From NCBI RefSeq assembly GCF_000332275.1, contig NZ_CM001776.1, positions 3,594,008 to 3,658,007 on the forward strand: a stretch of 64,000 bases of DNA. The letters are read 5' to 3'. The position numbers were made by a program, and so were the translations under genes. The notes under the pieces were generated by a model. It was not told the DNA's origin. It ran no database searches and saw nothing but the letters and a program-made list of their open reading frames with translations. Source of the stretch: Synechococcus sp. PCC 7336. GTDB lineage: Bacteria; Cyanobacteriota; Cyanobacteriia; Thermostichales; PCC-7336. Of the stretch, positions 1-64,000 are shown piece by piece; positions within the stretch are counted from its first letter, which is position 1; each line of letters begins with the position of its first letter.

Positions 1-1
1 A

Positions 2-1522
2 TTTGCCAATGGTATCGAGGAACGACGGGGCTACGACAATCTCAACCGTCTCACCCGTCTCACCACCGTCCAAATCGATGCCGAAACCGGCGCAGAAACC
101 GTCATTGCTGGCTTCGAATACACCCTCAACAATGTCGGTCACCGCCTGCAAATCACCGAACACGATGGCCGCATCACCCAATACGAATATGACGATGTCT
201 ATCGCCTCACCCAGGAGCGCATCCTCGACCCGGACGACCCCACCAACGATGGTCGCACCATCAGCTACACCTACGACGCCCTCGGCAACCGCCTCACCCG
301 CGTCGATTCGCTCGAAGGGCTGACCACCTACACCTACAACGATGACTATCAACTGCTCCAGGAAGTCCGCAGTCTAAATGGCGATGTCACCAACACCATC
401 ACCTACGGCTACGATGCCAACGGCAATCTGCTCAGCCGGACGAGTGACACTAGCGGCACGACGCGGTTTGACTGGAACGATTCCAACCGTTTAGTCGGGG
501 TGTTGCTGCCCAATGGCGACGAGGTTAGTTACGTCTACGACCAGGCGGGCATTCAGGTCAGCAGCACCAGCAATGGCGAAACCACGACATACGTAGTCGA
601 TAGCAATCGGCCTTTCGCTCAGGTACTCGAATCCATCACCAGTGACGATCTCGTACAGATTTCCGTCTTTGGTTTGGACTTGATTGCTCAGTTGCAAGGG
701 GACCAAAGCTCGTTCTTCCATACCGATGGCTTGGGTAGCACTCGGGTTGTGACTGATGGCGAGGGCACTGTTCAACAGGAATTCGACTACTTGGCCTTTG
801 GCGAGCTGTTGGGGGCTCGCAATGCCGAGCAGGTGGATAACTTATTTGCGGGAGAGCAGTTCGAGCAGGAATTGGGGCTCTATCATTTACGCCAGCGCTA
901 TTACGACCCGAGTACGGGACGCTTTATCAGTCGCGATGCCTTCGAGGGCTTTATTACCAACCCGATTAGCCAGAACCGCTATCTCTACGCCAACGCCAAT
1001 CCAGTTACCTACACAGACCCCAGCGGCTTCTTCAGCATTGGCAATGTCAGTGCTGCTTCAGTGGCTAGGGGAACGCTGAGTGTCATTTCGAGCCCGCAAT
1101 TTTTGCTGGGTGCGGGGATTGGTGCTGGGGCACAGGTGACTGGCGACTTTGCTCGAGGAGAGCGCTCGACAGTATTGGGAGTTTTAGGGGCGGCAGCATT
1201 TGGGGGGTTGGGCTTTGTCTTCGGTCCGGCACTTGCTGGAGCTCTGCTTAAGAGCGCTAGTGGGACAGTGGGTCTTAGCTTGCTGGTCGCCAATGGTTTA
1301 GCAGATTCTTTCAATACGCTGCGAGCAGGATTGTCTAGTGGCGATCCTTTACGGGCATTTGCGGGTGTCACCTCTGCCCTGTTAGATTTCGGATTACTGG
1401 ATGGTGCTCTCAACCCGCGCTCACTACTGCGCAATCCCTTGAGGGGGGCGAGAGGGTTCGCGCGATCGATCGGCGGGCTATGCATATTCATCCGACTTCG
1501 GGGTCTTGTCCGCTTTTGGTGA
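2..1522 (+). pseudogene. RHS/YD-repeat protein, 3' part, cut by an ISL3 element
   Basis: The frame is open from the first complete codon at 2, so the gene begins outside the window. About 300 residues of YD repeats (YTYDALGNRLTRVDS type) lead to the RHS core end: YYDPSTGRFISRD near residue 300 and NRYLYANANPVTYTDPSG near 325-342. A Gly/Ala-rich hydrophobic region follows. In RHS polymorphic toxins this is the junction after which a variable C-terminal toxin begins. Here the native sequence stops at about 1480, and the last 13 residues (CIFIRLRGLVRFW) are read from the end of the inserted element. The native C-terminal domain is therefore missing, and no immunity gene can be assigned. RHS family membership is clear; a toxin role is inference. 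Confidence 0.85.
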
Positions 1523-1523
1523 T
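1481..1523. repeat. ISL3 left terminal inverted repeat
   Basis: This is the exact reverse complement of 3283-3325 over 43 bases. Read outward-in, it also encodes the 13-residue tail and stop codon that end the interrupted RHS frame. Confidence 0.93.
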
Positions 1524-1575
1524 GCAGAGAAGGTATAGGAGAATACCAGGTGCAAACCCTCACTCTGCCAAGCCC

Positions 1576-3240
1576 GTGGAACTTTTACAGCATCTCCTGC
1601 CCAGCCAAACGGATGTGAGCTTGAACAGTTGGAGTATCGATCCGGCCAACCAACAGCTCGTTGTTAACCTCTGCTCGACTCAAACGGTGGCCTGTTGCCC
1701 GCTGTGTCATCGCTCCACCGATCGCATCCATAGCCACTATGAGAGAACGTTGAGGGATTTGCCATTGGTTCAATTCACGCTGACGATATTGCTCCAAGTC
1801 TGTAAGTTCTTCTGCCTCAACGAGCGTTGCCCTCGGCGTATCTTTACGGAGCGTCTGCCCGAGGTTGTCGCGCCTTGGGCCAGACGCACGACTCGCTACA
1901 CGGCTCAACTGGAAGCGATGGGCTTAGCCCTCGGTGGTTCGGCAGCAGCCCGCTTGAGCCATCAGCTCGGATACGGATACAGCCGCAACACCATCTTGCG
2001 AGCCATCTCCAAATTGCCCCTACCAGTCATGGCCACGCCAAAGATATTGGGGGTGGATGATTTCGCGTTTCGCACGGGTCATCATTACGGAACGATCTTG
2101 GTCGACTTGGAGACCAACCAACCGATCGCACTACTCCCCGACCGGGCGGCTGGGACCTTAGCAGCCTGGTTGAAAGAGCAGCCTGGTGTGAAGATTCTCT
2201 CGAGAGATCGCTCCAAAGCCTACAGGCGAGGCATGAGCGATGGAGCACCCGATGCCATCCAGGTAGCCGATCGCTTTCATCTGTTGCAGAATCTCGAAGA
2301 GGCTTTAGAGAAAGTCTTTAAGGGACAAACCCAGTCGCTCGAACAGGTTGAGCAGCAACAGATTCAAGCCCAACAGCCAACCGAAGCACCGACCCCCGAA
2401 GCTGCTCCGGATAGATATCGAACCCAAAGGGAAGTCAATCGGGCCATACGACTGGAGAAGTGGGAACAAACCCATGCTCTACGCAAGCAAGGCTATGCCA
2501 TTAAAGACATTGCCCATCACCTCGGCATTGGCGAGCGAACGGTGTATACCTACCTGGCCGCGTCAACGTTTCCGGAATGGCAATATCCTGTGGGGCGGCG
2601 GAGAAACCCCAGTTGTTTGGATCCATACAAGGCTTACCTGTCAGAGCAATGGCAGCAAGGGCGCCAACAAACTAAACAGTTGTTTGGCGAGATCCAACAG
2701 CAAGGGTACCCGGGCAGCTATATGACCGTCGCCCGTTACACTCGGCAGTTGCGTTGCTCTCTGCCCTCCATCAAGCCCAGCCGAGAATCCCTCAATGACT
2801 TACCGGGTCGGGGACCAGCGCCATCACCCGCCACACCAGTGTCAGAGCCTTTGAGTGCCAAGCGGGCGGCTTGGCTGCTGTTGACACGGCCTGAAAACCT
2901 TACGCCTGAGGAGAAAACCCTGCTGGAAAAACTGGGCCAGCAGCCAAAGTTATCGGGGGCGATCGCTCTGGCTCAGGGGTTCATCAAACTGGTGCGCGAG
3001 CGACTGCCTGGGGAATTCGACGATTGGCTGGAGACAGCTGTGAGCAGCTCAATCAAGGCATTACGGAGTTTTGCCAAGGGTCTTCAAGAAGATTACGATG
3101 CGGTGAAAGCAGCTCTCACACTCGAGGTGAGCAATGGGCCAGTGGAGGGTCAAAACAACCGACTAAAAATGCTGAAACGGCAGATGTTTGGAAGGGCTGG
3201 GCTCGAGCTATTGGCCAAGCGCCTCATCCTAATCAGTTGA
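1576..3240 (+). CDS. ISL3-family transposase
   Basis: A DDE transposase of about 554 residues from the GTG at 1576. The N-terminal zinc finger has CCPLCHRSTDRIHSHY followed by CLNERCPRRIF. A helix-turn-helix region and the catalytic domain follow. Candidate catalytic acids lie in ILGVDDFAFRTGHHYG, in VADRFHLLQNLEEAL and in VSNGPVEGQNNRLKMLKRQM. The last motif, with FGRAGLELL, is typical of the ISL3 C-terminus. The frame is open further upstream to 1480, but that stretch is the terminal repeat itself. An ATG at 1522 is an alternative start. The gene looks intact, so the element may still be active. Confidence 0.88.
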   Translation: MELLQHLLPSQTDVSLNSWSIDPANQQLVVNLCSTQTVACCPLCHRSTDRIHSHYERTLRDLPLVQFTLTILLQVCKFFCLNERCPRRIFTERLPEVVAPWARRTTRYTAQLEAMGLALGGSAAARLSHQLGYGYSRNTILRAISKLPLPVMATPKILGVDDFAFRTGHHYGTILVDLETNQPIALLPDRAAGTLAAWLKEQPGVKILSRDRSKAYRRGMSDGAPDAIQVADRFHLLQNLEEALEKVFKGQTQSLEQVEQQQIQAQQPTEAPTPEAAPDRYRTQREVNRAIRLEKWEQTHALRKQGYAIKDIAHHLGIGERTVYTYLAASTFPEWQYPVGRRRNPSCLDPYKAYLSEQWQQGRQQTKQLFGEIQQQGYPGSYMTVARYTRQLRCSLPSIKPSRESLNDLPGRGPAPSPATPVSEPLSAKRAAWLLLTRPENLTPEEKTLLEKLGQQPKLSGAIALAQGFIKLVRERLPGEFDDWLETAVSSSIKALRSFAKGLQEDYDAVKAALTLEVSNGPVEGQNNRLKMLKRQMFGRAGLELLAKRLILIS

Positions 3241-3282
3241 TTCTTATACGAAATAAGCGCCTCATTTAGGACAGATTTAACG

Positions 3283-3325
3283 ATCACCAAAAGCGGACAA
3301 GACCCCGAAGTCGGATGAATATGCA
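3283..3325. repeat. ISL3 right terminal inverted repeat
   Basis: This is the exact reverse complement of 1481-1523. Read on the minus strand from the IS66 fragment, it adds the same tail (CIFIRLRGLVRFW) to that truncated frame. Confidence 0.93.
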
Positions 3326-3622
3326 CTCCGCGAGCGCCTGTAAGTCTCTCTTGAGATGAGCCCAACACAATTGTCTCTGCTCCAGGGGTAACCAGTTGTA
3401 GGCGCTATAGCGATCCGTGACCAGAATCCCTTCAAACGATTCCCCAATCAAGCCTTGGGCGGTGGCTTGGGAACGGCTCAATACCACCTCGAAAAAGCAC
3501 ACCAGAGGGGTGAGCAATCCCCAGACCCAACCTTTGGTCTTGCTCTTGTTACCTCCGTCCCGATTCCCTTGGGGAAAGCTGGTTTCATCGCTATACAAGA
3601 CTGCTTCAGACTGGACGTATCA
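3326..3622 (-). pseudogene. IS66-family transposase (TnpC) fragment
   Basis: About 95 residues of the IS66 transposase catalytic core can be read on the minus strand. They include SDETSFPQGNRDG, WGLLTPLVCFFEVVLSRS, LVTDRYSAYNWLPLEQR and QLCWAHLKRDLQALAE. The SDET and TDRYSAY segments correspond to the first two catalytic acids of the family. A stop lies just upstream of YVQSEAVLYSDETS near 3620, and the 3' part is cut by the ISL3 element at 3325. Both ends of the gene are therefore missing, and the fragment cannot encode a working transposase. Confidence 0.8.
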
Positions 3623-3819
3623 TCCCTGGTCGCTTTCTCATTCATGACTCTACTTTCGTACTCTATTCTTTCTCTCACTACAAGGACCAGACCTTGGGAC
3701 GGTTACCTTTATTCTCGTGGCTCAAAGATGAAGACTCTATCTTGGTTGTTCGCGATTCTCCTGGCGATCGGCGAATAGTCGAGTCAGACAAAGTCTATGC
3801 TGATGTATTTAAGCTATGA
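3610..3819 (+). pseudogene. Unrecognised C-terminal gene fragment
   Basis: A frame of about 69 codons runs from the IS66 fragment boundary to TGA at 3817-3819. It reads like protein (FLIHDSTFVLYSFSHYKDQ, LPLFSWLKDEDSILVVRD, KVYADVFKL) and has no start codon context. I do not recognise the family. The amino-acid make-up and the position beside an IS junction suggest the 3' end of a gene whose front was lost. It could also be a chance open frame. Confidence 0.3.
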
Positions 3820-3850
3820 CGCCAATTCTCATTAATGCTGCTACAGATCT

Positions 3851-3880
3851 GGCCCTCACCCCCGGCCCCTCTCCCTGGGG
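3851..3880. repeat. Left half of a CCCTCTCCC hairpin repeat split by an IS
   Basis: GGCCCTCACCCCCGGCCCCT and CTCCCTGGGG match the left arm of the repeat family seen at 19.1-19.4, 44.0, 53.1 and 62.4 kb. The other arm (TTTTGGGAGAGGGGAG) lies at 5374-5390, on the far side of the IS4-family element, so the element went into a pre-existing copy. Confidence 0.65.
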
Positions 3881-5370
3881 CTATCCATTAGGCAAAAGTA
3901 GCTGAACCATAGACAGGCACTAGCTTTGAGAAGCCAGTTGAGCCCCTTCAAGCAAATGGTGGAGTTTGGTCAGCCCTCGCCAAAGCGTCTTCAATCCAGG
4001 GTTGCCATCGCCCTTGCGAGCCAAGAAGCCTCCCAATCGAGCAATCCACAGCATTGCCTGTTGCAGAGTGGGTGGCTTTTGAGAGCGACTTTTCGGCACA
4101 AACTTGCGTCGTAACAGCCGCCATTCAGCAGGCTGTAAAACGAGCTCACAGGAGGCTTGCGGGGTGAGTCGAGCGCGGTAGGTCAGCCACATCAATCGCC
4201 AAGCTACAACGTTGTAGGTTGCCAGAGCCTTGAGCAAGCGCTCATAGCTTTGCAGTTGGAGCTGTTCGATGCCACAGCCACTTTTGAGGGTGAAGTGAAA
4301 CCGCTCAATCAGCCAGCGGTAGCTATACCAGCGGATGCACTGACAGACCTGCTCGAAGCTCTCAACTGGCAAGCTGGTCAGCAGAAACCAGCGAATCGGC
4401 TGAGCGCCATCATCAGGGGGGACGGTTTCTTCCACGAAGATGGCATTGAGGCGCACGGGCTCTAAGCTCGCGGCTTTGAGGTGATGCGATGGCACCTCCA
4501 GCGTCACCGCCATCGCCCGCACCTGCAACTGGGCAATGCGGGCCGCTCGCTTGGGATTACGCTGCACTTGCAGGCTCATCGCTCCCAAGACTGGGGCTTG
4601 TTCGAGGGTGGGGATGAACTTGCCCAGCTCGTGGCTAAGTTTGCGATTGTGCCTTGCGCGGATGAGTAACTCCCTGTTGTCCGCACGGGGATGGGCAAAC
4701 AGTTCGAAGATGTCTGCTTCTCGATCGCCAATATGAACCACTTGCTCTTGGCCCGCGAGCTCTCGCTCTACGGCTGCGAGAGTTGCTATCCAGCGATAGC
4801 TTTCCTTTTGCTCGATGGGAGTCACTGAGCGTTTTTCTTTCTTCCCGCGCCGCTGTTTGCGATTCCAGATGAATTGACTCAACAGACCTAAGGGTTCTCC
4901 CTCGCCGCTCACCGCAAAACAACTGTGGACTTTGATTCCCTGTTGATGGCTTTGATTGATGAAGCCCAGCCCTTCGGTCTGGGGGTGAGTGGTGAAGTCG
5001 AAATCCGTTGTGTCTTGAATGGCCAGCACCGTCTTGCCCGTGAGGGCCCGCCTGACCACTCCATCACGATGACTGTCCAGAATGCTGCTCGTGCTCACCT
5101 TCGGGTTGGCCCAAAATCGATAGGTTCCTTGGGCCACTGAGGCATTCCCACTCGCCTGAGGCACGCTCGCTGTGGGCTGCTCACTCAAGTCTGTGACGAT
5201 CTGCCCCAACCGCTTTGCATGTCGCAAATCGGCGAAGTGGATCGGGTTGATTTCTTGGCTGACCCAATCTTGCATGGTTTCTCTCCCTCCGGCTACAACT
5301 GCTTCAGTCTCTACTGCAGTTTATAATCCAGTCACAGTAAGCTCTCCATCGACTTGTGCCTAATGGATAG
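3881..5370 (-). mobile_element. IS4-family (IS50/Tn5-like) insertion sequence
   Basis: The element is about 1,490 bp. The ends are inverted: 3881-3894 reads CTATCCATTAGGCA, and the complement of 5357-5370 is identical. The match continues imperfectly for several more bases (AAAGTAG against CAAGTCG). It holds one intact transposase gene. No exact 9-bp target duplication is visible beside these ends, so the true ends may differ by a few bases or the flanks have changed. Confidence 0.8.
3920..5275 (-). CDS. IS4-family transposase, Tn5-like
   Basis: A 451-residue transposase. The N-terminal 60 residues (SQEINPIHFADLRHAKRLGQ) match the Tn5-type DNA-binding domain. The catalytic core has DTTDFDF, then HIGDREADIFELF, then the YREK-like motif in YSYRWLIERFHFTLKSGCGI, with spacing Y-x2-R-x3-E-x6-K. 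The C-terminal part (ARLGGFLARKGDGNPGLKTL) matches the dimerisation region of Tn5-like enzymes. It fills its element and looks full length with all three catalytic acids, so it may be functional. Confidence 0.88.
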   Translation of the reverse strand: MQDWVSQEINPIHFADLRHAKRLGQIVTDLSEQPTASVPQASGNASVAQGTYRFWANPKVSTSSILDSHRDGVVRRALTGKTVLAIQDTTDFDFTTHPQTEGLGFINQSHQQGIKVHSCFAVSGEGEPLGLLSQFIWNRKQRRGKKEKRSVTPIEQKESYRWIATLAAVERELAGQEQVVHIGDREADIFELFAHPRADNRELLIRARHNRKLSHELGKFIPTLEQAPVLGAMSLQVQRNPKRAARIAQLQVRAMAVTLEVPSHHLKAASLEPVRLNAIFVEETVPPDDGAQPIRWFLLTSLPVESFEQVCQCIRWYSYRWLIERFHFTLKSGCGIEQLQLQSYERLLKALATYNVVAWRLMWLTYRARLTPQASCELVLQPAEWRLLRRKFVPKSRSQKPPTLQQAMLWIARLGGFLARKGDGNPGLKTLWRGLTKLHHLLEGAQLASQS

Positions 5371-5429
5371 CAATTTTGGGAGAGGGGAGCCAGAATATCG
5401 ATGTTAAGAAATTGAGATCGAGAAATGAC

Positions 5430-6461
5430 TCAATCCGCCTGACCCACTCGCACGCCGCCCGGGCCGATCGTCTCTCGCACCCGATAAATGGGACGATTTT
5501 GCGACTCGTGGTAGGTGCGCATTTGCAGCTCGGCCAACAGCCCGAAACAGAAAAGCTGGACCCCAGCTAAAAACAGCACGACCGCCAAAACCAACAGCGG
5601 ACGGTTGCCAATATCTTGACCCCAAATCAATTTCAAAGCAGCCAAATAGAGCCCCGTAGCCGAGCCCGACAGCAACGCCAGGATGCCCAGCAGGCCGAAT
5701 ACGTGCATGGGGCGAGTCAAAAAGGTTTTGAAAAAATAAATCGTGAGCAGATCCATCAACACCCGAAAGGTACGCCCCAAACCGTACTTACTCTTGCCAA
5801 ACCTGCGGGCGTGATGGTTGACGGGGATTTCAGTAATTCTGGCCCCTTCGATGTAGGCCAACGCAGGTAAAAAACGGTGTAGCTCGCCATACAAATTCAT
5901 GTCTGCCACCAGCTCGGCCCGATAGGCTTTGAGCGAACAGCCATAGTCGTGCAGCTTTACCCCAGTAATCTGCCCGATCAGCCAATTGGCAATCTTGGAA
6001 GGCAGCGTGCGGGTGAGGGTGGCATCCTTGCGATGTTTGCGCCAGCCGCTGACCAAGTCGTAACCTTCGCTCAGCGCGGCCAGCAAATTGGGAATGTCGA
6101 CGGGATCGTTTTGCAAGTCCCCATCCAGCGTCACAATCGTTTGGCCGCGCGCCCGATGGAATCCAGCTGCCATTGCTGGGGTTTGGCCGTAATTGCGCCG
6201 CAGCAGCACCACACACAAATCCTGCCGCACCTCTGCCATCTGCTTCAGCAGCTCTGCAGACCCATCGCGAGAGCCATCGTCCACACAAATGATTTCGTAG
6301 TTGAGTCGGCTCTTGCGCAACGTTGTGGCGATTGTTTCGACTAAATGGGGGATGCTATCCACCTCGTTGTAGATGGGCACCACCACTGACACCTCTGGCT
6401 TGGCTGGAGCAGGGGCGATCGCCTGACTGGATGTTTGGGGCGAGGCGGTATAGAGATTCAT
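5430..6461 (-). CDS. Family 2 glycosyltransferase, polyprenyl-phosphate type
   Basis: The 343-residue protein has a GT-A fold N-terminus: SVVVPIYNEVDSIPHLV near 25, VDDGSRDGS near 60 and LDGDLQNDP near 113. Two hydrophobic helices follow at about 240-270 and 280-305. This architecture is that of DPM1/GtrB-like enzymes, which transfer a sugar from a nucleotide donor to undecaprenyl or dolichyl phosphate on the cytoplasmic face. The start ATG overlaps the stop of the upstream membrane-protein gene (ATGA), so the two are probably translationally coupled. The sugar is unknown. A role in making a lipid-linked sugar for glycan or lipid decoration is inferred from the family. Confidence 0.85.
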   Translation of the reverse strand: MNLYTASPQTSSQAIAPAPAKPEVSVVVPIYNEVDSIPHLVETIATTLRKSRLNYEIICVDDGSRDGSAELLKQMAEVRQDLCVVLLRRNYGQTPAMAAGFHRARGQTIVTLDGDLQNDPVDIPNLLAALSEGYDLVSGWRKHRKDATLTRTLPSKIANWLIGQITGVKLHDYGCSLKAYRAELVADMNLYGELHRFLPALAYIEGARITEIPVNHHARRFGKSKYGLGRTFRVLMDLLTIYFFKTFLTRPMHVFGLLGILALLSGSATGLYLAALKLIWGQDIGNRPLLVLAVVLFLAGVQLFCFGLLAELQMRTYHESQNRPIYRVRETIGPGGVRVGQAD

Positions 6462-7420
6462 CGCAAACCCTTATTGAGGGGATCGGGCAACTGTATTGAC
6501 GCCAGCCCCGCACCGGTTACCTCGGCCACGATACTGACAAGCCTGTAGATTGCCACCGACTTCAGTAGCAATCCTGCAGAAAAGTGTAGCTCTAGCAGGG
6601 CCACTAAGGTGGCTTCGAACACGCCAATTCCCCCTGGTGCTCCCGGCACCACCAAGCCCAAAAAGTAGGCGACGCTAAAGCTGCTCATCAGCAGGGGGAA
6701 TTGTTGCCATTGCAGGGGGTCGGGGGTGAGGGCAACCACAATCAAGAGAAATCCGAGGCTGCGCAGGATAAAAAAGATAACTTCCCCCAGCAGCGGAATG
6801 AGGGGATAGCGGGCGACGATCGCCTTTTCCAAACTCGATTCTTCGGCACTGGCGGGTTTGAGCTTGAGCTTGCTGAGATAGTGAATGCCCGGGTTGAGGG
6901 CAGCGGGGTGGAGCGCCAGCAAGACGATCGCCAAGCCGACCAGTTGCAGCAGGGGTCGCTCCAGCCCTCCCAGACCGATCGCAACCAAGAGCGCTGCTGC
7001 AATGTCCAGCAAAGGTTCGATGACCACACTCAGCACGGCGATCGCCCAGGGCACCTTGGCTGCGTGCATGGCCCGCACTCGCCCGTAAAAATGCCAGACA
7101 TTCCCCGGTAAATACTTGGCTATATTGGTTTTGAGATAAACCTGCACCGTCCACAGCTTGGGTACCGTGCAGTCAAACTCCTGCAAAATTAACGTCCAGA
7201 CCCACCCCGACCAAATGTGGGAGAACAGGGTGACGGCAGTGGCGATCGCCACAATTCCCCAGCCGCGCGGGCGAATTGGAATTGCGATCGCCTCTTGCCA
7301 GTGTTGGGCGAGGGCGTGTCCCAAGAACACCAACGTGGCCGTCAGGATGACCCAGCGGATGTAGGGCTTAACGAGTGCAACGAGAGCTTTGAAGAATTTC
7401 ATTACAGAGCAGCATTTCAT
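6458..7420 (-). CDS. UPF0104 / lysylphosphatidylglycerol-synthase-like membrane protein
   Basis: A 320-residue integral membrane protein with about eight hydrophobic segments. It contains the family signature late in the protein (LGLVVPGAPGGIGVFEATLVALL). The family resembles the membrane domain of MprF. Stand-alone members often sit beside DPM1-like glycosyltransferases, as here, and may move or modify lipid-linked substrates. No C-terminal aminoacyl-transferase domain is present, so it is not a complete lysyl-PG synthase. The ATG at 7402 (MKFFKALVALVKPY) is an alternative start. Its 3' end overlaps the glycosyltransferase start by 4 bases. Confidence 0.78.
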   Translation of the reverse strand: MKCCSVMKFFKALVALVKPYIRWVILTATLVFLGHALAQHWQEAIAIPIRPRGWGIVAIATAVTLFSHIWSGWVWTLILQEFDCTVPKLWTVQVYLKTNIAKYLPGNVWHFYGRVRAMHAAKVPWAIAVLSVVIEPLLDIAAALLVAIGLGGLERPLLQLVGLAIVLLALHPAALNPGIHYLSKLKLKPASAEESSLEKAIVARYPLIPLLGEVIFFILRSLGFLLIVVALTPDPLQWQQFPLLMSSFSVAYFLGLVVPGAPGGIGVFEATLVALLELHFSAGLLLKSVAIYRLVSIVAEVTGAGLASIQLPDPLNKGLR

Positions 7421-7489
7421 TGCGGGGAGAGGCTAAACCCCAGGCCGAGTTTTATCCTACTACTGCGCTGTCAGAATCTCGCGATCCGA

Positions 7490-7636
7490 TTTAAACCCCG
7501 TCTAAGTAGAGACCCGTAGTTTTGAGAATGTGTCTATTAGACCCTCTCACTAGCGCTGTGGTTCGCTGCATTCGCCCCCTAAATCCCCCACTAGTGGGGG
7601 ATTTAGGGGGCCGATCGCAATGCCTGGAAACTCCAG
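7490..7636. repeat. Left arm of the inverted repeat bounding the injection-system island
   Basis: 7490-7552 (TTTAAACCCCGTCTAAGTAG, then the stretch through GAGACCCGTAGTTTTGAG and CTATTAGACCCTCTCACTA) matches the reverse complement of 12889-12951 with about three mismatches. The match resumes at 7618-7636 (TGCCTGGAAACTCCAG against CTGGAGTTTTCAGGCA at 12868-12883). Between these, about 65 bp present only in this arm hold a perfect palindrome. Confidence 0.82.
7575..7610. repeat. Perfect 36-bp palindrome within the left arm
   Basis: CCCCCTAAATCCCCCACT is followed immediately by its exact reverse complement. It is absent from the other arm at 12.9 kb, so it was gained there or lost here. It resembles small palindromic interspersed repeats of cyanobacteria. 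It lies 45 bp after the fibre gene stop and could fold as a transcript end, but no T-run follows on the minus strand. Confidence 0.7.
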
Positions 7637-7655
7637 TTTTCAACATGGATGAAGC

Positions 7656-9506
7656 TTAAGTTGCGCCGAGACTTGGAGCAAAATTCAATGCCGAATATTT
7701 TAGAGCTTCCTCTAGACTCTTCATTCTGGCTTCAAGCTCCACATATTTCAACTTCAAGGTTTCATTTTCTGCTTGCAGTTCTCGAAACGCTTCCACTGCG
7801 AGGGCTTCGAAACCTCTAAAAGTTAAATCCTTATAACCCTCCGAGTCAGTGCCTACCCAATCGGGGAATACAGTTTCTACCTCCTGTGCAATCATACCGA
7901 TTTGCTGACCTGTTAAATTCCCATGCTTTTCCGGCTCGTTCCACTCAAAGCTGACGCCACGCAGCTTTAACAACTTGCCAAGTGTCCCTAAAAGAGGTTC
8001 AATGTTCTTTTTCAAGCGAATATCCGATGAGTTCGTCCAAGAACCTCCTCCTGGCTTCCCTGCACTACCATTAACTTCTAGCCTATACCTTGGCGTCGTT
8101 GTGGCGATGCCGACATTACCGCCACTTTGCGGATTTAGTAGTGTATTTTCACCACCATTGTTGATGTACAAGCTAACACCAAAAGATTCAATATCGACTG
8201 CACCGCCTGTATCTTTCAAAAGCAGTCCTTTTGAGGTCTTATTGCCAAGTAGAAGAGTATCACTTGATGCATTGTTGTTGACATTTATATGTAACTTTGC
8301 CCCTGGACTGGTTGTGCCAATACCAATATTGCCATTATTGTCATTAAAAAACATTCGAGTGGTGCCAGCAGTTAGAGAGTTTGCATTCAGTTTTAAGTTG
8401 CCGCTAGAGTCAACCTGAAAGTTCCAGCTCTCGCTCTTGCTTATTCCCAATGCACCTTTTACATGAAGGTTACCCGTGTTGAAATTTTGAGAAACCGATC
8501 CACTCAAGTTGGCCTTACTGGCTAGAGCTGAATTATCGGCCTTACCAGATAGGGCTGAATTCACTTGGCCGATTTGTCCGTCAACATACGTTTTGATAGC
8601 TTGTTGAGTTGGCACCCCTAGGTCATTCGCATCACTCAGGCTAGAGTCACTGGAAAACTGATTGATGGCAACACCGCTGCTGAACTGAAGATTGCCGCCA
8701 ATCTCGACATTTGAGCGCACGTCAAACTTTGTGAAGCTGCCACCCCCTGCGTCGGTCATGACAATAGTGTCAGTCCCATTGGGCACGCTCAGTTGCAACC
8801 CTCCGGCAGTCAGGGGACCCAAGCTGCCAGCAGCAATCTCGCTCAGGTCGATCTCGCTGCCACTGACCGCCTGTTCGGAGCGCTGAATGTGCAATTGCTC
8901 CAGCGTTTTGCCAACGATGCGGCGGCGGTGAGTCAAAGCACTCTTTTGATGCTGCAGAGCTACCAGTTGACCAGTTGAATCGAGGGTGGCGATCGCCAGT
9001 ACAATTGCCGAGCCATCCTCAATTGAAGGATCGGACACTGAAGCCTCGTACAAGCGAAGGAAAGGAACTTGCTCGAACCGACCGCAATCGTGCTCCGCAT
9101 CGGCAGGTGGCCGGATAACCTCGGAGAATTGAATCGCGAGGTAAAAGTCGAGCTGGCCGGTTCCCTGGTAATCGGTGACGTCAAATGTCACTGGAACAGT
9201 CCTTTCCTCCTGCTGACGGGTCGCAGGATTGAGGAGCACTTCACCTGTCCCTGTCTGGGCTAGCACAATCAATTGCCCCTGCCGATCGATCGCCACGCCA
9301 GAGTCAATGGTGAGGACACTACTGCCGAGGGTGCCGCTGACCTCTAATCCTCGGATAATCCCAAAGTCATGTAGGTTGGCTTGTTCCGTGCGAGCAGTGC
9401 GAAGGTGAAAGGTTTGGAAATCTTCGTCCACCAGCGTCGAGGTGAGATTGCACTCAAAGCCAGGGGAGTCGAAGTAGCGGTTGCGAATAATAGGTTGATC
9501 TGTCAC
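7656..9506 (-). CDS. Contractile-injection-system tail fibre with S74 chaperone domain
   Basis: The start is the GTG at 9506, preceded by AAGGAGA at a good distance; the longer frame to 9737 overlaps the upstream gene. The protein has 616 residues. The first ~75 (NRYFDSPGFECNLTSTLVDE, then HDFGIIRGLEVSG) resemble a domain common in injection-system baseplate or fibre proteins. The middle is low-complexity shaft sequence rich in Gly, Ser and Asn (GNIGIGTTSPGAKLHIN type). The C-terminus carries the peptidase S74 intramolecular chaperone (SDIRLKKNIEPL) and a terminal coiled coil (FRELQAENETLKLKYVELEA). S74 domains trimerise the fibre and then cut themselves off. It is the last gene of the remnant operon. 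Confidence 0.82.
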   Translation of the reverse strand: MTDQPIIRNRYFDSPGFECNLTSTLVDEDFQTFHLRTARTEQANLHDFGIIRGLEVSGTLGSSVLTIDSGVAIDRQGQLIVLAQTGTGEVLLNPATRQQEERTVPVTFDVTDYQGTGQLDFYLAIQFSEVIRPPADAEHDCGRFEQVPFLRLYEASVSDPSIEDGSAIVLAIATLDSTGQLVALQHQKSALTHRRRIVGKTLEQLHIQRSEQAVSGSEIDLSEIAAGSLGPLTAGGLQLSVPNGTDTIVMTDAGGGSFTKFDVRSNVEIGGNLQFSSGVAINQFSSDSSLSDANDLGVPTQQAIKTYVDGQIGQVNSALSGKADNSALASKANLSGSVSQNFNTGNLHVKGALGISKSESWNFQVDSSGNLKLNANSLTAGTTRMFFNDNNGNIGIGTTSPGAKLHINVNNNASSDTLLLGNKTSKGLLLKDTGGAVDIESFGVSLYINNGGENTLLNPQSGGNVGIATTTPRYRLEVNGSAGKPGGGSWTNSSDIRLKKNIEPLLGTLGKLLKLRGVSFEWNEPEKHGNLTGQQIGMIAQEVETVFPDWVGTDSEGYKDLTFRGFEALAVEAFRELQAENETLKLKYVELEARMKSLEEALKYSALNFAPSLGAT

Positions 9507-9519
9507 GGTCGCGTTCTCC

Positions 9520-10173
9520 TTAGGATATCCACCAAGTCGTCTGTCCGGGTTTTTGTGCGTCGAGGAGTTGAGCAATTTCGAAGCGAATTTTGTTCCTTTC
9601 CTCCCGAGGGGTAAAGCGCTCTTGTGAAAACAGCACTTCCACCCCAAATTCATTCGATCTGGCTCGCCACTCTCTTCTCTGGTCTGAAGTGACGTAAGCA
9701 TCTCCCCGATCGCTAATCGCGAGCTGTCCTCGAGCATCGATGGCCATTTTGCTGGGGCGAACTAAGCTGGTGGCCGATAGAACTTGACTAATTTGAGGGG
9801 AGGGTTGGGAGAGATCGACGCGATAGATCCCGGCTGTTTCAGCCCGGTGGCGATGGCTGGCCACGTCAATCACGCGATTTCTGACTCCTGTATCGCAGAC
9901 TAGGAGTGATTGTGGGGTCTCAAACACTAGCCCCGTCGGAAATATGAGGGGATTTTGCTCCAGGCTCAAGTCGCTCAAAAGAGAGGTAACCGAACCGTTG
10001 GTTGAATTGACCCTCCGTAGATCTGCGGCTGTAGGCGGATCGCTATCTCTGGGAGGTTCATTGGCATCGGCAACAATGAGATCCCCGGTTTCTTCTAGCG
10101 CTAAAGCCGTTGGCTCGACAATCTGGTTAGCCAGATCGAAAGGAGCAGGAATGCTGATGGTAGCGCTCCCCAA
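9520..10173 (-). pseudogene. 5'-truncated beta-propeller/NHL-like tail protein
   Basis: About 217 residues are readable from a TTG, but an in-frame TAA lies two codons upstream and there is no ribosome site. The beginning is therefore missing. The sequence has propeller-like repeats (PTALALEETGDLIVADA, PTGLVFETPQSLLVCDTG, PSKMAIDARGQLAISDRG). It ends with FGVEVLFSQERFTPREERNK and KPGQTTWW, which resembles the C-terminal Lys-Pro-x-x-Thr ends of phage-tail-like baseplate proteins. It overlaps the sheath frame by 73 bp at a deletion junction. The fibre gene starts 13 bp downstream. Confidence 0.55.
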
Positions 10174-10973
10174 ACTTTAATCGCCCCACTGAGGACTCGG
10201 ATGGCGTTGATTCCCTCGGGGTTGAGGTCATTTTGGTCTGCCTTACTAATTGGGCGATCGACGCCCACTGCTCCCAAAATCACCTCATTCGCTGGGGCCT
10301 TGAAAACGCCGCGATTGCCATCGCTCCGAGCATAAATACCCGCTAGGTGTCCTGATGGAGGGACCGCAACAATCGTCTCATCCACAGGATCGAATACCTC
10401 GATCCAAGGGTAGTACACCGCACCGTAACTGCCTGCTGCGCTGCGGCCAAATAGCGCAATTTCTTCGGGTATCAGGGTTTCTGGCTCCTGGACGCCATCC
10501 AGAATGGCGAACCGATCCTGAAGAGTATCGTTGGCGCAGTGGCTCAGAATCGCGTCGTGTTGCACGCTGGCGGTCGCACCGGGAACGGCGACGATCGCAA
10601 TTTCGTCAATGGCCGCAAATTTTTCGAGTTCTTCAGCAGGGGTGGTCAGATCGGCAGCAGCAGCCACCCGCAAAATCCAGCAGCGGTTCCCGCCATTATT
10701 GAAAAAGCCATAGACGGCGTGAGCCAGCGTTGCATTACTCGTTTGGAAGTCCCCGAAGGCGTTTTTAAACCCTTCCCAACTGGTAATCAGTTGCGGTTCT
10801 CCGGCAGGGGCAACCGTGAACCGATCGGCTTCGCTGCCAGGTAAGAATGGCATATTCACATCATCTGGCACCACGCCAATGAATCCTGCGGTGCTGGTGC
10901 CTACCCCCGCAATCGGTCGGGCTGAGGGGGGCACTTCTTGAACGTAGACTCCCGGTGAGAGATAAGTTGGCAT
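10101..10973 (-). pseudogene. Contractile tail sheath protein, N-terminal half only
   Basis: The start has a strong ribosome site (AAGGAGGAGG). MPTYLSPGVYVQEVPPSARP is the typical sheath N-terminus of injection systems. The family features run through AVYGFFNNGGNRCWILRV, GSYGAVYYPWIEVFDP and PPSGHLAGIYARSDGNRGVF to LNPEGINAIRVLSGAIKVWGA. In full sheaths this last motif is followed by an RTLS-type segment and a conserved C-terminal domain of roughly 130 residues. Here the frame runs into the next gene's sequence (LPSAFLLLSIWLTRLSSQRL) and stops. The polymerisation arm is lost, so the product should not assemble a contractile sheath. Confidence 0.82.
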
Positions 10974-11008
10974 TTTGCCTCCTCCTTGATATCGACGTTT
11001 AAGCTCGA

Positions 11009-11848
11009 CTAAGCCATCTGCACGTTATAGTTGCTGCTCGTTGTTGCCGGGACGGCGATGCTAACCTCCTGCGTGGCAATATCTGTCTGCACCCGTAAGG
11101 TGTAAGTACCGCTGCTGAGAGGACCGAGGCGATAGCGTCCATCAGAGCGGGTGGTGGTTGAGAGATTGGGTTCGATCGCCGTTACCGTTGCCCGAGCGAC
11201 GGGCGTGCCGCCAGCATCCAATACTTGTCCGCCAATATGGAAGGCGGTGGCTTCGGCGGGCTCCAAAAAGCTCAGCTCTCGGGTAATAACCATAGGCAAT
11301 TCGGGCACCTCTAGCGTTATCGGGTCAACGGCGATCGTTGCGGTTACTGTCAGTGATGGCCGTATTTTGTTGCCGATCGAATTCCAAAATTCAGACGGGT
11401 TTTGTAAGGTATCGGCCTGGGCAGTTATTAGCGGTAGGGGAGGCTCTTGCCCTTCCAAGAGGGTGCTCTGCAGGAACTCTGCCGGAATGAACGGATAGCC
11501 CGCAAATACTTGCAGAACTTGACTCAAAAGACGGTGCTCTTGGAGCGTCAATTCCTCACCACCGATGGGCCAAGCGGTCACCAGATAGGAGCAATCTATT
11601 CGCATGGGAGCCCGTCGCTGGGTAATGAGCCCATTCCGACGGTCGATCGTGGGCTCGTTATTGCGGCGTTCCAGATTCTCGCGGATATCGTGGAGAAATA
11701 GATTGACCGTTGTTTGCGATGGAGTATAGGGATCGGTGGGGCGATCGAATGCAATCAGTGCGCTGGCCAGCTCTGGCAACTGAGCTGAAAAAGACACTGC
11801 CGATTCCTCCAAAATTCGGCCTAAAATCTGACTGAGATCGCTAATCAT
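11009..11848 (-). CDS. DUF4255 (Pvc16-like) cap protein with carboxypeptidase-regulatory-like domain
   Basis: A 279-residue protein. Residues 1-190 match the DUF4255/Pvc16 family (MISDLSQILGRILEESAV, TVNLFLHDIRENLERRN, IDCSYLVTAWPIGGEELTLQ). This protein caps or terminates the tube and sheath of extracellular contractile injection systems. Residues ~200-279 (IGGQVLDAGGTPVARATVTA, SDGRYRLGPLSSGTYTLRVQ) are a carboxypeptidase-regulatory-like beta-sandwich. The start has AAGGAG upstream. It is the first gene of the remnant operon; the broken sheath gene follows 35 bp later. The gene itself looks intact. Confidence 0.82.
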   Translation of the reverse strand: MISDLSQILGRILEESAVSFSAQLPELASALIAFDRPTDPYTPSQTTVNLFLHDIRENLERRNNEPTIDRRNGLITQRRAPMRIDCSYLVTAWPIGGEELTLQEHRLLSQVLQVFAGYPFIPAEFLQSTLLEGQEPPLPLITAQADTLQNPSEFWNSIGNKIRPSLTVTATIAVDPITLEVPELPMVITRELSFLEPAEATAFHIGGQVLDAGGTPVARATVTAIEPNLSTTTRSDGRYRLGPLSSGTYTLRVQTDIATQEVSIAVPATTSSNYNVQMA

Positions 11849-11871
11849 GGAGATCGAATCTCCTTAGTATC

Positions 11872-12866
11872 GCAGAACTTAACCCTAACAAACCCTATCG
11901 AAAACCTTTCCAGTTGGCCAGATTTCGAAAAAACTTCCTCTTGAATACCTTGGTTTCTCGACAATTGATGGAACATTTCATTTTTATAAATCCAGATCCT
12001 GAAACAAGCTTCCTTTAAGTCGTTTTGATGACTTAAATTTAGCCAGACAAAAGTCGCACAAATTAATCCATTTAAATTATTCCTTAGTCACTTAAAAAAT
12101 AAATTCAATAACTAATTGAATTTAATTCCTCTTAAAATGCCGAACAGAACCGTCAAGACTAAGAACGGTCATATGGATATACTTTTTCAGGAGAAATCCA
12201 AATTTGGATTTACCCGTTCCGAGCGTATATTCAAATAGCTTTGGGACAAGTAGCTTTGGGACAAGAACCTTAGCCCCAAATAGCATAGAGTGGCAAAGGA
12301 GTCATTAGCCTTTCAGAGCTTCGTTAATTCCTTTAAATTTAAAAGGAATCGTTGATGAAGCAAGTGGATTCATACAAGATTGTTCAATTCAAGTAAGACT
12401 TCTTAAGCTTACTCTATAATATTAAATATAGGCTTGATTTATGACCTCAATCGATCACGCATACAGAATCTCTCAGAACTATCAGCATTGAATGGCGAAT
12501 TTAATTTAACTTAATGCTGTTATTAAAAATGATGCATCACAAGCTTTTTGATAGATTTTTTGGGCAGGGCAGGGTAAAATGACGAGTTTATTATATAAAT
12601 CTTTACTCGAGAACGAGTTCTCAATGCTCGGGCAAAGCGTGACTTTAGAGGACGATGTAAAGGCAATTGCAGGGAAGTATCTCCCCTGCAATTGCACCAG
12701 AGTTGGCGGTTAGTGGCATTTGGACCCCCGGGAAGATTGCTTGCAAAGCTTATGGCAACCTGCGAATGGCCGATCGTAAAGTTGCCGATCGAGCTAGCTG
12801 CACTTTTAAAAGAAATGATGGTAGTGGCAACTCAGTCTAAAAGCTAAACCCCATCCAGATTGAGAT
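11872..12866. other. AT-rich stretch without a convincing gene
   Basis: About 1 kb between the cap protein and the right inverted repeat. It is clearly richer in A and T than the rest of the window. It has no frame of gene-like composition; the longest is about 63 codons, at 12506-12697 minus, with no supported start. A 15-bp unit TAGCTTTGGGACAAG is repeated directly at about 12236-12266. It probably includes the promoter and leader of the remnant operon. The base composition suggests acquired DNA or decayed genes. Confidence 0.5.
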
Positions 12867-12951
12867 CTGGAGTTTTCAGGCACTGCATTAGTGAGAGGGT
12901 CTAATAGACATATTCTCAAAACTACGGGTCTCTGCTTAGACGGAGTTTAAA
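12867..12951. repeat. Right arm of the inverted repeat bounding the injection-system island
   Basis: This is the reverse complement of the left arm at 7490-7636 without its 65-bp insert. Matching blocks are CTGGAGTTTTCAGGCA and GTGAGAGGGTCTAATAGACA through to the GTTTAAA at the outer end. Part of the same sequence (CTCAAAACTACGG) recurs near 18563, which suggests a dispersed family. Confidence 0.82.
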
Positions 12952-13096
12952 GCGAACCTTTGGCTAGCGAAAGCGCTTTCGTCGTCTCAGGAAAGATTTT
13001 GAGTTGCACGCGGAGATGAGTGAGGCCGTGATTTTTGGCTCCCTCATCCGCCTGATGAACCGCAGGGTGGCTAAGACTCTGCTTACAAATCAGCTC

Positions 13097-13798
13097 TTAG
13101 CAGGTGGGGGAAGGTTCGTCTGGCGATCGCCTTGCCATGACGGCAAAGAACGGATCGGCAGGAGGTGCAAACCATTGCGTCCAGTCAAATCCTTTGGGGC
13201 TGGGGCGGCGATCGCCACCAACTGCCACGATGTCGCTGAAGCCCGCTATCGAAGCAAAGTAGCTTTTGACTAATTTCACATGACTGGCATCGTTGCCCTC
13301 TCGCCATGCCTGAATTGCCTTCTGATAAAACATGCGATTGGAGAAGCTGACAATCGCCATTCCGCCCGGTTTGAGAATGCGCCAGATTTCAGCGAAGACG
13401 GCTTCGGGATATTGCAGGTATTGGACGGAGACAGCATTGAGCACGGCGTCAAAGCTGCGATCGGGGAGGGGCAATAATTGATTTTCGTTGAGGTCTTGCA
13501 GAAAATAGCGATCGAGGCGGGGATTGCGGGCCAGCTCCGCTTCGTTCATGCCTTGCCCGACAACGAGATCGAAGACCATCTCTTCGGGCAGGTGAGACAC
13601 CCAACTGCTCATCATGTCGAAGAGGCAACTGTTGGGTTTGAGGGTCTGGCGGTAGAGTTCGGTCAACTGTTGGATGAAGCGATCGTCAACGTGGGTGACG
13701 AAGCGGGGGTAGGAGTAGAACAGGCTGTCATCGGTGGGGTCTAGCTTGGCCCGCTGTTCGGCTTGCAGCAACATGCAATCGAGTTCATATTTCTTCAC
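13097..13798 (-). CDS. SAM-dependent methyltransferase, type 11
   Basis: A 233-residue class I methyltransferase. Recognisable parts are LFDMMSSWVSHLPEE near 60, where the usual glycine-rich loop is poorly conserved, LPDRSFDAVLNAVSVQYLQ near 110, and IWRILKPGGMAIVSFSNRMF near 140. The start is a GTG (KKYELDCMLLQAEQRAK) with AGGAT upstream. Similar proteins are annotated only as methyltransferases, and the substrate cannot be told. It lies just outside the right inverted repeat of the island and reads away from the genes to its right. Confidence 0.72.
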   Translation of the reverse strand: MKKYELDCMLLQAEQRAKLDPTDDSLFYSYPRFVTHVDDRFIQQLTELYRQTLKPNSCLFDMMSSWVSHLPEEMVFDLVVGQGMNEAELARNPRLDRYFLQDLNENQLLPLPDRSFDAVLNAVSVQYLQYPEAVFAEIWRILKPGGMAIVSFSNRMFYQKAIQAWREGNDASHVKLVKSYFASIAGFSDIVAVGGDRRPSPKGFDWTQWFAPPADPFFAVMARRSPDEPSPTC

Positions 13799-13925
13799 TA
13801 TTATCCTACCGAGGTTTCTCGGACTGAGCGGATAAATTGTGCAGAACTGTCATGGAGTGAAGCCCACCTCGACCAATTGACGGCGAGATGGGCTCTAGGG
13901 TTGCCGCAAGAATCGACTTTCAGCG

Positions 13926-14504
13926 TCAGTCTTCTGTGATTGCGTTTGTATCAGGAGCTTCAGCCATCGGCTCTGGCTGGTCGGGAGCCATTTCCATGAA
14001 GGGTTTTTGGGGTTCGGACACGGGCTCCGGCGGAGCAGGGGCTGCGACGGGCGCCGGTTGGGGGGCAGAGGCTGCCACTGGAACGGGTTCGGGTTCGGCG
14101 GTTTGGGTCGGAGGGGGGCTAAATTCGGGCTCGACTTTTCCAGGTAGGCCCAATTGATTGCGCGCTTGTACCACAGCGGATGCAAGGCCGGTTTTACTAA
14201 CAGAGGCGATCGCCTTTCCTGCTTGAGCAGCGAGGGTATTGGCATCTAGAGGCTCGGCCTCGCTGTCGGAACTGGTTTTGACTGAAGTCAGCCACAGCCG
14301 CACATTCTGGACGGCAGCATACCCTTGGGTCCACAGCCAGTCGACGGCAACCAGCAATAACAGAACGAGATACCAAAACAGAATCGCGGTTTCTTTGAGA
14401 ATCTCTGCTGTAGTGACAAGCGCTTCGCGATAGGTTGTCCAGGTATCGGAGCTAGATAACAGACTCCACAATTTAGCAACTTGAGGTTGGAATTTATTGG
14501 GCAT
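13926..14504 (-). CDS. Single-span membrane protein with Pro/Ala/Glu-rich tail
   Basis: I do not recognise a named family. The 192-residue product has one long hydrophobic segment at about 40-60 (AILFWYLVLLLLVAVDWLW). An amphipathic region and a C-terminal tail dominated by Pro, Ala and Glu (EPEPVPVAASAPQPAPVAAP) follow. GGAG lies upstream of the ATG. It resembles small cyanobacterial membrane proteins that may anchor or space other proteins, but no function can be assigned. Confidence 0.6.
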   Translation of the reverse strand: MPNKFQPQVAKLWSLLSSSDTWTTYREALVTTAEILKETAILFWYLVLLLLVAVDWLWTQGYAAVQNVRLWLTSVKTSSDSEAEPLDANTLAAQAGKAIASVSKTGLASAVVQARNQLGLPGKVEPEFSPPPTQTAEPEPVPVAASAPQPAPVAAPAPPEPVSEPQKPFMEMAPDQPEPMAEAPDTNAITED

Positions 14505-14714
14505 TAGAGGGCTCCATCAAGGGGCTATGTCGGAGATACAAAGTAAAAGAACGTAGCGAAATGCTAGAGAAGTAAGGGTTTGACCCCTACCAGGTAAGAA
14601 CTTATCTCAATGAGTTTACTCGTCCTTGTTACGTGTATTACGTTGTTGCAATTGCATGCCGATAGTACCTCGACAGGCACGGGCTTTGCAGGCTAAAGCG
14701 ATTTTTCGCTTTCA

Positions 14715-16928
14715 CTACACTAGCGGAGCGCGATCGATTCGACGAATGGCCACCACTGCAGGGCGAGGAGGAACGTTGGGTTGCCGATCCGGCCAGTTGG
14801 ACCCCAGCGGCACTTGCCGCGTTTGAGTAAAAGGCTGGCCGTCAGTGGTCCGCATCTCGTACTGGCGGGTTTCAAAAGCCATATCTCGGCGGATACCGTG
14901 CAGTTCTCCCGGATGCTGGGCGGCTAAAAATAGGGTGCTGTTGTCGGCGGTGAAAAACGGGCCGGTCATCTCCGATTCCATCGGTCCATACCCAAATAGG
15001 AAAGCTTGTCCGGCCCAATCGTCGGCTGTGGGGACATACCACACTGAGTTGTTGCCGTAGAGGCCGCGCAATCTGGACTGGCCGATCGGTTCCCCTGCGG
15101 CATCGACGCGATCGCTCGGGACGGCTAAGTTGTGACGACTGGTGGACATATCTGTCACCATCCACAGGCTGCCATTGCGATCGAATTCGAGATTATCTGG
15201 GTTGGCAAAGCCCAATCCCCCCTCGGCAGGTTCGCCACCCACGGCAAATTTATTCCAGGTAAAGGTCATCGCCCCCGGCTCGTTGCCATCTTCAACGAGC
15301 TTGACAATCCAGCCGTATTCCCAGACTGCGCCGTCCGCTCTGAAAATGACCTTATCGGGACCGCCATCGCTTCCAGGACTACCCGAAGTAAAAGCGATGA
15401 AGAGGCTGCCGTCGGGAGCAATATCGGTATCTTCGGGACGCGCAGTCGCAGTGGCACCGGCAGCATTTGCGGCGTAGTGGGCATCAATTAAGATTGCCCC
15501 TTGCTTTTGTTCGTCGGTGCCTGCGTAGAGATCGCCGAGGGTGGCAAATCTCGCCCGAAATGCTGCAATTGCGCCATTAGACTCAGCTTGGAATATACCG
15601 CCATCAGGGCGCTGGGGCAGACTGACGACAGGCTCGCCCCCCCTGCCGAAGATATCGCTGGGGCGGACGGGTTTGACGGGGGTACTGGGGTTGAGGGGAA
15701 TCCACTTGCCGCTGCCGTCGGGGTTGAATTTAGCCGCGTAGAGCATGCCGTCTTCCATCAGCCGAGAGTTGGCTTTGTCGGTGGGGTCTGTGACGGACTG
15801 GGTGCTGACGAATTTGTAGAGATGGCCACCCTGGCGATCGCAGCCAGAATAAACCGCCAGTGGTTTATCAGCTTCAGCCCGAAAGGCAACTGCTTCGTGA
15901 CGGTAGCGTCCCAGCCAGGTGTGCTTGGTACCGCAATCCTCTGGATTGACGGGATCGACCTCCACCATCCAACCGTATTTGTTACCTGCCAGCCCAAAAA
16001 TGTTACCGAGCCCCTGAAAGCTAGCAAATTTGAAGGGGGAAGTGGACGGATCGAGGGAAGACCCGTCGGGCATAACCGGTTCGGGAACGAGGTTCTGGAT
16101 ATTCTCTTCGGCGCTGAGCACCGTTCCCCAAGGGGTGGTGCCGCCCGCACAGTTGCCAAATGTGCCGATGATGTTTGCTCCCAAGCCATCCTCGTAGCCC
16201 ATTTTGTTCGTCTTCCCGAAGGCGGTGACGGCGGGACCGGTGGCTTTGAGATAGCGACCGTCTTCTAACCCAGAGATGCCGGTAATGCGGCGATCGCGAT
16301 TGGAGAAGGTGCGCTCCCAGGTGCCGTCGGGGGTGCGATGGATAGAAATTACCCCAATACCGAGATCGAGCATGGCTTCTTTGGCGATCGCCATCAATTC
16401 CACCTTGACGGGGTCGGTCTCGCTGAGGCTGAAGGCATCTAGCACTCCAGCGGGGGCTGCGGCAGTGACAGTGCTCGTATCTAGGGACTTGCCGATGACA
16501 GCAGGATAGGTGGCCATCCAGGTGTTACTGCTGATGTATTCGAAATTAACGGTCAAAACCCCTTCGTCGGGGCCGGTTTCGACGTAGGAGAGGTAGTCGT
16601 TGTTATAGCCGAAACGGGAATCGCCGACGCGATCGCCCCAGGCGGCAATGACATCGTAGGTATACCCTTCGGGGAGAAGCAAGTCATCGACAACTGCGAA
16701 ACTGGCATAGGCTGCAGGCTGGTCGGCAGTCGCGATGCCATCCGTTACCAGTGGCATTGCCCCCTGGAGGATGGGAAAAGGCAGACTGGCCGCGCGGGCG
16801 ATCGGAGCAGTTCCAGTTAAGGGGCTTTCTAGTAATGTGGCGGCTGCACCAGCGCCAGCGCTGGCTCCTAGAAACACGAGAAAGTCGCGACGCGTAAAGG
16901 CCATTGAGGGCCACTTGAAAGTCTTCAT
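14715..16928 (-). CDS. phoX: PhoX-family alkaline phosphatase (DUF839), Tat-exported
   Basis: A 737-residue secreted phosphatase. The N-terminus has a twin-arginine signal (FTRRDFLVFLGASAGAGAAA) ending near IARA. The body carries PhoX landmarks: GDSRFGYNNDYLSYVE, NFEYISSNTW, LGRYRHEAVAFRAE with SGCDRQGGHLYKFVST, and NPDNLEFDRNGSLWMVTDMS near the end. PhoX enzymes release phosphate from organic phosphate esters using calcium and iron and are exported folded through Tat. Three TTAAC-type repeats upstream fit phosphate-starvation control. The gene stands alone, transcribed away from the methyltransferase at 17.1 kb. Confidence 0.87.
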   Translation of the reverse strand: MKTFKWPSMAFTRRDFLVFLGASAGAGAAATLLESPLTGTAPIARAASLPFPILQGAMPLVTDGIATADQPAAYASFAVVDDLLLPEGYTYDVIAAWGDRVGDSRFGYNNDYLSYVETGPDEGVLTVNFEYISSNTWMATYPAVIGKSLDTSTVTAAAPAGVLDAFSLSETDPVKVELMAIAKEAMLDLGIGVISIHRTPDGTWERTFSNRDRRITGISGLEDGRYLKATGPAVTAFGKTNKMGYEDGLGANIIGTFGNCAGGTTPWGTVLSAEENIQNLVPEPVMPDGSSLDPSTSPFKFASFQGLGNIFGLAGNKYGWMVEVDPVNPEDCGTKHTWLGRYRHEAVAFRAEADKPLAVYSGCDRQGGHLYKFVSTQSVTDPTDKANSRLMEDGMLYAAKFNPDGSGKWIPLNPSTPVKPVRPSDIFGRGGEPVVSLPQRPDGGIFQAESNGAIAAFRARFATLGDLYAGTDEQKQGAILIDAHYAANAAGATATARPEDTDIAPDGSLFIAFTSGSPGSDGGPDKVIFRADGAVWEYGWIVKLVEDGNEPGAMTFTWNKFAVGGEPAEGGLGFANPDNLEFDRNGSLWMVTDMSTSRHNLAVPSDRVDAAGEPIGQSRLRGLYGNNSVWYVPTADDWAGQAFLFGYGPMESEMTGPFFTADNSTLFLAAQHPGELHGIRRDMAFETRQYEMRTTDGQPFTQTRQVPLGSNWPDRQPNVPPRPAVVAIRRIDRAPLV

Positions 16929-16961
16929 CTCACATGCTCGGAGATCGAAGTCGCATTGACA

Positions 16962-16990
16962 GTTAGGAGATCGTTAACGAGGGGTTAACG
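16962..16990 (-). promoter_or_regulatory. Candidate Pho box upstream of phoX
   Basis: On the plus strand GTTAGG at 16962, GTTAAC at 16973 and GTTAAC at 16984 are spaced exactly 11 bases apart. Cyanobacterial Pho boxes bound by SphR/PhoB are tandem 8-bp repeats around TTAAC with 3-bp gaps, which gives the same 11-base period. The site lies 34-62 bp before the phoX start, a suitable distance for activation under low phosphate. Confidence 0.68.
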
Positions 16991-17111
16991 TTCGAGTTTT
17001 AGGGTTCTCTGCAGGCGATATCATTTGGGTCTAGTTCCAGAGGAATGAGTTCGATCGCCCGTCATAGCTCTAGGGGGTTCACCTGTACCTTCACTTGCTC
17101 GGTCTCTCTCA

Positions 17112-17759
17112 ATGAATGACATCGTGGCTCGTCAAAGCATTAAGCAACAATTTTTCGATCGCTGGGCAACTGTCTACGACTGCCCGTTCACTTCCTTCTT
17201 TTATCAGGTCGTCCACGAGCTTTTGCTCGCACGCGTCCGACTGGGCGATCGCGCTGAGGTGCTCGATCTCGGCTGCGGGACGGGACGCTTTCTCGATCGC
17301 CTAGCAAAGCACTACCCTCGGGTTCGCAGTATCGGGCTGGATCTGTCTCCCCAAATGCTGTGTAAGGCTCGCGGAAGCTTTCGCCACAGACCTCGCCCCA
17401 TTTTCGTGCGAGGGAGTGCCGATGCGATGCCTTTTGGCGATGGGCAGTTTGATGCGGTTTTTTGTACCTTCAGTTTTTTGCACTATCTCGAACCCAAAGC
17501 TGTGTTTCGGGAAATCGCTCGCGTATTGCGGCCAGGGGGCAGCTTCTATTGGGTCGATGGCAAGCCAATCTTTGAACGTGGAACTATCCAATGGCCCGTC
17601 ACCCCTGGAGGTGTTCGGCTGTACGGTCCCAATGCGCGGGAAAGGCTGGGCGCACAGGCTGGACTGCAATGGGTCGAGCACCCACACTTGCTGGGATCGG
17701 TGCTGATGAGCGCGTTCGCCAAACCGAAAGCTCGCCGCTCTGGCGGAGCGATTGCCTAG
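17112..17759 (+). CDS. Class I SAM-dependent methyltransferase
   Basis: The 215-residue protein has a clear methyltransferase core: VLDLGCGTGRFLDRLAKHYP near 53, GLDLSPQMLCKAR near 77, ADAMPFGDGQFDAVFCTFSF near 105 and IARVLRPGGSFYWVDG near 137. It resembles UbiE/type-11 enzymes. There is no neighbour on the same strand that points to a substrate. The start ATG follows CTCTCTCA with no obvious ribosome site. Confidence 0.78.
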   Translation: MNDIVARQSIKQQFFDRWATVYDCPFTSFFYQVVHELLLARVRLGDRAEVLDLGCGTGRFLDRLAKHYPRVRSIGLDLSPQMLCKARGSFRHRPRPIFVRGSADAMPFGDGQFDAVFCTFSFLHYLEPKAVFREIARVLRPGGSFYWVDGKPIFERGTIQWPVTPGGVRLYGPNARERLGAQAGLQWVEHPHLLGSVLMSAFAKPKARRSGGAIA

Positions 17760-17998
17760 CTCGAGCTGTCTGGGTTATTTGTATCTTTCTCGGTTATTTT
17801 CGGCAGTGTCCGGCCAGAGCTCAGCCAGACCACTATTGTGCTGATAGTCGTTCCTACAATGACAGCCAATGGTAGGATTACACCGCTGCCGGTCATCGAT
17901 ATGATTGGGATACAAATAGCCAGCATTCCGGTGGCAAAACCCCAAATAATGGCGGTAGTACCAATTTTGAATCCTATCCCTGATGTTTTATTTTCCAT
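17756..17998 (-). CDS. Small two-helix membrane protein, unknown
   Basis: An 80-residue product from the ATG at 17998; the frame is open to 18025. Two hydrophobic helices (IGTTAIIWGFATGMLAICIP and GVILPLAVIVGTTISTIVVW) are followed by a short polar tail. I recognise no family. It converges on the methyltransferase gene, whose stop codon it touches. Hydrophobic helices in a frame with this composition support a real small gene, but only moderately. Confidence 0.5.
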   Translation of the reverse strand: MENKTSGIGFKIGTTAIIWGFATGMLAICIPIISMTGSGVILPLAVIVGTTISTIVVWLSSGRTLPKITEKDTNNPDSSS

Positions 17999-18025
17999 AA
18001 CTCTATCCACTGAATGCCTCCGCAC

Positions 18026-18667
18026 TCTTTAGTTTCCACTATAGTTTGTGGGCGGCGACATTGTGGAGAAAGAGCATCATAGAAAGTATTACCTGCTATT
18101 GAAACACACTAATGGTTGTATTGTATCGATCGGGCGATATATCATTTTTAGCAGCTTAAAGTTCTATTTTTACTGCCGTGCATTTACTATTGTTTCTTTA
18201 ACTTTTTGTCTAGAATAATGATAGGGCTAGGACCTGTTGATAGTATGGGCTGAAGTACGCTGTTTATTGATACCTCAAGCACTGAGTTGGTTGACTTTTT
18301 ATGATTCGCTCTCCTTCTTTTTTGTGCCAAAGTGGCAACACTCGCTTTACCTAAAGATTTATCTTGCGGTTGTCACCTTAACTTAAGAGGGCTCTGGCAG
18401 AAACTAATTTTGGAAATAGATTGAGGAACAATCGTAGAGCACTAAATTTTTACTTTAGTAAAGTCAAGTTCCCTTTCAGGTAAACAATATTTTGAGGACT
18501 AGAGTTTTTCAGAGAATAACATAAGCGGTCTGGAGTCCTTGGTTGATAAGCCTTTAGAAATATCCTCAAAACTACGGTTTTCAAATTAGATGTACAAGTT
18601 GGATGCAGTTTAGATTAGCTCTCATTTAGAGGGATGAAAACCAAACCATTACTTATGAGGTACGGTA
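18026..18667. other. AT-rich intergenic stretch, no gene seen
   Basis: About 640 bp with no gene-like frame. Near 18559-18580 the sequence ATCCTCAAAACTACGGTTTT resembles part of the inverted repeats at 7.5 and 12.9 kb, so a fragment of that repeat may lie here. The end next to 18668 should hold the promoter of the small gene there. Confidence 0.5.
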
Positions 18668-18982
18668 ATGATGCATGAAACTGTTTTACCGGCGAAGAGT
18701 TCTGCTCTAGCGATCGCAGACGTCTCAAATTATGCGATTCATTTGATGCATACTGGCAGATCGTCTTTATCCGTTCACCTCAGTGAAGGGCAAACTAAAC
18801 TCGCCCAACTGCTGTCGCAGATTGCAGAAGGCATCGATCCAGCGAAGGTCTGGAATGCTGCAGTAGAAATCGCTTCCTACTGCGTTGTGGTTGGAGAAAT
18901 GGCTCACTACACTTGGTTGAAGCATGACGAGTTGGTTGCATCTGAAGTGGAAGTGGTGGTGAAGCGGCTCTGTTGTAAATAA
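18668..18982 (+). CDS. Hypothetical 104-residue protein
   Basis: I do not recognise the family. The product looks globular and helical (LSEGQTKLAQLLSQIAEG, VWNAAVEIASYCVVVGEMAH, ending VVVKRLCCK) with no signal peptide. GAGG lies nine bases before the first ATG, and a second ATG follows directly. It stands alone between an AT-rich spacer and a repeat cluster. Confidence 0.5.
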   Translation: MMHETVLPAKSSALAIADVSNYAIHLMHTGRSSLSVHLSEGQTKLAQLLSQIAEGIDPAKVWNAAVEIASYCVVVGEMAHYTWLKHDELVASEVEVVVKRLCCK

Positions 18983-19043
18983 CTAGCTCCAATAACCTGG
19001 ATATACGGAGTGTTTGAAAATCAGTCAATTGTTGCTGTAACAC

Positions 19044-19405
19044 GTCAGTTCGACAAGTGTCTGGCCCCCATCCCCTAGCCCCTTCCCCCCTCGCGAAGCG
19101 TGGCGTCAGCCGTAATTCTGGGGGAAGGGGAACCGAACGGTAGATTGAGGGTTTCAAGCTGTTTCTCCCCTCGCCCAAAATTGATGCTGCTGGCGAAATT
19201 CATATTCCGAAACATTGGCCATTTGTCTAGATGCCTGTGGCCCCCTTCCCCTAACCCCTACCCCCAACTTTGGGGGCAGGGGAACAAGGCCCCGTAAGGA
19301 TTTTCGGCTGTTTCTCCCCTCTCCCAAACTTACGGCTGACGCCACGCTTCGCGAGGGGAGAGGGGCCGGGGGTGAGGGCCATGCAGAGTCATCGAACTCA
19401 GGTTG
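19044..19405. repeat. CCCTCTCCC-family repeat, long copy with nested inverted repeat
   Basis: From GTCAGTTCGACAAG to CATCGAACTCAGG. The termini are imperfectly inverted. The inner part from about 19187 (GATGCTGCTGGCGAAATTCA) to GGGGGTGAGGGC is shared with 52981-53160 (same strand) and with 43906-44136 (reversed). This copy alone carries a perfect 24-bp inverted pair, 19090-19113 and 19332-19355 (CTCGCGAAGCGTGGCGTCAG and its complement). No gene is present in 18983-19471. Confidence 0.75.
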
Positions 19406-19471
19406 TAACAAATAGCAAGGCGATCGCCACCCTCAGGTACGATCGCCAAAATCGAAGCGGTTGTGGCAACT

Positions 19472-20017
19472 CTACAGGTCGCGGCCTCTAAAGCTGTACT
19501 CCATGTCGGGAGTGGCAGCCACCCGATCCATATCCGTCATATCAGCCCGCACAATCCATTTTTTCAGCGTGCGCTGGTAACTGGGAACAAAAGGCTTCTC
19601 GGCACCAGCAGACAGCAGATAGGCAGGACGAGCGGACTCTGCAGACTTGACGGTTACCCGCTGGCCGCGATACCAAAACTCGTCGATCGCCCCAGGACGA
19701 TTCATCGCGGCTGCAAACTCGGGATCGACCGGCAGACCGCGATACTGAAACTCACCCGCATCTCGCTCGGCCAAAAATTGCTGGCACCAGGCGGCGATCG
19801 CCTCGGCATCGAGGGGGCGATTGGCAGGAAGGATGCGATCGTTGATAAAGGCAATTAACCAAACAAAAATAGACCCAGCAAAGTTTTGCACTCGCTGGCG
19901 CTGGCGATCGCAGAAACTGGCAAATTTGGCGTTAGAACGCTGAACGGTCATGAGGCTTACCACAGGCGTTGATGAATCAAAGTGATTATAGCGAGAATTT
20001 TCCCTCGAAAGGTTCAT
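19472..20017 (-). CDS. Conserved hypothetical protein downstream of nusA
   Basis: A 181-residue protein with no family I can name. The C-terminal half is orderly (RPLDAEAIAAWCQQFLAERD, GEFQYRGLPVDPEF, FWYRGQRVTVKS). The first ATG overlaps the nusA stop as ATGA, with AGGGG just upstream, so coupled translation is plausible. The ATG at 19951 (MTVQRSNAKFASFCDRQR) is an alternative that would drop 22 poorly structured residues. In many bacteria ylxR and infB follow nusA; this protein is neither. Confidence 0.6.
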   Translation of the reverse strand: MNLSRENSRYNHFDSSTPVVSLMTVQRSNAKFASFCDRQRQRVQNFAGSIFVWLIAFINDRILPANRPLDAEAIAAWCQQFLAERDAGEFQYRGLPVDPEFAAAMNRPGAIDEFWYRGQRVTVKSAESARPAYLLSAGAEKPFVPSYQRTLKKWIVRADMTDMDRVAATPDMEYSFRGRDL

Positions 20018-21327
20018 TCCGAACCCCTGGCCAGATCGAATTCTGCATCGAAGTCGAACTCGTCAACCGGCACGTCATTGCGATCGTCCAATTCCTCTAA
20101 ATCTTCTAGAACCTCCTCCTCCTCAATCTCGTAAGTAACGGGGCCAGGCGGACGCTCGGGCGCAACGTACATCACTTCCCCTGCATCTTCCGCCGCATAG
20201 TATTCGTCGGCATCCTTGATATCGATCTTCCAACCGGTCAAGCGGGCTGCCAGCCGCACGTTTTGCCCCTCTTTCCCGATCGCCAAACTGAGCTGATCGG
20301 ACGGCACTAACACGTGGGCCTGCTGGATATCGGGATCGACGAGGCGCACTTCCACAATGCGTGCGGGGCTGAGGGCATTGGCGATGTAGGTAGAGGGGTC
20401 TGGAGACCAGCGAATCACGTCGATCTTTTCCCCGCGCAGTTCCGCAACCACCACTTGAATGCGAGAACCGCGCGCGCCGATACAGGCTCCGACGGGGTCC
20501 ACGTCGCGCTCTAGGGTATCGACAGCAATTTTGGTGCGGGGGCCGACATTGCGGGAGGGAGGATTGGCCTCGCGCGCCACTGCCACAATACGCACGATGT
20601 CATCTTCAATTTCGGGAACTTCGTTGGCAAAGAGGTAGACCACCAAGCCTGCGTCAGCCCGAGAAACAATCAGTTGCGGTCCTCGGCGAGAGCCCTCGGC
20701 CACCCGCTGCAGATAGACTTTCATGACCGCGCCGATGGTATAGCGATCGTTGGCCAACTGCTGGCGGCGGGGCAATTCCGACTCCACTTCCGCTTGCCCG
20801 AAGCCGCTGGTGACACCGATAATCACAGACGATCGCTCTAAGCGCAGCACTCGTCCCTGCAAGACGGTGCCCTCCAAATCCTGAAATTCCTCTTGGATCA
20901 GGCGACGCTGCTGGTCTCGCAACTTCTGCGACAGCACTTGCTTGGTCTGAATGGCCGCCATGCGGCCAAAATCTGCTTGCTCGGGGGTGACATCCACCAC
21001 CACTTGCCCCCCTGCTTCCGCTTCGGGAGCGACTTGACGCACGTCATCCAAACTGATTTCGTGGTCGGGGTTGACCACTTCTTCCATGATGGTCTTGGTG
21101 GCCAGCACTCGAAACCCGCCCGATTCAATATCGAGCTCCACATCGAAGTTGCCAAAATACTCTTCGTCAAAGGCGTGACTGTCTCGCAAGAGGGTTTTGC
21201 GATAGCGCTCGTAGCCCTTGAGCAGGGCCTCCCTCAGGGCCGCCGTCACCGCAGACTTGGGTAAGTTCCGCTCGCGACTAATCACATCAACCATTTCACC
21301 CAGTCCGGGTAGAGTCACCATTGACAT
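20014..21327 (-). CDS. nusA: Transcription termination/antitermination factor NusA
   Basis: A 437-residue NusA. It has the N-terminal RNA-polymerase-binding domain (LPGLGEMVDVISRERNLPKS), an S1 domain near 130-200 (LEGTVLQGRVLRLERSSVII) and two KH domains. The KH part includes DPVGACIGARGSRIQVVVAE and LSLAIGKEGQNVRLAARLTG. The tail is acidic (EEEEVLEDLEELDDRNDVP), and the C-terminal repeats of E. coli NusA are absent, as is usual outside proteobacteria. NusA modulates pausing and termination. AAGGAG precedes the ATG. The gene lies 117 bp after rimP and overlaps the next gene by 4 bases. Confidence 0.96.
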   Translation of the reverse strand: MSMVTLPGLGEMVDVISRERNLPKSAVTAALREALLKGYERYRKTLLRDSHAFDEEYFGNFDVELDIESGGFRVLATKTIMEEVVNPDHEISLDDVRQVAPEAEAGGQVVVDVTPEQADFGRMAAIQTKQVLSQKLRDQQRRLIQEEFQDLEGTVLQGRVLRLERSSVIIGVTSGFGQAEVESELPRRQQLANDRYTIGAVMKVYLQRVAEGSRRGPQLIVSRADAGLVVYLFANEVPEIEDDIVRIVAVAREANPPSRNVGPRTKIAVDTLERDVDPVGACIGARGSRIQVVVAELRGEKIDVIRWSPDPSTYIANALSPARIVEVRLVDPDIQQAHVLVPSDQLSLAIGKEGQNVRLAARLTGWKIDIKDADEYYAAEDAGEVMYVAPERPPGPVTYEIEEEEVLEDLEELDDRNDVPVDEFDFDAEFDLARGSE

Positions 21328-21443
21328 GGCGATCGCTCCTTACAGTTTCGGAAACACACTTGAAAAAATCAACTCGCTCGGGATGCCCGCCACCTGTGGC
21401 TGGGGGTCGGGGGAGGCCAGCCAGACTTACAGCAACGATGCTG

Positions 21444-21917
21444 CTAAGGGGTTTCTCCATCCAATAGCTTGACCTGTTGGGCATCTGCACGGGGGAGTTT
21501 GACGGGACGTCCTTTCTGAGAGAGCCACACCCAATCTGGATCGCGTTTTTGCAACCTGCCGGTCCACTCGGTCTGGCCCTTGAAGGGGGCAGAGAGTGTA
21601 ACGGCAACGCTGAACCCTTTGAACACCTCAAAGTCGCGATCGCTGCTGAGATACTGCGACAAGCCCGGACTGGAAATTTCCAACAGGTAGGCCCCAGGAA
21701 TGGGGTCGTCTTGCTCCAGTCGGGTGCCGAGGGCACGGCTCATGGCCTCGCAATCAGCATGGCTGGTGTCTCTCTCCCGATCGAGTTGGCGGATATCCAA
21801 CCGCATCACGGGCGGATTTTGGTTGGTGTAAAACACCACGTTGACCAATTCCAACCCCAGCGCTCGGGCGATCGGGTTGGCAATCTTGGCAAATTCGCCA
21901 GCAAGAGGATGGGGCAT
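21444..21917 (-). CDS. rimP: Ribosome maturation factor RimP
   Basis: A 157-residue RimP from the ATG at 21917 (MPHPLAGEFAKIANPIARAL). Upstream codons to 21968 run through a terminator hairpin and are not part of the gene. Family motifs are GLELVNVVFYTNQNPPVMRL, DCEAMSRALGTRLEQDDPI and YLLEISSPGLSQYLSSDRDF. The Sm-like C-terminal domain ends at KLLDGETP. RimP helps late assembly of the 30S subunit. Its placement directly before nusA is the conserved bacterial order. Confidence 0.93.
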   Translation of the reverse strand: MPHPLAGEFAKIANPIARALGLELVNVVFYTNQNPPVMRLDIRQLDRERDTSHADCEAMSRALGTRLEQDDPIPGAYLLEISSPGLSQYLSSDRDFEVFKGFSVAVTLSAPFKGQTEWTGRLQKRDPDWVWLSQKGRPVKLPRADAQQVKLLDGETP

Positions 21918-21944
21918 AACCTCAGAGGGGACGGAACTAAGACA

Positions 21945-21971
21945 ACAAAAAAGTGGGCTTGCACCCACTTC
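21945..21971 (-). terminator. Rho-independent terminator before rimP
   Basis: On the minus strand AAGTGGGTGCAAGCCCACTT forms a 7-bp GC-rich stem and continues into a T-run (complement of the A-run at 21947-21952). It should end transcription coming from the DsbA-like gene before rimP. Confidence 0.75.
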
Positions 21972-21976
21972 TCACC

Positions 21977-22018
21977 TAGCCATTTCGGCTAACAGCCCTA
22001 GCCATTTCGGCTAACAGC
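21977..22018. repeat. Tandem 21-bp direct repeat
   Basis: CTAGCCATTTCGGCTAACAGC occurs twice back to back upstream of rimP, next to the terminator. Each unit contains a short inverted pair (AGCC/GGCT). The role is unknown; it lies where a rimP promoter would be expected. Confidence 0.7.
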
Positions 22019-22174
22019 AACGATCGCCGCGAAGGCAAACCGCTGCCCTTACTGTAGCAAACCCTGTTCCTAAATTGGCAAGGCTTGCATATTCAACCAC
22101 TTGCGCGACTCAGACAGCGGAGGCGATCGCCCCTCAATCTTCCAGAATGTCTTAACTCCTGGAAATGGAGACGG

Positions 22175-22957
22175 CTATTCTGCCTGAAGGGAGGCCAAAG
22201 CCTGTTCGAAGAGGTTGAGAGGAGCTGCACCCGGAATCAGTAGGTTGTTCATCACGAAGGTGGGCGTACTTCTAATCCCCAACGCATTGGCGATTTCCAA
22301 GTCGCGTTCGATCGCCTGACGCGATTCGCGACTGTTGCGATCGCGATCGAACTGCTCCATATCGAGCCCCAGGTCTTCGGCAGTCTGCACGTACAACGGT
22401 TCTCCGAGCTCGGCTTGATTTTCAAACAGGCGATCGTGATACTCCCAAAATTTGCCCTGTTGTTCGGCAGCCCAAGAGGCGCGGGCAGCAGGCAGGGCTT
22501 GAGGATGAATTTGAACGATAGGTAGATGTTTGTAGACTAACTGGACGGAATCGCCGTGGGTGGCCATAAACTCTTTGACGGTGGGATAAGCTCTGGCACA
22601 AAACGGGCATTGAAAATCGGAAAACTCGATCAAAAAAACCTCTGCCCCTTCAGCCCCGATACGAGGAGAATCGCCGATTAGGGCAGCTAAACCATTCTCG
22701 CGCACGTATCGATCCACCACTTGCTGGCGATTTTCAATATTCGAGGGTTGGGGACTCGAACCTGACAGTAAAGGTAGCAGGACGGGGAGAAGGGGCAGAG
22801 AAATAATCATCAGGACGCCAATGCCCAACCCCAGCAATTGGATGAACGGCTTAGACCGCCGACTATCGGGTTTCTTCTTAGCCACAAATGCATCTCCCCA
22901 GTCAATCTGCTGAATCGAATAGTATGGTGCTGATTGCTTAACCTCAGACTCACACAT
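22175..22957 (-). CDS. DsbA-family thioredoxin-fold disulfide oxidoreductase, membrane-anchored
   Basis: A 260-residue protein. A cytoplasmic N-terminus is followed by one hydrophobic anchor at about 38-62 (FIQLLGLGIGVLMIISLPLL), then a thioredoxin fold with the redox site FSDFQCPFCARAYP near 115. The cis-proline region is GIRSTPTFVMNN near 230. Proteins of this type oxidise or isomerise disulfides in exported proteins. The family matches BdbD/DsbA-like thioredoxin_4 members, and in cyanobacteria the partner is usually a VKOR protein, which is not nearby. GGAGG lies upstream of the ATG. Confidence 0.85.
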   Translation of the reverse strand: MCESEVKQSAPYYSIQQIDWGDAFVAKKKPDSRRSKPFIQLLGLGIGVLMIISLPLLPVLLPLLSGSSPQPSNIENRQQVVDRYVRENGLAALIGDSPRIGAEGAEVFLIEFSDFQCPFCARAYPTVKEFMATHGDSVQLVYKHLPIVQIHPQALPAARASWAAEQQGKFWEYHDRLFENQAELGEPLYVQTAEDLGLDMEQFDRDRNSRESRQAIERDLEIANALGIRSTPTFVMNNLLIPGAAPLNLFEQALASLQAE

Positions 22958-23099
22958 CCTAGAGAGATTCCTCCCTATTGCGCAAGCTGCAATCGCTTGA
23001 CGGATTCGAGTATGGGGAAAACCTGGAGATACAGCCTCGGGAGGGTGTGACTTCGCCCCTCATTCCCAAACTCCAGTTGCGAAGGGAATAAAATTCGAT

Positions 23100-23351
23100 T
23101 CAAGCTTTGAGGGCCTTGAGTTCATCTTGACCGAGGGCTTGCCAGACTTCTTGACCTTTAAACCCATCTTGCAAGACTACGCAAAACCGACCGCTATCGA
23201 GCCCCTCGCGACAAGCGGCGATCGCTGCTTGAATATCTCCAAACTGGCTGGTGCGTCGAAACACGCGCCGACGATAGCGAAACAGCACCAGTTGGGATTG
23301 GGGCTGTTTCATTTTCAGGAGTTCGACGTCTTGCCTGGACAGAATCAGCAT
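23100..23351 (-). CDS. Small hypothetical protein
   Basis: From the ATG at 23351 the product is 83 residues (MLILSRQDVELLKMKQPQSQ, FGDIQAAIAACREGLDSGRF, ending GQDELKALKA). The frame is open to 23438, but the extra Arg-rich codons look non-coding. I do not recognise the family. It looks like a soluble alpha/beta protein. Confidence 0.5.
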   Translation of the reverse strand: MLILSRQDVELLKMKQPQSQLVLFRYRRRVFRRTSQFGDIQAAIAACREGLDSGRFCVVLQDGFKGQEVWQALGQDELKALKA

Positions 23352-23587
23352 TGGAATTCTCTGCAACGTTCGAAAAACTTCAAGCAGCCCGTGCGCGAGG
23401 CTTGGAATTCGGCCCGCGACCCTTGCAACTCGCGGCAATCGCGTCTCCCCAACCGCTGTTCCTCAATTGACAAATACTGCCAGTCTCCCCTCAGAATGTA
23501 GTCCTGTCAATTGGCACAGTTACCTAGGTAGATTGCCCAGCCGATAGGCGGGATCGTACAGTGCGAGATTATTTGGCCAGTCCGAAA

Positions 23588-24499
23588 TTATTTGGAGATC
23601 GCCAATGCTAGCCGCTCTATAACTGGAGCGGCAGAGACAATATGTCGGTGCAAGCCCAATTGGCGGGGAGAAATACCTAAGGCCAAACCGACTAATTGGG
23701 GGAGGTGCAGGACTGGCAGTTGAAAGGGTTTGCCGACCACTCGTTCGATTTCGGGTTGGCGGGAGTCGAGGTTGAGATGGCAGAGGGGGCAGGGGGTCAC
23801 CATGCAGTCGGCTCCTGCGGCGATCGCCTCCTCAATATGATTTCCTGCCATACGAAATGCCTGTTCGGGGGCGTAGCTGGAGATGGGCCAACCGCAGCAT
23901 TGGGTTCTGCCGCGATAGAAGACGGGCTCGGCTCCGAGGGTTTCGAATAGATTCTCTAGCGAGCGGGGATTGTGGGGATCGTCAACGGGATTGTGTTTTT
24001 GCGATCGCAATAGATAGCAGCCGTAGAAGGCCGCGCATTTGAGACCGCTCAGTCGCTGTTTGACCCGCTCGCCGATCGCCTCTAGCCCGTAATCTCGCAC
24101 CAATGCCCAGAGCAAGTGTTTGACTTCGCCAGAGCCTTTGTAAAGATGTTTGCAGCCCCCCTGCTGGCAGGTGTGGTTGACGCGATCGAAATAGTCGGGG
24201 CGCTCGCGCTTGGCCGCTTTCAACTTTTCATCGACGCGGCCGAGTACCCCCTGGCAAGTGCTGCAATGGGTCAGCATGGGCAGATTGAGGGCTTCAGCCA
24301 AGGCTAAATTGCGGGCATTGACGGAATCTTCCAGCAGTTCCGAAGTTTCTTTAAACGTGCCGGAACCGCAGCAGCTCGCCTGTTTCAGTTCGATCAGCTC
24401 GATCCCCAAGGCTTCGGTGACCAGCGCAGTAGAATCGTACAGCTCTCGGCAAGCCCCTTGGGCGACGCAGCCGGGATAGTAGGCGTATTTCAAACTCAT
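23588..24499 (-). CDS. sdhE: Succinate dehydrogenase/heterodisulfide-reductase-B-like anchor subunit (SdhE type)
   Basis: A 303-residue protein with two CCG domains: CVAQGACRE, SCCGSG and CSTC in the first half, and CAAFYGCYLL, CCGWP and CPLC in the second. CCG domains bind a [4Fe-4S] cluster and are found in HdrB and in the SdhE subunit of non-classical (type E) succinate:quinone reductases. There it takes the place of the haem-bearing membrane anchors. It follows sdhB with a 4-base ATGA overlap, which ties it to the succinate dehydrogenase. The symbol is by analogy with type E enzymes, not the flavinylation factor of the same name. Confidence 0.85.
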   Translation of the reverse strand: MSLKYAYYPGCVAQGACRELYDSTALVTEALGIELIELKQASCCGSGTFKETSELLEDSVNARNLALAEALNLPMLTHCSTCQGVLGRVDEKLKAAKRERPDYFDRVNHTCQQGGCKHLYKGSGEVKHLLWALVRDYGLEAIGERVKQRLSGLKCAAFYGCYLLRSQKHNPVDDPHNPRSLENLFETLGAEPVFYRGRTQCCGWPISSYAPEQAFRMAGNHIEEAIAAGADCMVTPCPLCHLNLDSRQPEIERVVGKPFQLPVLHLPQLVGLALGISPRQLGLHRHIVSAAPVIERLALAISK

Positions 24500-25458
24500 G
24501 ACTGGCCCTCCGCTGCTTCAATTACTCGACGCACTTCTGCTGTCCCTTCTGAGGCTTCAAAGGTCGTGGGAAACTTGCCGTGGGTAACCATTCCCAAGCC
24601 GAGGGGAACTAAGCTGAGCAACCCTTTCAAATCGCGAAAGTAATTGCCCACCACTGCAACCCCAAATTTACGCTCGTCCACCCAGCCCCCTTGTTTGACT
24701 AAACTGACCATTGTCTTGCGATGGCGCACCGCTCGACTGGCAGCTCCAGCAGGGGGAGAGATGGCGAGGGTCGCCTGTTTGATTTTAGTGATTTGGTCGA
24801 GGGGAGCGACCTCCATCGGGCAGACGTCATTGCAGTTTTGACAGCGGGTACAGCCCCAGACGCCATCGAGATTGTCGAGCTCTCGGACTCGCTCTGCAGT
24901 GCGATCGTCGCGGGTGTCTAACCGCACGCGATTGGCTTTGGCGAGGGCGTGGGGACCGACAAAACCGGGATTGACTTCCTTCGCATTGCAATCGGAGTAA
25001 CAGGCGCCGCACATGATGCAGTTGCCCATTTGGTTGAGTTTGTTTCGCTCCTGCGGCAGTTGAATGAATTCGCGCTCGGGAATGGTGCGGGAGGCAGTGC
25101 TGACATAGGGATCGACCCGCTTGAGATCGGTCCAAAATGCTTGCATGTCCACCACGAGATCTTTGACGACGGGCAGGTTTCCCATCGGTCCGATAAGAAT
25201 GCGATCGCGACCGGCGAGGGCTTCGTCGATGTGCAGTTGGCAGGCGAGACCGGCGCGATCGTTGATGCGCATGGCGCAGCTACCGCAGATGGTGTTGCGG
25301 CAGTTTTTGCGGAAGGCGAGGCTGCCGTCCTGCTCCCATTTGATCTGGGTCAGGGCATCGAGAATAGTGCTCTTGGGATTGACGTCGATGGAGTAGGGTT
25401 GGAGGCTCGGCGGAGCGTCGGGGGCAGTTTGGCGGAAGATGCGAAATTCGACGTTCAT
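24496..25458 (-). CDS. sdhB: Succinate dehydrogenase iron-sulfur subunit
   Basis: A 320-residue SdhB/FrdB. The N-terminal plant-type ferredoxin domain binds [2Fe-2S] through CRNTICGSCAMRIN near 53. The C-terminal domain has CIMCGACYSDC near 147 and CTRCQNCNDVCPMEV near 205 for the other clusters. It passes electrons from the flavoprotein towards quinone. The protein is about 70 residues longer than E. coli SdhB and has a C-terminal extension. It lies between sdhA (9 bp gap) and the SdhE-like gene (overlap), so the three should be co-transcribed. Confidence 0.92.
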   Translation of the reverse strand: MNVEFRIFRQTAPDAPPSLQPYSIDVNPKSTILDALTQIKWEQDGSLAFRKNCRNTICGSCAMRINDRAGLACQLHIDEALAGRDRILIGPMGNLPVVKDLVVDMQAFWTDLKRVDPYVSTASRTIPEREFIQLPQERNKLNQMGNCIMCGACYSDCNAKEVNPGFVGPHALAKANRVRLDTRDDRTAERVRELDNLDGVWGCTRCQNCNDVCPMEVAPLDQITKIKQATLAISPPAGAASRAVRHRKTMVSLVKQGGWVDERKFGVAVVGNYFRDLKGLLSLVPLGLGMVTHGKFPTTFEASEGTAEVRRVIEAAEGQS

Positions 25459-25467
25459 GATGGAGAC

Positions 25468-27180
25468 TCAATATTTGCGTTCTTTGGGTTCGAAGCGATC
25501 GATCGCAACAGGACGATAGTCGATTTTGACCGAGCCATCTCTGACGTAGGCCAATGTGTGTTTGAGGAAGTTGGCATCTTCGCGGCTGGGGTAATCTTCG
25601 CGGGAATGGGCTCCGCGACTTTCTCGGCGGTAAAGGGCTCCAGTCATAATGGTGGCACCGACGGTCAGGAGATTGCGCAATTCCCACATCTCCGTCAATT
25701 CGGTATTCCAGATTTTGCCGCTGTCGTCGAGGCGAATATTGGACAATTGCGATCGCAGCTCTTCCAATCTACTCAACCCTTCTCCCATTGAGGCTTCCGT
25801 GCGATAGACACCGCAAAACTCCGTCATGCAATCTTGAAATTGGCGCCGAAGGCGATCGATCCGGTATTCCCCCTGCTGTTCCAACAGTTGAGCCCGATCG
25901 TTTTCCGCCTCCTCTAGTAGGCTAGCTTCGTTGAGTACGGGAAGAGAGCGCCCTTCGATATAGCCAGCCATCGTCGCCCCCGCCCGCCGACCGTAAACTA
26001 CGCATTCCAACAGCGCATTGCTGCCCAATCGGTTTGCACCGTGGACTGAGACGCAAGCGGTTTCCCCTGCTGCGAAGAACCCTTCCACAAAGCCATCGGG
26101 GCCGTTTCGTACCCGGCAATCGGTGTCGACAGGAATGCCCCCCATTGAATAGTGGATTGTGGGGCGTACCGGGATGGGTTCCTCCACAGCATCGATGCCG
26201 AGATGCCGATGGGCTTCCTCCCAACAGAAGGGTAAGCGCTGGTGAATCATCTCTGCCCCCAGATGCCGCAGGTCGAGATGGACATAGGTGCCGCCATCGA
26301 TACCCCGTCCGGCTCTGACTTCTGTGACGATCGCTCTGGACGTAATATCTCGCGGGGCCAGCTCCATTTGCTTGGGGGCATAAGTGGCCATGAAGCGATC
26401 GCCATCATTGTTAAGCAGATGCGCCCCTTCTCCCCGTACCGCTTCGGAGATGAGAACTCCTACCGGATACAACCCCGTCGGATGGAACTGCACGAACTCC
26501 ATATCCTGCAGCGGCAAGCCCGCCCGCGCGGTCATCGCCAAACCATCCCCCGTACAGGAGTAGTCGTTTGAAGTGGTATTGAACACCCGACCGTAGCCCC
26601 CTGTAGCAAACATAATCGCTTTGGCCCGCAATACCTGGAAGCGTCCGGTGGATTGCTCGTACATCACCAACCCTTTGGCGACGCTGTCTTCCACAATTAG
26701 GCGGGTGACGTACCATTCGTCATAAATGTGTGTGCCGTAGCGCAGCAGACTGCTGACCAGCTCGTGCAGGATGGCGTGGCCGGTTTTGTCGGCGGCGTAG
26801 CAAGTGCGACGGTAGCTGTGCCCGCCAAAGGCCCGTTGGGCAATCTTGCCATCTTCCACGCGGGAGAATAGCACGCCCAAATGTTCCAAATCGTAGATAA
26901 CCTGTGGGGCTTCTTTGGTCAGAATTTCGACCGCATCTTGATCGGCTAGATAATCGGAGCCTTTAACAGTGTCGAAGGCATGAGCTTCCCAAGAGTCTTC
27001 TGAATCGACATTTTTGAGGGTGGCGGCGATTCCCCCTTGGGCGGCAACGGAGTGGCTGCGGATGGGGTGGGTTTTGGCCACGACGGCTAAGTCGATGTCG
27101 GGATTGGTACGTTTGACTTCGAGTGCGGCTCTGCAGCCTGCTAAACCGCCCCCCACAATGACGATGTCGTGTTCTAGCAT
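25468..27180 (-). CDS. sdhA: Succinate dehydrogenase/fumarate reductase flavoprotein subunit
   Basis: A 570-residue SdhA. The FAD-binding loop is IVGGGLAGCRAALEVKR at residue 7. The flavinylation region is HSVAAQGGIAATL near 44. The active-site part includes QFHPTGLYPVG near 230 and RPTIHYSMGGIPVDTD near 342. The end of the FAD domain is GANRLGSNALLECVVYGRRA near 385. It oxidises succinate to fumarate in the TCA cycle and feeds the quinone pool shared with photosynthesis. First gene of sdhA-sdhB-sdhE. Confidence 0.94.
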   Translation of the reverse strand: MLEHDIVIVGGGLAGCRAALEVKRTNPDIDLAVVAKTHPIRSHSVAAQGGIAATLKNVDSEDSWEAHAFDTVKGSDYLADQDAVEILTKEAPQVIYDLEHLGVLFSRVEDGKIAQRAFGGHSYRRTCYAADKTGHAILHELVSSLLRYGTHIYDEWYVTRLIVEDSVAKGLVMYEQSTGRFQVLRAKAIMFATGGYGRVFNTTSNDYSCTGDGLAMTARAGLPLQDMEFVQFHPTGLYPVGVLISEAVRGEGAHLLNNDGDRFMATYAPKQMELAPRDITSRAIVTEVRAGRGIDGGTYVHLDLRHLGAEMIHQRLPFCWEEAHRHLGIDAVEEPIPVRPTIHYSMGGIPVDTDCRVRNGPDGFVEGFFAAGETACVSVHGANRLGSNALLECVVYGRRAGATMAGYIEGRSLPVLNEASLLEEAENDRAQLLEQQGEYRIDRLRRQFQDCMTEFCGVYRTEASMGEGLSRLEELRSQLSNIRLDDSGKIWNTELTEMWELRNLLTVGATIMTGALYRRESRGAHSREDYPSREDANFLKHTLAYVRDGSVKIDYRPVAIDRFEPKERKY

Positions 27181-27409
27181 CGGTTTCTGACCTGCAGTTG
27201 CCTAAACCACTATTAGCAACCGAAAGGCCGGTCCCGGCCAAAATGCTGCTGCATCTTAATGAATTGCTAGCAGCTTCCGTTCGAGTAGATCGTCTCTGCG
27301 ACCCTGGCGATCGCTGGATCGCATCCCGAATATTGCCCGAATGCTCGCTCGGAGCATCGAGAACCTTGTCTGTAGTATCCTCTCTGGCGATCGCGCGATC
27401 GCCCAATGG

Positions 27410-27613
27410 TTAGACTCCACCCGAGAACTGAAGTATTGAGAACATGATTCCAACTGATAGGCCCAGACCAAAGGTTAGCAGTAAAAGCAAAGCTAGTGAT
27501 GCCTCAAATTTCCAAGCCCAGAATAAATTGACAGCTACAGGGCTAGAATTCTGCCACGCAAAGACTAAAGACATCAATGTGAGCGCTAGAGCAGAAAATA
27601 AAAACCAGGACAT
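27410..27613 (-). CDS. LapA-domain (DUF1049) small membrane protein
   Basis: A 67-residue protein with two membrane helices (WFLFSALALTLMSLVFAWQN and ASLALLLLLTFGLGLSVGIM) around the signature NSSPVAVNLFWAW typical of LapA/DUF1049 proteins. The start at 27613 has GAGGTAAAG at good distance; the longer frame to 27655 is rejected. Related E. coli proteins act in lipopolysaccharide assembly, but the function in cyanobacteria is unknown. Confidence 0.75.
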   Translation of the reverse strand: MSWFLFSALALTLMSLVFAWQNSSPVAVNLFWAWKFEASLALLLLLTFGLGLSVGIMFSILQFSGGV

Positions 27614-27811
27614 AATCTTTACCTCCGTGGTGGCTAAAAATCGAAATAATCCCAAGTCACAGCTCGATCGGTGAAGGGGTAAGAAGTTTCACCTGGAATG
27701 CCAGCTCGCCTATAGCTTCTGCGTGCCTTTTACCTTTTCCTGTTCGACTATTGAGGCGGTTCCCATAAGGATTGAGAATCTCCTACTCCTATACTCAGCA
27801 TAGAAAAATGG

Positions 27812-28606
27812 CTACTCTTTTTTCAGGTCGGTGTATTGATGACTCAACTGACATCCATCAAGCTTCTTCTCATAGTTAGAATCCTGAGTGCCGAGAAGTT
27901 TGTCCCAGAATGTGAAATACAGACCGTAATGCACATTGTACTTGAGATGATGGACGGAATGATGGGCAGGTCCGATGAACCACTTACCCAGCCAATGGTG
28001 GGGAAACGACAGAGGCAATCGATCGATCCCGAGATGATTTAACACTGCCCAGACTGTCATAGTGGTGAGGGCTGCAATAAACGTGATGAAATGGAGTGGG
28101 ACGATAAAGACGATGCCGATAAAAAAGAGGGACTGAACGATCGCCTCTAGTGGGTCGAAGGCAAATGAGGTCCACGGGGTTGGATAGCGCGATCTGTGAT
28201 GCCCTCGATGCAACCAGGAAAAAAGTGAGGGATGGTGAAACAAGCGATGGGTAAAATAGAAATAGGCATCCTGGAGAAGCAATACGGAACCATAACTAAC
28301 GCCTAAATACCAAAGCCCGTACTGTTGAGAGTGGCTGTATAAGCGAGTAATACCCCAACTGTATCCTGACATAACGATCGCCGCTGCCAACGCAAACACG
28401 CCTGCCGAGAGAACCGAGAGTTTAATATCGCGCTGAATCGATTGCCAGGAGGGAACCCGATGCTGTCGATTGCAATTGATAAAAGCTTGACTGAATGGCG
28501 AATAAAAGAACAAATACGTCCCCCCCGCCGCCAGGAAGTAGCGTAGCAGAATAATTCCAAAAAAAGCGATACCGTAAAACCCAAATGAATGTTCTATCAT
28601 TTTCAT
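27812..28606 (-). CDS. Sterol desaturase / fatty-acid hydroxylase family protein
   Basis: A 264-residue membrane protein from the ATG at 28606, which has AAGG upstream. It has four or five hydrophobic helices and the di-iron histidine clusters of the family: THRLFHH, WLHRGHHRS and GPAHHSVHH. These enzymes hydroxylate or desaturate lipids, carotenoids or sterols using a di-iron centre. The histidine set is complete, so an active enzyme is likely; the substrate cannot be read from the sequence. Confidence 0.85.
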   Translation of the reverse strand: MKMIEHSFGFYGIAFFGIILLRYFLAAGGTYLFFYSPFSQAFINCNRQHRVPSWQSIQRDIKLSVLSAGVFALAAAIVMSGYSWGITRLYSHSQQYGLWYLGVSYGSVLLLQDAYFYFTHRLFHHPSLFSWLHRGHHRSRYPTPWTSFAFDPLEAIVQSLFFIGIVFIVPLHFITFIAALTTMTVWAVLNHLGIDRLPLSFPHHWLGKWFIGPAHHSVHHLKYNVHYGLYFTFWDKLLGTQDSNYEKKLDGCQLSHQYTDLKKE

Positions 28607-28803
28607 ATCCTTGCTATTCCCAATTTTCCATTTCGTTTTGAGGGAGTAGCAACCAACTTCAATTTCTTGGCAGATTGCTGCTGTAGCCTTACATCTACTA
28701 TTCAACCATGCGAGTGAGGCTCGAGTGGCGTCATAAAAAGGTTATGGAAATTCAAGTCATCCAAAACTGAAAGGTTATTCCCGCTGGATGAGGGTAAAAC
28801 CGG

Positions 28804-29082
28804 TTAATTTTGCAATCGAGGGTGAGAATGGATCGGTAGACGCCAACACATCTCTAACCACTGCACCTTGTCTGGCCGATTATTGGAAAACCGCAGCTCG
28901 GCATGAGTGATTGCAAGGCGATCGAGTGAGCCCTGCAGCCCGAAGCGAATAACAGCAGTCAGGAATCCATCCGGTCGAAACCGCAATGACAATCCCAGGT
29001 CTGTCAACAGCTCCGCAACTTCTCGAGTTACCTCTAAAGGCACTTGCACCTGCCGTTGCTCGTAGGGAATGGGGCAGCTCAT
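28804..29082 (-). CDS. Small hypothetical protein
   Basis: A 92-residue product (MSCPIPYEQRQVQVPLEVTR, LLTDLGLSLRFRPDGFLTAV, ending SHPRLQN). I do not recognise the family. There is no signal peptide or membrane helix. The composition looks like a coding sequence. Confidence 0.5.
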   Translation of the reverse strand: MSCPIPYEQRQVQVPLEVTREVAELLTDLGLSLRFRPDGFLTAVIRFGLQGSLDRLAITHAELRFSNNRPDKVQWLEMCWRLPIHSHPRLQN

Positions 29083-29606
29083 CAGATTTTGCCTTTTCTT
29101 TATTATATTTTAAAGTTTTAATGCCAATAAAGAAAGCGATCGAGCGAACGGTTGGGAATCTAAGTACGGGGTAGGTTAGCGCACTTAAGCGATGAGATAA
29201 CGCCTTCTATCTAATAATAGCAGCTAATTTTTGGAAATAACCTTATTCAAGGCATAAAATATAGCTCAATCCGCCAGATCGGAGAAAAATCGAACTCGCT
29301 ATAACTATTGTGATTTTTGGAGATTGAATCTTCTCGCCAAGCTCTAAGGCAGTCCCATTCGCGTTGCATCGACAAATTCTTCAGTGGAATTATCGATCTG
29401 GCGCCCGCGCCTGCCCCCAGGTGCGTGGATGTACATTGTTTTGGGATCTATCTTCTCCTTCGGCTCTGGCGGCACTCGATCTCGAACTCTCAGGCACTCT
29501 CCCATCTCCCCAACGTTGCGGCAGATAGTTTATCGTAAAGGGGTATTCTCAGAAATACGGAACGCTAAACCTCGCTGTTCCCGAACAATATCTGCCAAGC
29601 GACATT
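29083..29606. other. Intergenic region upstream of the kinase cluster
   Basis: About 520 bp between two diverging genes. No frame looks like a gene. AT-rich stretches such as TTTATTATATTTTAAAG near 29100 fit a promoter for the minus-strand gene. The part nearest 29606 should contain the promoter of the six-gene plus-strand cluster, but I cannot pick a definite site. Confidence 0.4.
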
Positions 29607-31607
29607 ATGACTGAGATTGGTCAACGACTGCAGAGTCGGTACTTAATTACAGACATGTTGAGCGGAGGCGGGTTTTCCGTCACCTTTCTCGCCCGAGATA
29701 CTCACCTACCCGACTCTCCCATTTGTGTTGTCAAGCAGCTTAAAATTCTCAGCAACGATCCCCAATATGTCGAAAACGCCCGCAAGTTTTTCTTCAACGA
29801 AGCTAAAACCCTACGACAACTCGGCAAGACCCACAATCAAATCCCCGAGCTCCTAGCCTATTTTACTGATGACGATCGCGAAAATTTTTACATCGTTCAA
29901 GAATTTATTCCGGGCAAGACGCTCAGGCGAATGCTGGGTAGTGGAACTATTCTGTCCGAGCCTGAAGTTCTTTATATCCTCAAGCAAACTTTAGAAATCT
30001 TGGAGTTTGTCCACTCCTACAACGTGATTCACCTCGACATCAAGCCCGATAACCTTATTTTGAGGGACAGCGATCATAAAATTGTTTTAATTGATTTTGG
30101 CTCGGTCAAGCAGGTTAGAACTCAGTTCACTACCTCGACCAACCTAACGCCGCAAACAACCACTCTCGGCACACCGGGCTATATGCCCTGCGAACAATCT
30201 TACGGCAGGCCGAAATTGAGCAGCGATTTTTATGCCCTCGGTATGGTCGCCATTCAGGCGCTAACCGGTATCCATCCCAAGGAGCTCCACGAAGACTCCA
30301 CCTCAGGCGAGATTATTTGGCAAGAGCGGGCCGCGATCGAGAGCGAATTCAAGGAATTACTCGGTAAGATGGTTCGCTATCACTTCGGGCAGCGCCATCA
30401 ATCAGCAGCAGAAATCTTGCAAGAGATTGCCAAACTCGAATCGCTATACCCCGACAATCTGGATACTTGTCCCGAGCGCTTGCAAGCCCTCGTTGCCGAT
30501 CGCCAACCCCCCCCTCAGCCACTGGCCACCCCCGATCGCACCGCAGACAGCGACTCCGCCACTGTAGAGAACAACCCACTGACCTTAATGGCATCCGAGC
30601 GAGACGAACCGATGGAGCTCGGTTCGATCGAAGCTATCCCGACCCCGCCTTACCCCCAGTCTTTTCCAGCGCAACAGAAATTGGCTCCACTGCGGGCCGC
30701 TGTTGGCTTTGCCCGTCAAACCAGTCTAGCTATTTGGCACCAATCCAAAGATCGTGCCCCTGCAGCCGTCCGCTCTGTTCGTAATGCTTACGCTACCTCG
30801 ACCGATCGCCTGCGATCGCTGCTGGACAAAAGCGAAGTGAAGGCCAGTATCGCGATCGCCAGCTTCACTGCAATCCTCTTGGCCGTTGGGGCAAGCTGGT
30901 TCGCCGTTCGCTATATCGGGCAACTGCCAATCGTGTCCCGCGATCGCGAAATCTTGCTAGAGTCGCGCCAGCTTGCCGAAGTCAATCTAGAGGATGCCAT
31001 TCAGAAAGCGCGGGAAATTCCGCCAGAGTCTCCTCTCCACAGCAGGGCAGTCACCCAGATCGAGAGTTACCGCCAAGCACTGCTCTCACAGCAGCAGTTG
31101 GAACGCGATCGCGATTTATTAGCTCGCGCCCGCACCCTATCTCCCACCGATCTGGAAGCCGCGATCACCACCGTTGCCCAAATCGACTCGGACTCGCCCC
31201 TGTCTGATGAGGCTCGCCTCGACAGTTGGAAGTGGCAGAGCAATCTACTGGAAACCCATCTAGCCAATAGCAGTCCGACGCTGGCTGCCCTCAGCCCTCA
31301 AATTGAAATCCGATCGGAGGGGCTCTTGCTTCAATACGATGACTCCTCCGATGCCAAGCTTGCCAGCGAAGAAGGTATCCGGCGGGTGGCGATCGCCATG
31401 ATGGCAGCCCTGAGGTCCAAGTATACTGAATTTGACCGTTTGATTATTTACCCGGCAGAGAACGATCTGCAGGGCAGGGTTGACACGAGTTTGTGGATAT
31501 CATACAAAAATGGCGACCTAACCCTTGACGAATTGCTCGATCGAATACCAGTGGTCGATCGCGTCAGTTCAGTCACCGATCGGGTTGCTGTCGCGCAGCA
31601 ATTTTAG
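29607..31607 (+). CDS. Membrane-bound Ser/Thr protein kinase
   Basis: A 666-residue Hanks-type kinase. Gly-rich loop LSGGGFSVTFLARD near 18; a Lys in CVVKQLKIL near 43; catalytic loop HLDIKPDN near 142; DFGSVKQ near 162; and GTPGYMPCEQS of the activation segment. All catalytic residues are present. A Pro-rich linker leads to one transmembrane helix at about 412-432 (ASFTAILLAVGASWFAVRYI). The ~230-residue region beyond it has helical repeats (LAEVNLEDAIQKAREIPPES, TDLEAAITTVAQIDSDSPLS). That layout puts the kinase in the cytoplasm and a sensing part outside. It heads a same-strand cluster that includes an FHA-domain protein, the type of domain that reads phosphothreonine. Confidence 0.88.
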   Translation: MTEIGQRLQSRYLITDMLSGGGFSVTFLARDTHLPDSPICVVKQLKILSNDPQYVENARKFFFNEAKTLRQLGKTHNQIPELLAYFTDDDRENFYIVQEFIPGKTLRRMLGSGTILSEPEVLYILKQTLEILEFVHSYNVIHLDIKPDNLILRDSDHKIVLIDFGSVKQVRTQFTTSTNLTPQTTTLGTPGYMPCEQSYGRPKLSSDFYALGMVAIQALTGIHPKELHEDSTSGEIIWQERAAIESEFKELLGKMVRYHFGQRHQSAAEILQEIAKLESLYPDNLDTCPERLQALVADRQPPPQPLATPDRTADSDSATVENNPLTLMASERDEPMELGSIEAIPTPPYPQSFPAQQKLAPLRAAVGFARQTSLAIWHQSKDRAPAAVRSVRNAYATSTDRLRSLLDKSEVKASIAIASFTAILLAVGASWFAVRYIGQLPIVSRDREILLESRQLAEVNLEDAIQKAREIPPESPLHSRAVTQIESYRQALLSQQQLERDRDLLARARTLSPTDLEAAITTVAQIDSDSPLSDEARLDSWKWQSNLLETHLANSSPTLAALSPQIEIRSEGLLLQYDDSSDAKLASEEGIRRVAIAMMAALRSKYTEFDRLIIYPAENDLQGRVDTSLWISYKNGDLTLDELLDRIPVVDRVSSVTDRVAVAQQF

Positions 31608-31625
31608 CAGTATGGGGAGATTGCG

Positions 31626-32237
31626 ATGTTCGTGTGTCCGAGCTACTCGCGCCAATTCGGGATGCTATCTCTGGTGTTGGGTCTGTCAGCTCTGTGCTCA
31701 GTTCCAAGTGCTCTAGCTCAGCAGGAAGAAATCCAGCAACTGGAAGAGTTTCTCGCCCCTGCACCGGAGCCTGCTGCACCTGCTGCGCAGCCGAATCGCT
31801 TTGTTGCCCCCGCTCCGAGACCTTTAACGACATCGCCGAGTCAGTTACCTCCCCCAATCGCCACACCAGTAGTCTTGACTCCAAACAGCCATCGACCCGG
31901 AATCCTGGGCAATCCCAATCAGTTGAACGATGGTTTCTACCAAGACACCTATCAATTCAGTGGCGATGCGGGCGAGTTCGTCATGCTCAACCTAATTGGC
32001 AGTAGCGATCGCAGAATGCAACTCGATCCCTATCTCAAGCTCATCGGTCCCGACGGCGAGATCGTGGCTGAAGACGATAACAGCGGTTTCGATCCGGTCA
32101 GAGGAGATGCCCGCATCCTCTTGCCCTTACCCGAGACTGGCACTTACACCGTTGTTGTCACCAGCGCCACCCCCCAGGATCGAGGCCGCTACGCGATCGC
32201 GGTGCTAGAGGTTGAAGACCCCAGTAAGGTCCCGTAA
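31626..32237 (+). CDS. Secreted protein with PPC-like beta-sandwich domain
   Basis: A 203-residue protein with a signal peptide (MLSLVLGLSALCSVPSALAQ, cleavage near residue 31), a Pro/Ala-rich linker and a C-terminal bacterial pre-peptidase-C-type domain. That domain includes DTYQFSGDAGEFVMLNLIGS, LDPYLKLIGPDGEIVAEDDN and LPETGTYTVVVTS. Such domains occur in exported proteins and often bind surfaces or help secretion. It starts 18 bp after the kinase gene with GGGGAG nearby, so the two are surely co-transcribed. Confidence 0.78.
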   Translation: MFVCPSYSRQFGMLSLVLGLSALCSVPSALAQQEEIQQLEEFLAPAPEPAAPAAQPNRFVAPAPRPLTTSPSQLPPPIATPVVLTPNSHRPGILGNPNQLNDGFYQDTYQFSGDAGEFVMLNLIGSSDRRMQLDPYLKLIGPDGEIVAEDDNSGFDPVRGDARILLPLPETGTYTVVVTSATPQDRGRYAIAVLEVEDPSKVP

Positions 32238-32483
32238 ATCCCTTCAGGCAAAACAACTACCGATAAAGATTGAAGGCAAGATTCTGGCCGTTCTGACGCT
32301 ATTGATGACATCGGTCAAAGGGTGGAGAGAAGCCAGTTTCCACTACGCGCAGAATATTTGCGTCTCCGGTTACATCAACCATGTCTGCAATACTGATATT
32401 GTCAATCGTATTCTCACTGTTTTTTAGGCTCAAAAGCAACCAGTGATAGTCATTTCACGTCCTCTTGCTTGGCTGAAAGATTT

Positions 32484-34334
32484 ATGGACGGAATTACGTT
32501 AGCTTGGACCGAAGCAGGCCAGCGCAAAACTCAAACTGTCGATATTTTTGGATCGACGAAAGCGCCCTGGACCATTCGCGTCGGGCGAGACCCGGCCCAA
32601 TGCGATGTCGTTCTGCCATCTTTGACCGAAAGCGATCGCACGGTTTCGCGCTTGCACATTGAAATTGTCTTCAACCCGGCCCATTGCTCTTTCTACCTGC
32701 GCAATCTCAAGCCCAATAATCCCGTCCGGGTTGACGGCCGAGGAGTTGCCACTAACGAGGTCGTTCTCCATCAGGGCAGCACGATCCGCCTAGGAGAAAT
32801 AGAGGTGGAGGTGGAGTCAGTATCGGTTGTACCGGCAACGGTTGTTGCATTTGGGGGCCAGAGCCGAACTGCTGTTTTAGATTCAATGCCCCAGAAGTCG
32901 CAAGACTCGACTCCTCCGGCTGTAGAGCGTATATCTTCTCAGGAGCCAATCGCCTCGACACTTCACAAACCGATCGCCGCAACGACTCGAAAACCAGCGA
33001 GCGACTCGACAGAACTTGCACCGCTGCCAAAGAAAACGCTGCCACAGGTGTCTGGGTTGCAGGCAACGGTATCTCAAGTGGCCAAACGGTTGGGATCGAG
33101 CTCTAAACCCACGCTTTCGAGACAAGCTCTGTTTAAATCCGTTCGGCTTGTCATTGGGATTGGCATCATTGCAACGCTAGGTTCCTGGTTGTGGCAGCGG
33201 TCTCAAACCATCACCAGCCACAAAGCCTTTGTGAATGGTCGCATTATTCCCGTGCGAGCTCCGATCGCCGGAGAACTTCGCCTGCAGAACATCAGCCCCG
33301 GTCAACAAATTCAAGCAGGGACGCCACTCGGTAATATTTTCAACCCGCGCAATTCGGAACTGCAGATCGCCCAGCAAAATCTCAGCTCGGAGCTGGAGAA
33401 TTTAACTTTGCAGCAGGAACGGCTGCAGGCACAGCTAGTGGATCGAAGGATATCTTTGCAGCAATTCGAGCAAGAGGCTGCAGCCCAGCAATCGCTACAG
33501 AGTGCCTTTCAGCAGCAGTTGGTCGAGCGAGTGCAGTGGGAATTGCAAGAGTCGATTCAAGCTGCCGAACTGGCTGAGATGGAAGCAGCGCGAGTGTTGC
33601 GCTTGGCTGAAGAAGGGGCTGTCTCGCAGCAAGATGTGGATCGCGCTGTGGCAGAAAAAGACCAAACCCAAACCTTGGTCCGCAGCCGCAGAGCTCAACT
33701 GGCCCAAGCCAGGTTAGAGGCCACAGCGAGCGAGAGGGGATTGCAACTGAATGGTTCCCGCACCCTCAGCTTTGCAGAGATTCGCCGTCGCGAGGTGCAG
33801 AGTGAAATTGCCGATTTGGAGCTAGAGCGGCAGAGCTTGGCGTCTCAAATCGAGCAGAAGCAAAGTGAATTAAATACGATCGCAGAACAACTGCAACTGC
33901 AAAGGTCTGCTACGATTCTGAGCCCCAGCGATGGGGCGATCTGGTCGATCGATTATCAACCGGATACCTTCGGAACTGTGGTTGCGACTGGCGATCCGAT
34001 CGCCCATATTGCCAATTGCAATAACGTTTGGGTAGAAGCATTTGTCTCGGAGCGAGATGCCGAGCACCTCTTTGTGGGGGCGCAGGCTACAGTTCGCTTC
34101 CTCGGCAATCTCCGCAGGGAGTCCCTTGCAGGAGCAGTGCAGGGAATTCGCTCGGGGGTCGGTCGAGTCGAAACCGGTCAAGATGTTGCGATTCCGCCCG
34201 AAGGGCTTACGCGCAGACAAGTGTCAGTACGAGTCAATATTGACTCCGATCCCAATTTCGAGGCGGCTGAATTTTGTGCGATCGGGCGAAGTGCTGAAGT
34301 CAGATTCCCTCGCTCGCCGAGCTCAACCCGTTAG
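32484..34334 (+). CDS. FHA-domain / HlyD-like membrane fusion protein
   Basis: A 616-residue fusion from the ATG at 32484, preceded by GAAAG; a TTG five codons earlier is less likely. Residues ~1-115 are an FHA domain (WTIRVGRDPAQCDVVLPS, TVSRLHIEIVF, FYLRNLKPNNPVRVDGRG). A Pro/Ser/Thr-rich linker follows, then one transmembrane helix at about 213-232 (LVIGIGIIATLGSWLW). The rest is HlyD-like: a lipoyl-like lobe (VRAPIAGELRLQNISPGQQI), a long Gln/Glu-rich coiled coil at ~285-460, and the second lobe with beta-barrel (ATILSPSDGAIWSI, CNNVWVEAFVSERDAEHLF). HlyD proteins bridge inner-membrane exporters to an outer-membrane channel. An FHA domain on the cytoplasmic side could dock it to a phosphorylated partner. 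Confidence 0.84.
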   Translation: MDGITLAWTEAGQRKTQTVDIFGSTKAPWTIRVGRDPAQCDVVLPSLTESDRTVSRLHIEIVFNPAHCSFYLRNLKPNNPVRVDGRGVATNEVVLHQGSTIRLGEIEVEVESVSVVPATVVAFGGQSRTAVLDSMPQKSQDSTPPAVERISSQEPIASTLHKPIAATTRKPASDSTELAPLPKKTLPQVSGLQATVSQVAKRLGSSSKPTLSRQALFKSVRLVIGIGIIATLGSWLWQRSQTITSHKAFVNGRIIPVRAPIAGELRLQNISPGQQIQAGTPLGNIFNPRNSELQIAQQNLSSELENLTLQQERLQAQLVDRRISLQQFEQEAAAQQSLQSAFQQQLVERVQWELQESIQAAELAEMEAARVLRLAEEGAVSQQDVDRAVAEKDQTQTLVRSRRAQLAQARLEATASERGLQLNGSRTLSFAEIRRREVQSEIADLELERQSLASQIEQKQSELNTIAEQLQLQRSATILSPSDGAIWSIDYQPDTFGTVVATGDPIAHIANCNNVWVEAFVSERDAEHLFVGAQATVRFLGNLRRESLAGAVQGIRSGVGRVETGQDVAIPPEGLTRRQVSVRVNIDSDPNFEAAEFCAIGRSAEVRFPRSPSSTR

Positions 34335-34418
34335 ACCTTGTCTCAATCCAAGACCGATCCTGCTGTCTTCGTCCGCGCTCGATCGCCCGCTTGCATTCAC
34401 TCCTGAGAAGTCACTTCT

Positions 34419-36590
34419 ATGTCACGAACCCGCTGGCTGCCCTGGTTGGATAAAGCTTCTCTATTACTCGCTGCAGCGTTTCTATTGGCCTTTATTCTCG
34501 TTCGAGTGAGTGGGCCGGATCTTGCTGCCAATGCATTTCTCTTCTGGCAAACCATTCAACAGCTATTTGTCCCGCAGGAGGTGACGTGGCAGGGGCTGTT
34601 GTTGCCCACAATTGTATCGGTGGCGTCGATTTGTAGCTTCAAACTGCTAACGGTTAAACCGGAGACTGTATGCTCGCGGGCGATCGTGGCCAGCGTGATG
34701 ATTTTTCTGGGGGTGCGATATATCTTGTGGCGGGGGACGCAATCGCTCAACTTGTCCGATCCGCTGACGGGCGGCCTGAGCTTGCTGCTCTTTTTTATGG
34801 AGCTGGTCACCTTTCTCAACACGATTATTTTTTTCCTACAAACTCTCCCTAGGGTCGATCGCACGAGCGAAGCAGACCGGGGCGAACTTCTGGTGCGATC
34901 GGGCAAATATCGGCCGTGGGTCGATATCCTCATCCCCACTTATAACGAACCTCCTGAATTGCTGCGCCGCACCATCATGGGGTGTCAGGCGCTCGATTAT
35001 CCGCGCAAGCGAATTTATTTATTGGACGATTTACGTCGCCCTCATATTCGCCAATTGGCCTACGACTTAAAGTGCTACTACCTCGATCGCCCCGACAATC
35101 GCCATGCCAAAGCGGGCAATGTCAATCATGCTTTGCAATATGTGGATGGCGAATTAATCGTCATCTTCGATGCTGACTTTGTGCCCAAACAAAATTTCCT
35201 CAACCGTACAGTGGGCTTTTTTGCCGACCGAGATGTTGCTTTATTGCAGACTCCCCAGCATTTTTATAATGACGATCCCATTACAGAGGATTTAGGACTG
35301 CAGGGGGTATTAAACAACGAGCAATCGCTCTTTTTTCGCTATATTCAGCCCAGTCGAGATGCCACTAACTCACTGGTTTGCTGCGGCACCTCTTTTGTAA
35401 TTCGACGAAGTGCCTTAGATCGGATTGGAGGCATTCCGACGGAAAGTATTGCAGAAGACTTTTTTACCTCAGTTAAATTGCAATCTCTCGGCTATCAAAC
35501 AAAATATTTGAATGAAGCGATTTCTGCCGGGATGTCGCCTGAAAATATCAGTGCCTATATCAATCAGCGGTTGCGCTGGGGGCGGGGTACCATTCAAGCC
35601 TTGTTCTGCGATACCAATATGTTTACTCTGCCAGGACTGACTCTATGGCAGAGAATGACTCATGCTTGGGGAGTTTTGTATTGGTTTTTGTGCATCCCGA
35701 GACTAATTTTTTTGGTTATGCCGCTAACATTTTTACTGTTTGGACTAGTGCCCATTCGGGCAACCGTGGTGGATATCGCTTACTTTTACCTGCCATTCTA
35801 CTTGGGCAATATTCTGATTTTTGGCTGGCTGACAGACGGACGGCGATCGGTGTTTTGGGCAGATGTGTACGAAACCCTCATCTGCGTTCCAATGGCACTC
35901 ACAGTCTTGAATACATTAGTACAGCCATTTGGAAAAGGGTTTAAGGTAACTCCGAAAGGGGTTGCTTCCAATAAAATTCGTCCAAATTGGGGGCTCATCG
36001 GTCCTCTTTTGTGCTTGATGGGTTTGTACGCTGGGGGCATTCTCTATCGCATTGTCAACTTAGTCTGGAGTTCTGGGAGCTACGAGAGTGTTGCTGTCAA
36101 TATTGTCTGGTCCATCTACAGCCTAGCTCTCTTGCAGATCTGTATTTTGGCTGCTATTGATGTGCCTCAGCGCAGTTATCCTCGATTTGACAAAGCCCTC
36201 GACTGCAAGCTCGACTGCGATCGCTTTACTATTTCTGGGCTGACCGTCAATCTATCGGAAGCGGGGGCAGCGGTGACGGTCTCTAGCGAGCGATCGCTCG
36301 ATGCAATTCCCGATCGCGTCACTCTGACGTTTCCAACTATTGCTGGCCCCTTTAGTGCGATCGCCCCGATTCAAGCCAAAATAAGGTGGCGATCGTTTGA
36401 AGCAGAAAAACAGCAATATCGGCTGGGTCTAGAGTTTGTCCATCTTTCTGAAACTCAATTGCGCCAGGCGATCGAACTGCTCTACTGCGATCCCGAACCT
36501 TGGACGGACTGCAAAATCCCGGAGCACGTCACGAGTTGGGCATTTTTTAGATCGATTTTTCGCCTGTACTCGCTGGCAGAGACCCGTTAG
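34419..36590 (+). CDS. Cellulose-synthase-like processive glycosyltransferase with PilZ domain
   Basis: A 723-residue BcsA-like protein. Hydrophobic helices at the N-terminus precede a family 2 catalytic domain with DILIPTYNEP near 170, IVIFDADFVP near 248, SIAEDFFTS near 345 and the processivity motif QRLRWGRGT near 387. More helices follow. The C-terminus has a PilZ domain whose two c-di-GMP contact motifs are intact: RSYPR (RxxxR) and NLSEAGAA (N-x-S-x-x-G). BcsA homologues polymerise a beta-glucan and thread it through the membrane, switched on by c-di-GMP. In Thermosynechococcus a cellulose synthase has been proposed to work with a HlyD-like protein. The adjacent FHA-HlyD gene fits that. 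The exact polymer is not known. Confidence 0.88.
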   Translation: MSRTRWLPWLDKASLLLAAAFLLAFILVRVSGPDLAANAFLFWQTIQQLFVPQEVTWQGLLLPTIVSVASICSFKLLTVKPETVCSRAIVASVMIFLGVRYILWRGTQSLNLSDPLTGGLSLLLFFMELVTFLNTIIFFLQTLPRVDRTSEADRGELLVRSGKYRPWVDILIPTYNEPPELLRRTIMGCQALDYPRKRIYLLDDLRRPHIRQLAYDLKCYYLDRPDNRHAKAGNVNHALQYVDGELIVIFDADFVPKQNFLNRTVGFFADRDVALLQTPQHFYNDDPITEDLGLQGVLNNEQSLFFRYIQPSRDATNSLVCCGTSFVIRRSALDRIGGIPTESIAEDFFTSVKLQSLGYQTKYLNEAISAGMSPENISAYINQRLRWGRGTIQALFCDTNMFTLPGLTLWQRMTHAWGVLYWFLCIPRLIFLVMPLTFLLFGLVPIRATVVDIAYFYLPFYLGNILIFGWLTDGRRSVFWADVYETLICVPMALTVLNTLVQPFGKGFKVTPKGVASNKIRPNWGLIGPLLCLMGLYAGGILYRIVNLVWSSGSYESVAVNIVWSIYSLALLQICILAAIDVPQRSYPRFDKALDCKLDCDRFTISGLTVNLSEAGAAVTVSSERSLDAIPDRVTLTFPTIAGPFSAIAPIQAKIRWRSFEAEKQQYRLGLEFVHLSETQLRQAIELLYCDPEPWTDCKIPEHVTSWAFFRSIFRLYSLAETR

Positions 36591-36661
36591 CGATTTGGCA
36601 ATCTTGCTGCTTCTGAATGGCGATCGAGTCTGTCCATTGACCGAACGGAGGTGTAGTCGGC

Positions 36662-37735
36662 ATGGTGGAGAAACTCCAAGCAGGTGGGCGGTCTGCGGCG
36701 CTGACCGCAGCACTTGCCATTCCGATCGCCCTGACGTTCTTAATTCTGCTATACCTGCGCAGCCAGCCCGATCTGCCACTGCAGCCCGCGATCTTTGCAA
36801 CCGGAGACTGGGCTCCCTACAGTGGCAAACAGCTTCCCGATTGGGGGATAGCATCGGCAGTGGTCGCTTCTACTGCAAGCGAAGCTGGCTATGAGGCCAA
36901 TCTGCAATTCATGGCTTGGTCGCAGGCTTACAACGCGGCTGCCGATAGCAGAATGAATCGAGGCATAAGGGGAACCTTCCCTTGGTATCGCACGGCAGCC
37001 CGCGAGCGAGAGTTCTACTACTCGGATGCGCTGCTCGAGGTCGAGCTTTCCATTTTTTATAACGCACAGAACACCCCCCAACTAGTGGAACAGGTCGATC
37101 GACCTGGAGGACTCGATCGCTACCGGGGAGTGCGTGTCGAGAGCTATCAGTATCATCCAGACATCGAGCGTCTCCTCAGCGACGCCCCGATGGTTCCCAG
37201 TGCCTTCAAGGCGTTTCAGCAACTGATTGAGAACCCAGAGGTGCAGTTTGTCGCCGAAGCCAGGGATGTTGGCAAGGGTATCCTGCGAGACTATTTCCCC
37301 GAGCAGCAGATTGCGATCGAGGTATCTGAGAAAACCTGGCCTATCAGCGTGCATCTACTGGCTTCGAGAAAGAATCCCAACAATCGCAGACTGATCGAAC
37401 AGTTCAACAAAGCCTTGGCAGGAATGAAAGGGAATGGTGCCTACAATATCCTACTTGCCGATGTCAGAGGCCGCATTGATGCAGAACGGGCTGTCATACT
37501 GCATTCATTCTCGTCCGAGGGATACCTTGAAGGATTCCTCAAGCCATCTAGCCGAGAGTCGGTACTCCTGCCGGCAGGCACGCGTGTCGTCGTAGAAGAT
37601 TGGGGCGATGCTTACCTCGCGCCTGCAGAGGTCGCCAACCGTCCGGATCGAGTGCTCGTGCGAGTCCGGGCGATCGACTCTCCCATGAAAGGTCAAATGT
37701 TGTACGTGGATGGCCGCACCATTCGCCTACCCTAA
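36662..37735 (+). CDS. Membrane-anchored family 3 solute-binding protein with C-terminal SH3-like domain
   Basis: A 357-residue protein. An N-terminal helix at about 15-33 (ALAIPIALTFLILLYLRS) anchors it. Residues ~45-255 resemble SBP_bac_3 binding proteins (IFATGDWAPYSGKQLPDWGI, TFPWYRTAAREREFYYSDAL, KNPNNRRLIEQFNKALAGMK). The last ~90 residues (LLPAGTRVVVEDWGDAYLAP, RPDRVLVRVRAIDSPMKGQM) look like an SH3-like or NfeD-like beta-barrel. No transporter permease or ATPase is nearby, so a sensor or scaffold role is more likely than import. It lies 71 bp after the glycosyltransferase on the same strand. Confidence 0.7.
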   Translation: MVEKLQAGGRSAALTAALAIPIALTFLILLYLRSQPDLPLQPAIFATGDWAPYSGKQLPDWGIASAVVASTASEAGYEANLQFMAWSQAYNAAADSRMNRGIRGTFPWYRTAAREREFYYSDALLEVELSIFYNAQNTPQLVEQVDRPGGLDRYRGVRVESYQYHPDIERLLSDAPMVPSAFKAFQQLIENPEVQFVAEARDVGKGILRDYFPEQQIAIEVSEKTWPISVHLLASRKNPNNRRLIEQFNKALAGMKGNGAYNILLADVRGRIDAERAVILHSFSSEGYLEGFLKPSSRESVLLPAGTRVVVEDWGDAYLAPAEVANRPDRVLVRVRAIDSPMKGQMLYVDGRTIRLP

Positions 37736-37768
37736 TGGAAGGCAGATCGTTGTCAAACAGGGTCGATC

Positions 37769-38959
37769 GTGAAGTCCGCGCAGTTCTCGCTCATCATCGT
37801 CTTCATCTTCTATCAAGTCATCTTGATATTCTTGCTGCTGGCAGAGCTGGGCGTTCCCTGGCTCGACTTTCTGCGCGCAACCGATCGAGTGCTGCTATTA
37901 CTGGCTCTAGCGGTGCTTCCATTTGTATTGCTGGCTTCGAGCAAGGCACTCCGTTCGCTCACGTTAAGGTTTTCCGGTCAAGAGCTGCACTTGGAGATGG
38001 GGGAATTGAGCGATCGCCTAGACCTGGAATTGAAGCGGGTCAGAGGGGATGTCTCGGGGCGGGTGAGCAATGCCGAGCAGGCAGTCTGGCCAATTCTGGC
38101 CGGTGACGATATTAGCGCTCCGCAACGCTGGGCCGAGTCCCGCGTTTTAATTGGCTCGAAGATGGATTTCTCCCATGTGTTTTTTTCACACCTGCTGGCC
38201 GAGCAGATCGAGCGCAATGTTCGGGATATTCAATGCGAGCTGTGCGCCCCCAACGGCGGCCTGAAAGACTTTGCCGACCTCCGCTATCGCCGCATTGACA
38301 TGTACGTGGAATTTACCGGCACCGGCTGTCAGCTATACGGAATCGACATGCGAGGCAGCAGTGTCGATGACACGATCGACGAGTTAGACAAGCGGTCTGC
38401 AGTCCACGGCATTCGCTGGCTGCGCCCGCTGGGGGCCTCGGAAAATTACTGCCTCGCGATGAGAAGAGACAAGGCTAAAGAGCTGGGGGTGAAAAGCCTC
38501 AGCGATCTGACACTGGCCTCGCCAAAGTTGGTTTTCAGTGGAGATCCGGAATTTTTAAACCGACACGACTGTTATCTCGGTTTGCTCAACACCTACAAGT
38601 TGCGCTTCAAAGCGACTGAAGTCTGCGATATCAACGATCGCTACGGCATGTTGGAGTCCGGCGAGGCGGATGTGTTTGTGGGCTACGAAACCGATCCGCA
38701 GCTTGCCAATTCGCGCGAGCTGATTGTGCTTGAGGATAGAGACCCTTTCTTCCCCAGTTACCATGCAGTCCCGATCGCGCGCAGCGAAGCACTCCAGCAA
38801 ATTGCAGGACTAGAGGACGCACTTCGCGGTCTCGAAGCAATCATCGCAACGCGCGATCTTATCAATGTGGTGTTCGAACTCCACACCCGTGGCTCCGATC
38901 CGGCAGTAGCCCGAGACATGGCCAGACGCTATCTCGATCGCTCTCGTCGCCAAAACTAA
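37769..38959 (+). CDS. Membrane-anchored OpuAC/ProX-type substrate-binding protein
   Basis: A 396-residue protein. Two N-terminal helices (SLIIVFIFYQVILIFLLLAE and RVLLLLALAVLPFVLLASSK) and a short helical linker are followed by a glycine-betaine-type binding domain. That domain includes VLIGSKMDFSHVFFSHLLAE, RIDMYVEFTGTG, ENYCLAMRRDKAKELGVKSL and EADVFVGYETDPQLANS. OpuAC domains bind quaternary amines such as betaine or choline. No OpuA ATPase or permease is adjacent, so the protein probably senses a ligand. Gap to the preceding binding-protein gene: 33 bp. Last gene of the cluster; it converges on menA. Confidence 0.78.
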   Translation: MKSAQFSLIIVFIFYQVILIFLLLAELGVPWLDFLRATDRVLLLLALAVLPFVLLASSKALRSLTLRFSGQELHLEMGELSDRLDLELKRVRGDVSGRVSNAEQAVWPILAGDDISAPQRWAESRVLIGSKMDFSHVFFSHLLAEQIERNVRDIQCELCAPNGGLKDFADLRYRRIDMYVEFTGTGCQLYGIDMRGSSVDDTIDELDKRSAVHGIRWLRPLGASENYCLAMRRDKAKELGVKSLSDLTLASPKLVFSGDPEFLNRHDCYLGLLNTYKLRFKATEVCDINDRYGMLESGEADVFVGYETDPQLANSRELIVLEDRDPFFPSYHAVPIARSEALQQIAGLEDALRGLEAIIATRDLINVVFELHTRGSDPAVARDMARRYLDRSRRQN

Positions 38960-38960
38960 T

Positions 38961-39872
38961 TTAAGGAACTGCCAGCCAATAGCCCAAGCCCAGCAGCAAA
39001 CTAGTCCAAAAATGAAAGGCTACAGCGATAAATTTGGCCTCGCTGATCTGGCGGGGAAAGCTGTGATAGCGCAGCATCAGCCGACTGAGGCGCACGGCGG
39101 GGGGCAGACTTGCGATCGCCAACAGCGTCCATAGCGGCATCCAGCCCAGAGCGACAAATACGAACAGACTGCCAAAAAAGACCGAGATAATCGCTGCTAC
39201 GACCCGCGCCCCTGCAGCAGTTCCCATGCGCGCGACCGGCGATCGCTTGCCGGCAGCTAAGTCATCTTCCACCTGATGGAAGTGGGAGCAAAACAGAATC
39301 AGGCTGGTGCTGAGGCCGAGCAGGCAGGCGGCAGGCAGACTCGTCCAAGACCAAGTTTGGGTTTGACTGTAATAGACCGCCGCGATCGCCATCGGGCCAA
39401 AGGTGAGCCAGCAAATGGGTTCCCCCAATCCCAGATAGCCCAATCGAAAGGGAGGACCTTGGTAGGTATATCCCAGCGCACAGCAGGCTGCGACAATGCC
39501 CAATACTGTCCCATCCCGCTGCCACCAGGCGATCGCTACGATTCCCAAGATGCCTGCTGCCAGCAGCAGATTGGCGATCGCCAATACCCCCTTGGCATTT
39601 CCCGTCAGATTCACCACCGAATGGGCTTTGTTTTTATCGATGCCAGTTTGGGAATCAAACACGTCATTGCTGAGATTGAGCCAGGCCAAAATGGCGATCG
39701 CCGCCGCTAAAAAGATGGCAAAAATGCCCCAATTAATGGCTAAAACCTGAGTTCGAGCGATCGCCGTACCCAGCCAAATCGGCATCATCGCCACGCTGTA
39801 CATTGGCGGTTTAATCGCGGCCATCCACAGCTTGCGGCGGCGGAGAGAGGAAGGGGTGACAGTCACGGACAA
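38961..39872 (-). CDS. menA: 2-carboxy-1,4-naphthoquinone phytyltransferase (MenA)
   Basis: A 303-residue UbiA-superfamily prenyltransferase with about nine hydrophobic helices. The first Asp-rich motif is LNLSNDVFDSQTGIDKNKAH near 67. The second lies in LFCSHFHQVEDDLAAGKRSP near 205. Together these bind Mg-diphosphate. The N-terminus (KLWMAAIKPPMYSVAMMPIW) matches cyanobacterial MenA, which attaches phytyl to the naphthoquinone ring to make phylloquinone, the quinone of photosystem I. It stands alone, convergent with the gene cluster to its left. Confidence 0.9.
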   Translation of the reverse strand: MSVTVTPSSLRRRKLWMAAIKPPMYSVAMMPIWLGTAIARTQVLAINWGIFAIFLAAAIAILAWLNLSNDVFDSQTGIDKNKAHSVVNLTGNAKGVLAIANLLLAAGILGIVAIAWWQRDGTVLGIVAACCALGYTYQGPPFRLGYLGLGEPICWLTFGPMAIAAVYYSQTQTWSWTSLPAACLLGLSTSLILFCSHFHQVEDDLAAGKRSPVARMGTAAGARVVAAIISVFFGSLFVFVALGWMPLWTLLAIASLPPAVRLSRLMLRYHSFPRQISEAKFIAVAFHFWTSLLLGLGYWLAVP

Positions 39873-39928
39873 TTCGCTCGGGATACCTGGCTCCCTATTG
39901 TCCCATTAGCGATCGCCCGTCTATCCAC

Positions 39929-40192
39929 TCAATCGGACGATTCTGGCTCTAAATCCGCTGCGATCGGGGTGCCGGCGGGAGGAATCGTCCAAGTGCGATG
40001 CTCGAACGCGATCCGATCGCCAGGAGCGAGTTTCTTGCGGCGGCGGGTTTCTTCGACGCCATTGAGCTGCACGAAACCCTGCTGAATCGCAAACTTCGCC
40101 TGACCGCCCGTTGCCACTGCCCCGACCAGCTTGAGAAATTGACCTAATTCCAATCGAGGGGTGGGTTCCACGGCCAATCCACTCTCAATCAT
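39929..40192 (-). CDS. S4-domain RNA-binding protein
   Basis: An 87-residue protein that is essentially one S4 RNA-binding domain (LELGQFLKLVGAVATGGQAK, QQGFVQLNGVEETRRRKKLA, PGDRIAFEHRTW). It resembles YbcJ/YaaA-type small S4 proteins, which contact structured RNA, often rRNA. It lies 12 bp after psb28 on the same strand. Confidence 0.8.
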   Translation of the reverse strand: MIESGLAVEPTPRLELGQFLKLVGAVATGGQAKFAIQQGFVQLNGVEETRRRKKLAPGDRIAFEHRTWTIPPAGTPIAADLEPESSD

Positions 40193-40204
40193 AATGATTT
40201 GTTG

Positions 40205-40522
40205 CTATTCGCCCAGACCCATCTCGTTGGCCTCGGCAAAGCGTTCCATAAAGCGCAGGAACCGCTCCCATTCATCATCGCCAGTCATGGAGTAAATGGC
40301 TTCAAGCGCTTTAAATTTGCCATCGGTAAACTTCACCCGTACATCCCGCGTCACCATCTTCCCTTCCTCGTCCGACAGGGTCATACCGGGCACCTCGAAG
40401 TCTTGGGTACTGGGATCGGCAAATGTGAATATGGCCGAAGCGCGATCGCCAGCTTTGGAGCGCATGACGCGGACATTGCTGGGGACTTCACTGATGCCGG
40501 GGGTTAACTCGATTCGCGCCAT
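40205..40522 (-). CDS. psb28: Photosystem II assembly protein Psb28
   Basis: A 105-residue protein from the ATG at 40522 (MARIELTPGISEVPSNVRVM); the frame continues to 40627 but those codons lack family similarity. Conserved segments include ASAIFTFADPSTQDFE, GMTLSDEEGKMVTRDVRVKF and EAIYSMTGDDEWERFLRFME. Psb28 binds transiently to photosystem II assembly intermediates containing CP47 on the cytoplasmic side. It is found only in oxygenic phototrophs, which helps place the organism. Confidence 0.92.
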   Translation of the reverse strand: MARIELTPGISEVPSNVRVMRSKAGDRASAIFTFADPSTQDFEVPGMTLSDEEGKMVTRDVRVKFTDGKFKALEAIYSMTGDDEWERFLRFMERFAEANEMGLGE

Positions 40523-40692
40523 TTGGAATAACGATTTGTAAAGATTAGCTTTCCTATCATAAGCCACGGACCCTACCGCCCGCTGTTTTGTCGGCAGGCG
40601 ATCGCCCAAGCTGCGAGGAGACAGCACCGCATGCCAAAAAGAGCTAGCCAGTCGCTTGGGGACCAGCTAGCCTCGATTGCCACAGTCATGGG

Positions 40693-40998
40693 CTAGCGGG
40701 GAACTGCCACTGGCTCGTCAGAGATCAGAGACCGCAAACTGGGAAACAGGAAATGGTTCTCTTCGACATACTGTGCGCCAAACAAGCCTTTTTCAGCCCA
40801 GAAAAAGCGATCGACAGTATGCTCGTTACGGCGCACCAGCAGCAATGCCGGTGGCGTAATCTGGTTCTCTTGAATGTGGTTGCGGGCAGCGGTCACGGGT
40901 TTTAGATCGCCACTGTCAATACTGAACTGAGGAATGAGTTCGAGAATCTTGCGCCCTTCCTGTCTGCGGCGACTCTTACGCTTCCGTCTTCTAGCCAA
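40693..40998 (-). CDS. DUF3155-type cyanobacterial protein
   Basis: A 101-residue basic protein. The N-terminus is very Arg/Lys-rich (MARRRKRKSRRRQEGRKILE). A conserved block follows (PPALLLVRRNEHTVDRFFWA, EKGLFGAQYVEENHFLFPSL). I recognise this as a cyanobacteria-specific family, DUF3155 from memory. The basic start suggests nucleic-acid or membrane contact, but no function is established. Confidence 0.72.
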   Translation of the reverse strand: MARRRKRKSRRRQEGRKILELIPQFSIDSGDLKPVTAARNHIQENQITPPALLLVRRNEHTVDRFFWAEKGLFGAQYVEENHFLFPSLRSLISDEPVAVPR

Positions 40999-41356
40999 AG
41001 AAAGCCTCCCGAATTAATGTAACGAATCTTCAAGGTTAAATCGCCCATCACTGTTTTGTGACGTTCGATACATAAACCGCCAGAAGTATAGCGAGTTTAA
41101 CAAAAAATTGCAATCACTAATTACCACTTCGTGATGTAACTCATTCTTCCCTTAATATTTTTTTTGCTTCTGAGGCCCTAAAAACCGCGAATCAAAGCAC
41201 CTGAAGGAGGAACAGAGTCTCTCTCTATCTTAAGTTTTGTTGCTGGAATCGGCAAGGTTCGGGCTGCTTTGGGTGCCGCCGCCAGAAACTTGATTACGAT
41301 AGAGCCACGCGACTCGCGGTCTGCTTGCCTCTCGATTGTCTTTCTGTATCGATCTC
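40999..41356. other. Intergenic region between DUF3155 gene and ycf34
   Basis: About 358 bp, AT-rich at 41080-41170, between genes that diverge. It should hold both promoters. I see no gene and no clear structured RNA. Confidence 0.4.
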
Positions 41357-41599
41357 ATGTGTATTTGCATTCACTGTCACTATGTCGATCGCTGCGAAAC
41401 TTACCACGCGGTCGAAATGCAACACGAGCAACCCCATCTCACCGATACCCCAAACTTTCTGCCGGAGCAGCCAGAAATTAATGTCAATATCCGCAATGGT
41501 GGGAAGGAAATGGAATGGGATGTGGTGGGTTGTGCCAGTTTTGTGGAAGAGCGGGATAAATGGGCCCGCCTGAGGCCGGGAGAGCTAGTACCGACCTAG
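41357..41599 (+). CDS. ycf34: Ycf34 family iron-sulfur protein
   Basis: An 80-residue protein from the ATG at 41357 (MCICIHCHYVDRCETYHAVE), the usual Ycf34 start. The conserved parts are the Cys cluster C-I-C-x-x-C-x4-C, then QPHLTDTPNFLPEQPEINVN, EMEWDVVGCASFVEE and WARLRPGELVPT. Synechocystis Ycf34 binds an Fe-S cluster and is needed for full photosynthetic electron transport. The gene is confined to cyanobacteria and some plastids. Confidence 0.92.
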   Translation: MCICIHCHYVDRCETYHAVEMQHEQPHLTDTPNFLPEQPEINVNIRNGGKEMEWDVVGCASFVEERDKWARLRPGELVPT

Positions 41600-41680
41600 C
41601 ATGAATGTTCCGAAACTTTAGCCAAACTAGCGTTTGGGAGATTGGGATGCGGGCTGCAGCAACAGGTATAGATTGGGGGC

Positions 41681-41989
41681 TTATGCCTCGTTAGTCTCTG
41701 AGGTCTGCTCGGGGTCCGTTGCAACTTCGGATGCTTTTCTCTCAAGCTCGTCTTCTTCGGGCTCGGATGACGCACTGGCAGCAGCTCTGGCTGCCCGTTC
41801 GGCTTCTTTGCGGGCAGCTTCTCGGGCCTCTGCTTCCTGACGGGCTTTGAGTTCTAGCTCGTATGCTTCCCTCTCTACTTCGTACTGCTTTCGCTTTTTA
41901 GCCTCGTCAAACAGTAGCCACACCACTGTCAGCAGCGACACTGCTGCGGTACCGACGACCGAAAGCCAGAATGTATTCAACCCAAACAC
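41681..41989 (-). CDS. Single-span membrane protein with charged coiled coil
   Basis: A 102-residue product. One N-terminal helix (TFWLSVVGTAAVSLLTVVWL) is followed by a highly charged, Ala/Glu/Arg-rich coiled coil (YELELKARQEAEAREAARKE) and an acidic tail. No family recognised. Low-complexity composition means similarity to other proteins would be unreliable. Confidence 0.55.
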   Translation of the reverse strand: MFGLNTFWLSVVGTAAVSLLTVVWLLFDEAKKRKQYEVEREAYELELKARQEAEAREAARKEAERAARAAASASSEPEEDELERKASEVATDPEQTSETNEA

Positions 41990-42173
41990 GATTGCACCAT
42001 TGAACTTGCAGCTTGTGACGCTGTCAGCACTGTTAGCTTACCGGTTCCCGAGCTCAATTTGGAGATGCCCCACTCCCCTCAGCACGATCCTTGCAAGAGC
42101 GGCAGGGAAGGTTGGTACGGAATTGTGTTAAAAATTGTAAAGAACAGATTGAGGCCATTGCTAGGGGAATGCC

Positions 42174-42653
42174 ATGAGTATCTATGACTTCACCGCCAAC
42201 GCCATCGACGGTACTGAGCAGTCACTGAGCGACTTTCGCGATCGCCTCCTGCTGATTGTCAATGTAGCTAGCAAATGCGGGTTTACCCCTCAATATTCAG
42301 GTTTGGAATCCCTCTACGAGCAGTACAAAGACAAGGGCTTAGTCATTCTCGGGTTCCCCTGCAATCAGTTTGGGGCGCAGGAACCCGGCAGCGAGGCAGA
42401 GATTCAGCAGTTCTGCTCCACCACTTACGGTGTCTCCTTTCCCCTGTTTGCCAAGGTTGACGTGAATGGCGAGAACGCCCACCCGCTTTACCAGTTCCTC
42501 AAGTCCGAGCAGAAGGGCCTGCTGGGAACTGAGGCGATCAAGTGGAACTTCACGAAGTTTCTGGTGGATAAAAATGGTACCGTTTTGAAACGCTACGGTT
42601 CAATCGATACCCCCGCGAGTATCGAGGCCGATATTGCTAAATTGCTCGACTAA
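42174..42653 (+). CDS. Glutathione peroxidase family protein (cysteine type)
   Basis: A 159-residue GPX. It has the signature VNVASKCGFTPQY with the catalytic Cys where animal enzymes have selenocysteine, then LVILGFPCNQFGAQEPGS with the second Cys and Gln, and WNFTKFLVDKNGTVLKRY with the Trp-Asn-Phe of the active site. It reduces peroxides; cyanobacterial members often use NADPH or thioredoxin rather than glutathione and act on lipid hydroperoxides. AGGGGA precedes the ATG. Confidence 0.92.
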   Translation: MSIYDFTANAIDGTEQSLSDFRDRLLLIVNVASKCGFTPQYSGLESLYEQYKDKGLVILGFPCNQFGAQEPGSEAEIQQFCSTTYGVSFPLFAKVDVNGENAHPLYQFLKSEQKGLLGTEAIKWNFTKFLVDKNGTVLKRYGSIDTPASIEADIAKLLD

Positions 42654-42836
42654 AAGGGCATAGCCTCCCACTTAACAACTCTTCATTCTTAGGGGTCGCA
42701 AGGTTTCTGAGGATGGTTCCAAAGAAAATTGGAACTGATGTGGAGCATCTGAAGAGTTGGGTTAATATGAACTGTAATTCCTGCTCATACAACTTCACAT
42801 CAAGACATATTTCTTCTAGTCAATAGGTTCGAGCGT

Positions 42837-43223
42837 ATGTCCCACTTCAGCCAAATCAAGACAAAGATCCTCGATCTGAATGCGTTGGAAGCCGCCCTGA
42901 GTGAATTGGGCATAGACTCCGAACGCGGCGAAATGCAAGTACGCGGCTACCGAGGCAACACTCAGGCGGCTTCGTTAATCGTGCATCAAGACAATGGCTA
43001 CGATATTGGCTTTCAGTGGAATGGCGATGCCTACCAACTAGTCGCAGATTTGCAGTACTGGAAGCAGCCTTGGTCGGTAGAAACGTTTATCGACAAAGTT
43101 ACGCAACGATATGCCTACCAAACGATTGTGGGCGAATCTTCGAGAAAAGGCTTCCAATTGGTGGAGCAAAAGCAAGCTGAAGATGGCAGTGTCCGTCTCG
43201 TGCTGCAGCGCTGGGGTGCATAG
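42837..43223 (+). CDS. DUF1257 (Ycf35-like) protein
   Basis: A 128-residue cyanobacterial/plastid protein (MSHFSQIKTKILDLNALEAA, YDIGFQWNGDAYQLVADLQY, GFQLVEQKQAEDGSVRLVLQ). The function is unknown. It is followed 2 bp later by a ferredoxin gene on the same strand, a pairing seen in other cyanobacteria, so the two may act together in electron transfer or cluster chemistry. Confidence 0.87.
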   Translation: MSHFSQIKTKILDLNALEAALSELGIDSERGEMQVRGYRGNTQAASLIVHQDNGYDIGFQWNGDAYQLVADLQYWKQPWSVETFIDKVTQRYAYQTIVGESSRKGFQLVEQKQAEDGSVRLVLQRWGA

Positions 43224-43225
43224 TC

Positions 43226-43621
43226 ATGACACTTTCCCCCATCGAGCGCGAACCCAGTCAACGCACGGGCTTAGAGCCCGAGCTGGGAGGGCTACTGCGC
43301 GATCGCGAGCGGCGATCGGGGTTGGAGCCCGAGTTGGGGGGCACCATTCGCCAGACTGGCGTCTATGTGGATGAAGTAGAGTGCATTGGTTGCGGGCACT
43401 GCGCTTACGTGGCCCGCAACACGTTTTTTTTAGAAGAAGACTACGGCAAGTCTCGGGTGATGAAGCAAAATGGCGATCCCGAGCCTTTGGTTGACGAGGC
43501 CATCCAGACTTGCCCGGTAGATTGCATTCATCGCGTGGGCTATAAGGAATTGCAACAGTTAGAGAAGCAGCGTCGCTTTCAGGTAATGCCTAAAATTGGT
43601 GCTCCTCCGACCGCCAAGTAG
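43226..43621 (+). CDS. 4Fe-4S ferredoxin with duplicated N-terminal motif
   Basis: A 131-residue ferredoxin. The cluster site is CIGCGHC near 53 with a distant TCPVDCIH near 92, giving four cysteines for one [4Fe-4S] or [3Fe-4S] cluster. The first 45 residues hold a near-repeat, TGLEPELGG and SGLEPELGG, separated by a short Arg-rich stretch; such motifs are usual in this cyanobacterial family but with one copy. It probably carries electrons in an unknown side pathway; its neighbour is the DUF1257 gene, 2 bp upstream. Confidence 0.87.
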   Translation: MTLSPIEREPSQRTGLEPELGGLLRDRERRSGLEPELGGTIRQTGVYVDEVECIGCGHCAYVARNTFFLEEDYGKSRVMKQNGDPEPLVDEAIQTCPVDCIHRVGYKELQQLEKQRRFQVMPKIGAPPTAK

Positions 43622-43683
43622 TTCGTAGCAATTTCTGCATTTGCGCCAAGATAGGGATATCGTGACAGGTTTGAGGCGAGTTC

Positions 43684-44348
43684 GTGCGTGCCCTCGTATT
43701 CGAGTCTCCCGGTATTCCCCTCCAGCTCAGCGATGTTCCCGTACCAACCCCGACGGCCAGTGGGGTTCTCTTGCGCGTGCTCGCCTGCGGTGTCTGTTGT
43801 GAAGGCTCGTGCCTGCGGCCCTACAAGCTGTCGCCAAAGGGGGAATCGTCGTTTGTGCGGGCATTCATACGAGCGATATCCCCACGTTCCCCTACCGCTA
43901 TTTGTGATACTGCTGGCCAATTTAACATTTAGAAATATTGGCATGGTGCAAGTCCTCTGCATGGCCCTCACCCCCGGCCCCTCTCCCAAGTTTGGGAGAG
44001 GGGAGAAACAGCCGAAAATCCTTACGGGGCCTTGTTCCCCTGCCCCCAAAGTTGGGGGTAGGGGTTAGGGGAAGGGGGCCACAGGCATCTAGACAAATGG
44101 CCAATGTTTCGGAATATGAATTTCGCCAGTAGCATCATTTGTGGGGGGAACGGACCCTCAAATCAGTCGCCAATCTGATCCGGCAGGATGGTGAAGAATT
44201 TCTAGATTTAGCCCCCCGCATTCCAGTCTCGACAGAGGTTCGGCCGTTTCCTCTCGAACGAGCTAACGAAGCCCTATCGGCACTGCGATCGGGCAATATT
44301 CGAGGGGCCGCTGTTTTAGTGGTTGCGGACCAGTCTGCGACTCAGTGA
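43684..44348 (+). pseudogene. Zinc alcohol dehydrogenase pseudogene split by a MITE-like element
   Basis: The start (GTG at 43684) encodes the family N-terminus RALVFESPGIPLQLSDVPVP to ACGVC, then the middle ~190 residues are gone. At about 43803, in another frame, it resumes with LVPAALQAVAKGGIVVCAGI and HTSDIPTFPYRYL. The frame is then interrupted by the element at 43906-44136 and continues from 44140 with WGERTLKSVANLIRQDGEEF and ANEALSALRSGNIRGAAVLV. Removing the insert restores RYLWGERT. The gene has thus suffered an internal deletion, a frame change and an insertion, and cannot make enzyme. Confidence 0.85.
43906..44136. mobile_element. MITE-like element, 231 bp, with target duplication
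   Basis: The ends are inverted: GATACTGCTGGCCAATTTAA at the left and, read from the right, GATGCTACTGGCGAAATTCA, with the similarity continuing imperfectly for about 35 bp. ATTTGT occurs at 43900-43905 and again at 44137-44142, a 6-bp target duplication (7 bp if the shared G is counted). The inside is the CCCTCTCCC/GGGAGAGGG hairpin sequence. It encodes no protein and must depend on a transposase elsewhere. Parts of it recur at 19187-19380 and 52981-53160. Confidence 0.82.
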
Positions 44349-44429
44349 CAAATGGATCTCGGAATGATTCCACGTTCCCAACCGCATTGATGTCTAGAAT
44401 GGCCGTAAGCAAATGGGGGTGGAGCGGAT

Positions 44430-45569
44430 ATGGCCATTATTTCTTCGCAATCGGGCGCTAGCGCCGAGCGCCCCCAACACTCCCAGCGCAGCCCGAAGCC
44501 CGCAGACTCTGCCGCGCCCGCCGAGCCAAGCGCTCGATCCTCCCCCAAAGATATAGACCTGCTGCGTCCGCAGGCGCTCTCAGAAGAGGAAGAAACCCGC
44601 TCCAGTGGTACTTCCCTGCGCCCCACGACGCTCGCAGACTATGTGGGTCAATCAGAGCTCAAGGAAGTCTTGCAGATCGCGATCGCCGCCGCCCAAGCCC
44701 GCTCCGAACCCCTCGATCACCTGCTGTTCTACGGCCCCCCCGGCCTGGGCAAAACCACTATTTGTGCTGCCCTAGCCACTGAAATGGGAGTCAAAATGCA
44801 CCTCACAAGTGCCCCGGCCCTAGAAGGCCCCAAAGACATTGCCGGATATCTGGTCAACCTCAAATCCGGCGATATTCTGTTTATTGACGAAATTCACCGC
44901 CTGCCCAAGGTCACCGAAGAAATGCTGTACCCAGCGATGGAAGACTTTCGGCTGGATATCACCGTCGGGAAAGGTCAATCGGCCCGCGTCACCAGTTTGA
45001 ACTTAGGTCGGTTTACTCTCGTGGGGGCCACCACCCGCGTCGGAGCCCTCACGGCCCCCCTACGCGATCGCTTTGGTTTGGTCCAACGCCTCCGCTTTTA
45101 CGAACCGGAAGAACTCCTCCAGATCGTGCAGCGCACCGCCCGCCTGCTCGACACCCCCATCGACGAAGCTGGGGCGGCAGAAATTGCCCGGCGATCGCGC
45201 GGCACCCCTCGAATTGCCAATCGCCTGTTCAAGCGAGTGCGGGATTATGCCCAAGTTCGTAGTGACGGCCAGATCGATGCAGAGGTGGCTAGAGTCGCGC
45301 TGGAATTGTTTCATGTCGATCCGAAGGGGTTGGATTGGACCGATCGCAAGCTGCTCGCAATGATGGTGGATAACTTCGATGGCGGTCCGGTGGGGCTGGA
45401 CACGATGGCTGCCGCCACCGGGGAAGATGCCCAGACGATTGAAGAGGTTTACGAGCCATATTTACTTCAAATTGGTTTTTTGCAGCGTACCGCTCGCGGT
45501 CGCGTCGTCACGCCTGCGGCCTTGCAACATTTGGGGTATGAAATCAACTTGCCTTTACAACTGTGGTAA
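44430..45569 (+). CDS. ruvB: Holliday junction branch migration helicase RuvB
   Basis: A 379-residue AAA+ ATPase. A ~60-residue variable N-terminus precedes [20 protein letters not shown]. Walker A is GPPGLGKTT near 107, Walker B is [10 protein letters not shown] near 150, sensor 1 is [19 protein letters not shown] near 193, and the C-terminal winged helix has [20 protein letters not shown]. RuvB drives branch migration of Holliday junctions with RuvA. RuvA is encoded about 12 kb away at 57.4 kb, not next to it. GGAG lies upstream of the ATG. Confidence 0.96.
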
Positions 45570-46261
45570 CGATCGACTTCACTCCATTTGCCAGAGCGAT
45601 CGCCCTCCTCGCCATCGTACTGGTCGGCTGTACTCCTCCTCTGGCCCCCACCCCATCCTCGATCGCCATCGAGCGAGTGGAGCCCCAGTCTCAGCACGGA
45701 TGGTATCTGGCTCGTGGGGCCACCTCACTGCCGGATGGGGCGCACCTGTGGATTTTGGTCGTCCGCTCCCTACAGTTACAGGCAGAGCCATTCGAAACCA
45801 CCTATCTGGCAATCTTGGCTCGGGAAGAAGTAGAGGTGGAGCGGGGACGCTGGCAAGCAGAGCTCAATCTCTACAGTGTCAGTCGGAGCGGCACCCTGCT
45901 CGAAACTTGGCAAACGGACCCCATCACCTTTGAAGTCTTGCCAATTCCGGCTGAAGAGGCGATTGTGATGGCCATTCTCGACATCGATCGCCAGCCGGAG
46001 GGATTTTTTCAGGATTTGCAAGCCCGAGGTCAAGCTCTGCAAGGGGAGTTCATCCGATTTGCCCCCAACGGCCAGTTTTATTACGGCACCAGCCAAACCC
46101 TACCCATTCCGCCTCCAGACCCAGCGTCGGCCTTACCGGCCCCTCCTCCGACTCCAGCTCCAGCCCTTCCACTTCCGGCCCCAACTCCCTCCACCATCCC
46201 GATCGCTCCACCTCCCGAGCGCGAGTTACCCCCGCTCGATCCCGCTCAGATATTCCGCTAA
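45563..46261 (+). CDS. Lipoprotein with Pro-rich C-terminus, unknown function
   Basis: A 232-residue product starting at a GTG that overlaps the ruvB stop by 7 bases. The N-terminal signal ends in a lipobox (AIVLVGC, Cys near 23), so it should be lipid-anchored. A central globular part ([40 protein letters not shown]) is followed by a long Pro/Ala tail. Family not recognised. Coupling to ruvB is likely only positional. Confidence 0.65.
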
Positions 46262-46288
46262 AGCACGAGAACCCAATTGGGTGGAGAC

Positions 46289-47821
46289 TTAACTGCGCAC
46301 CCAATGGCTAGTCCCGTCAGCCCGATCGAGGATGGTAATGCCTTCTGCCTCTAGGCGAGCGCGGATCTCGTCTGCTGCTGAAAAATTCTTCTCCCGCCGC
46401 GCGGCATTGCGTCGCTCTAACAACGCTTGAATATCCGCTTCGGATAAATCATTGGGAACTTCGGTTACTGTTTCAACTGGCGAATCTGCGATCGCGAGCC
46501 CTAAAACATCTGCAATTTCCAAGAGTGCTTTTGCTTTTGCTTGGCAAACAGCCTCTGGCAACACCCCCGCACCAGTGTGGATGCGCTGATTCTGCTCCTT
46601 GTTCAGTGTTTTTGCCAGATCGAAAGCGACAGCCAACCCTCCAGGCGAACTGAAATCGTCGTCCATGGCAGTCTCGAAACTGGCGATCGCCTCTCCCTCT
46701 GGCTCCACCCCCTGCAATGCCAAACTGCGGGCAAACTGCAGGGCCGCCGACAGGGTTTTCCAAGCATTCGTAGCCGCCGTCAAGCTCTCGTCGGTCAAGT
46801 CGATCGGACTGCGGTACTGGGTTTGCAAGAAAAAGAGTCGCAGTGCCATCGGGTCGTAAGTCTTCAGCAAATCCCGAATCGTGGTGAAATTCCCCAACGA
46901 TTTCGACATTTTCTCGCCGTCGATATTGAGAAAGCCATTGTGCATCCAATACTTGGCGAACGGCTCGCCGGCCACAGGCTCCGATTGGGCAATTTCGTTT
47001 TCGTGGTGGGGAAACTTCAAATCGGCCCCCCCTGCGTGAATGTCAATGCGATCGCCCAAATTCTGCCGCACCATTGCCGAACATTCGATATGCCAGCCCG
47101 GACGCCCCCACCCCCAAGGAGACTCGAATCCTTCTTCCGAATGCGGTGCAGACTTCCACAGGGCAAAATCAGACGGATCGCGCTTTTCGGCCCCTTCAGC
47201 CCCGACTCGACCGCTGGCTCCCGCCTGCATGTCCGCTAACTTGCGCCCCGACAGCTTGCCATAGCCATCAAACTTGCCCACGGCATAGTACACATCCTCG
47301 CCACCCTCCTGCCCCCGCACCCGATAGGCAAACTGCTTCAACTCCAAATCCCGAATCAGCCGATACATCGCCTCCAAAGATGTAGTTGCCCGGGGGTAAG
47401 CATCGGCAGTCTTCACATTTAACCGCTCCATATCCTTGCGGTAAGCCTCGATAAACTGCTCCGACACCGCCTGCATCGACGAGCCCTGTTCCCGAGCTCG
47501 CTTGAGGATTTTGTCATCTACATCCGTGAAGTTTTGAACGTATGTAACCCGATAGCCTTTCCATTCCAGATAGCGCCGTACCGTGTCCCAGGTAACGTAG
47601 GTGCGTGCATGACCTAAATGGCAATAGTCGTAAACCGTCACTCCGCAGACATACATCTTGACCGAGCCAGCCTCCAGCGGAACGAAGGGCTCTTTCTGTC
47701 GAGACAGTGAATTAAAGACGTTCAGGGAATTCAAGACGTTCACGCAATTCGAGACGTTCTGGATCGCGGCAGCAACATTTGCCCCATTGCTTGACAACTG
47801 GCTATCTCCAGTCACCTGCAA
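46289..47821 (-). CDS. cysS: Cysteinyl-tRNA synthetase
   Basis: Up to 510 residues. It charges tRNA-Cys. Class I motifs are present: [18 protein letters not shown] with the zinc Cys and HIGH-like [13 protein letters not shown] and [10 protein letters not shown] for zinc, and [10 protein letters not shown] (KMSKS). The family normally begins a few residues before [11 protein letters not shown]. Here the frame extends ~35 residues further, through three in-frame 18-bp repeats encoding [12 protein letters not shown] and NVFNSL. The true start may be the GTG or TTG inside those repeats. The gene converges on the lipoprotein gene. Confidence 0.93.
47705..47758. repeat. Three tandem 18-bp units at the cysS 5' end
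   Basis: Units at 47705-47722, 47723-47740 and 47741-47758 share GAATTxxAGACGTT-type sequence on the plus strand. Each is 6 codons long, so the reading frame is kept. The array lies where the conserved part of the synthetase begins. Confidence 0.85.
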
Positions 47822-48143
47822 ACCCTATCGAATCTTGCCAAGTAGGGCAAGTCACAGCCCCTTACGCCATCCATTCGGTATCTCTACGCTATCGCGCTGT
47901 CGCTATTCCAGTGTTTTCCTTAAATCTACGGAGCTCTTTTGTTAAGTAGAGATGAGGTATGTGGGAATCATGATGCCCATGTAAAAAGTGGGCTTCGCCC
48001 CCTCTTGTTTGCAGCCACACGAAAGTGTACTCTTTGCAAAGCGTTACATCTGGTAAAAATACCCAGGTATACCATCCCGTTTTGCGGCATTGCAACCGTT
48101 CCTCACCCTTGCGGAGGTGCTCCTCTTGGCTCCCAACAGTCAA
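47822..48143. other. Divergent promoter region, cysS / peptidase
   Basis: About 320 bp between two diverging genes, with no gene-like frame. It should contain both promoters; I cannot identify specific sites. Confidence 0.35.
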
Positions 48144-49724
48144 ATGAGTCAGACAAGTCATGACGATCTCGGCACTGTCGCTGAAGACCAAGCAGGCCAT
48201 TCCTTAAAGGCTGTTCGTCCCGACCCCGTGTCTTCTGTCAGCAGCATGTTTCCCGTCAGCAGCGACCGGGAGCATATAGCAACAACCATCGCCGCGACCT
48301 CGCAGAGCAGCCCCACCGTTCCTACCTGGCGACTGCGCCTGAAGCATCCCCGCTTGCTCGCTGGATTGCTCGCTTGGGCTAGCCTGGCGGGCCTAGTGCT
48401 AGCCAATAGCCAACAGACCTTCAATCGCCAGTCAGCCTCCGATTTTGAATTTGTTCCCCCGACCACCCAAACGATTCGGGGAGTCTTGCAGCAGAACTAC
48501 GAGGCCAAACTCGAACAAGTCGCTGCAGCACTAGACGCTCGTGCCTTGCTTCCCGAAGAGCCCGCACGAGGGATTATCTTGCATGAGGTCTCTGAAGGGG
48601 AAACGCTGTGGCAGTTGACCCAGATGTACCAACTGGATGCAGCGGCGATCGCCACCTCCAATGGCATTAACGCCCAAACGGAATTAGAGGCGGGGCAGAA
48701 ACTTTATATTCCTCGAACTGAAGGGCTTGTCTACACTGTCAAAGCAGGAGACACCCTCGAAACTATTGCCCGCGCCCATCAAGTCTCTCAATCTGCCATC
48801 ATCGCATCCACTCCCCTCACCAACGCCCATTTTCTCCGCATCGGTCAGCGGTTGGTCATTCCCGGCTCGGTGAGCGATATTCTTGCCGTGCGCCGCCAAG
48901 CGGCAGAAGCAGAGGCAGCCAGAATTGCTCGTGCAGAGGCTGAACGACAGGCAGCTCGGGTTGCCCGAGGGCAGTTGCAAACCTATACCGTACAACCGGG
49001 CGATACCCTCATTGGCTTGGCCAGTCGCTACAGAATGTCTGCCAGTCAGCTCGTCAGCGCCAATCCAGGTGTCAGCGCCCGACGATTGCAAATTGGCCAA
49101 AGACTCACCATTCCAGGACAAGGTGGTGCTTTTGCTGCCGCTACCCCAACTGCCCAGCAAAGTTATCGCATTCAACCGGGGGATACCCTCGGCACCATCG
49201 CCCGCAGATACAACGTCTCCGTCAACTCTCTCGTGCGGGCCAATCCCAACGTGCGAGCCACTCGGCTACAGGTGGGCCGCACATTGTCGATTCCGAGCAG
49301 TCATGCCTCGTCTGCCACCGTAGCCACCTCTTTACCTCCAGCCCCCGTCACATCCAGTGGCTTCGCTTGGCCGGTTTCCGGTCGGATTAATTCTGGCTTT
49401 GGCTGGCGTTGGGGACGGATGCACAATGGCGTCGATATTCCTGGCCCCGTCGGATCGCCCGTTGTTGCCGTTCGGGAGGGCCGTGTGATTTATTCGGGAT
49501 GGCATGCGGGGGGCTACGGCAATCTAATTAAAATTCGCCACCCCGACGGCTCGGTCACCCTCTACGCTCACGGCACGCAGCGGTATGTGTCTTACGGGCA
49601 GGCCGTTAGCCGAGGTCAAGTCATTATGAGTCGGGGCAGCACGGGTTGGAGTACTGGCCCCCACCTGCACTTTGAAGTCCATGTCAACGGTTCGCCGGTT
49701 AATCCTCTGCCGTACTTGCGTTAA
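48144..49724 (+). CDS. LysM-repeat M23-family peptidoglycan endopeptidase
   Basis: A 526-residue protein from the ATG at 48144; the frame stays open back to 48090. One membrane segment near 75-95 (LLAGLLAWASLAGLVLANSQ) is followed by four LysM motifs (EVSEGETLWQLTQMY, TVKAGDTLETIARAH, TVQPGDTLIGLASRY, RIQPGDTLGTIARRY). A C-terminal M23 domain carries the zinc ligands in GRMHNGVDIPG and GPHLHFEVHVNG. It should bind peptidoglycan and cut cross-links in the periplasm, or activate amidases if its zinc site is inactive; all visible ligands are present. Confidence 0.9.
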   Translation: MSQTSHDDLGTVAEDQAGHSLKAVRPDPVSSVSSMFPVSSDREHIATTIAATSQSSPTVPTWRLRLKHPRLLAGLLAWASLAGLVLANSQQTFNRQSASDFEFVPPTTQTIRGVLQQNYEAKLEQVAAALDARALLPEEPARGIILHEVSEGETLWQLTQMYQLDAAAIATSNGINAQTELEAGQKLYIPRTEGLVYTVKAGDTLETIARAHQVSQSAIIASTPLTNAHFLRIGQRLVIPGSVSDILAVRRQAAEAEAARIARAEAERQAARVARGQLQTYTVQPGDTLIGLASRYRMSASQLVSANPGVSARRLQIGQRLTIPGQGGAFAAATPTAQQSYRIQPGDTLGTIARRYNVSVNSLVRANPNVRATRLQVGRTLSIPSSHASSATVATSLPPAPVTSSGFAWPVSGRINSGFGWRWGRMHNGVDIPGPVGSPVVAVREGRVIYSGWHAGGYGNLIKIRHPDGSVTLYAHGTQRYVSYGQAVSRGQVIMSRGSTGWSTGPHLHFEVHVNGSPVNPLPYLR

Positions 49725-49748
49725 GTTGTTCGTCGAGTCCCTCTTCCC

Positions 49749-50261
49749 TCAACCTCCTTCAGCGGGGGGTGGCGTTACCGCTGCAGGTAATGTCCCGTCA
49801 GGGCTGAGCTTGCGGATCAGAAGGAGATGTTCGATCGCCAGTCGATCGCGTGCGGTGCGCAGTTGGCTGAGAATCGATTGCACCTGACGGATGCGATCGT
49901 CGTGGCTGTCAGCGTCCATTAACAGATCCTGCAGCATCGCTTGGCGGCGGGTAATGCGATCGTTGAGGATGGCCACATTGGCCTCAAATTGAGCCTCCAA
50001 CCAGTCTGCAGTTTGGCGATCGGGCAGCAGAACTAGGGCATCGAGATTGACGGTTGGGAGCAGCGGAACGGGTAGTTGAGATTGGCGATCGCCTGCAGTA
50101 CGCTCGTCGATCGGTAAACGATTAGCTGGCTCTACTGCTGGTTCTGCCCCTACTGGAAACAGTAATGGGCTGAACGCGATCGCCACTGCCGAGATTTCGG
50201 CGATCGCCAACGTCACAATCTGGCTGAGCCACCTACCAATCAAGTCGGATCGTTGCCTCAT
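49749..50261 (-). CDS. Periplasmic Spy/CpxP-like protein in sigma-factor operon
   Basis: A 170-residue protein with an N-terminal hydrophobic segment (IVTLAIAEISAVAIAFSPLL), probably a signal peptide. A long helical part follows (EAQFEANVAILNDRITRRQA, HDDRIRQVQSILSQLRTARD). The layout recalls CpxP/Spy or heavy-metal-resistance (periplasmic helical) proteins that monitor envelope stress, though LTxxQ motifs are not clear. It lies 48 bp after the anti-sigma gene on the same strand. Confidence 0.55.
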   Translation of the reverse strand: MRQRSDLIGRWLSQIVTLAIAEISAVAIAFSPLLFPVGAEPAVEPANRLPIDERTAGDRQSQLPVPLLPTVNLDALVLLPDRQTADWLEAQFEANVAILNDRITRRQAMLQDLLMDADSHDDRIRQVQSILSQLRTARDRLAIEHLLLIRKLSPDGTLPAAVTPPPAEGG

Positions 50262-50309
50262 GTCTTCTCTATCCTGACTGTCGCGAACCTCACCATAACC
50301 CGACGAACA

Positions 50310-50852
50310 CTAACTATCAGCCAGCAAAATTGCATAGGCATCTCGATCGGCGCTGGGGATGAGGAGATAAGACTGCGCCACTGATTCCGGGACGAACGGC
50401 AGGGGCGGCTCTGGAATGACCACAGGAGCCTCTTCCAGAGACACCATCAGAACGGGGGGGCGAGTGGCCTGCCATACCGCTGCCCCCGCCAGAAGAACGA
50501 TTGCTCCTGCGGCGACACGGACACCCTGCCGCAGGAGTCGAGTGGGGACAAACGCGATCGAGGGCGATCGGTCTAATTGAGCCAAAACCCGCTCGGCCAT
50601 CTGGGGTGAGGAAGCGGGTACGGGCAGGTGCTCGATCTGCTGCTGCAACTGTTGCAGTTGACGGTAGGCTTGGCGCAAATCGGAGTTGTCCGCCAGCCAC
50701 ACCTCCACCTGCTGGCGCTCTGCTGCTTCTAGCTCGCCATCGAGGTAAGCACTCAACAGTTCCCACTGTTCGTCAGCGGACAAATGGCGATCGCCTGCGT
50801 ACAGATCGGACGAGCCGGATTGGCTGCCATCGGGTCGAAGTCGCTCTGTCAT
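50310..50852 (-). CDS. Anti-sigma factor, membrane-anchored
   Basis: A 180-residue protein. The N-terminal ~90 residues resemble an anti-sigma domain (ADEQWELLSAYLDGELEAAE, then a Gln/Leu-rich helix) but lack the His-x3-Cys-x2-Cys zinc motif. One transmembrane helix at ~105-122 (RVAAGAIVLLAGAAVWQATR) leads to a ~55-residue periplasmic tail. It should hold the ECF sigma factor encoded 15 bp upstream until a signal from outside releases it. Confidence 0.75.
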   Translation of the reverse strand: MTERLRPDGSQSGSSDLYAGDRHLSADEQWELLSAYLDGELEAAERQQVEVWLADNSDLRQAYRQLQQLQQQIEHLPVPASSPQMAERVLAQLDRSPSIAFVPTRLLRQGVRVAAGAIVLLAGAAVWQATRPPVLMVSLEEAPVVIPEPPLPFVPESVAQSYLLIPSADRDAYAILLADS

Positions 50853-50867
50853 GATCTGACCCTCTCG

Positions 50868-51524
50868 TCAATGCCCTTCCAAATAGGGCTTTAGCATTGT
50901 TTGTAGCCGACCGCGGGCTCTGGCAATGCGAGACTTTACCGTACCCAACGAAACTCCAGTAATTTCGGCAATTTCGTCGTACGATAGCCCCTGAATTTCC
51001 CTCAATACAATCGTTTGGCGAAACGCTTCCGGCAACAACTGAACGGCATGGTGGAGGTGCTCGTAAAACTCCTGCGCGGACAGCACCTCTTCGGGGCCGA
51101 TTGCCTCGCTGGGCAATTCCCACTCCATCGCCCCATCCTGCACGGTAATGGGAGCATCGAGAGAGAGGGGACGCTGATAGCGCTTGCGCTTGCGCAACTC
51201 GTCGTAAAACAAATTCGTGGCAATGCGGCCCAGCCAGCCGCGAAATTTAGCGGGTTCTTTCAGGCGGCGGAGGTTGCGAAAGACCCGCAGCCAGACCTCC
51301 TGCGCTAAATCGTGCCGATCGGTCCAGTCGGGAGCGAGATGGTACAAAATCCGATCGACATCCCTTTGGTGACGGCGGATCAGTTCGGCAAAAGCTCCTC
51401 GATGGGGTCGCAAGGTACTCTGACACATCGCGATCAGCTCGGATGTGACCAACTGTTCCGGCTGAATGGGCTCAACCGAGGCGGTAGCGGAGGTGGACCA
51501 ATTCAAGGGATAAGCTTCGCTCAT
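50868..51524 (-). CDS. ECF-type RNA polymerase sigma factor
   Basis: A 218-residue group 4 sigma factor. Region 2 has LIRRHQRDVDRILYHLAPDW and DLAQEVWLRVFRNLRRL; region 4 has LREIQGLSYDEIAEITGVSL and GTVKSRIARARGRL. No region 3 is present, as expected for ECF factors. With the anti-sigma and helical periplasmic protein downstream it forms a three-gene operon, so an envelope-stress response is inferred. The resemblance is to cyanobacterial SigG-type factors. Confidence 0.9.
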   Translation of the reverse strand: MSEAYPLNWSTSATASVEPIQPEQLVTSELIAMCQSTLRPHRGAFAELIRRHQRDVDRILYHLAPDWTDRHDLAQEVWLRVFRNLRRLKEPAKFRGWLGRIATNLFYDELRKRKRYQRPLSLDAPITVQDGAMEWELPSEAIGPEEVLSAQEFYEHLHHAVQLLPEAFRQTIVLREIQGLSYDEIAEITGVSLGTVKSRIARARGRLQTMLKPYLEGH

Positions 51525-51758
51525 TCAGGCACGGCCCCCAGCATGTCTCGCAGTTGTTCGAATGGCGCTAGTGAAGCTGTTTGAAGCACAGATACAGCAG
51601 CACTTGTCCAAACTAGACGTATTGATGGGAGCCGAGGTTCCCTCACTAGGGTATCCCAGAGTCTTTCCGCTCGGTCCCTGCCCCCCATAGGGACTCGCTC
51701 AATTGCCATTTGCTGCGATTTAGACTAGATCTAGATGACTGACGATGGATTCAGACCT

Positions 51759-52890
51759 ATGGAACTGGCCGATTTACGTCGCGCTCTCGAAGAATTAGAG
51801 TCTCGCCTGGGCAAGATCCGGGACTATCTTTGACGTTCCTGCCACCGAACAGCAAATTGCTGTGATAGAGCAGGAGGTTTCCCAACCTGGTTTTTGGGAC
51901 GATGCTGAAGCAGCTCGGCGATCGATGCAAAAACTCAACGCTCTCAAGCATCCGCTCGAACAGCTTCAAGGCTGGACCGCCCAATTAGAAGATGCACAAG
52001 CCATATCGGAATTGCTAGAAGAGGAGGCCGATTCGGCCTTGCGAGCAGAGGCAGACCAAACTGTCGGAGATCTCGCTACAGCACTCGATCGGTGGGAGCT
52101 ACAGCGGTTACTCTCTGGTCCCTACGATGCCAAGGGAGCCATTCTGACGATTACGGCGGGGGCGGGGGGCACCGACGCTCAAGACTGGGCTGAAATGTTG
52201 CTGCGCACCTATGTGCGTTGGGGGGAAAACCAAGGCTACAAGGTGAAGACGCTCGATCTGTCTTCGGGCAGTGAGGCGGGCATTAAATCCGCCACGATTT
52301 CGCTCGAAGGGGATTATGCCTATGGCTATCTGTCGGCAGAAAAAGGCAACCACCGCATGGAACGCATTAGTCCCTTTAACGCCAATGGCAAGCGGCAGAC
52401 GAGCTTTGCCGGTGTAGAGGTGATGCCCATTCCCGATGAGGAAATGGAGTTCGAGCTGAAGCCGGACGAGCTGGAATTCGAGACCTCTCGCTCGGGTGGG
52501 GCGGGCGGTCAGAACGTGAACAAAGTGGAAACAGCGGTGCGGGTTGTCCACAAGCCTACAGGCATTGCAGTGCGCTGTACAGAAGAGCGATCGCAGTTGC
52601 AAAATAAAGAACGCGCCCTCCAAATCCTCAAGGCCAAGCTGATGGAGTTGGAGGAAGAAAAGCGACAGCAGGAGCTCGCCGAGATTCGCGGCGAGATGGT
52701 GACGCAAGGGTTTGGCGGTCGGATTCGCACCTATACGTTCGACCCGTACAAAGCGATCAAGGATCACCGCACGGGAGCCGAAACCTATAATGTAGATGCA
52801 TTTATGCAGGGAGATTCGGAGGAGATTGCGACCTTTATTCAAGCCTATTTGCACCAGCTCAAAGAGCCGCCAGCCAGTGCTGGAGAATAA
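51759..52890 (+). CDS. prfB: Peptide chain release factor 2, with programmed +1 frameshift
   Basis: The start at 51759 gives 24 codons ending RDYL, then an in-frame TGA at 51831-51833. Translation continues in the +1 frame from GAC at 51832, giving about 376 residues. The site CTT TGA C is the classic RF2 autoregulatory frameshift. The body has the RF2 features [19 protein letters not shown], the GGQ motif in [18 protein letters not shown] for peptide release, and the stop-recognition region near [17 protein letters not shown]2 ends translation at UGA and UAA. The gene is intact once the frameshift is allowed. Confidence 0.95.
51826..51834 (+). promoter_or_regulatory. prfB recoding site CTT-TGA-C
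   Basis: The in-frame stop TGA is codon 25, with CTT before it and C after it. When RF2 is scarce the ribosome pauses and slips +1 from CUU to UUU. The strong internal Shine-Dalgarno (AGGGGG) of E. coli is absent; only CGGGAC lies upstream, so slippage may be less efficient here. Confidence 0.88.
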
Positions 52891-52930
52891 TCCCAAACTG
52901 CAATCCGAGCGAGCAGCCATCTATCTCGAC

Positions 52931-53180
52931 GTCAGTTTGACAGGCGTCTGGCCCCCATCCCCTAGCCCCTTCCCCCAAAATTGATGCTGCTGGCGAAATT
53001 CATATTCCGAAACATTGGCCATTTGTCTAGATGCCTGTGGCCCCCTTCCCCTAACCCCTACCCCCAACTTTGGGGGCAGGGGAATAAGGCCCCGTAAGGA
53101 TTTTCGGCTGTTTCTCCCCTCTCCCAATTTTGGGAGAGGGGCCGGGGGTGAGGGCAATGCAGCGCCATCGAACTCAGGTA
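52931..53180. repeat. CCCTCTCCC-family repeat copy
   Basis: From GTCAGTTTGACAGGCGTCTG to CATCGAACTCAGGT. It matches the copy at 19044-19405 along its length but lacks that copy's ~100-bp block and the 24-bp nested inverted pair. It includes the same GATGCTGCTGGCGAAATTCA end as the element at 44136. It fills most of the spacer between prfB and the DUF1824 gene; no gene is present. Confidence 0.75.
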
Positions 53181-53355
53181 TCTCGACTGGCTGCCAGTCC
53201 AAACCAACCCCCTGGAACCCTGCTAATCCATTTCCGAGACGGCAACACCTACTTGCTTTACATATTTTTCATAAGGCTTGCCTTCTTTACAAAGCTTTCA
53301 CAAAGATAGTCTTGATTGGAATGATGACCCCGATAACAACTGTGAAGAAAATAAC

Positions 53356-53769
53356 GTGAGCACTATCTCCCTCGAGCGCGCTCGGACCCTACTCGTCCCT
53401 TTCAACGGAAAGGATCGGCTCCAACTCGACAATGCGAGCGATCGCCAGGAAATCGCGATCGCCCTCAAGGCATTGGTGGCCGAATCTGACTACCAAACCC
53501 TCGGTGTCTGTGCCGAGACTGCCGCTGCAGGCTACGCTGCCCTAGTCCAATATCTCGCAGCCTTCGGCTACACCGACGGCCAGGATTTCCCTCAGGACTG
53601 CGGCAGCGACAAAGAGCCGATCTATATCAAATTCAACACGCGCAACAGCCAGACCTATGCTGAGGCTTACTCCGGTCCATCGCGCGGAGTATTAGTCTGC
53701 TGCCATGCTGTCAGCGAAGGCAGTAACACCGATATTTACGGATATTTACCCCTGAATTTGTTTGATTAG
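53356..53769 (+). CDS. DUF1824 family protein
   Basis: A 137-residue cyanobacterial protein from the GTG at 53356 (STISLERARTLLVPFNGKDR). Conserved parts are LVAESDYQTLGVCAETAAAG, PIYIKFNTRNSQTYAEAYSG and YGYLPLNLFD near the end. The function is unknown. The family is restricted mostly to cyanobacteria. The gene is on the same strand as ddl, 75 bp before it. Confidence 0.8.
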   Translation: MSTISLERARTLLVPFNGKDRLQLDNASDRQEIAIALKALVAESDYQTLGVCAETAAAGYAALVQYLAAFGYTDGQDFPQDCGSDKEPIYIKFNTRNSQTYAEAYSGPSRGVLVCCHAVSEGSNTDIYGYLPLNLFD

Positions 53770-53844
53770 CGCGACTGGCGATCGCCGCCCTTGCAGGGGT
53801 TCTGGAAGTTCGCTACCATCCCCTCAAATCGGTGGAGAGGGTTG

Positions 53845-54795
53845 ATGGAGATTGTGCTACTGGCAGGCGGACAATCCCCCGAGCGGGATGTGTCTCTGGT
53901 GACCGGCAAGGCCGTGCGGGTTGCCCTAGAAGATTTGGGCCATACCGTTACCCCCCTCGATCCGGGTCGCGACCTGCCCCAGCAGTTGTGGTTGCAAGCC
54001 GAAGCGGGTTGCGATTTTGTCTGGATTGCGCTGCACGGTGCTGGTGGAGAAGACGGGACCGTGCAGGCCATGCTCGATTGGTTGGGATTGCCCTATCAAG
54101 GACCGGGCTATCTCGCCAGTGCTCTGGCAATGGATAAATGGGTGGCCAAACAAATTTTCGAGGCCACGGGATTGTCTACGCCGAAATGGCTGTCTGTCAA
54201 TCTCAAACGGGAATCCGCTCCCAACTGGAATAACTGCATTGCGCAGCTAGGTGCGCCTGTTGTCGTCAAGCCCGTGGCGACCGGCTCCACCATGGGCATT
54301 ACCATTGCCCGATCGCCCCAAGACTACGAGCGCAGTCTGGAACTGGCCCGACAGCACGACGAGCGCCTCATTCTCGAACAATATATTGCCGGTAAAGAAC
54401 TGACCGTCTCGGTCATCGGCGATCGCATTCTCCCCCCCATCGAGATCGTCCCTGCTGAAGGAGATTTCTACGATTATGAAGCCAAATACGCGCCTGGCGG
54501 CTCGCGGCACTTAATCCCTACGAGCTTGAGTCGGGCGGGAGAAGAGCGAGCGGGGGCGATCGCCAAACGGGCTTACGATGCCCTGCACTGCGAGGGGCTG
54601 GCACGGATCGATCTCCGCATCGACGCAGCCGAACGAGCTTGGATTTTAGAAGTCAATACTCTTCCCGGCATGACTCCCACCTCCCTCAGTCCCGACTCGG
54701 CAGCGGCACTGGGCTGGTCGTTTAGGGAACTGGTGCGGTGTTTGCTGGCAGAGGGGATGCATCGGCGGCAGCGGCTGGTGACTGAGCTCGTCTAG
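53845..54795 (+). CDS. ddl: D-alanine--D-alanine ligase
   Basis: A 316-residue ATP-grasp enzyme from the ATG at 53845, which has AGAGGG upstream. It joins two D-Ala for peptidoglycan. Motifs: VLLAGGQSPERDVSLVTGKA at the start, FVWIALHGAGGEDGTVQAML near 62, PVVVKPVATGSTMGITIARS near 140, ILEQYIAGKELTVSVIGD near 180, and ILEVNTLPGMTPTSLSPDSA near 270 with the Mg ligands. The protein is full length. Confidence 0.94.
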   Translation: MEIVLLAGGQSPERDVSLVTGKAVRVALEDLGHTVTPLDPGRDLPQQLWLQAEAGCDFVWIALHGAGGEDGTVQAMLDWLGLPYQGPGYLASALAMDKWVAKQIFEATGLSTPKWLSVNLKRESAPNWNNCIAQLGAPVVVKPVATGSTMGITIARSPQDYERSLELARQHDERLILEQYIAGKELTVSVIGDRILPPIEIVPAEGDFYDYEAKYAPGGSRHLIPTSLSRAGEERAGAIAKRAYDALHCEGLARIDLRIDAAERAWILEVNTLPGMTPTSLSPDSAAALGWSFRELVRCLLAEGMHRRQRLVTELV

Positions 54796-54969
54796 CTGAG
54801 ATATTCGCAGGTCCGCAGGTTATAAGTAACCTTCTCGAACGCCGATCGGCAAAAAACGATCGGTACAAATACGGGTTTTGGACTGCTGCTGGGTAAAAGT
54901 AGCGATCGCAAACTTGCTAAAAAACTTCCCAAGGATGTAAGGAACTCAAATCTGGGTGGTAGGATCTGC

Positions 54970-55989
54970 TTGACAGAATTCAAGACACGGTTTGTGCTTC
55001 GCTCTGCGCCGCTGCCTCTACGCTCTTCTCCCCTGTCGATTGCAGACAATAGCCGCCTCAAAATTTTTTCCGGTTCTGCGAATGTCGAGCTCGCCTCCGA
55101 GGTGGCTCGATATTTGGGTATGGACTTGGGGCCACAAGTGCAAAAGCGCTTTGCTGACGGGGAACTGTACATCCAAATCCAAGAATCCATTCGCGGTGCA
55201 GATGTCTATCTGATTCAGCCCACCTGCCGTCCCGTCAACGACCACTTGATGGAATTGCTGGTGATGATTGATGCCTGCCGCCGCGCCTCAGCCCGTCAAA
55301 TTACGGCAGTGGTGCCCTACTACGGCTATGCCCGGGCCGATCGCAAAACCGCCGGTCGCGAAGCGATCACGGCCAAGCTGGTGGCCAACATGATCACCCA
55401 TGCTGGGGCCGATCGCGTGCTGGCAATGGACCTGCACTCGGCCCAAATTCAAGGCTATTTCGATATTCCCTTCGACCACGTCTACGGCTCTCCAGAGATC
55501 GTGCGCTATCTCAAAGCGCAGCAACTGCCCGATATTGTGGTGGTTTCCCCCGATGTGGGCGGTGTGGCTCGCGCCCGCGCCTTTGCCAAGAAGCTGGACG
55601 ATGCCCCTCTGGCGATCGTCGACAAGCGCCGCCAAGCCCACAACGAAGTGGATGTGATGAATGTGATTGGGGATGTGGCCGGCAAAACCGCCATTCTGGT
55701 GGACGACATGATCGATACGGCAGGCACCATCTCTGGGGCGGCCAAGATGCTGAGTCAAGTGGGAGCCCGCCAAGTGTATGCTTGCGCCACCCACCCCGTC
55801 TTCTCCGGTGCTGCCGTCGAGCGCCTGTCTCAATCAGGTCTGTTCAAAGAGGTGATTGTCACCAATACCATTCCCCTTCCCCCCGAAAAGTTATTCCCGC
55901 AACTGCGCATTCTCTCGATCGCCAACGTCTTGGGCGAAGCCATCTGGCGCATTCACGAAGACAGCTCCGTCAGCAGCATGTTCCGCTAA
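54970..55989 (+). CDS. prs: Ribose-phosphate pyrophosphokinase
   Basis: A 339-residue PRPP synthase starting at a TTG. The core begins LKIFSGSANVELASEVARYL. RFADGELYIQIQESIRGADV, DACRRASARQITAVVPYYGY and ADRKTAGREAITAKLVANMI follow. The Mg/PRPP signature is DLHSAQIQGYFDIPFDHVYG, and the ribose-5-phosphate loop is VDDMIDTAGTISGAAKML. It makes PRPP for nucleotide, histidine and tryptophan synthesis. Confidence 0.94.
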   Translation: MTEFKTRFVLRSAPLPLRSSPLSIADNSRLKIFSGSANVELASEVARYLGMDLGPQVQKRFADGELYIQIQESIRGADVYLIQPTCRPVNDHLMELLVMIDACRRASARQITAVVPYYGYARADRKTAGREAITAKLVANMITHAGADRVLAMDLHSAQIQGYFDIPFDHVYGSPEIVRYLKAQQLPDIVVVSPDVGGVARARAFAKKLDDAPLAIVDKRRQAHNEVDVMNVIGDVAGKTAILVDDMIDTAGTISGAAKMLSQVGARQVYACATHPVFSGAAVERLSQSGLFKEVIVTNTIPLPPEKLFPQLRILSIANVLGEAIWRIHEDSSVSSMFR

Positions 55990-55994
55990 GTCGC

Positions 55995-57338
55995 TCAGTC
56001 GCCGGTAATCGACAGCCCCTCCACCCAAATGCGCGGACAGACACCGCCAGGGGTGACCTCGGCCTCCTTCTCCACATACACAATCGATTTCAGCAGCTCG
56101 CGGAAATCTCCCGCCACCGTTGCCGATTCAATACTGACGGGCTGGCCCTGCTCGACAATCCAACCATCGAACGGCAGTGAGAAAGACCCCTCCAGCGCAC
56201 TCACGCCTGCATGCAGAGCCTTAATCTCGTCAATCCAAATAACATTATCGGCAGTCTCGATACTGTATTCAGTGGCAGCAGGCTCGCCGGGATAAACGCA
56301 GGTGAAGTTGCCGCTCACAGTCACTTTTGCACCCAGGTTGGCATGGCCGGTGGGCTTGGCATGCATGCGCTTGGCAGTGCCAGCACTGTGCATGAAATTG
56401 CTCAGCACTCCCCGCGCGATCAGAGGCAGTCGGCGGGTGGGGGTGCCTTCGCCATCGAAGTGGCTGGGGGAGACATTATTGGGGTCGAGTTCGTTGTCGT
56501 CCACAGACAGCAGGGGAGAGGCGATGACAGTACCGAGGGAGTCGGGAGTCGATAGGCTGCGGTTGTCGAGAATGCTCTGGGCGTTGAAGATATTCGAGAA
56601 GGCGCCGAACAGGCTGAGAAAGGCTTCGGCAGAAAAAACGACGGTATATTTGCCCGTTTCAATCTGTTTGTAGTTGAGGTGGCTGATGGTTTTGTCTGCC
56701 GCCTCCTTGACACAGCCGGAAACATCCAACTTGTCTAAGCCGAGATCCACCCGGAAGGCTCCGGCACTGCGAGGCTTTTTGCCCTTCTGTTCGGTCTTGC
56801 TATAGAGGTAGACCGATGCGTAAGATCCCGCCTCGTACCGTTCAGCTCCATCGCTATTGAGATAAAAGCGTTCTATATCTCGCTGGGAGAGGCCGTTATA
56901 GGGCACCCCCGCGATCGCCTCGTGGGCCTCTAACAGCTCCCGTTCGGCTTCTGCCAGTGTTTCGATCGACTTGGCAACTGGAGCCTGAGGCAGGTAGGTG
57001 TTGTCGTAGTCGGGCAACTGGACTGTGGCTTCCGGGCTGAAGTCGGGGGCATGGTCTTTGACGCCAAAAGCACTGGCCTCGGCAGCGGTTTTGAGGGAGA
57101 GTTCCAGGCCGGTCGGATCGGTGTCGGTGGTGGAGGCGATGCCGACGGTCTGGGCTTCATTCCAAACCCGCACGGTAATGCTGGACCGGTTAGATGCCTT
57201 GACTTGCTTGGGCTCTCCTCGGTCCACTCGGACGCTGTTTTCGTCCACGGAGGAACCAGAAATATCGAATTTGCGAATGCCGAGTTTGTCTGCGATGTCT
57301 CGGGCTTGGGTAGCAAGTGCCTGAATATTGGTTGTCAT
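55995..57338 (-). CDS. TldD/PmbA family metalloprotease (PmbA/TldE-like)
   Basis: A 447-residue protein from the ATG at 57338. Conserved parts include RGEPKQVKASNRSSITVRVW, GLSQRDIERFYLNSDGAERY and LDNRSLSTPDSLGTVIASPL. FDGEGTPTRRLPLIARGVLS follows. PmbA/TldE is the non-zinc subunit that partners TldD to degrade peptides, including microcin and CcdA precursors in E. coli. The HExxxH of TldD is not visible, so this should be the PmbA-type subunit. It converges on prs and diverges from ruvA. Confidence 0.88.
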   Translation of the reverse strand: MTTNIQALATQARDIADKLGIRKFDISGSSVDENSVRVDRGEPKQVKASNRSSITVRVWNEAQTVGIASTTDTDPTGLELSLKTAAEASAFGVKDHAPDFSPEATVQLPDYDNTYLPQAPVAKSIETLAEAERELLEAHEAIAGVPYNGLSQRDIERFYLNSDGAERYEAGSYASVYLYSKTEQKGKKPRSAGAFRVDLGLDKLDVSGCVKEAADKTISHLNYKQIETGKYTVVFSAEAFLSLFGAFSNIFNAQSILDNRSLSTPDSLGTVIASPLLSVDDNELDPNNVSPSHFDGEGTPTRRLPLIARGVLSNFMHSAGTAKRMHAKPTGHANLGAKVTVSGNFTCVYPGEPAATEYSIETADNVIWIDEIKALHAGVSALEGSFSLPFDGWIVEQGQPVSIESATVAGDFRELLKSIVYVEKEAEVTPGGVCPRIWVEGLSITGD

Positions 57339-57396
57339 GAAGATGCACTGTAACCTAGTTTCGTTACACAACTATAACAAGTCGGCAGCGGGGGCC

Positions 57397-58026
57397 ATGA
57401 TTGCATTTTTGCGAGGGGAACTGGTAGCGGTGCAGCGGGGCGATCGCAGCAGTGTCACCCTGAATGTGAATGGCGTGGGGTATCGCCTGATGGTTCCCCA
57501 ACGGCTGTTGCAACAGATGCCCGCAATCGGCGACACCGTGCAGGTGTTTACCCATTTGGCGGTACGAGAGACTGAGATGGTGTTGTATGGCTTTGAGTCA
57601 TCGGCAGAGCGAGACTTGTTTACGGAACTGATCAAGGTGTCGGGGGTAGGGCCAGCCTTGGGGGTTGCGTTACTCAACACACTGAATCTGGAGGAATTAG
57701 TACGGGCAGTGGTGACTGAAAACGTACGCATGCTGAGTTTGACCCCTGGCGTTGGCAAAAAAACGGCTCAGCGGCTGGTGCTGGAACTCAAAACCCGTCT
57801 CTCCACCTGGCGACAGGAGGCAGATGTGCCGGTGGCGGCAGCCGGGGGACCGCCCAGTTCGATTTATGGAGAAGTGGAAATGGCGCTGCTGGCCTTGGGC
57901 TACAGTCCCAGTCAGGCGGTGAAGGCGTTACAAGCGGTGGGACAGCAGCAGGGCGATCGCCTCGGTCAATCGGTCGAAGACTGGCTGCGTACCGCAATCG
58001 CCTATCTCAGTCAGGAATCGGTGTAG
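57397..58026 (+). CDS. ruvA: Holliday junction DNA-binding protein RuvA
   Basis: A 209-residue RuvA from the ATG at 57397 (MIAFLRGELVAVQRGDRSSV). The OB fold comes first. Then the two helix-hairpin-helix motifs: ITELIKVSGVGPALGVALLN-like sequence near 80 and LSLTPGVGKKTAQRLVLELK near 118. The C-terminal third domain (MALLALGYSPSQAVKALQAV) regulates RuvB. RuvA tetramers hold the junction while RuvB pumps DNA. nadD starts directly at the next base after its stop. Confidence 0.93.
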   Translation: MIAFLRGELVAVQRGDRSSVTLNVNGVGYRLMVPQRLLQQMPAIGDTVQVFTHLAVRETEMVLYGFESSAERDLFTELIKVSGVGPALGVALLNTLNLEELVRAVVTENVRMLSLTPGVGKKTAQRLVLELKTRLSTWRQEADVPVAAAGGPPSSIYGEVEMALLALGYSPSQAVKALQAVGQQQGDRLGQSVEDWLRTAIAYLSQESV

Positions 58027-58683
58027 ATGGCGAGTCCGCAACAGACTGCGGTAGCGACTGCCGCGATTCCCGCTACGGCCCGCCGCGTCGGTCTCTTAGG
58101 CGGTACCTTCAATCCGGTCCATGCGGGTCACGTGGCGATCGCCCACTGTGCTCGCCAGCAGCTCGATTTAGATTGCATTGTCTGGATCCCCACCGGCATC
58201 CCGCCCCACAAGCCGCTGGCGGCGGGAGCCTCCGATCGCGATCGCCTCGAAATGGTGAAATTAGCCATTGCCAACGAGCCCAGCTTTGCTTGGTCCGATC
58301 TGGAATTGCGCCGGCAGGGACAGTCGTTTGCGATCGATACCGTGGCGCAACTGCAGCGAGAGCAGCCGGATGTGCGGGAATGGTATTGGATTATCGGGTT
58401 GGATGCCATTCGAGAGTTGCACAGTTGGCATCGGGTCGGGGAACTGGTACAACTGTGCGATTGGATTGTCGCCCCCCGTCCGGGGCTGGCGGAGGCAGAG
58501 GAGGTACTGGCAGAGGTGCGATCGCAATTGCCCCTGCGGGCCGTTCTGCTCGACTGTCGCCCCGTTGAAGTGTCTTCCACCGAGATTCGGCAACAGCTCC
58601 AGCAGGGTAAGAAGATTGCCAATGCTGTACCCGCTGAAGTTGCCGCCTACATTCAAGCCCACAGTCTATATCGTCAGCCATAA
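58027..58683 (+). CDS. nadD: Nicotinate-nucleotide adenylyltransferase
   Basis: A 218-residue enzyme that makes deamido-NAD from nicotinate mononucleotide and ATP. The nucleotidyl-transferase motif GLLGGTFNPVHAGHVAIA is near 22, DSLELRRQG-like substrate sequence appears in FAWSDLELRRQGQSFAIDT, and the second ATP motif VSSTEIRQQLQQGKKI is near 180. It abuts ruvA with no spacer, so coupled translation is likely. Confidence 0.92.
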   Translation: MASPQQTAVATAAIPATARRVGLLGGTFNPVHAGHVAIAHCARQQLDLDCIVWIPTGIPPHKPLAAGASDRDRLEMVKLAIANEPSFAWSDLELRRQGQSFAIDTVAQLQREQPDVREWYWIIGLDAIRELHSWHRVGELVQLCDWIVAPRPGLAEAEEVLAEVRSQLPLRAVLLDCRPVEVSSTEIRQQLQQGKKIANAVPAEVAAYIQAHSLYRQP

Positions 58684-58848
58684 CCGAATCCTCAGCCATA
58701 ACCGACCTGATGCTGCCAGAGACGGGAAAGAAACGGTAATGGGAAAATGAAGTGCCCAAAAAGATGTGAATTTTCGATGAAGTTTGGTCTATACTGTATT
58801 TTAGTTATCCGGCTTCACAAAAATTTTGCACTGTAAGGAGAAAATAAA

Positions 58849-58983
58849 GTGTCAAAGTTATTTTGGATCGCCGTTTTTGGAACAGCTCTGCTGGTCTGGC
58901 ACTCAAACAATGGCAATCTGCCGGTTGAAGGCGAGAGCGTTCGCACGCAGGCAACGGCAGCGGCAGCGGTAATTGCCCCATAG
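58849..58983 (+). CDS. Short secreted-like peptide with strong ribosome site
   Basis: A 44-residue frame starting at a GTG, with AAGGAG eight bases upstream and a candidate -10 (TATACT) at 58790-58795. The N-terminus (SKLFWIAVFGTALLVWHSNN) looks like the signal peptide of cyanobacterial outer-membrane porins, which often start MSKLFW. The remaining residues end in a run of Ala (ATAAAAVIAP). It may be a real small protein or the leader left from a lost porin gene. Confidence 0.45.
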   Translation: MSKLFWIAVFGTALLVWHSNNGNLPVEGESVRTQATAAAAVIAP

Positions 58984-59076
58984 TCAAGTACAGTTTTAGC
59001 GCCACCCTAGCGCGATCGCCCCAACTTTGGTTAAGGTCGAAGCTTGAAGGGAATTTAAAGCGGAGACAAACCAACA

Positions 59077-61464
59077 ATGGGCAAGCTGACTCGGCAGCGA
59101 TGGCAATTGGCATCCCCCGAGCCAGAACGCTTATCAGTCTTGGAAACTCAATTAAAGACTCTAGTGCCCGAGAGCGATCGATTCCGATCGCTCTTGGCTC
59201 GTTTATTTGCGAATCGAGGGATCGAGGAGCCCGACTTATTTCTCAACCCCAACTCAGCGCCGCTGCCCGACCCCCGCGAAGACTTTCCTGACTTAGCAGC
59301 CAGCGTCGAACGATTGGCAGCGGCGATCCGGCAACAGGAGGCGATCGCCATTTGCGGCGATTACGATGCGGACGGCATGACCAGCACTGCCCTGCTGTTG
59401 CGCACCTTCCGCCACTTAGGAGGGCAAGCGAACTATGCCATCCCCAGTCGCATGACCGAAGGCTACGGCATTAACGAGCGGATTGTGCGGCAGCTTTGCG
59501 CTGAGGGGGTCTCAGTGGTGGTAACCGTCGATAACGGCATCGCTGCCTACGAACCCATTGCCCTCGCCCGCGAGTTGGGGTTGAGCGTCATCGTGACCGA
59601 CCACCACGATATCCCCCCCCAGATTCCCCCCGCCGATACCATCCTCAATCCCAAACTGATTGCAGCAGAGTCTCCCTATCGCAGCATGGCGGGGGTGGGA
59701 GTGGCCTATTTGTTGGCGCTGGAATTGGCTGCAGAGTTCGGTCAAACACAGGCTCTCGCCCAGCCGCTCTTAGAGCTTTTGACATTAGGCACCATTGCCG
59801 ATCTCGCCCCCCTGACCGGCATCAATCGCCGCTGGGTCAAAGCCGGACTGGCTCTGTTGCCCCACTCCCAAATTCTTGGAATTCAAGCGTTGATGCAGGT
59901 GTCGGGCTTAACCGAGCGGGCAGATACCTTGCCGCCAGAGGCGATCGGGTTCGGCTTGGGGCCGCGAGTGAATGCGGTCGGTCGCTTGGCTCAGCCCTCT
60001 GCGGTCATCGAGTTACTCACCACCGACGATGCCGGAGTGGCGCTAGAGCAAGCGATGCAGTGCGAACAGCTCAATCAGCAGCGACGGCAGTTGTGTACTG
60101 AGATCGAAGCAGCGGCGATCGCCCAGATTGAAGCAGAGGGCCTCGATCCGTTGGGCGATCGCGTGCTGGTCCTTTTGGGGGAAGGCTGGCACCACGGCAC
60201 GATTGGTATTGTGGCCTCGCGGTTGTTAGAGCGCTACAGCGTACCGGTGTTTATTGGCTCGCTAGAAGAAGGGGCTGTGCGCGGCTCGGCTCGCGGTATT
60301 CCCGGCTTTAATGTCTTCGCAGCATTACAATCCTGCGATCGCCTGTTCGACAAATTTGGCGGGCATCCCGCCGCTGGAGGATTTTCCATGTCGGCGGGCA
60401 ACTGGCCCGCCCTGCAGCAGGGGCTGCGCGACTATGCTCGCACTAGCCTCGCGCCAGACGACTTGCTCCCTCTGGTCCAGATCGATGCCGAGCTGGCTCT
60501 GGCAGATGTGGGTGGAGAACTGTTTGAATGCCTGCAACTGCTGCAACCCTATGGCATGGGCAATCGCGAACCCACCTTCTGTATCCGCAACTTGACTGTT
60601 GTGCAGCAGCGCTTGCTCGGTCGCGAGGGAGCCCATCTCAAATTGCAGGTGCGATCGTCCGATTGCGATCTGCCCAGAGCGGCGATCGCCTGGCGCAGTG
60701 GCGCAGCCTATCCTTTGCCCAAACAGGTGGATTTAGTCTTTAATTTGCGGGAAAGTCACTGGAAGGGAGAGGTGGCGATCGAATTGGAGGTAAAGGGCAT
60801 TCGGGCTGCACAACCCGATCTCCTTTCGCAGGCAAAGCCGAGTAAAAATTCAGCTGGGCACGAGCGATCGCCCCTCAACCTCAACAACTACCGTTCGGCT
60901 CCTCAACTCGCAGTTCCCCTCACTTGGCATACCCTCGACTCGCTAGAGACTCCCTTTCCCCAATCTCGCGGCACAGTCCTGCTCTACGGCGATCGCCGTC
61001 CCTCGCTCTCGCCCCTGCCCCCCCTCGACATTCATTACGATCGTCCCCAATCCGGGCAGCCATATACTGCCATTTGGCTGTGGAGCTTACCCCCGTCCCT
61101 CACTCATCTCAACTGGCTCTTGTCTGCCACCTGCCCCGCCAGCCCAGAGGGCCATCAGATTTATTTGCACCGTCAGGCGGTAGCCGTTCCGAGTGCCGAA
61201 ACACTGCAACAGCATCTGGACAGACACCTTCGCAACAGCCGCGAACTGGATCTATTGCGTTTGGCCCAGCAGTGGTGGGTGTCGCCCTCTGTGCTAGTGG
61301 CGGGCCTGCGATCGCTCGGTTGGGACTGTCCGACCTTCCCCGCCACTAGCGATTTACCGGCAGAATTGGAGAAGCTACAGCGGTGGTTTGCTAGCTCGGC
61401 GGGGGAAGTGGCCGCGATTGTGGAACAGTTCCGCGCAGCTCAACTAGCCCTCCCCAAGCAATAA
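59077..61464 (+). CDS. recJ: Single-stranded-DNA-specific exonuclease RecJ
   Basis: A 795-residue RecJ. The DHH phosphoesterase part has CGDYDADGMTSTALLLRTFR near 91 and VIVTDHHDIPP near 171, with the metal-binding acids and histidines. The DHHA1 domain includes GEGWHHGTIGIVASRLLERY near 369 and FGGHPAAGGFSM near 428. An OB-like domain follows, and a cyanobacterial C-terminal extension of ~200 residues ends the protein. RecJ degrades single strands 5' to 3' in recombination and repair. GGAG precedes the ATG by 12 bases. Confidence 0.95.
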   Translation: MGKLTRQRWQLASPEPERLSVLETQLKTLVPESDRFRSLLARLFANRGIEEPDLFLNPNSAPLPDPREDFPDLAASVERLAAAIRQQEAIAICGDYDADGMTSTALLLRTFRHLGGQANYAIPSRMTEGYGINERIVRQLCAEGVSVVVTVDNGIAAYEPIALARELGLSVIVTDHHDIPPQIPPADTILNPKLIAAESPYRSMAGVGVAYLLALELAAEFGQTQALAQPLLELLTLGTIADLAPLTGINRRWVKAGLALLPHSQILGIQALMQVSGLTERADTLPPEAIGFGLGPRVNAVGRLAQPSAVIELLTTDDAGVALEQAMQCEQLNQQRRQLCTEIEAAAIAQIEAEGLDPLGDRVLVLLGEGWHHGTIGIVASRLLERYSVPVFIGSLEEGAVRGSARGIPGFNVFAALQSCDRLFDKFGGHPAAGGFSMSAGNWPALQQGLRDYARTSLAPDDLLPLVQIDAELALADVGGELFECLQLLQPYGMGNREPTFCIRNLTVVQQRLLGREGAHLKLQVRSSDCDLPRAAIAWRSGAAYPLPKQVDLVFNLRESHWKGEVAIELEVKGIRAAQPDLLSQAKPSKNSAGHERSPLNLNNYRSAPQLAVPLTWHTLDSLETPFPQSRGTVLLYGDRRPSLSPLPPLDIHYDRPQSGQPYTAIWLWSLPPSLTHLNWLLSATCPASPEGHQIYLHRQAVAVPSAETLQQHLDRHLRNSRELDLLRLAQQWWVSPSVLVAGLRSLGWDCPTFPATSDLPAELEKLQRWFASSAGEVAAIVEQFRAAQLALPKQ

Positions 61465-61887
61465 GCGAAGGGCTTAAGTCCGGTCATCGCCATCTAATCT
61501 GGCTCGGCGCAGGCTAGCATGACGTACAGGAATGCTAGCCGAAAATCGCAAATCCAGACAGATTTGCGCACGAGTATCAAATCTACGGCGATTTTGTGGC
61601 CGATCTAGTCGTCGGGCAACCTTCCATGGATTGATTGTGATTGGGAAGGATATGAATCTTTCGCCACGAGAACGAGATCGACTGAAGTGGCGTTTGGGCA
61701 GGACAATGATTGACTCAAACGCAATCTCTTGTGTTTCCTTCAACGGACTCTGCGACGATCTCGACTATTGGCTCGAGACTTATCACAGGGTCTGAGGAGA
61801 TTGCCCAGCAGGAATATCGCCATCTCTCCCGCGTTGGGGTAGGGCGGTCAATTTGTACAATGAATGGCTAGACAGCCGAAATGAGTT
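61465..61887. other. Intergenic region after recJ
   Basis: About 420 bp. The only candidate is a 47-codon frame at 61652-61795, described separately. Otherwise no gene, and no clear terminator for recJ. Confidence 0.4.
61652..61795 (+). CDS. Possible 47-residue peptide
   Basis: A short frame with AAGGA before its ATG (MNLSPRERDRLKWRLGRTMI, then a region with FNGLCDDLDYWLETYHRV). No family recognised. The sequence could be a gene fragment or chance. Confidence 0.25.
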   Translation: MNLSPRERDRLKWRLGRTMIDSNAISCVSFNGLCDDLDYWLETYHRV

Positions 61888-62394
61888 ATGACTGCAGAAG
61901 AACTGCTCGCAGCCTACGCAATGGGCGTCAGAAGATTTCACAATCTCGAGCTCCTGCGCCTCAATCTCGTAGGTGCTTATCTACCCTTCATTAGCTTAGT
62001 AGGCACCGATCTGTATAAAAGCAATCTGGAAGAGGCGGTGTTGTGCGATGCCATTCTCAACCGCGCTCAACTGCGTCGCACCAATTTGACTGGTGCCATT
62101 CTGGCGCGCAGCATTCTGCAGCAAGCGAATTTGCAAGAAGCCAATTTGAGCGACGCCAACTTTCAGCAGGCCAATCTCACCGACGTCAACCTGACGCGCA
62201 CAGATCTGATTGGGACCGATCTGAGAGGGGCAGATTTGCGGGGAGCCGATCTCAGTGGCGCAGTGATGTTAGGCACCAATTTAAGCCATGCCGATCTCCG
62301 CAAGGCCAAGCTGGACAAAGTGGATATGAGTGCTGTGACGTTCGATAGCACCATCATGCCGGATGGCAATGTGCTGACCAATCCTAACGCCTAA
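61888..62394 (+). CDS. Pentapeptide-repeat protein
   Basis: A 168-residue protein. After ~40 residues (EELLAAYAMGVRRFHNLELL) it consists of A(D/N)LxX repeats (LRRTNLTGAILARSILQQAN, LQEANLSDANFQQANLTDVN, LRGADLRGADLSGAVMLGTN). About 20 repeats should fold into a right-handed square beta-helix. Cyanobacteria have many such proteins of unknown role. No signal peptide is seen, so it is probably cytoplasmic. Confidence 0.88.
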   Translation: MTAEELLAAYAMGVRRFHNLELLRLNLVGAYLPFISLVGTDLYKSNLEEAVLCDAILNRAQLRRTNLTGAILARSILQQANLQEANLSDANFQQANLTDVNLTRTDLIGTDLRGADLRGADLSGAVMLGTNLSHADLRKAKLDKVDMSAVTFDSTIMPDGNVLTNPNA

Positions 62395-62400
62395 AGCGCC

Positions 62401-62490
62401 ACCTACTTCTCCCCTCTCCCTAGGGAGAGGGGCCGGGGGTGAGGGGTCGGGGGTGAGGGGTCGGGGGTGAGGGCCATGCAGAGCGATCGA
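62401..62490. repeat. CCCTCTCCC-family repeat with tandem 14-bp units
   Basis: TCTCCCCTCTCCCTAGGGAG is followed by about three copies of GGGGTCGGGGGTGA, then the family end GGGCCATGCAGAGCGATCGA. It lies between the pentapeptide gene and a small minus-strand gene. Confidence 0.75.
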
Positions 62491-62497
62491 ACGCAGG

Positions 62498-62713
62498 TCA
62501 TTCAACACTTGTTTCTTCTGTCTTCGCCCGACTCACCTGAGCTTCAATCGAGGAGATCGCTGCATTCAAGCCCGCCAAACGGGTTTCCATGTCATCCCGC
62601 ATCCATTTGAGGAATTTGAGTTTGCCCTCTTGATATTCCGTGTGGCTCATCTTCTTGCCACAACACATCCCAAGAAATGGAAACATGGTTCGACCCCCTG
62701 CAAGCGAATGCAA
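62498..62713 (-). CDS. Small hypothetical protein, coiled-coil
   Basis: A 71-residue frame; the start is uncertain between the first codon and the ATGs at 62686 (MFPFLGMCCGKKMSHTEYQE) and 62668. The helical C-terminus (LKFLKWMRDDMETRLAGLNA) looks like a short coiled coil with possible Cys pair CCGKK. It might belong to a small cyanobacterial family, but I cannot name it. It precedes nothing on its strand within 60 bp. Confidence 0.45.
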   Translation of the reverse strand: MHSLAGGRTMFPFLGMCCGKKMSHTEYQEGKLKFLKWMRDDMETRLAGLNAAISSIEAQVSRAKTEETSVE

Positions 62714-62780
62714 TAGTTAGGAGAAATATGTGTTGAGTGTAGCTTAATTCCCTCGGGGAAGTGGGCGATAATCCCTGCAT

Positions 62781-63467
62781 CTAACCAGAGCGATCGCGAT
62801 TTGGCTCGACGGATCGCTCAACTGCTTGCACGACGCTCAGCAATTGCTCCACTCGGTCGAGATCCTTCAGCCCCGGTTGCCGCTCGACACCGCTAGACAG
62901 GTCGATACCGTCGGGAACCGCAGTGGCGATCGCCTGCCGCACATTTTCAGGGGTCAATCCCCCGGCCAACATCCACGGCAGTAGCGGGCGAAATCCTTTC
63001 AATAAACTCCAGTCAGCCGCTATCCCCGTCCCCCCTAGCTGTTGGGGGTGATAAGCATCGATTAAGTAGGTATCCACCTCATCCCCATAAGCTTCCAATT
63101 GCGCTAAGTCGTCTTGCTGGCGCAATCGCAATGCTTTGATCAGACGGATATGCGGCAGAGCTCGCCTCAGACTGCGGCAATAATCGGGCGACTCGTTGCC
63201 GTGCAGTTGCACGCCGGAGAGTGCCGTTTGGGCCGCAATCTCTACGACGCGATCGCATGTCTCGCCTGCAAACACCCCAATCGTTTCCACCCCTGGCGGC
63301 ACAGCCTCTACGATCGCCGCAGCCTGCTCGGGGGCAACATAGCGTTTGGAGGCCAAAACGCTAATAAACCCCAACCCACAACGTCCAGCCATGCCGTAGC
63401 GCTGGAAGGCGCGGGCGATCGCCACTCCTTGATCCACCTGGGTAATCCCGCAAATTTTGACAAACAT
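62781..63467 (-). CDS. trpF: Phosphoribosylanthranilate isomerase
   Basis: A 228-residue enzyme of tryptophan synthesis from the ATG at 63467. The TIM-barrel motifs are MFVKICGITQVDQGVAIARA at the start with the catalytic Cys, GVFAGETCDRVVEIAAQTAL, LSGVQLHGNESPDYCRSL and WMLAGGLTPENVRQAIATA, ending in DLSSGVERQPGLKDLDRV with the second catalytic Asp. Its frame is open to 63515, overlapping the upstream LOG gene's stop region; 63467 leaves a 5-base gap. Confidence 0.94.
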   Translation of the reverse strand: MFVKICGITQVDQGVAIARAFQRYGMAGRCGLGFISVLASKRYVAPEQAAAIVEAVPPGVETIGVFAGETCDRVVEIAAQTALSGVQLHGNESPDYCRSLRRALPHIRLIKALRLRQQDDLAQLEAYGDEVDTYLIDAYHPQQLGGTGIAADWSLLKGFRPLLPWMLAGGLTPENVRQAIATAVPDGIDLSSGVERQPGLKDLDRVEQLLSVVQAVERSVEPNRDRSG

Positions 63468-63472
63468 CGGTT

Positions 63473-64000
63473 TTACTTGCGTTCGGGATGGGGGTTGGTC
63501 TGGCGATCGATACAATCGAGAGTGTTGAGCGTGCGAACGAGTTGCCAGAGACGACCGAAGTTGCGTTGGTTGAAATGCATTGCCAAGCGGGGTAAATGCT
63601 CGACGTCTTTCTTCCCTTCGGCCGGTAAGGCACGTGTTTTCTTGATTTTGCCCGAGAGCAAAATATCGCTGAATTTGTCGTTAAGAATCTCGACCGATTC
63701 GTCGGTGAGTTCGGCGTTGAGGCGAATGATGAGGCGATCGCCAACAAAGCGATTGCTGTGGAACGTGCGATAAAAACTGGCGATCTCGTTGCAGGCGACG
63801 GTCACGTCGTCAGTAATTCGGTAAATTTCGACGTCTTCGGGACTAACCAAGCCGCGAGCCAATAGGTGCGATCGAATGTAATCATCCCATTCGTGCCAGT
63901 ATCGCCCGCCCGGGCGATCGACTAACACCAGCGGCATTAACTGCGCTTTTCCTGTTTGCATCAAGGTCAGGGTTTCAAACCCCTCATCCTGCGTGCCAAA
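63473..64000 (-). CDS. LOG-family (TIGR00730-type) protein, C-terminal part
   Basis: The gene continues beyond the right edge of the window. What is visible begins FGTQDEGFETLTLMQTGKAQ and holds PLVLVDRPGGRYWHEWDDYI. HSNRFVGDRLIIRLNAELTD near the middle is also typical. These are features of the LOG family, whose members release cytokinin bases or cleave nucleoside monophosphates; in plain annotation they are often called lysine decarboxylase-like. The usual PGGxGTxxE motif would lie just outside. trpF follows 5 bp later. Confidence 0.8.
   Translation of the reverse strand, partial: FGTQDEGFETLTLMQTGKAQLMPLVLVDRPGGRYWHEWDDYIRSHLLARGLVSPEDVEIYRITDDVTVACNEIASFYRTFHSNRFVGDRLIIRLNAELTDESVEILNDKFSDILLSGKIKKTRALPAEGKKDVEHLPRLAMHFNQRNFGRLWQLVRTLNTLDCIDRQTNPHPERK

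Follow-up and report, generated by a model that had tools for sequence, protein, structure and literature searches.

The window analysed here is a stretch of 64,000 nucleotides from Synechococcus sp. PCC 7336, a strain isolated from a seawater tank (PMC4734447). Six open reading frames lie on the + strand between positions 29607 and 38959. They encode a Ser/Thr kinase (STK), a PPC-domain protein, an FHA-HlyD fusion, a GT2 synthase and two proteins resembling solute-binding proteins (SBPs). Both flanks of the run are occupied by minus-strand genes, upstream one for a fatty-acid hydroxylase-family protein and sdhA, downstream a UbiA/menA-type gene. With the FHA-HlyD start placed at ATG 32484, the intergenic gaps are, in gene order, 18, 246, 84, 71 and 33 nt. 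A first-pass annotation had described six same-strand genes with small gaps; the common strand is real, but the 246 nt that follow the PPC gene are a large gap. A search of this gap (32238..32483, + strand) against Rfam gave no match, and a scan for consensus promoter and terminator sites found none there, remaining at chance level. The gap could contain a separate promoter, and transcription of the six genes as one operon is unproven.

The first gene (29607..31607) encodes a Hanks-type transmembrane kinase of 666 residues (Pfam Pkinase, E = 8.5e-31), with the kinase domain at residues 21-272, a transmembrane helix at 415-433 and a C-terminus predicted to be periplasmic and of coiled or unknown structure. 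The motifs K, D, DFG and KPDN are kept, HLD replaces HRD, and the protein is 48-53% identical to many cyanobacterial STKs. The second gene (31626..32237) encodes a protein of 203 residues with a signal-peptide-like N-terminus, predicted to be secreted; its PPC domain (Pfam, 8.6e-6) is widespread in cyanobacteria.

The third gene (32484..34334) encodes a protein of 616 residues in which an FHA and a HlyD domain are joined (Pfam 1.4e-12 and 1.6e-18, respectively). The mechanical ORF start is TTG 32469, but the alignment favours ATG 32484. The FHA domain (residues 1-114) is followed by a disordered Ser/Thr-rich linker (119-210), a transmembrane helix (212-241), and an EmrA-like barrel and a long alpha-hairpin (291-474). 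The AlphaFold model, with a mean pLDDT of 81.6, exhibits the FHA domain, linker, helix and EmrA-like adaptor, and its best Foldseek match is EmrA (4tko, E = 8.9e-18). The FHA domain, which is predicted to lie on the cytosolic side of the single transmembrane helix, keeps the phosphothreonine-contact residues GR, SRxH and Asn. No other FHA-HlyD fusion was found among 386 sampled cyanobacterial genomes. A search of the genome contigs with the FHA-HlyD protein and a PDB search with the FHA domain alone gave no match, and among the papers searched there was no study of an FHA-HlyD protein or of tlr1795. The fusion was seen in one genome only, the lone representative of its family among those sampled, which counts against the kinase-controlled reading given below.

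The fourth gene (34419..36590) encodes a BcsA-like GT2 synthase of 723 residues with a C-terminal PilZ domain (Pfam, 3.1e-11), and the motifs RxxxR, NxSxxG, FKVTPK, DxD, ED and QxxRW are all intact. The kinase, the secreted PPC-like protein, the FHA-HlyD fusion and the BcsA-like polymerase with c-di-GMP motifs were all correctly recognised by the first-pass annotation, and its proposal that synthesis is gated by c-di-GMP is supported, at the level of sequence, by the intact PilZ domain and gating motifs.

Adjacent HlyD-synthase pairs recur in nine other genomes. In the synthase tree, the window protein belongs to the tlr1795-like clade and not to that of the tll0007-like (XcsA) sequences, and groups with the synthases of five of these nine genomes with support of 100/98; the synthase-alignment search of the genome contigs returned mostly other clades. 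The pairs of genomes G036 and G089 are those that we take to be Synpcc7942_2152/2151 and the tlr1795-like pair, and the tll0007-like sequence of G089 was identified as such by its position. These two pairs, of uncharacterised function, share the clade and the gene order of the window, but their adaptors bear no FHA domain and no gene for a kinase, PPC or SBP protein adjoins them. None of the four additional genes (kinase, PPC and the two SBPs) recurred in this arrangement next to the pair at the other loci read, so a conserved six-gene operon is rejected: of the gene order proposed for comparison, the HlyD-synthase pair alone is conserved. A six-gene system is therefore not established, and the genes for the PPC protein and the two SBPs would at most be accessory, with no established role. 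In one of the nine genomes (G101, locus L044) kinases do lie near the pair, likely by chance, because that genome has 66 first-look kinase candidates and the kinases are on the opposite strand.

Kinases and FHA domains are also linked away from the pair. Single-chain STK-FHA proteins are present in five other cyanobacterial genomes, with kinase domains 48-51% and FHA domains 38-43% identical to those of the window; in one of them (G172) a PPC-domain protease adjoins the STK-FHA gene. A specific origin of the window kinase from such a fusion is unsupported, because many FHA-less kinases are equally close and the tree leaves the kinase unplaced; it is no nearer to the FHA-bearing STKs (5 noted, against about 150 listed kinases) than to the many that lack FHA. 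The host genome holds a second STK and FHA cluster, whose FHA domain is the closest relative found of the window FHA and shares with it a 5-residue insertion. The proximity of STK and FHA genes in this genome is nonrandom (P about 0.002-0.004, a post hoc value resting on two loci). Altogether, the independent support for the kinase-FHA link is modest. Additionally, EAL-HlyD fusions found beside GT2 genes in two genomes show that adaptor N-termini gained signalling domains more than once; the neighbours of these fusion genes include a UDP-sugar dehydrogenase or PL14.

The host is, then, a marine cyanobacterium whose beta-glucan synthase and export genes form a pair of a known kind, except that the adaptor gained an intracellular FHA domain. 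The core pair is ordinary; the unusual element is the cytosolic FHA joined to the adaptor N-terminus. The position of the kinase just upstream of this adaptor suggests, short of proof, that polymer secretion is kinase-controlled, and gating of export by phosphorylation, as first proposed, is plausible, considering the intact FHA contacts and kinase motifs, the predicted cytosolic side of the FHA and the STK-FHA links elsewhere. We give an even chance to the reading in which the adaptor acquired a phosphothreonine reader that places export under kinase control besides c-di-GMP. The genes and domains, their order, the intact motifs, the predicted fold and the conservation of the pair are shown by the analysis; which polymer is made, what is phosphorylated, in which direction regulation works and which outer-membrane partner serves, we infer as follows. 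c-di-GMP bound to PilZ would allow the GT2 domain to polymerise a sugar, probably UDP-glucose, and the synthase would thread the glucan chain through its own transmembrane channel, while the EmrA/HlyD-like adaptor would connect it to a TolC-type outer-membrane channel. The target of the active kinase would be the kinase itself, the linker of the FHA-HlyD protein, the synthase or some further partner; docking of the cytosolic FHA on the phosphothreonine would assemble or retain the complex, and export would therefore require both c-di-GMP and kinase activity.

A somewhat less probable explanation is that the functional unit is the adaptor-synthase pair only, the other genes being unrelated neighbours and the FHA tethering or oligomerising the adaptor in a fixed, kinase-independent manner. 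It agrees with the absence of the four extra genes, similarly arranged, from the other pair loci read, with the large generic family of the kinase and the commonness of PPC, and with the 246-nt gap that parts the kinase and PPC genes from the adaptor. However, the nearer-than-chance STK and FHA genes of the host, the STK-FHA fusions of other cyanobacteria and the conserved phosphothreonine contacts argue against it.

Adaptor-plus-BcsA systems have been proposed for cyanobacteria, in the XcsA-XcsB(-TolC) model of cellulose synthesis and export with Tll0007, Tlr0903 and Tlr1605 (PMC12430437). Like XcsA-XcsB, the window has a PilZ-bearing BcsA-like synthase with catalytic motifs, an adjacent gene for a HlyD-like adaptor and no BcsB; it differs by its synthase lying outside the Tll0007 clade, its FHA-bearing adaptor and its four extra genes. 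Pfam detected no endoglucanase XcsC gene among the six window genes, and T. vulcanus is also without XcsC linkage (PMC12430437). It is rather unlikely that the product is instead a mixed-linkage (1,3;1,4)-beta-glucan or another non-cellulose polymer, with a pair analogous to the rhizobial BgsB-BgsA, which yields mixed-linkage glucan (PMC9495663). Rhizobial HlyD-GT2 pairs are among the relatives, and BgsB-BgsA resembles the window in the order of adaptor and synthase genes and in its activation by c-di-GMP, which is predicted for the window synthase. The window synthase also presents CCGT where the classical cellulose synthases of the alignment have FFCGS and the rhizobial set a similar CCGS, and DDL where most sequences show DDG or DDT. 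Nevertheless, CCGT is found in the tll0007-like sequence as well, and Tll0007 is tied to cellulose (PMC12430437). BgsA lacks PilZ (PMC5567048), whereas the window synthase has a PilZ domain with both motifs and does not match the BgsA type, a PilZ-less synthase with a separate c-di-GMP-binding C-terminus. In the tree the rhizobial synthases stand apart in a clade of their own with strong support, and BgsB-BgsA has no FHA.

The fifth gene (36662..37735) encodes an N-terminally anchored protein of 357 residues that is extended at its C-terminus by about 90 residues; its SBP_bac_3 match scores 24.1 bits, under the Pfam gathering score of 26.4. Across 194 cyanobacterial genomes no relative reached E <= 1e-8; the matches obtained are mostly 22-25% ones to Vibrio and Salinivibrio substrate-binding proteins, and by sequence the protein is an orphan. 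Its single-sequence fold model, with a pLDDT of 35, is uninformative. The sixth (37769..38959) encodes two N-terminal transmembrane helices (6-24, 41-59) and an OpuAC domain (126-389; Pfam, 1.6e-25), a betaine/choline-type binding domain that, aligned to choline and nicotinic sensors and ProX, largely keeps the ligand-cage aromatics and is probably cytosolic by the positive-inside rule; no relative sharing its N-terminus was found. Thus, of the "two anchored solute-binding proteins", the anchor of the fifth protein stands, but its domain match is sub-threshold and the sixth has two helices, not one anchor; the suggested input from outside ligands is weak for an orphan and a probably inward-facing domain. 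That the sixth protein is a cytosolic sensor of betaine/choline-type osmolytes tuning glucan synthesis in a seawater strain fits its two helices, positive-inside pattern and retained aromatics but is improbable, its topology being predicted by hydropathy only and its position being its sole tie to the synthase.

The first-pass statement that it knew of no described system adding a kinase, a phosphothreonine-reading domain and two ligand-binding modules was too strong as regards a kinase and an FHA domain joined to an exporter. In PknF-Rv1747, where PknF modulates the transporter Rv1747 (PMC3908365), the gene of a Ser/Thr kinase also precedes that of an exporter whose FHA domains are cytosolic, as the window encodes a kinase with intact catalytic residues next to an exporter subunit whose FHA, with intact contacts, has a predicted cytosolic topology; but that exporter is a non-homologous ABC transporter with no HlyD adaptor or glucan synthase. 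The T6SS PpkA-Fha-TssL system likewise uses a Ser/Thr kinase and an FHA protein for post-translational control of a secretion machine (PMC3953482), but this is a contractile protein-secretion machine and the FHA is a separate subunit. The EAL-HlyD fusions share the N-terminal cytosolic signalling domain on a HlyD adaptor at a polysaccharide locus, with EAL (c-di-GMP) replacing FHA and a GT2 without PilZ match. The FHA-HlyD arrangement is therefore a lineage-specific variant of a kind of export control that has precedents.

If the kinase-gated reading is true, this would apparently be the first glucan exporter whose periplasmic adaptor is subject to phosphothreonine signalling, and one machine would have two checkpoints, c-di-GMP at the synthase and the kinase at the adaptor. 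Taken with the EAL-HlyD fusions, the reading would offer a general, testable idea of export connected to signalling at adaptor N-termini, and a handle on the assembly and control of BcsB-less cyanobacterial adaptor-synthase pairs. We tentatively propose, more broadly, that HlyD/EmrA-type polysaccharide adaptors may be plug-in signal receivers, whose cytosolic N-termini gain FHA or EAL domains and gate export-channel assembly apart from synthesis, here through a kinase and c-di-GMP.

The strain Synechococcus sp. PCC 7336, from a seawater tank, has been described with a genome of 5.07 Mb in one contig and 53.7% GC (PMC4734447); the genome analysed here, one contig of 5,066,637 bases, is the sole member of its family within the set searched. 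Six plus-strand ORFs occupy positions 29607-38959, with minus-strand genes on both sides. Their domains match the account of the first-pass annotation, with three corrections that concern the start of the adaptor, protein 5 and protein 6. The FHA-HlyD start is best set at the ATG at 32484, because FHA relatives begin there in the alignment, which leaves a 246-nt gap 3' of the PPC gene.

The adaptor and the synthase make up a two-gene unit that is conserved. A sample of 194 genomes contains HlyD-synthase pairs on the same strand in G036 (twice), G089, G179, G085, G151, G101, G191 and G175, and further pairs are present in wider genome sets. A maximum-likelihood tree places the window synthase with sequences of G036, G089, G179, G085 and G151 (support 100/98); a separate clade holds the other S. 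elongatus-like pair together with the sequence found in G089 at the position of tll0007, gene names in G089 and G036 being inferred from position. The XcsA/XcsB model of a cyanobacterial cellulose synthase and its adaptor is described in a review, which records two pairs in S. elongatus (PMC12430437). The window synthase keeps the D-D, DAD, ED, QRLRW, FKVTPK, RxxxR and NxSxxG motifs, and it matches E. coli BcsA structures. Adaptor-GT2 pairs of similar kind also occur in rhizobia, where BgsB-BgsA produces a mixed-linkage glucan (PMC9495663). However, BgsA has no PilZ domain (PMC5567048), in contrast to the window synthase, and in the tree the rhizobial sequences are a clade apart; the window synthase is therefore not assigned to BgsA. 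In other genomes, two tandem synthases (735 aa and 747 aa), each sharing about 52% identity with the window synthase, lie 3' of one HlyD adaptor (L203:9208-14061, plus strand), and a giant ORF (about 2,690 aa) lies directly 5' of a Nostocales-like pair (L043:2-8089 and L044:3-8084, both plus strand).

The window adaptor presents about 210 residues ahead of its TM helix, whereas its relatives have short N-termini. Its AlphaFold model (mean pLDDT 81.6) exhibits a confident FHA sandwich, a disordered linker containing Ser/Thr, the TM helix and then an adaptor part with a long hairpin, and the top Foldseek matches are EmrA and MacA. The phosphothreonine-contact residues of the FHA (GR, SRxH, Asn) are intact. 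A phylum-wide sample of 386 genomes yielded no second protein matching both the FHA and HlyD halves. Nearest to the window FHA within the same genome is the one at C1:4655861; the two share 45% identity across about 200 residues, linker included, and a 5-residue insertion absent from other FHAs. That FHA belongs to a second kinase/FHA signalling cluster (L050:4826-10736, plus strand), whose three FHA genes encode a cyclase-FHA protein, an FHA standing alone and an FHA-oxidoreductase-like protein, next to a kinase with a C-terminus that is PPC-like by eye. These sequences suggest, but do not prove, that the window FHA derives from a kinase-associated locus through duplication. Near the second cluster, at L050:3270-4625, lies an identical copy of a transposase-like ORF of 451 aa found on the window minus strand from 3920.

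Export gated by phosphorylation, as proposed at first pass, is the best-supported reading of the FHA-HlyD fusion, and we hold it with moderate confidence. The main alternative, that the kinase merely neighbours the adaptor-synthase pair, is a serious if rather doubtful one. It is favoured by the many FHA-less kinases equally close to the window kinase, and by the other adaptor-synthase loci read, all without an FHA gene or a kinase in the window arrangement. Nevertheless, single-chain kinase-FHA proteins occur in five other cyanobacterial genomes (G172, G174, G356, G328 and G091), with 48-51% identity to the window in the kinase domain and 38-43% in the FHA domain; in G172 the gene is adjoined by one for a trypsin-PPC protein. 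Likewise, an FHA lies within 2.2 kb of the kinase at two of the six kinase loci of the window genome, a proximity that by shuffling gives P ~0.002 at 2.3 kb and ~0.004 at 3 kb, in a post hoc test devised once the loci had been seen. A third line linking kinase and FHA comes from published systems with the same logic: the kinase gene pknF and Rv1747, which encodes an FHA-bearing exporter, form a two-gene operon (PMC3908365), and secretion by the type VI system is activated when Fha binds TssL that PpkA has phosphorylated (PMC3953482). The window kinase itself has its catalytic residues, with HLD in place of HRD. Both estimates concern regulation; the polymer product and protein 6 are separate questions with their own estimates.

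The PPC gene and the genes of proteins 5 and 6 are tied to the pair by position only. PPC is a common domain in cyanobacteria; a 916-aa kinase-FHA-TM-SH3-repeat protein (L202:13836-16586, plus strand) is adjoined by a trypsin-PPC protein gene. Proteins 5 and 6 had both been taken for anchored solute-binding proteins. For protein 5 (36662..37735) this holds weakly, with no relatives at E<=1e-8 in 194 genomes. Protein 6 (37769..38959) begins with two TM helices and then a positively charged stretch, which would probably place its OpuAC domain on the cytosolic side. It matches many OpuAC domains, nearly all from about residue 109 onward only, and none of its matches carries a relative of the TM N-terminus; its predicted pocket aligns with choline/betaine-type proteins, with most aromatics kept.

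A different signalling domain is found in two distant cyanobacterial adaptors, in which an N-terminal EAL precedes the TM helix and the HlyD part: L198:9067-11256 (minus strand, G390; E 2.7e-54) and L199:8780-10900 (plus strand, G062; E 2.3e-48). Their neighbours are genes for a GT2 polysaccharide synthase and for either a UDP-sugar dehydrogenase or a PL14 lyase, and no published study of such adaptors was found in the literature searched. In the alignment, the usual AEGVE site reads AKF and the glutamate of solved EAL proteins is lost, which suggests that the EAL-HlyD adaptors may be c-di-GMP receptors and not enzymes, possibly c-di-GMP-sensing export adaptors. The locus of PCC 7336 is a known core with new variation in its FHA-bearing adaptor and, the EAL-HlyD adaptors being an independent parallel, adaptor N-termini have gained signalling domains at least twice.
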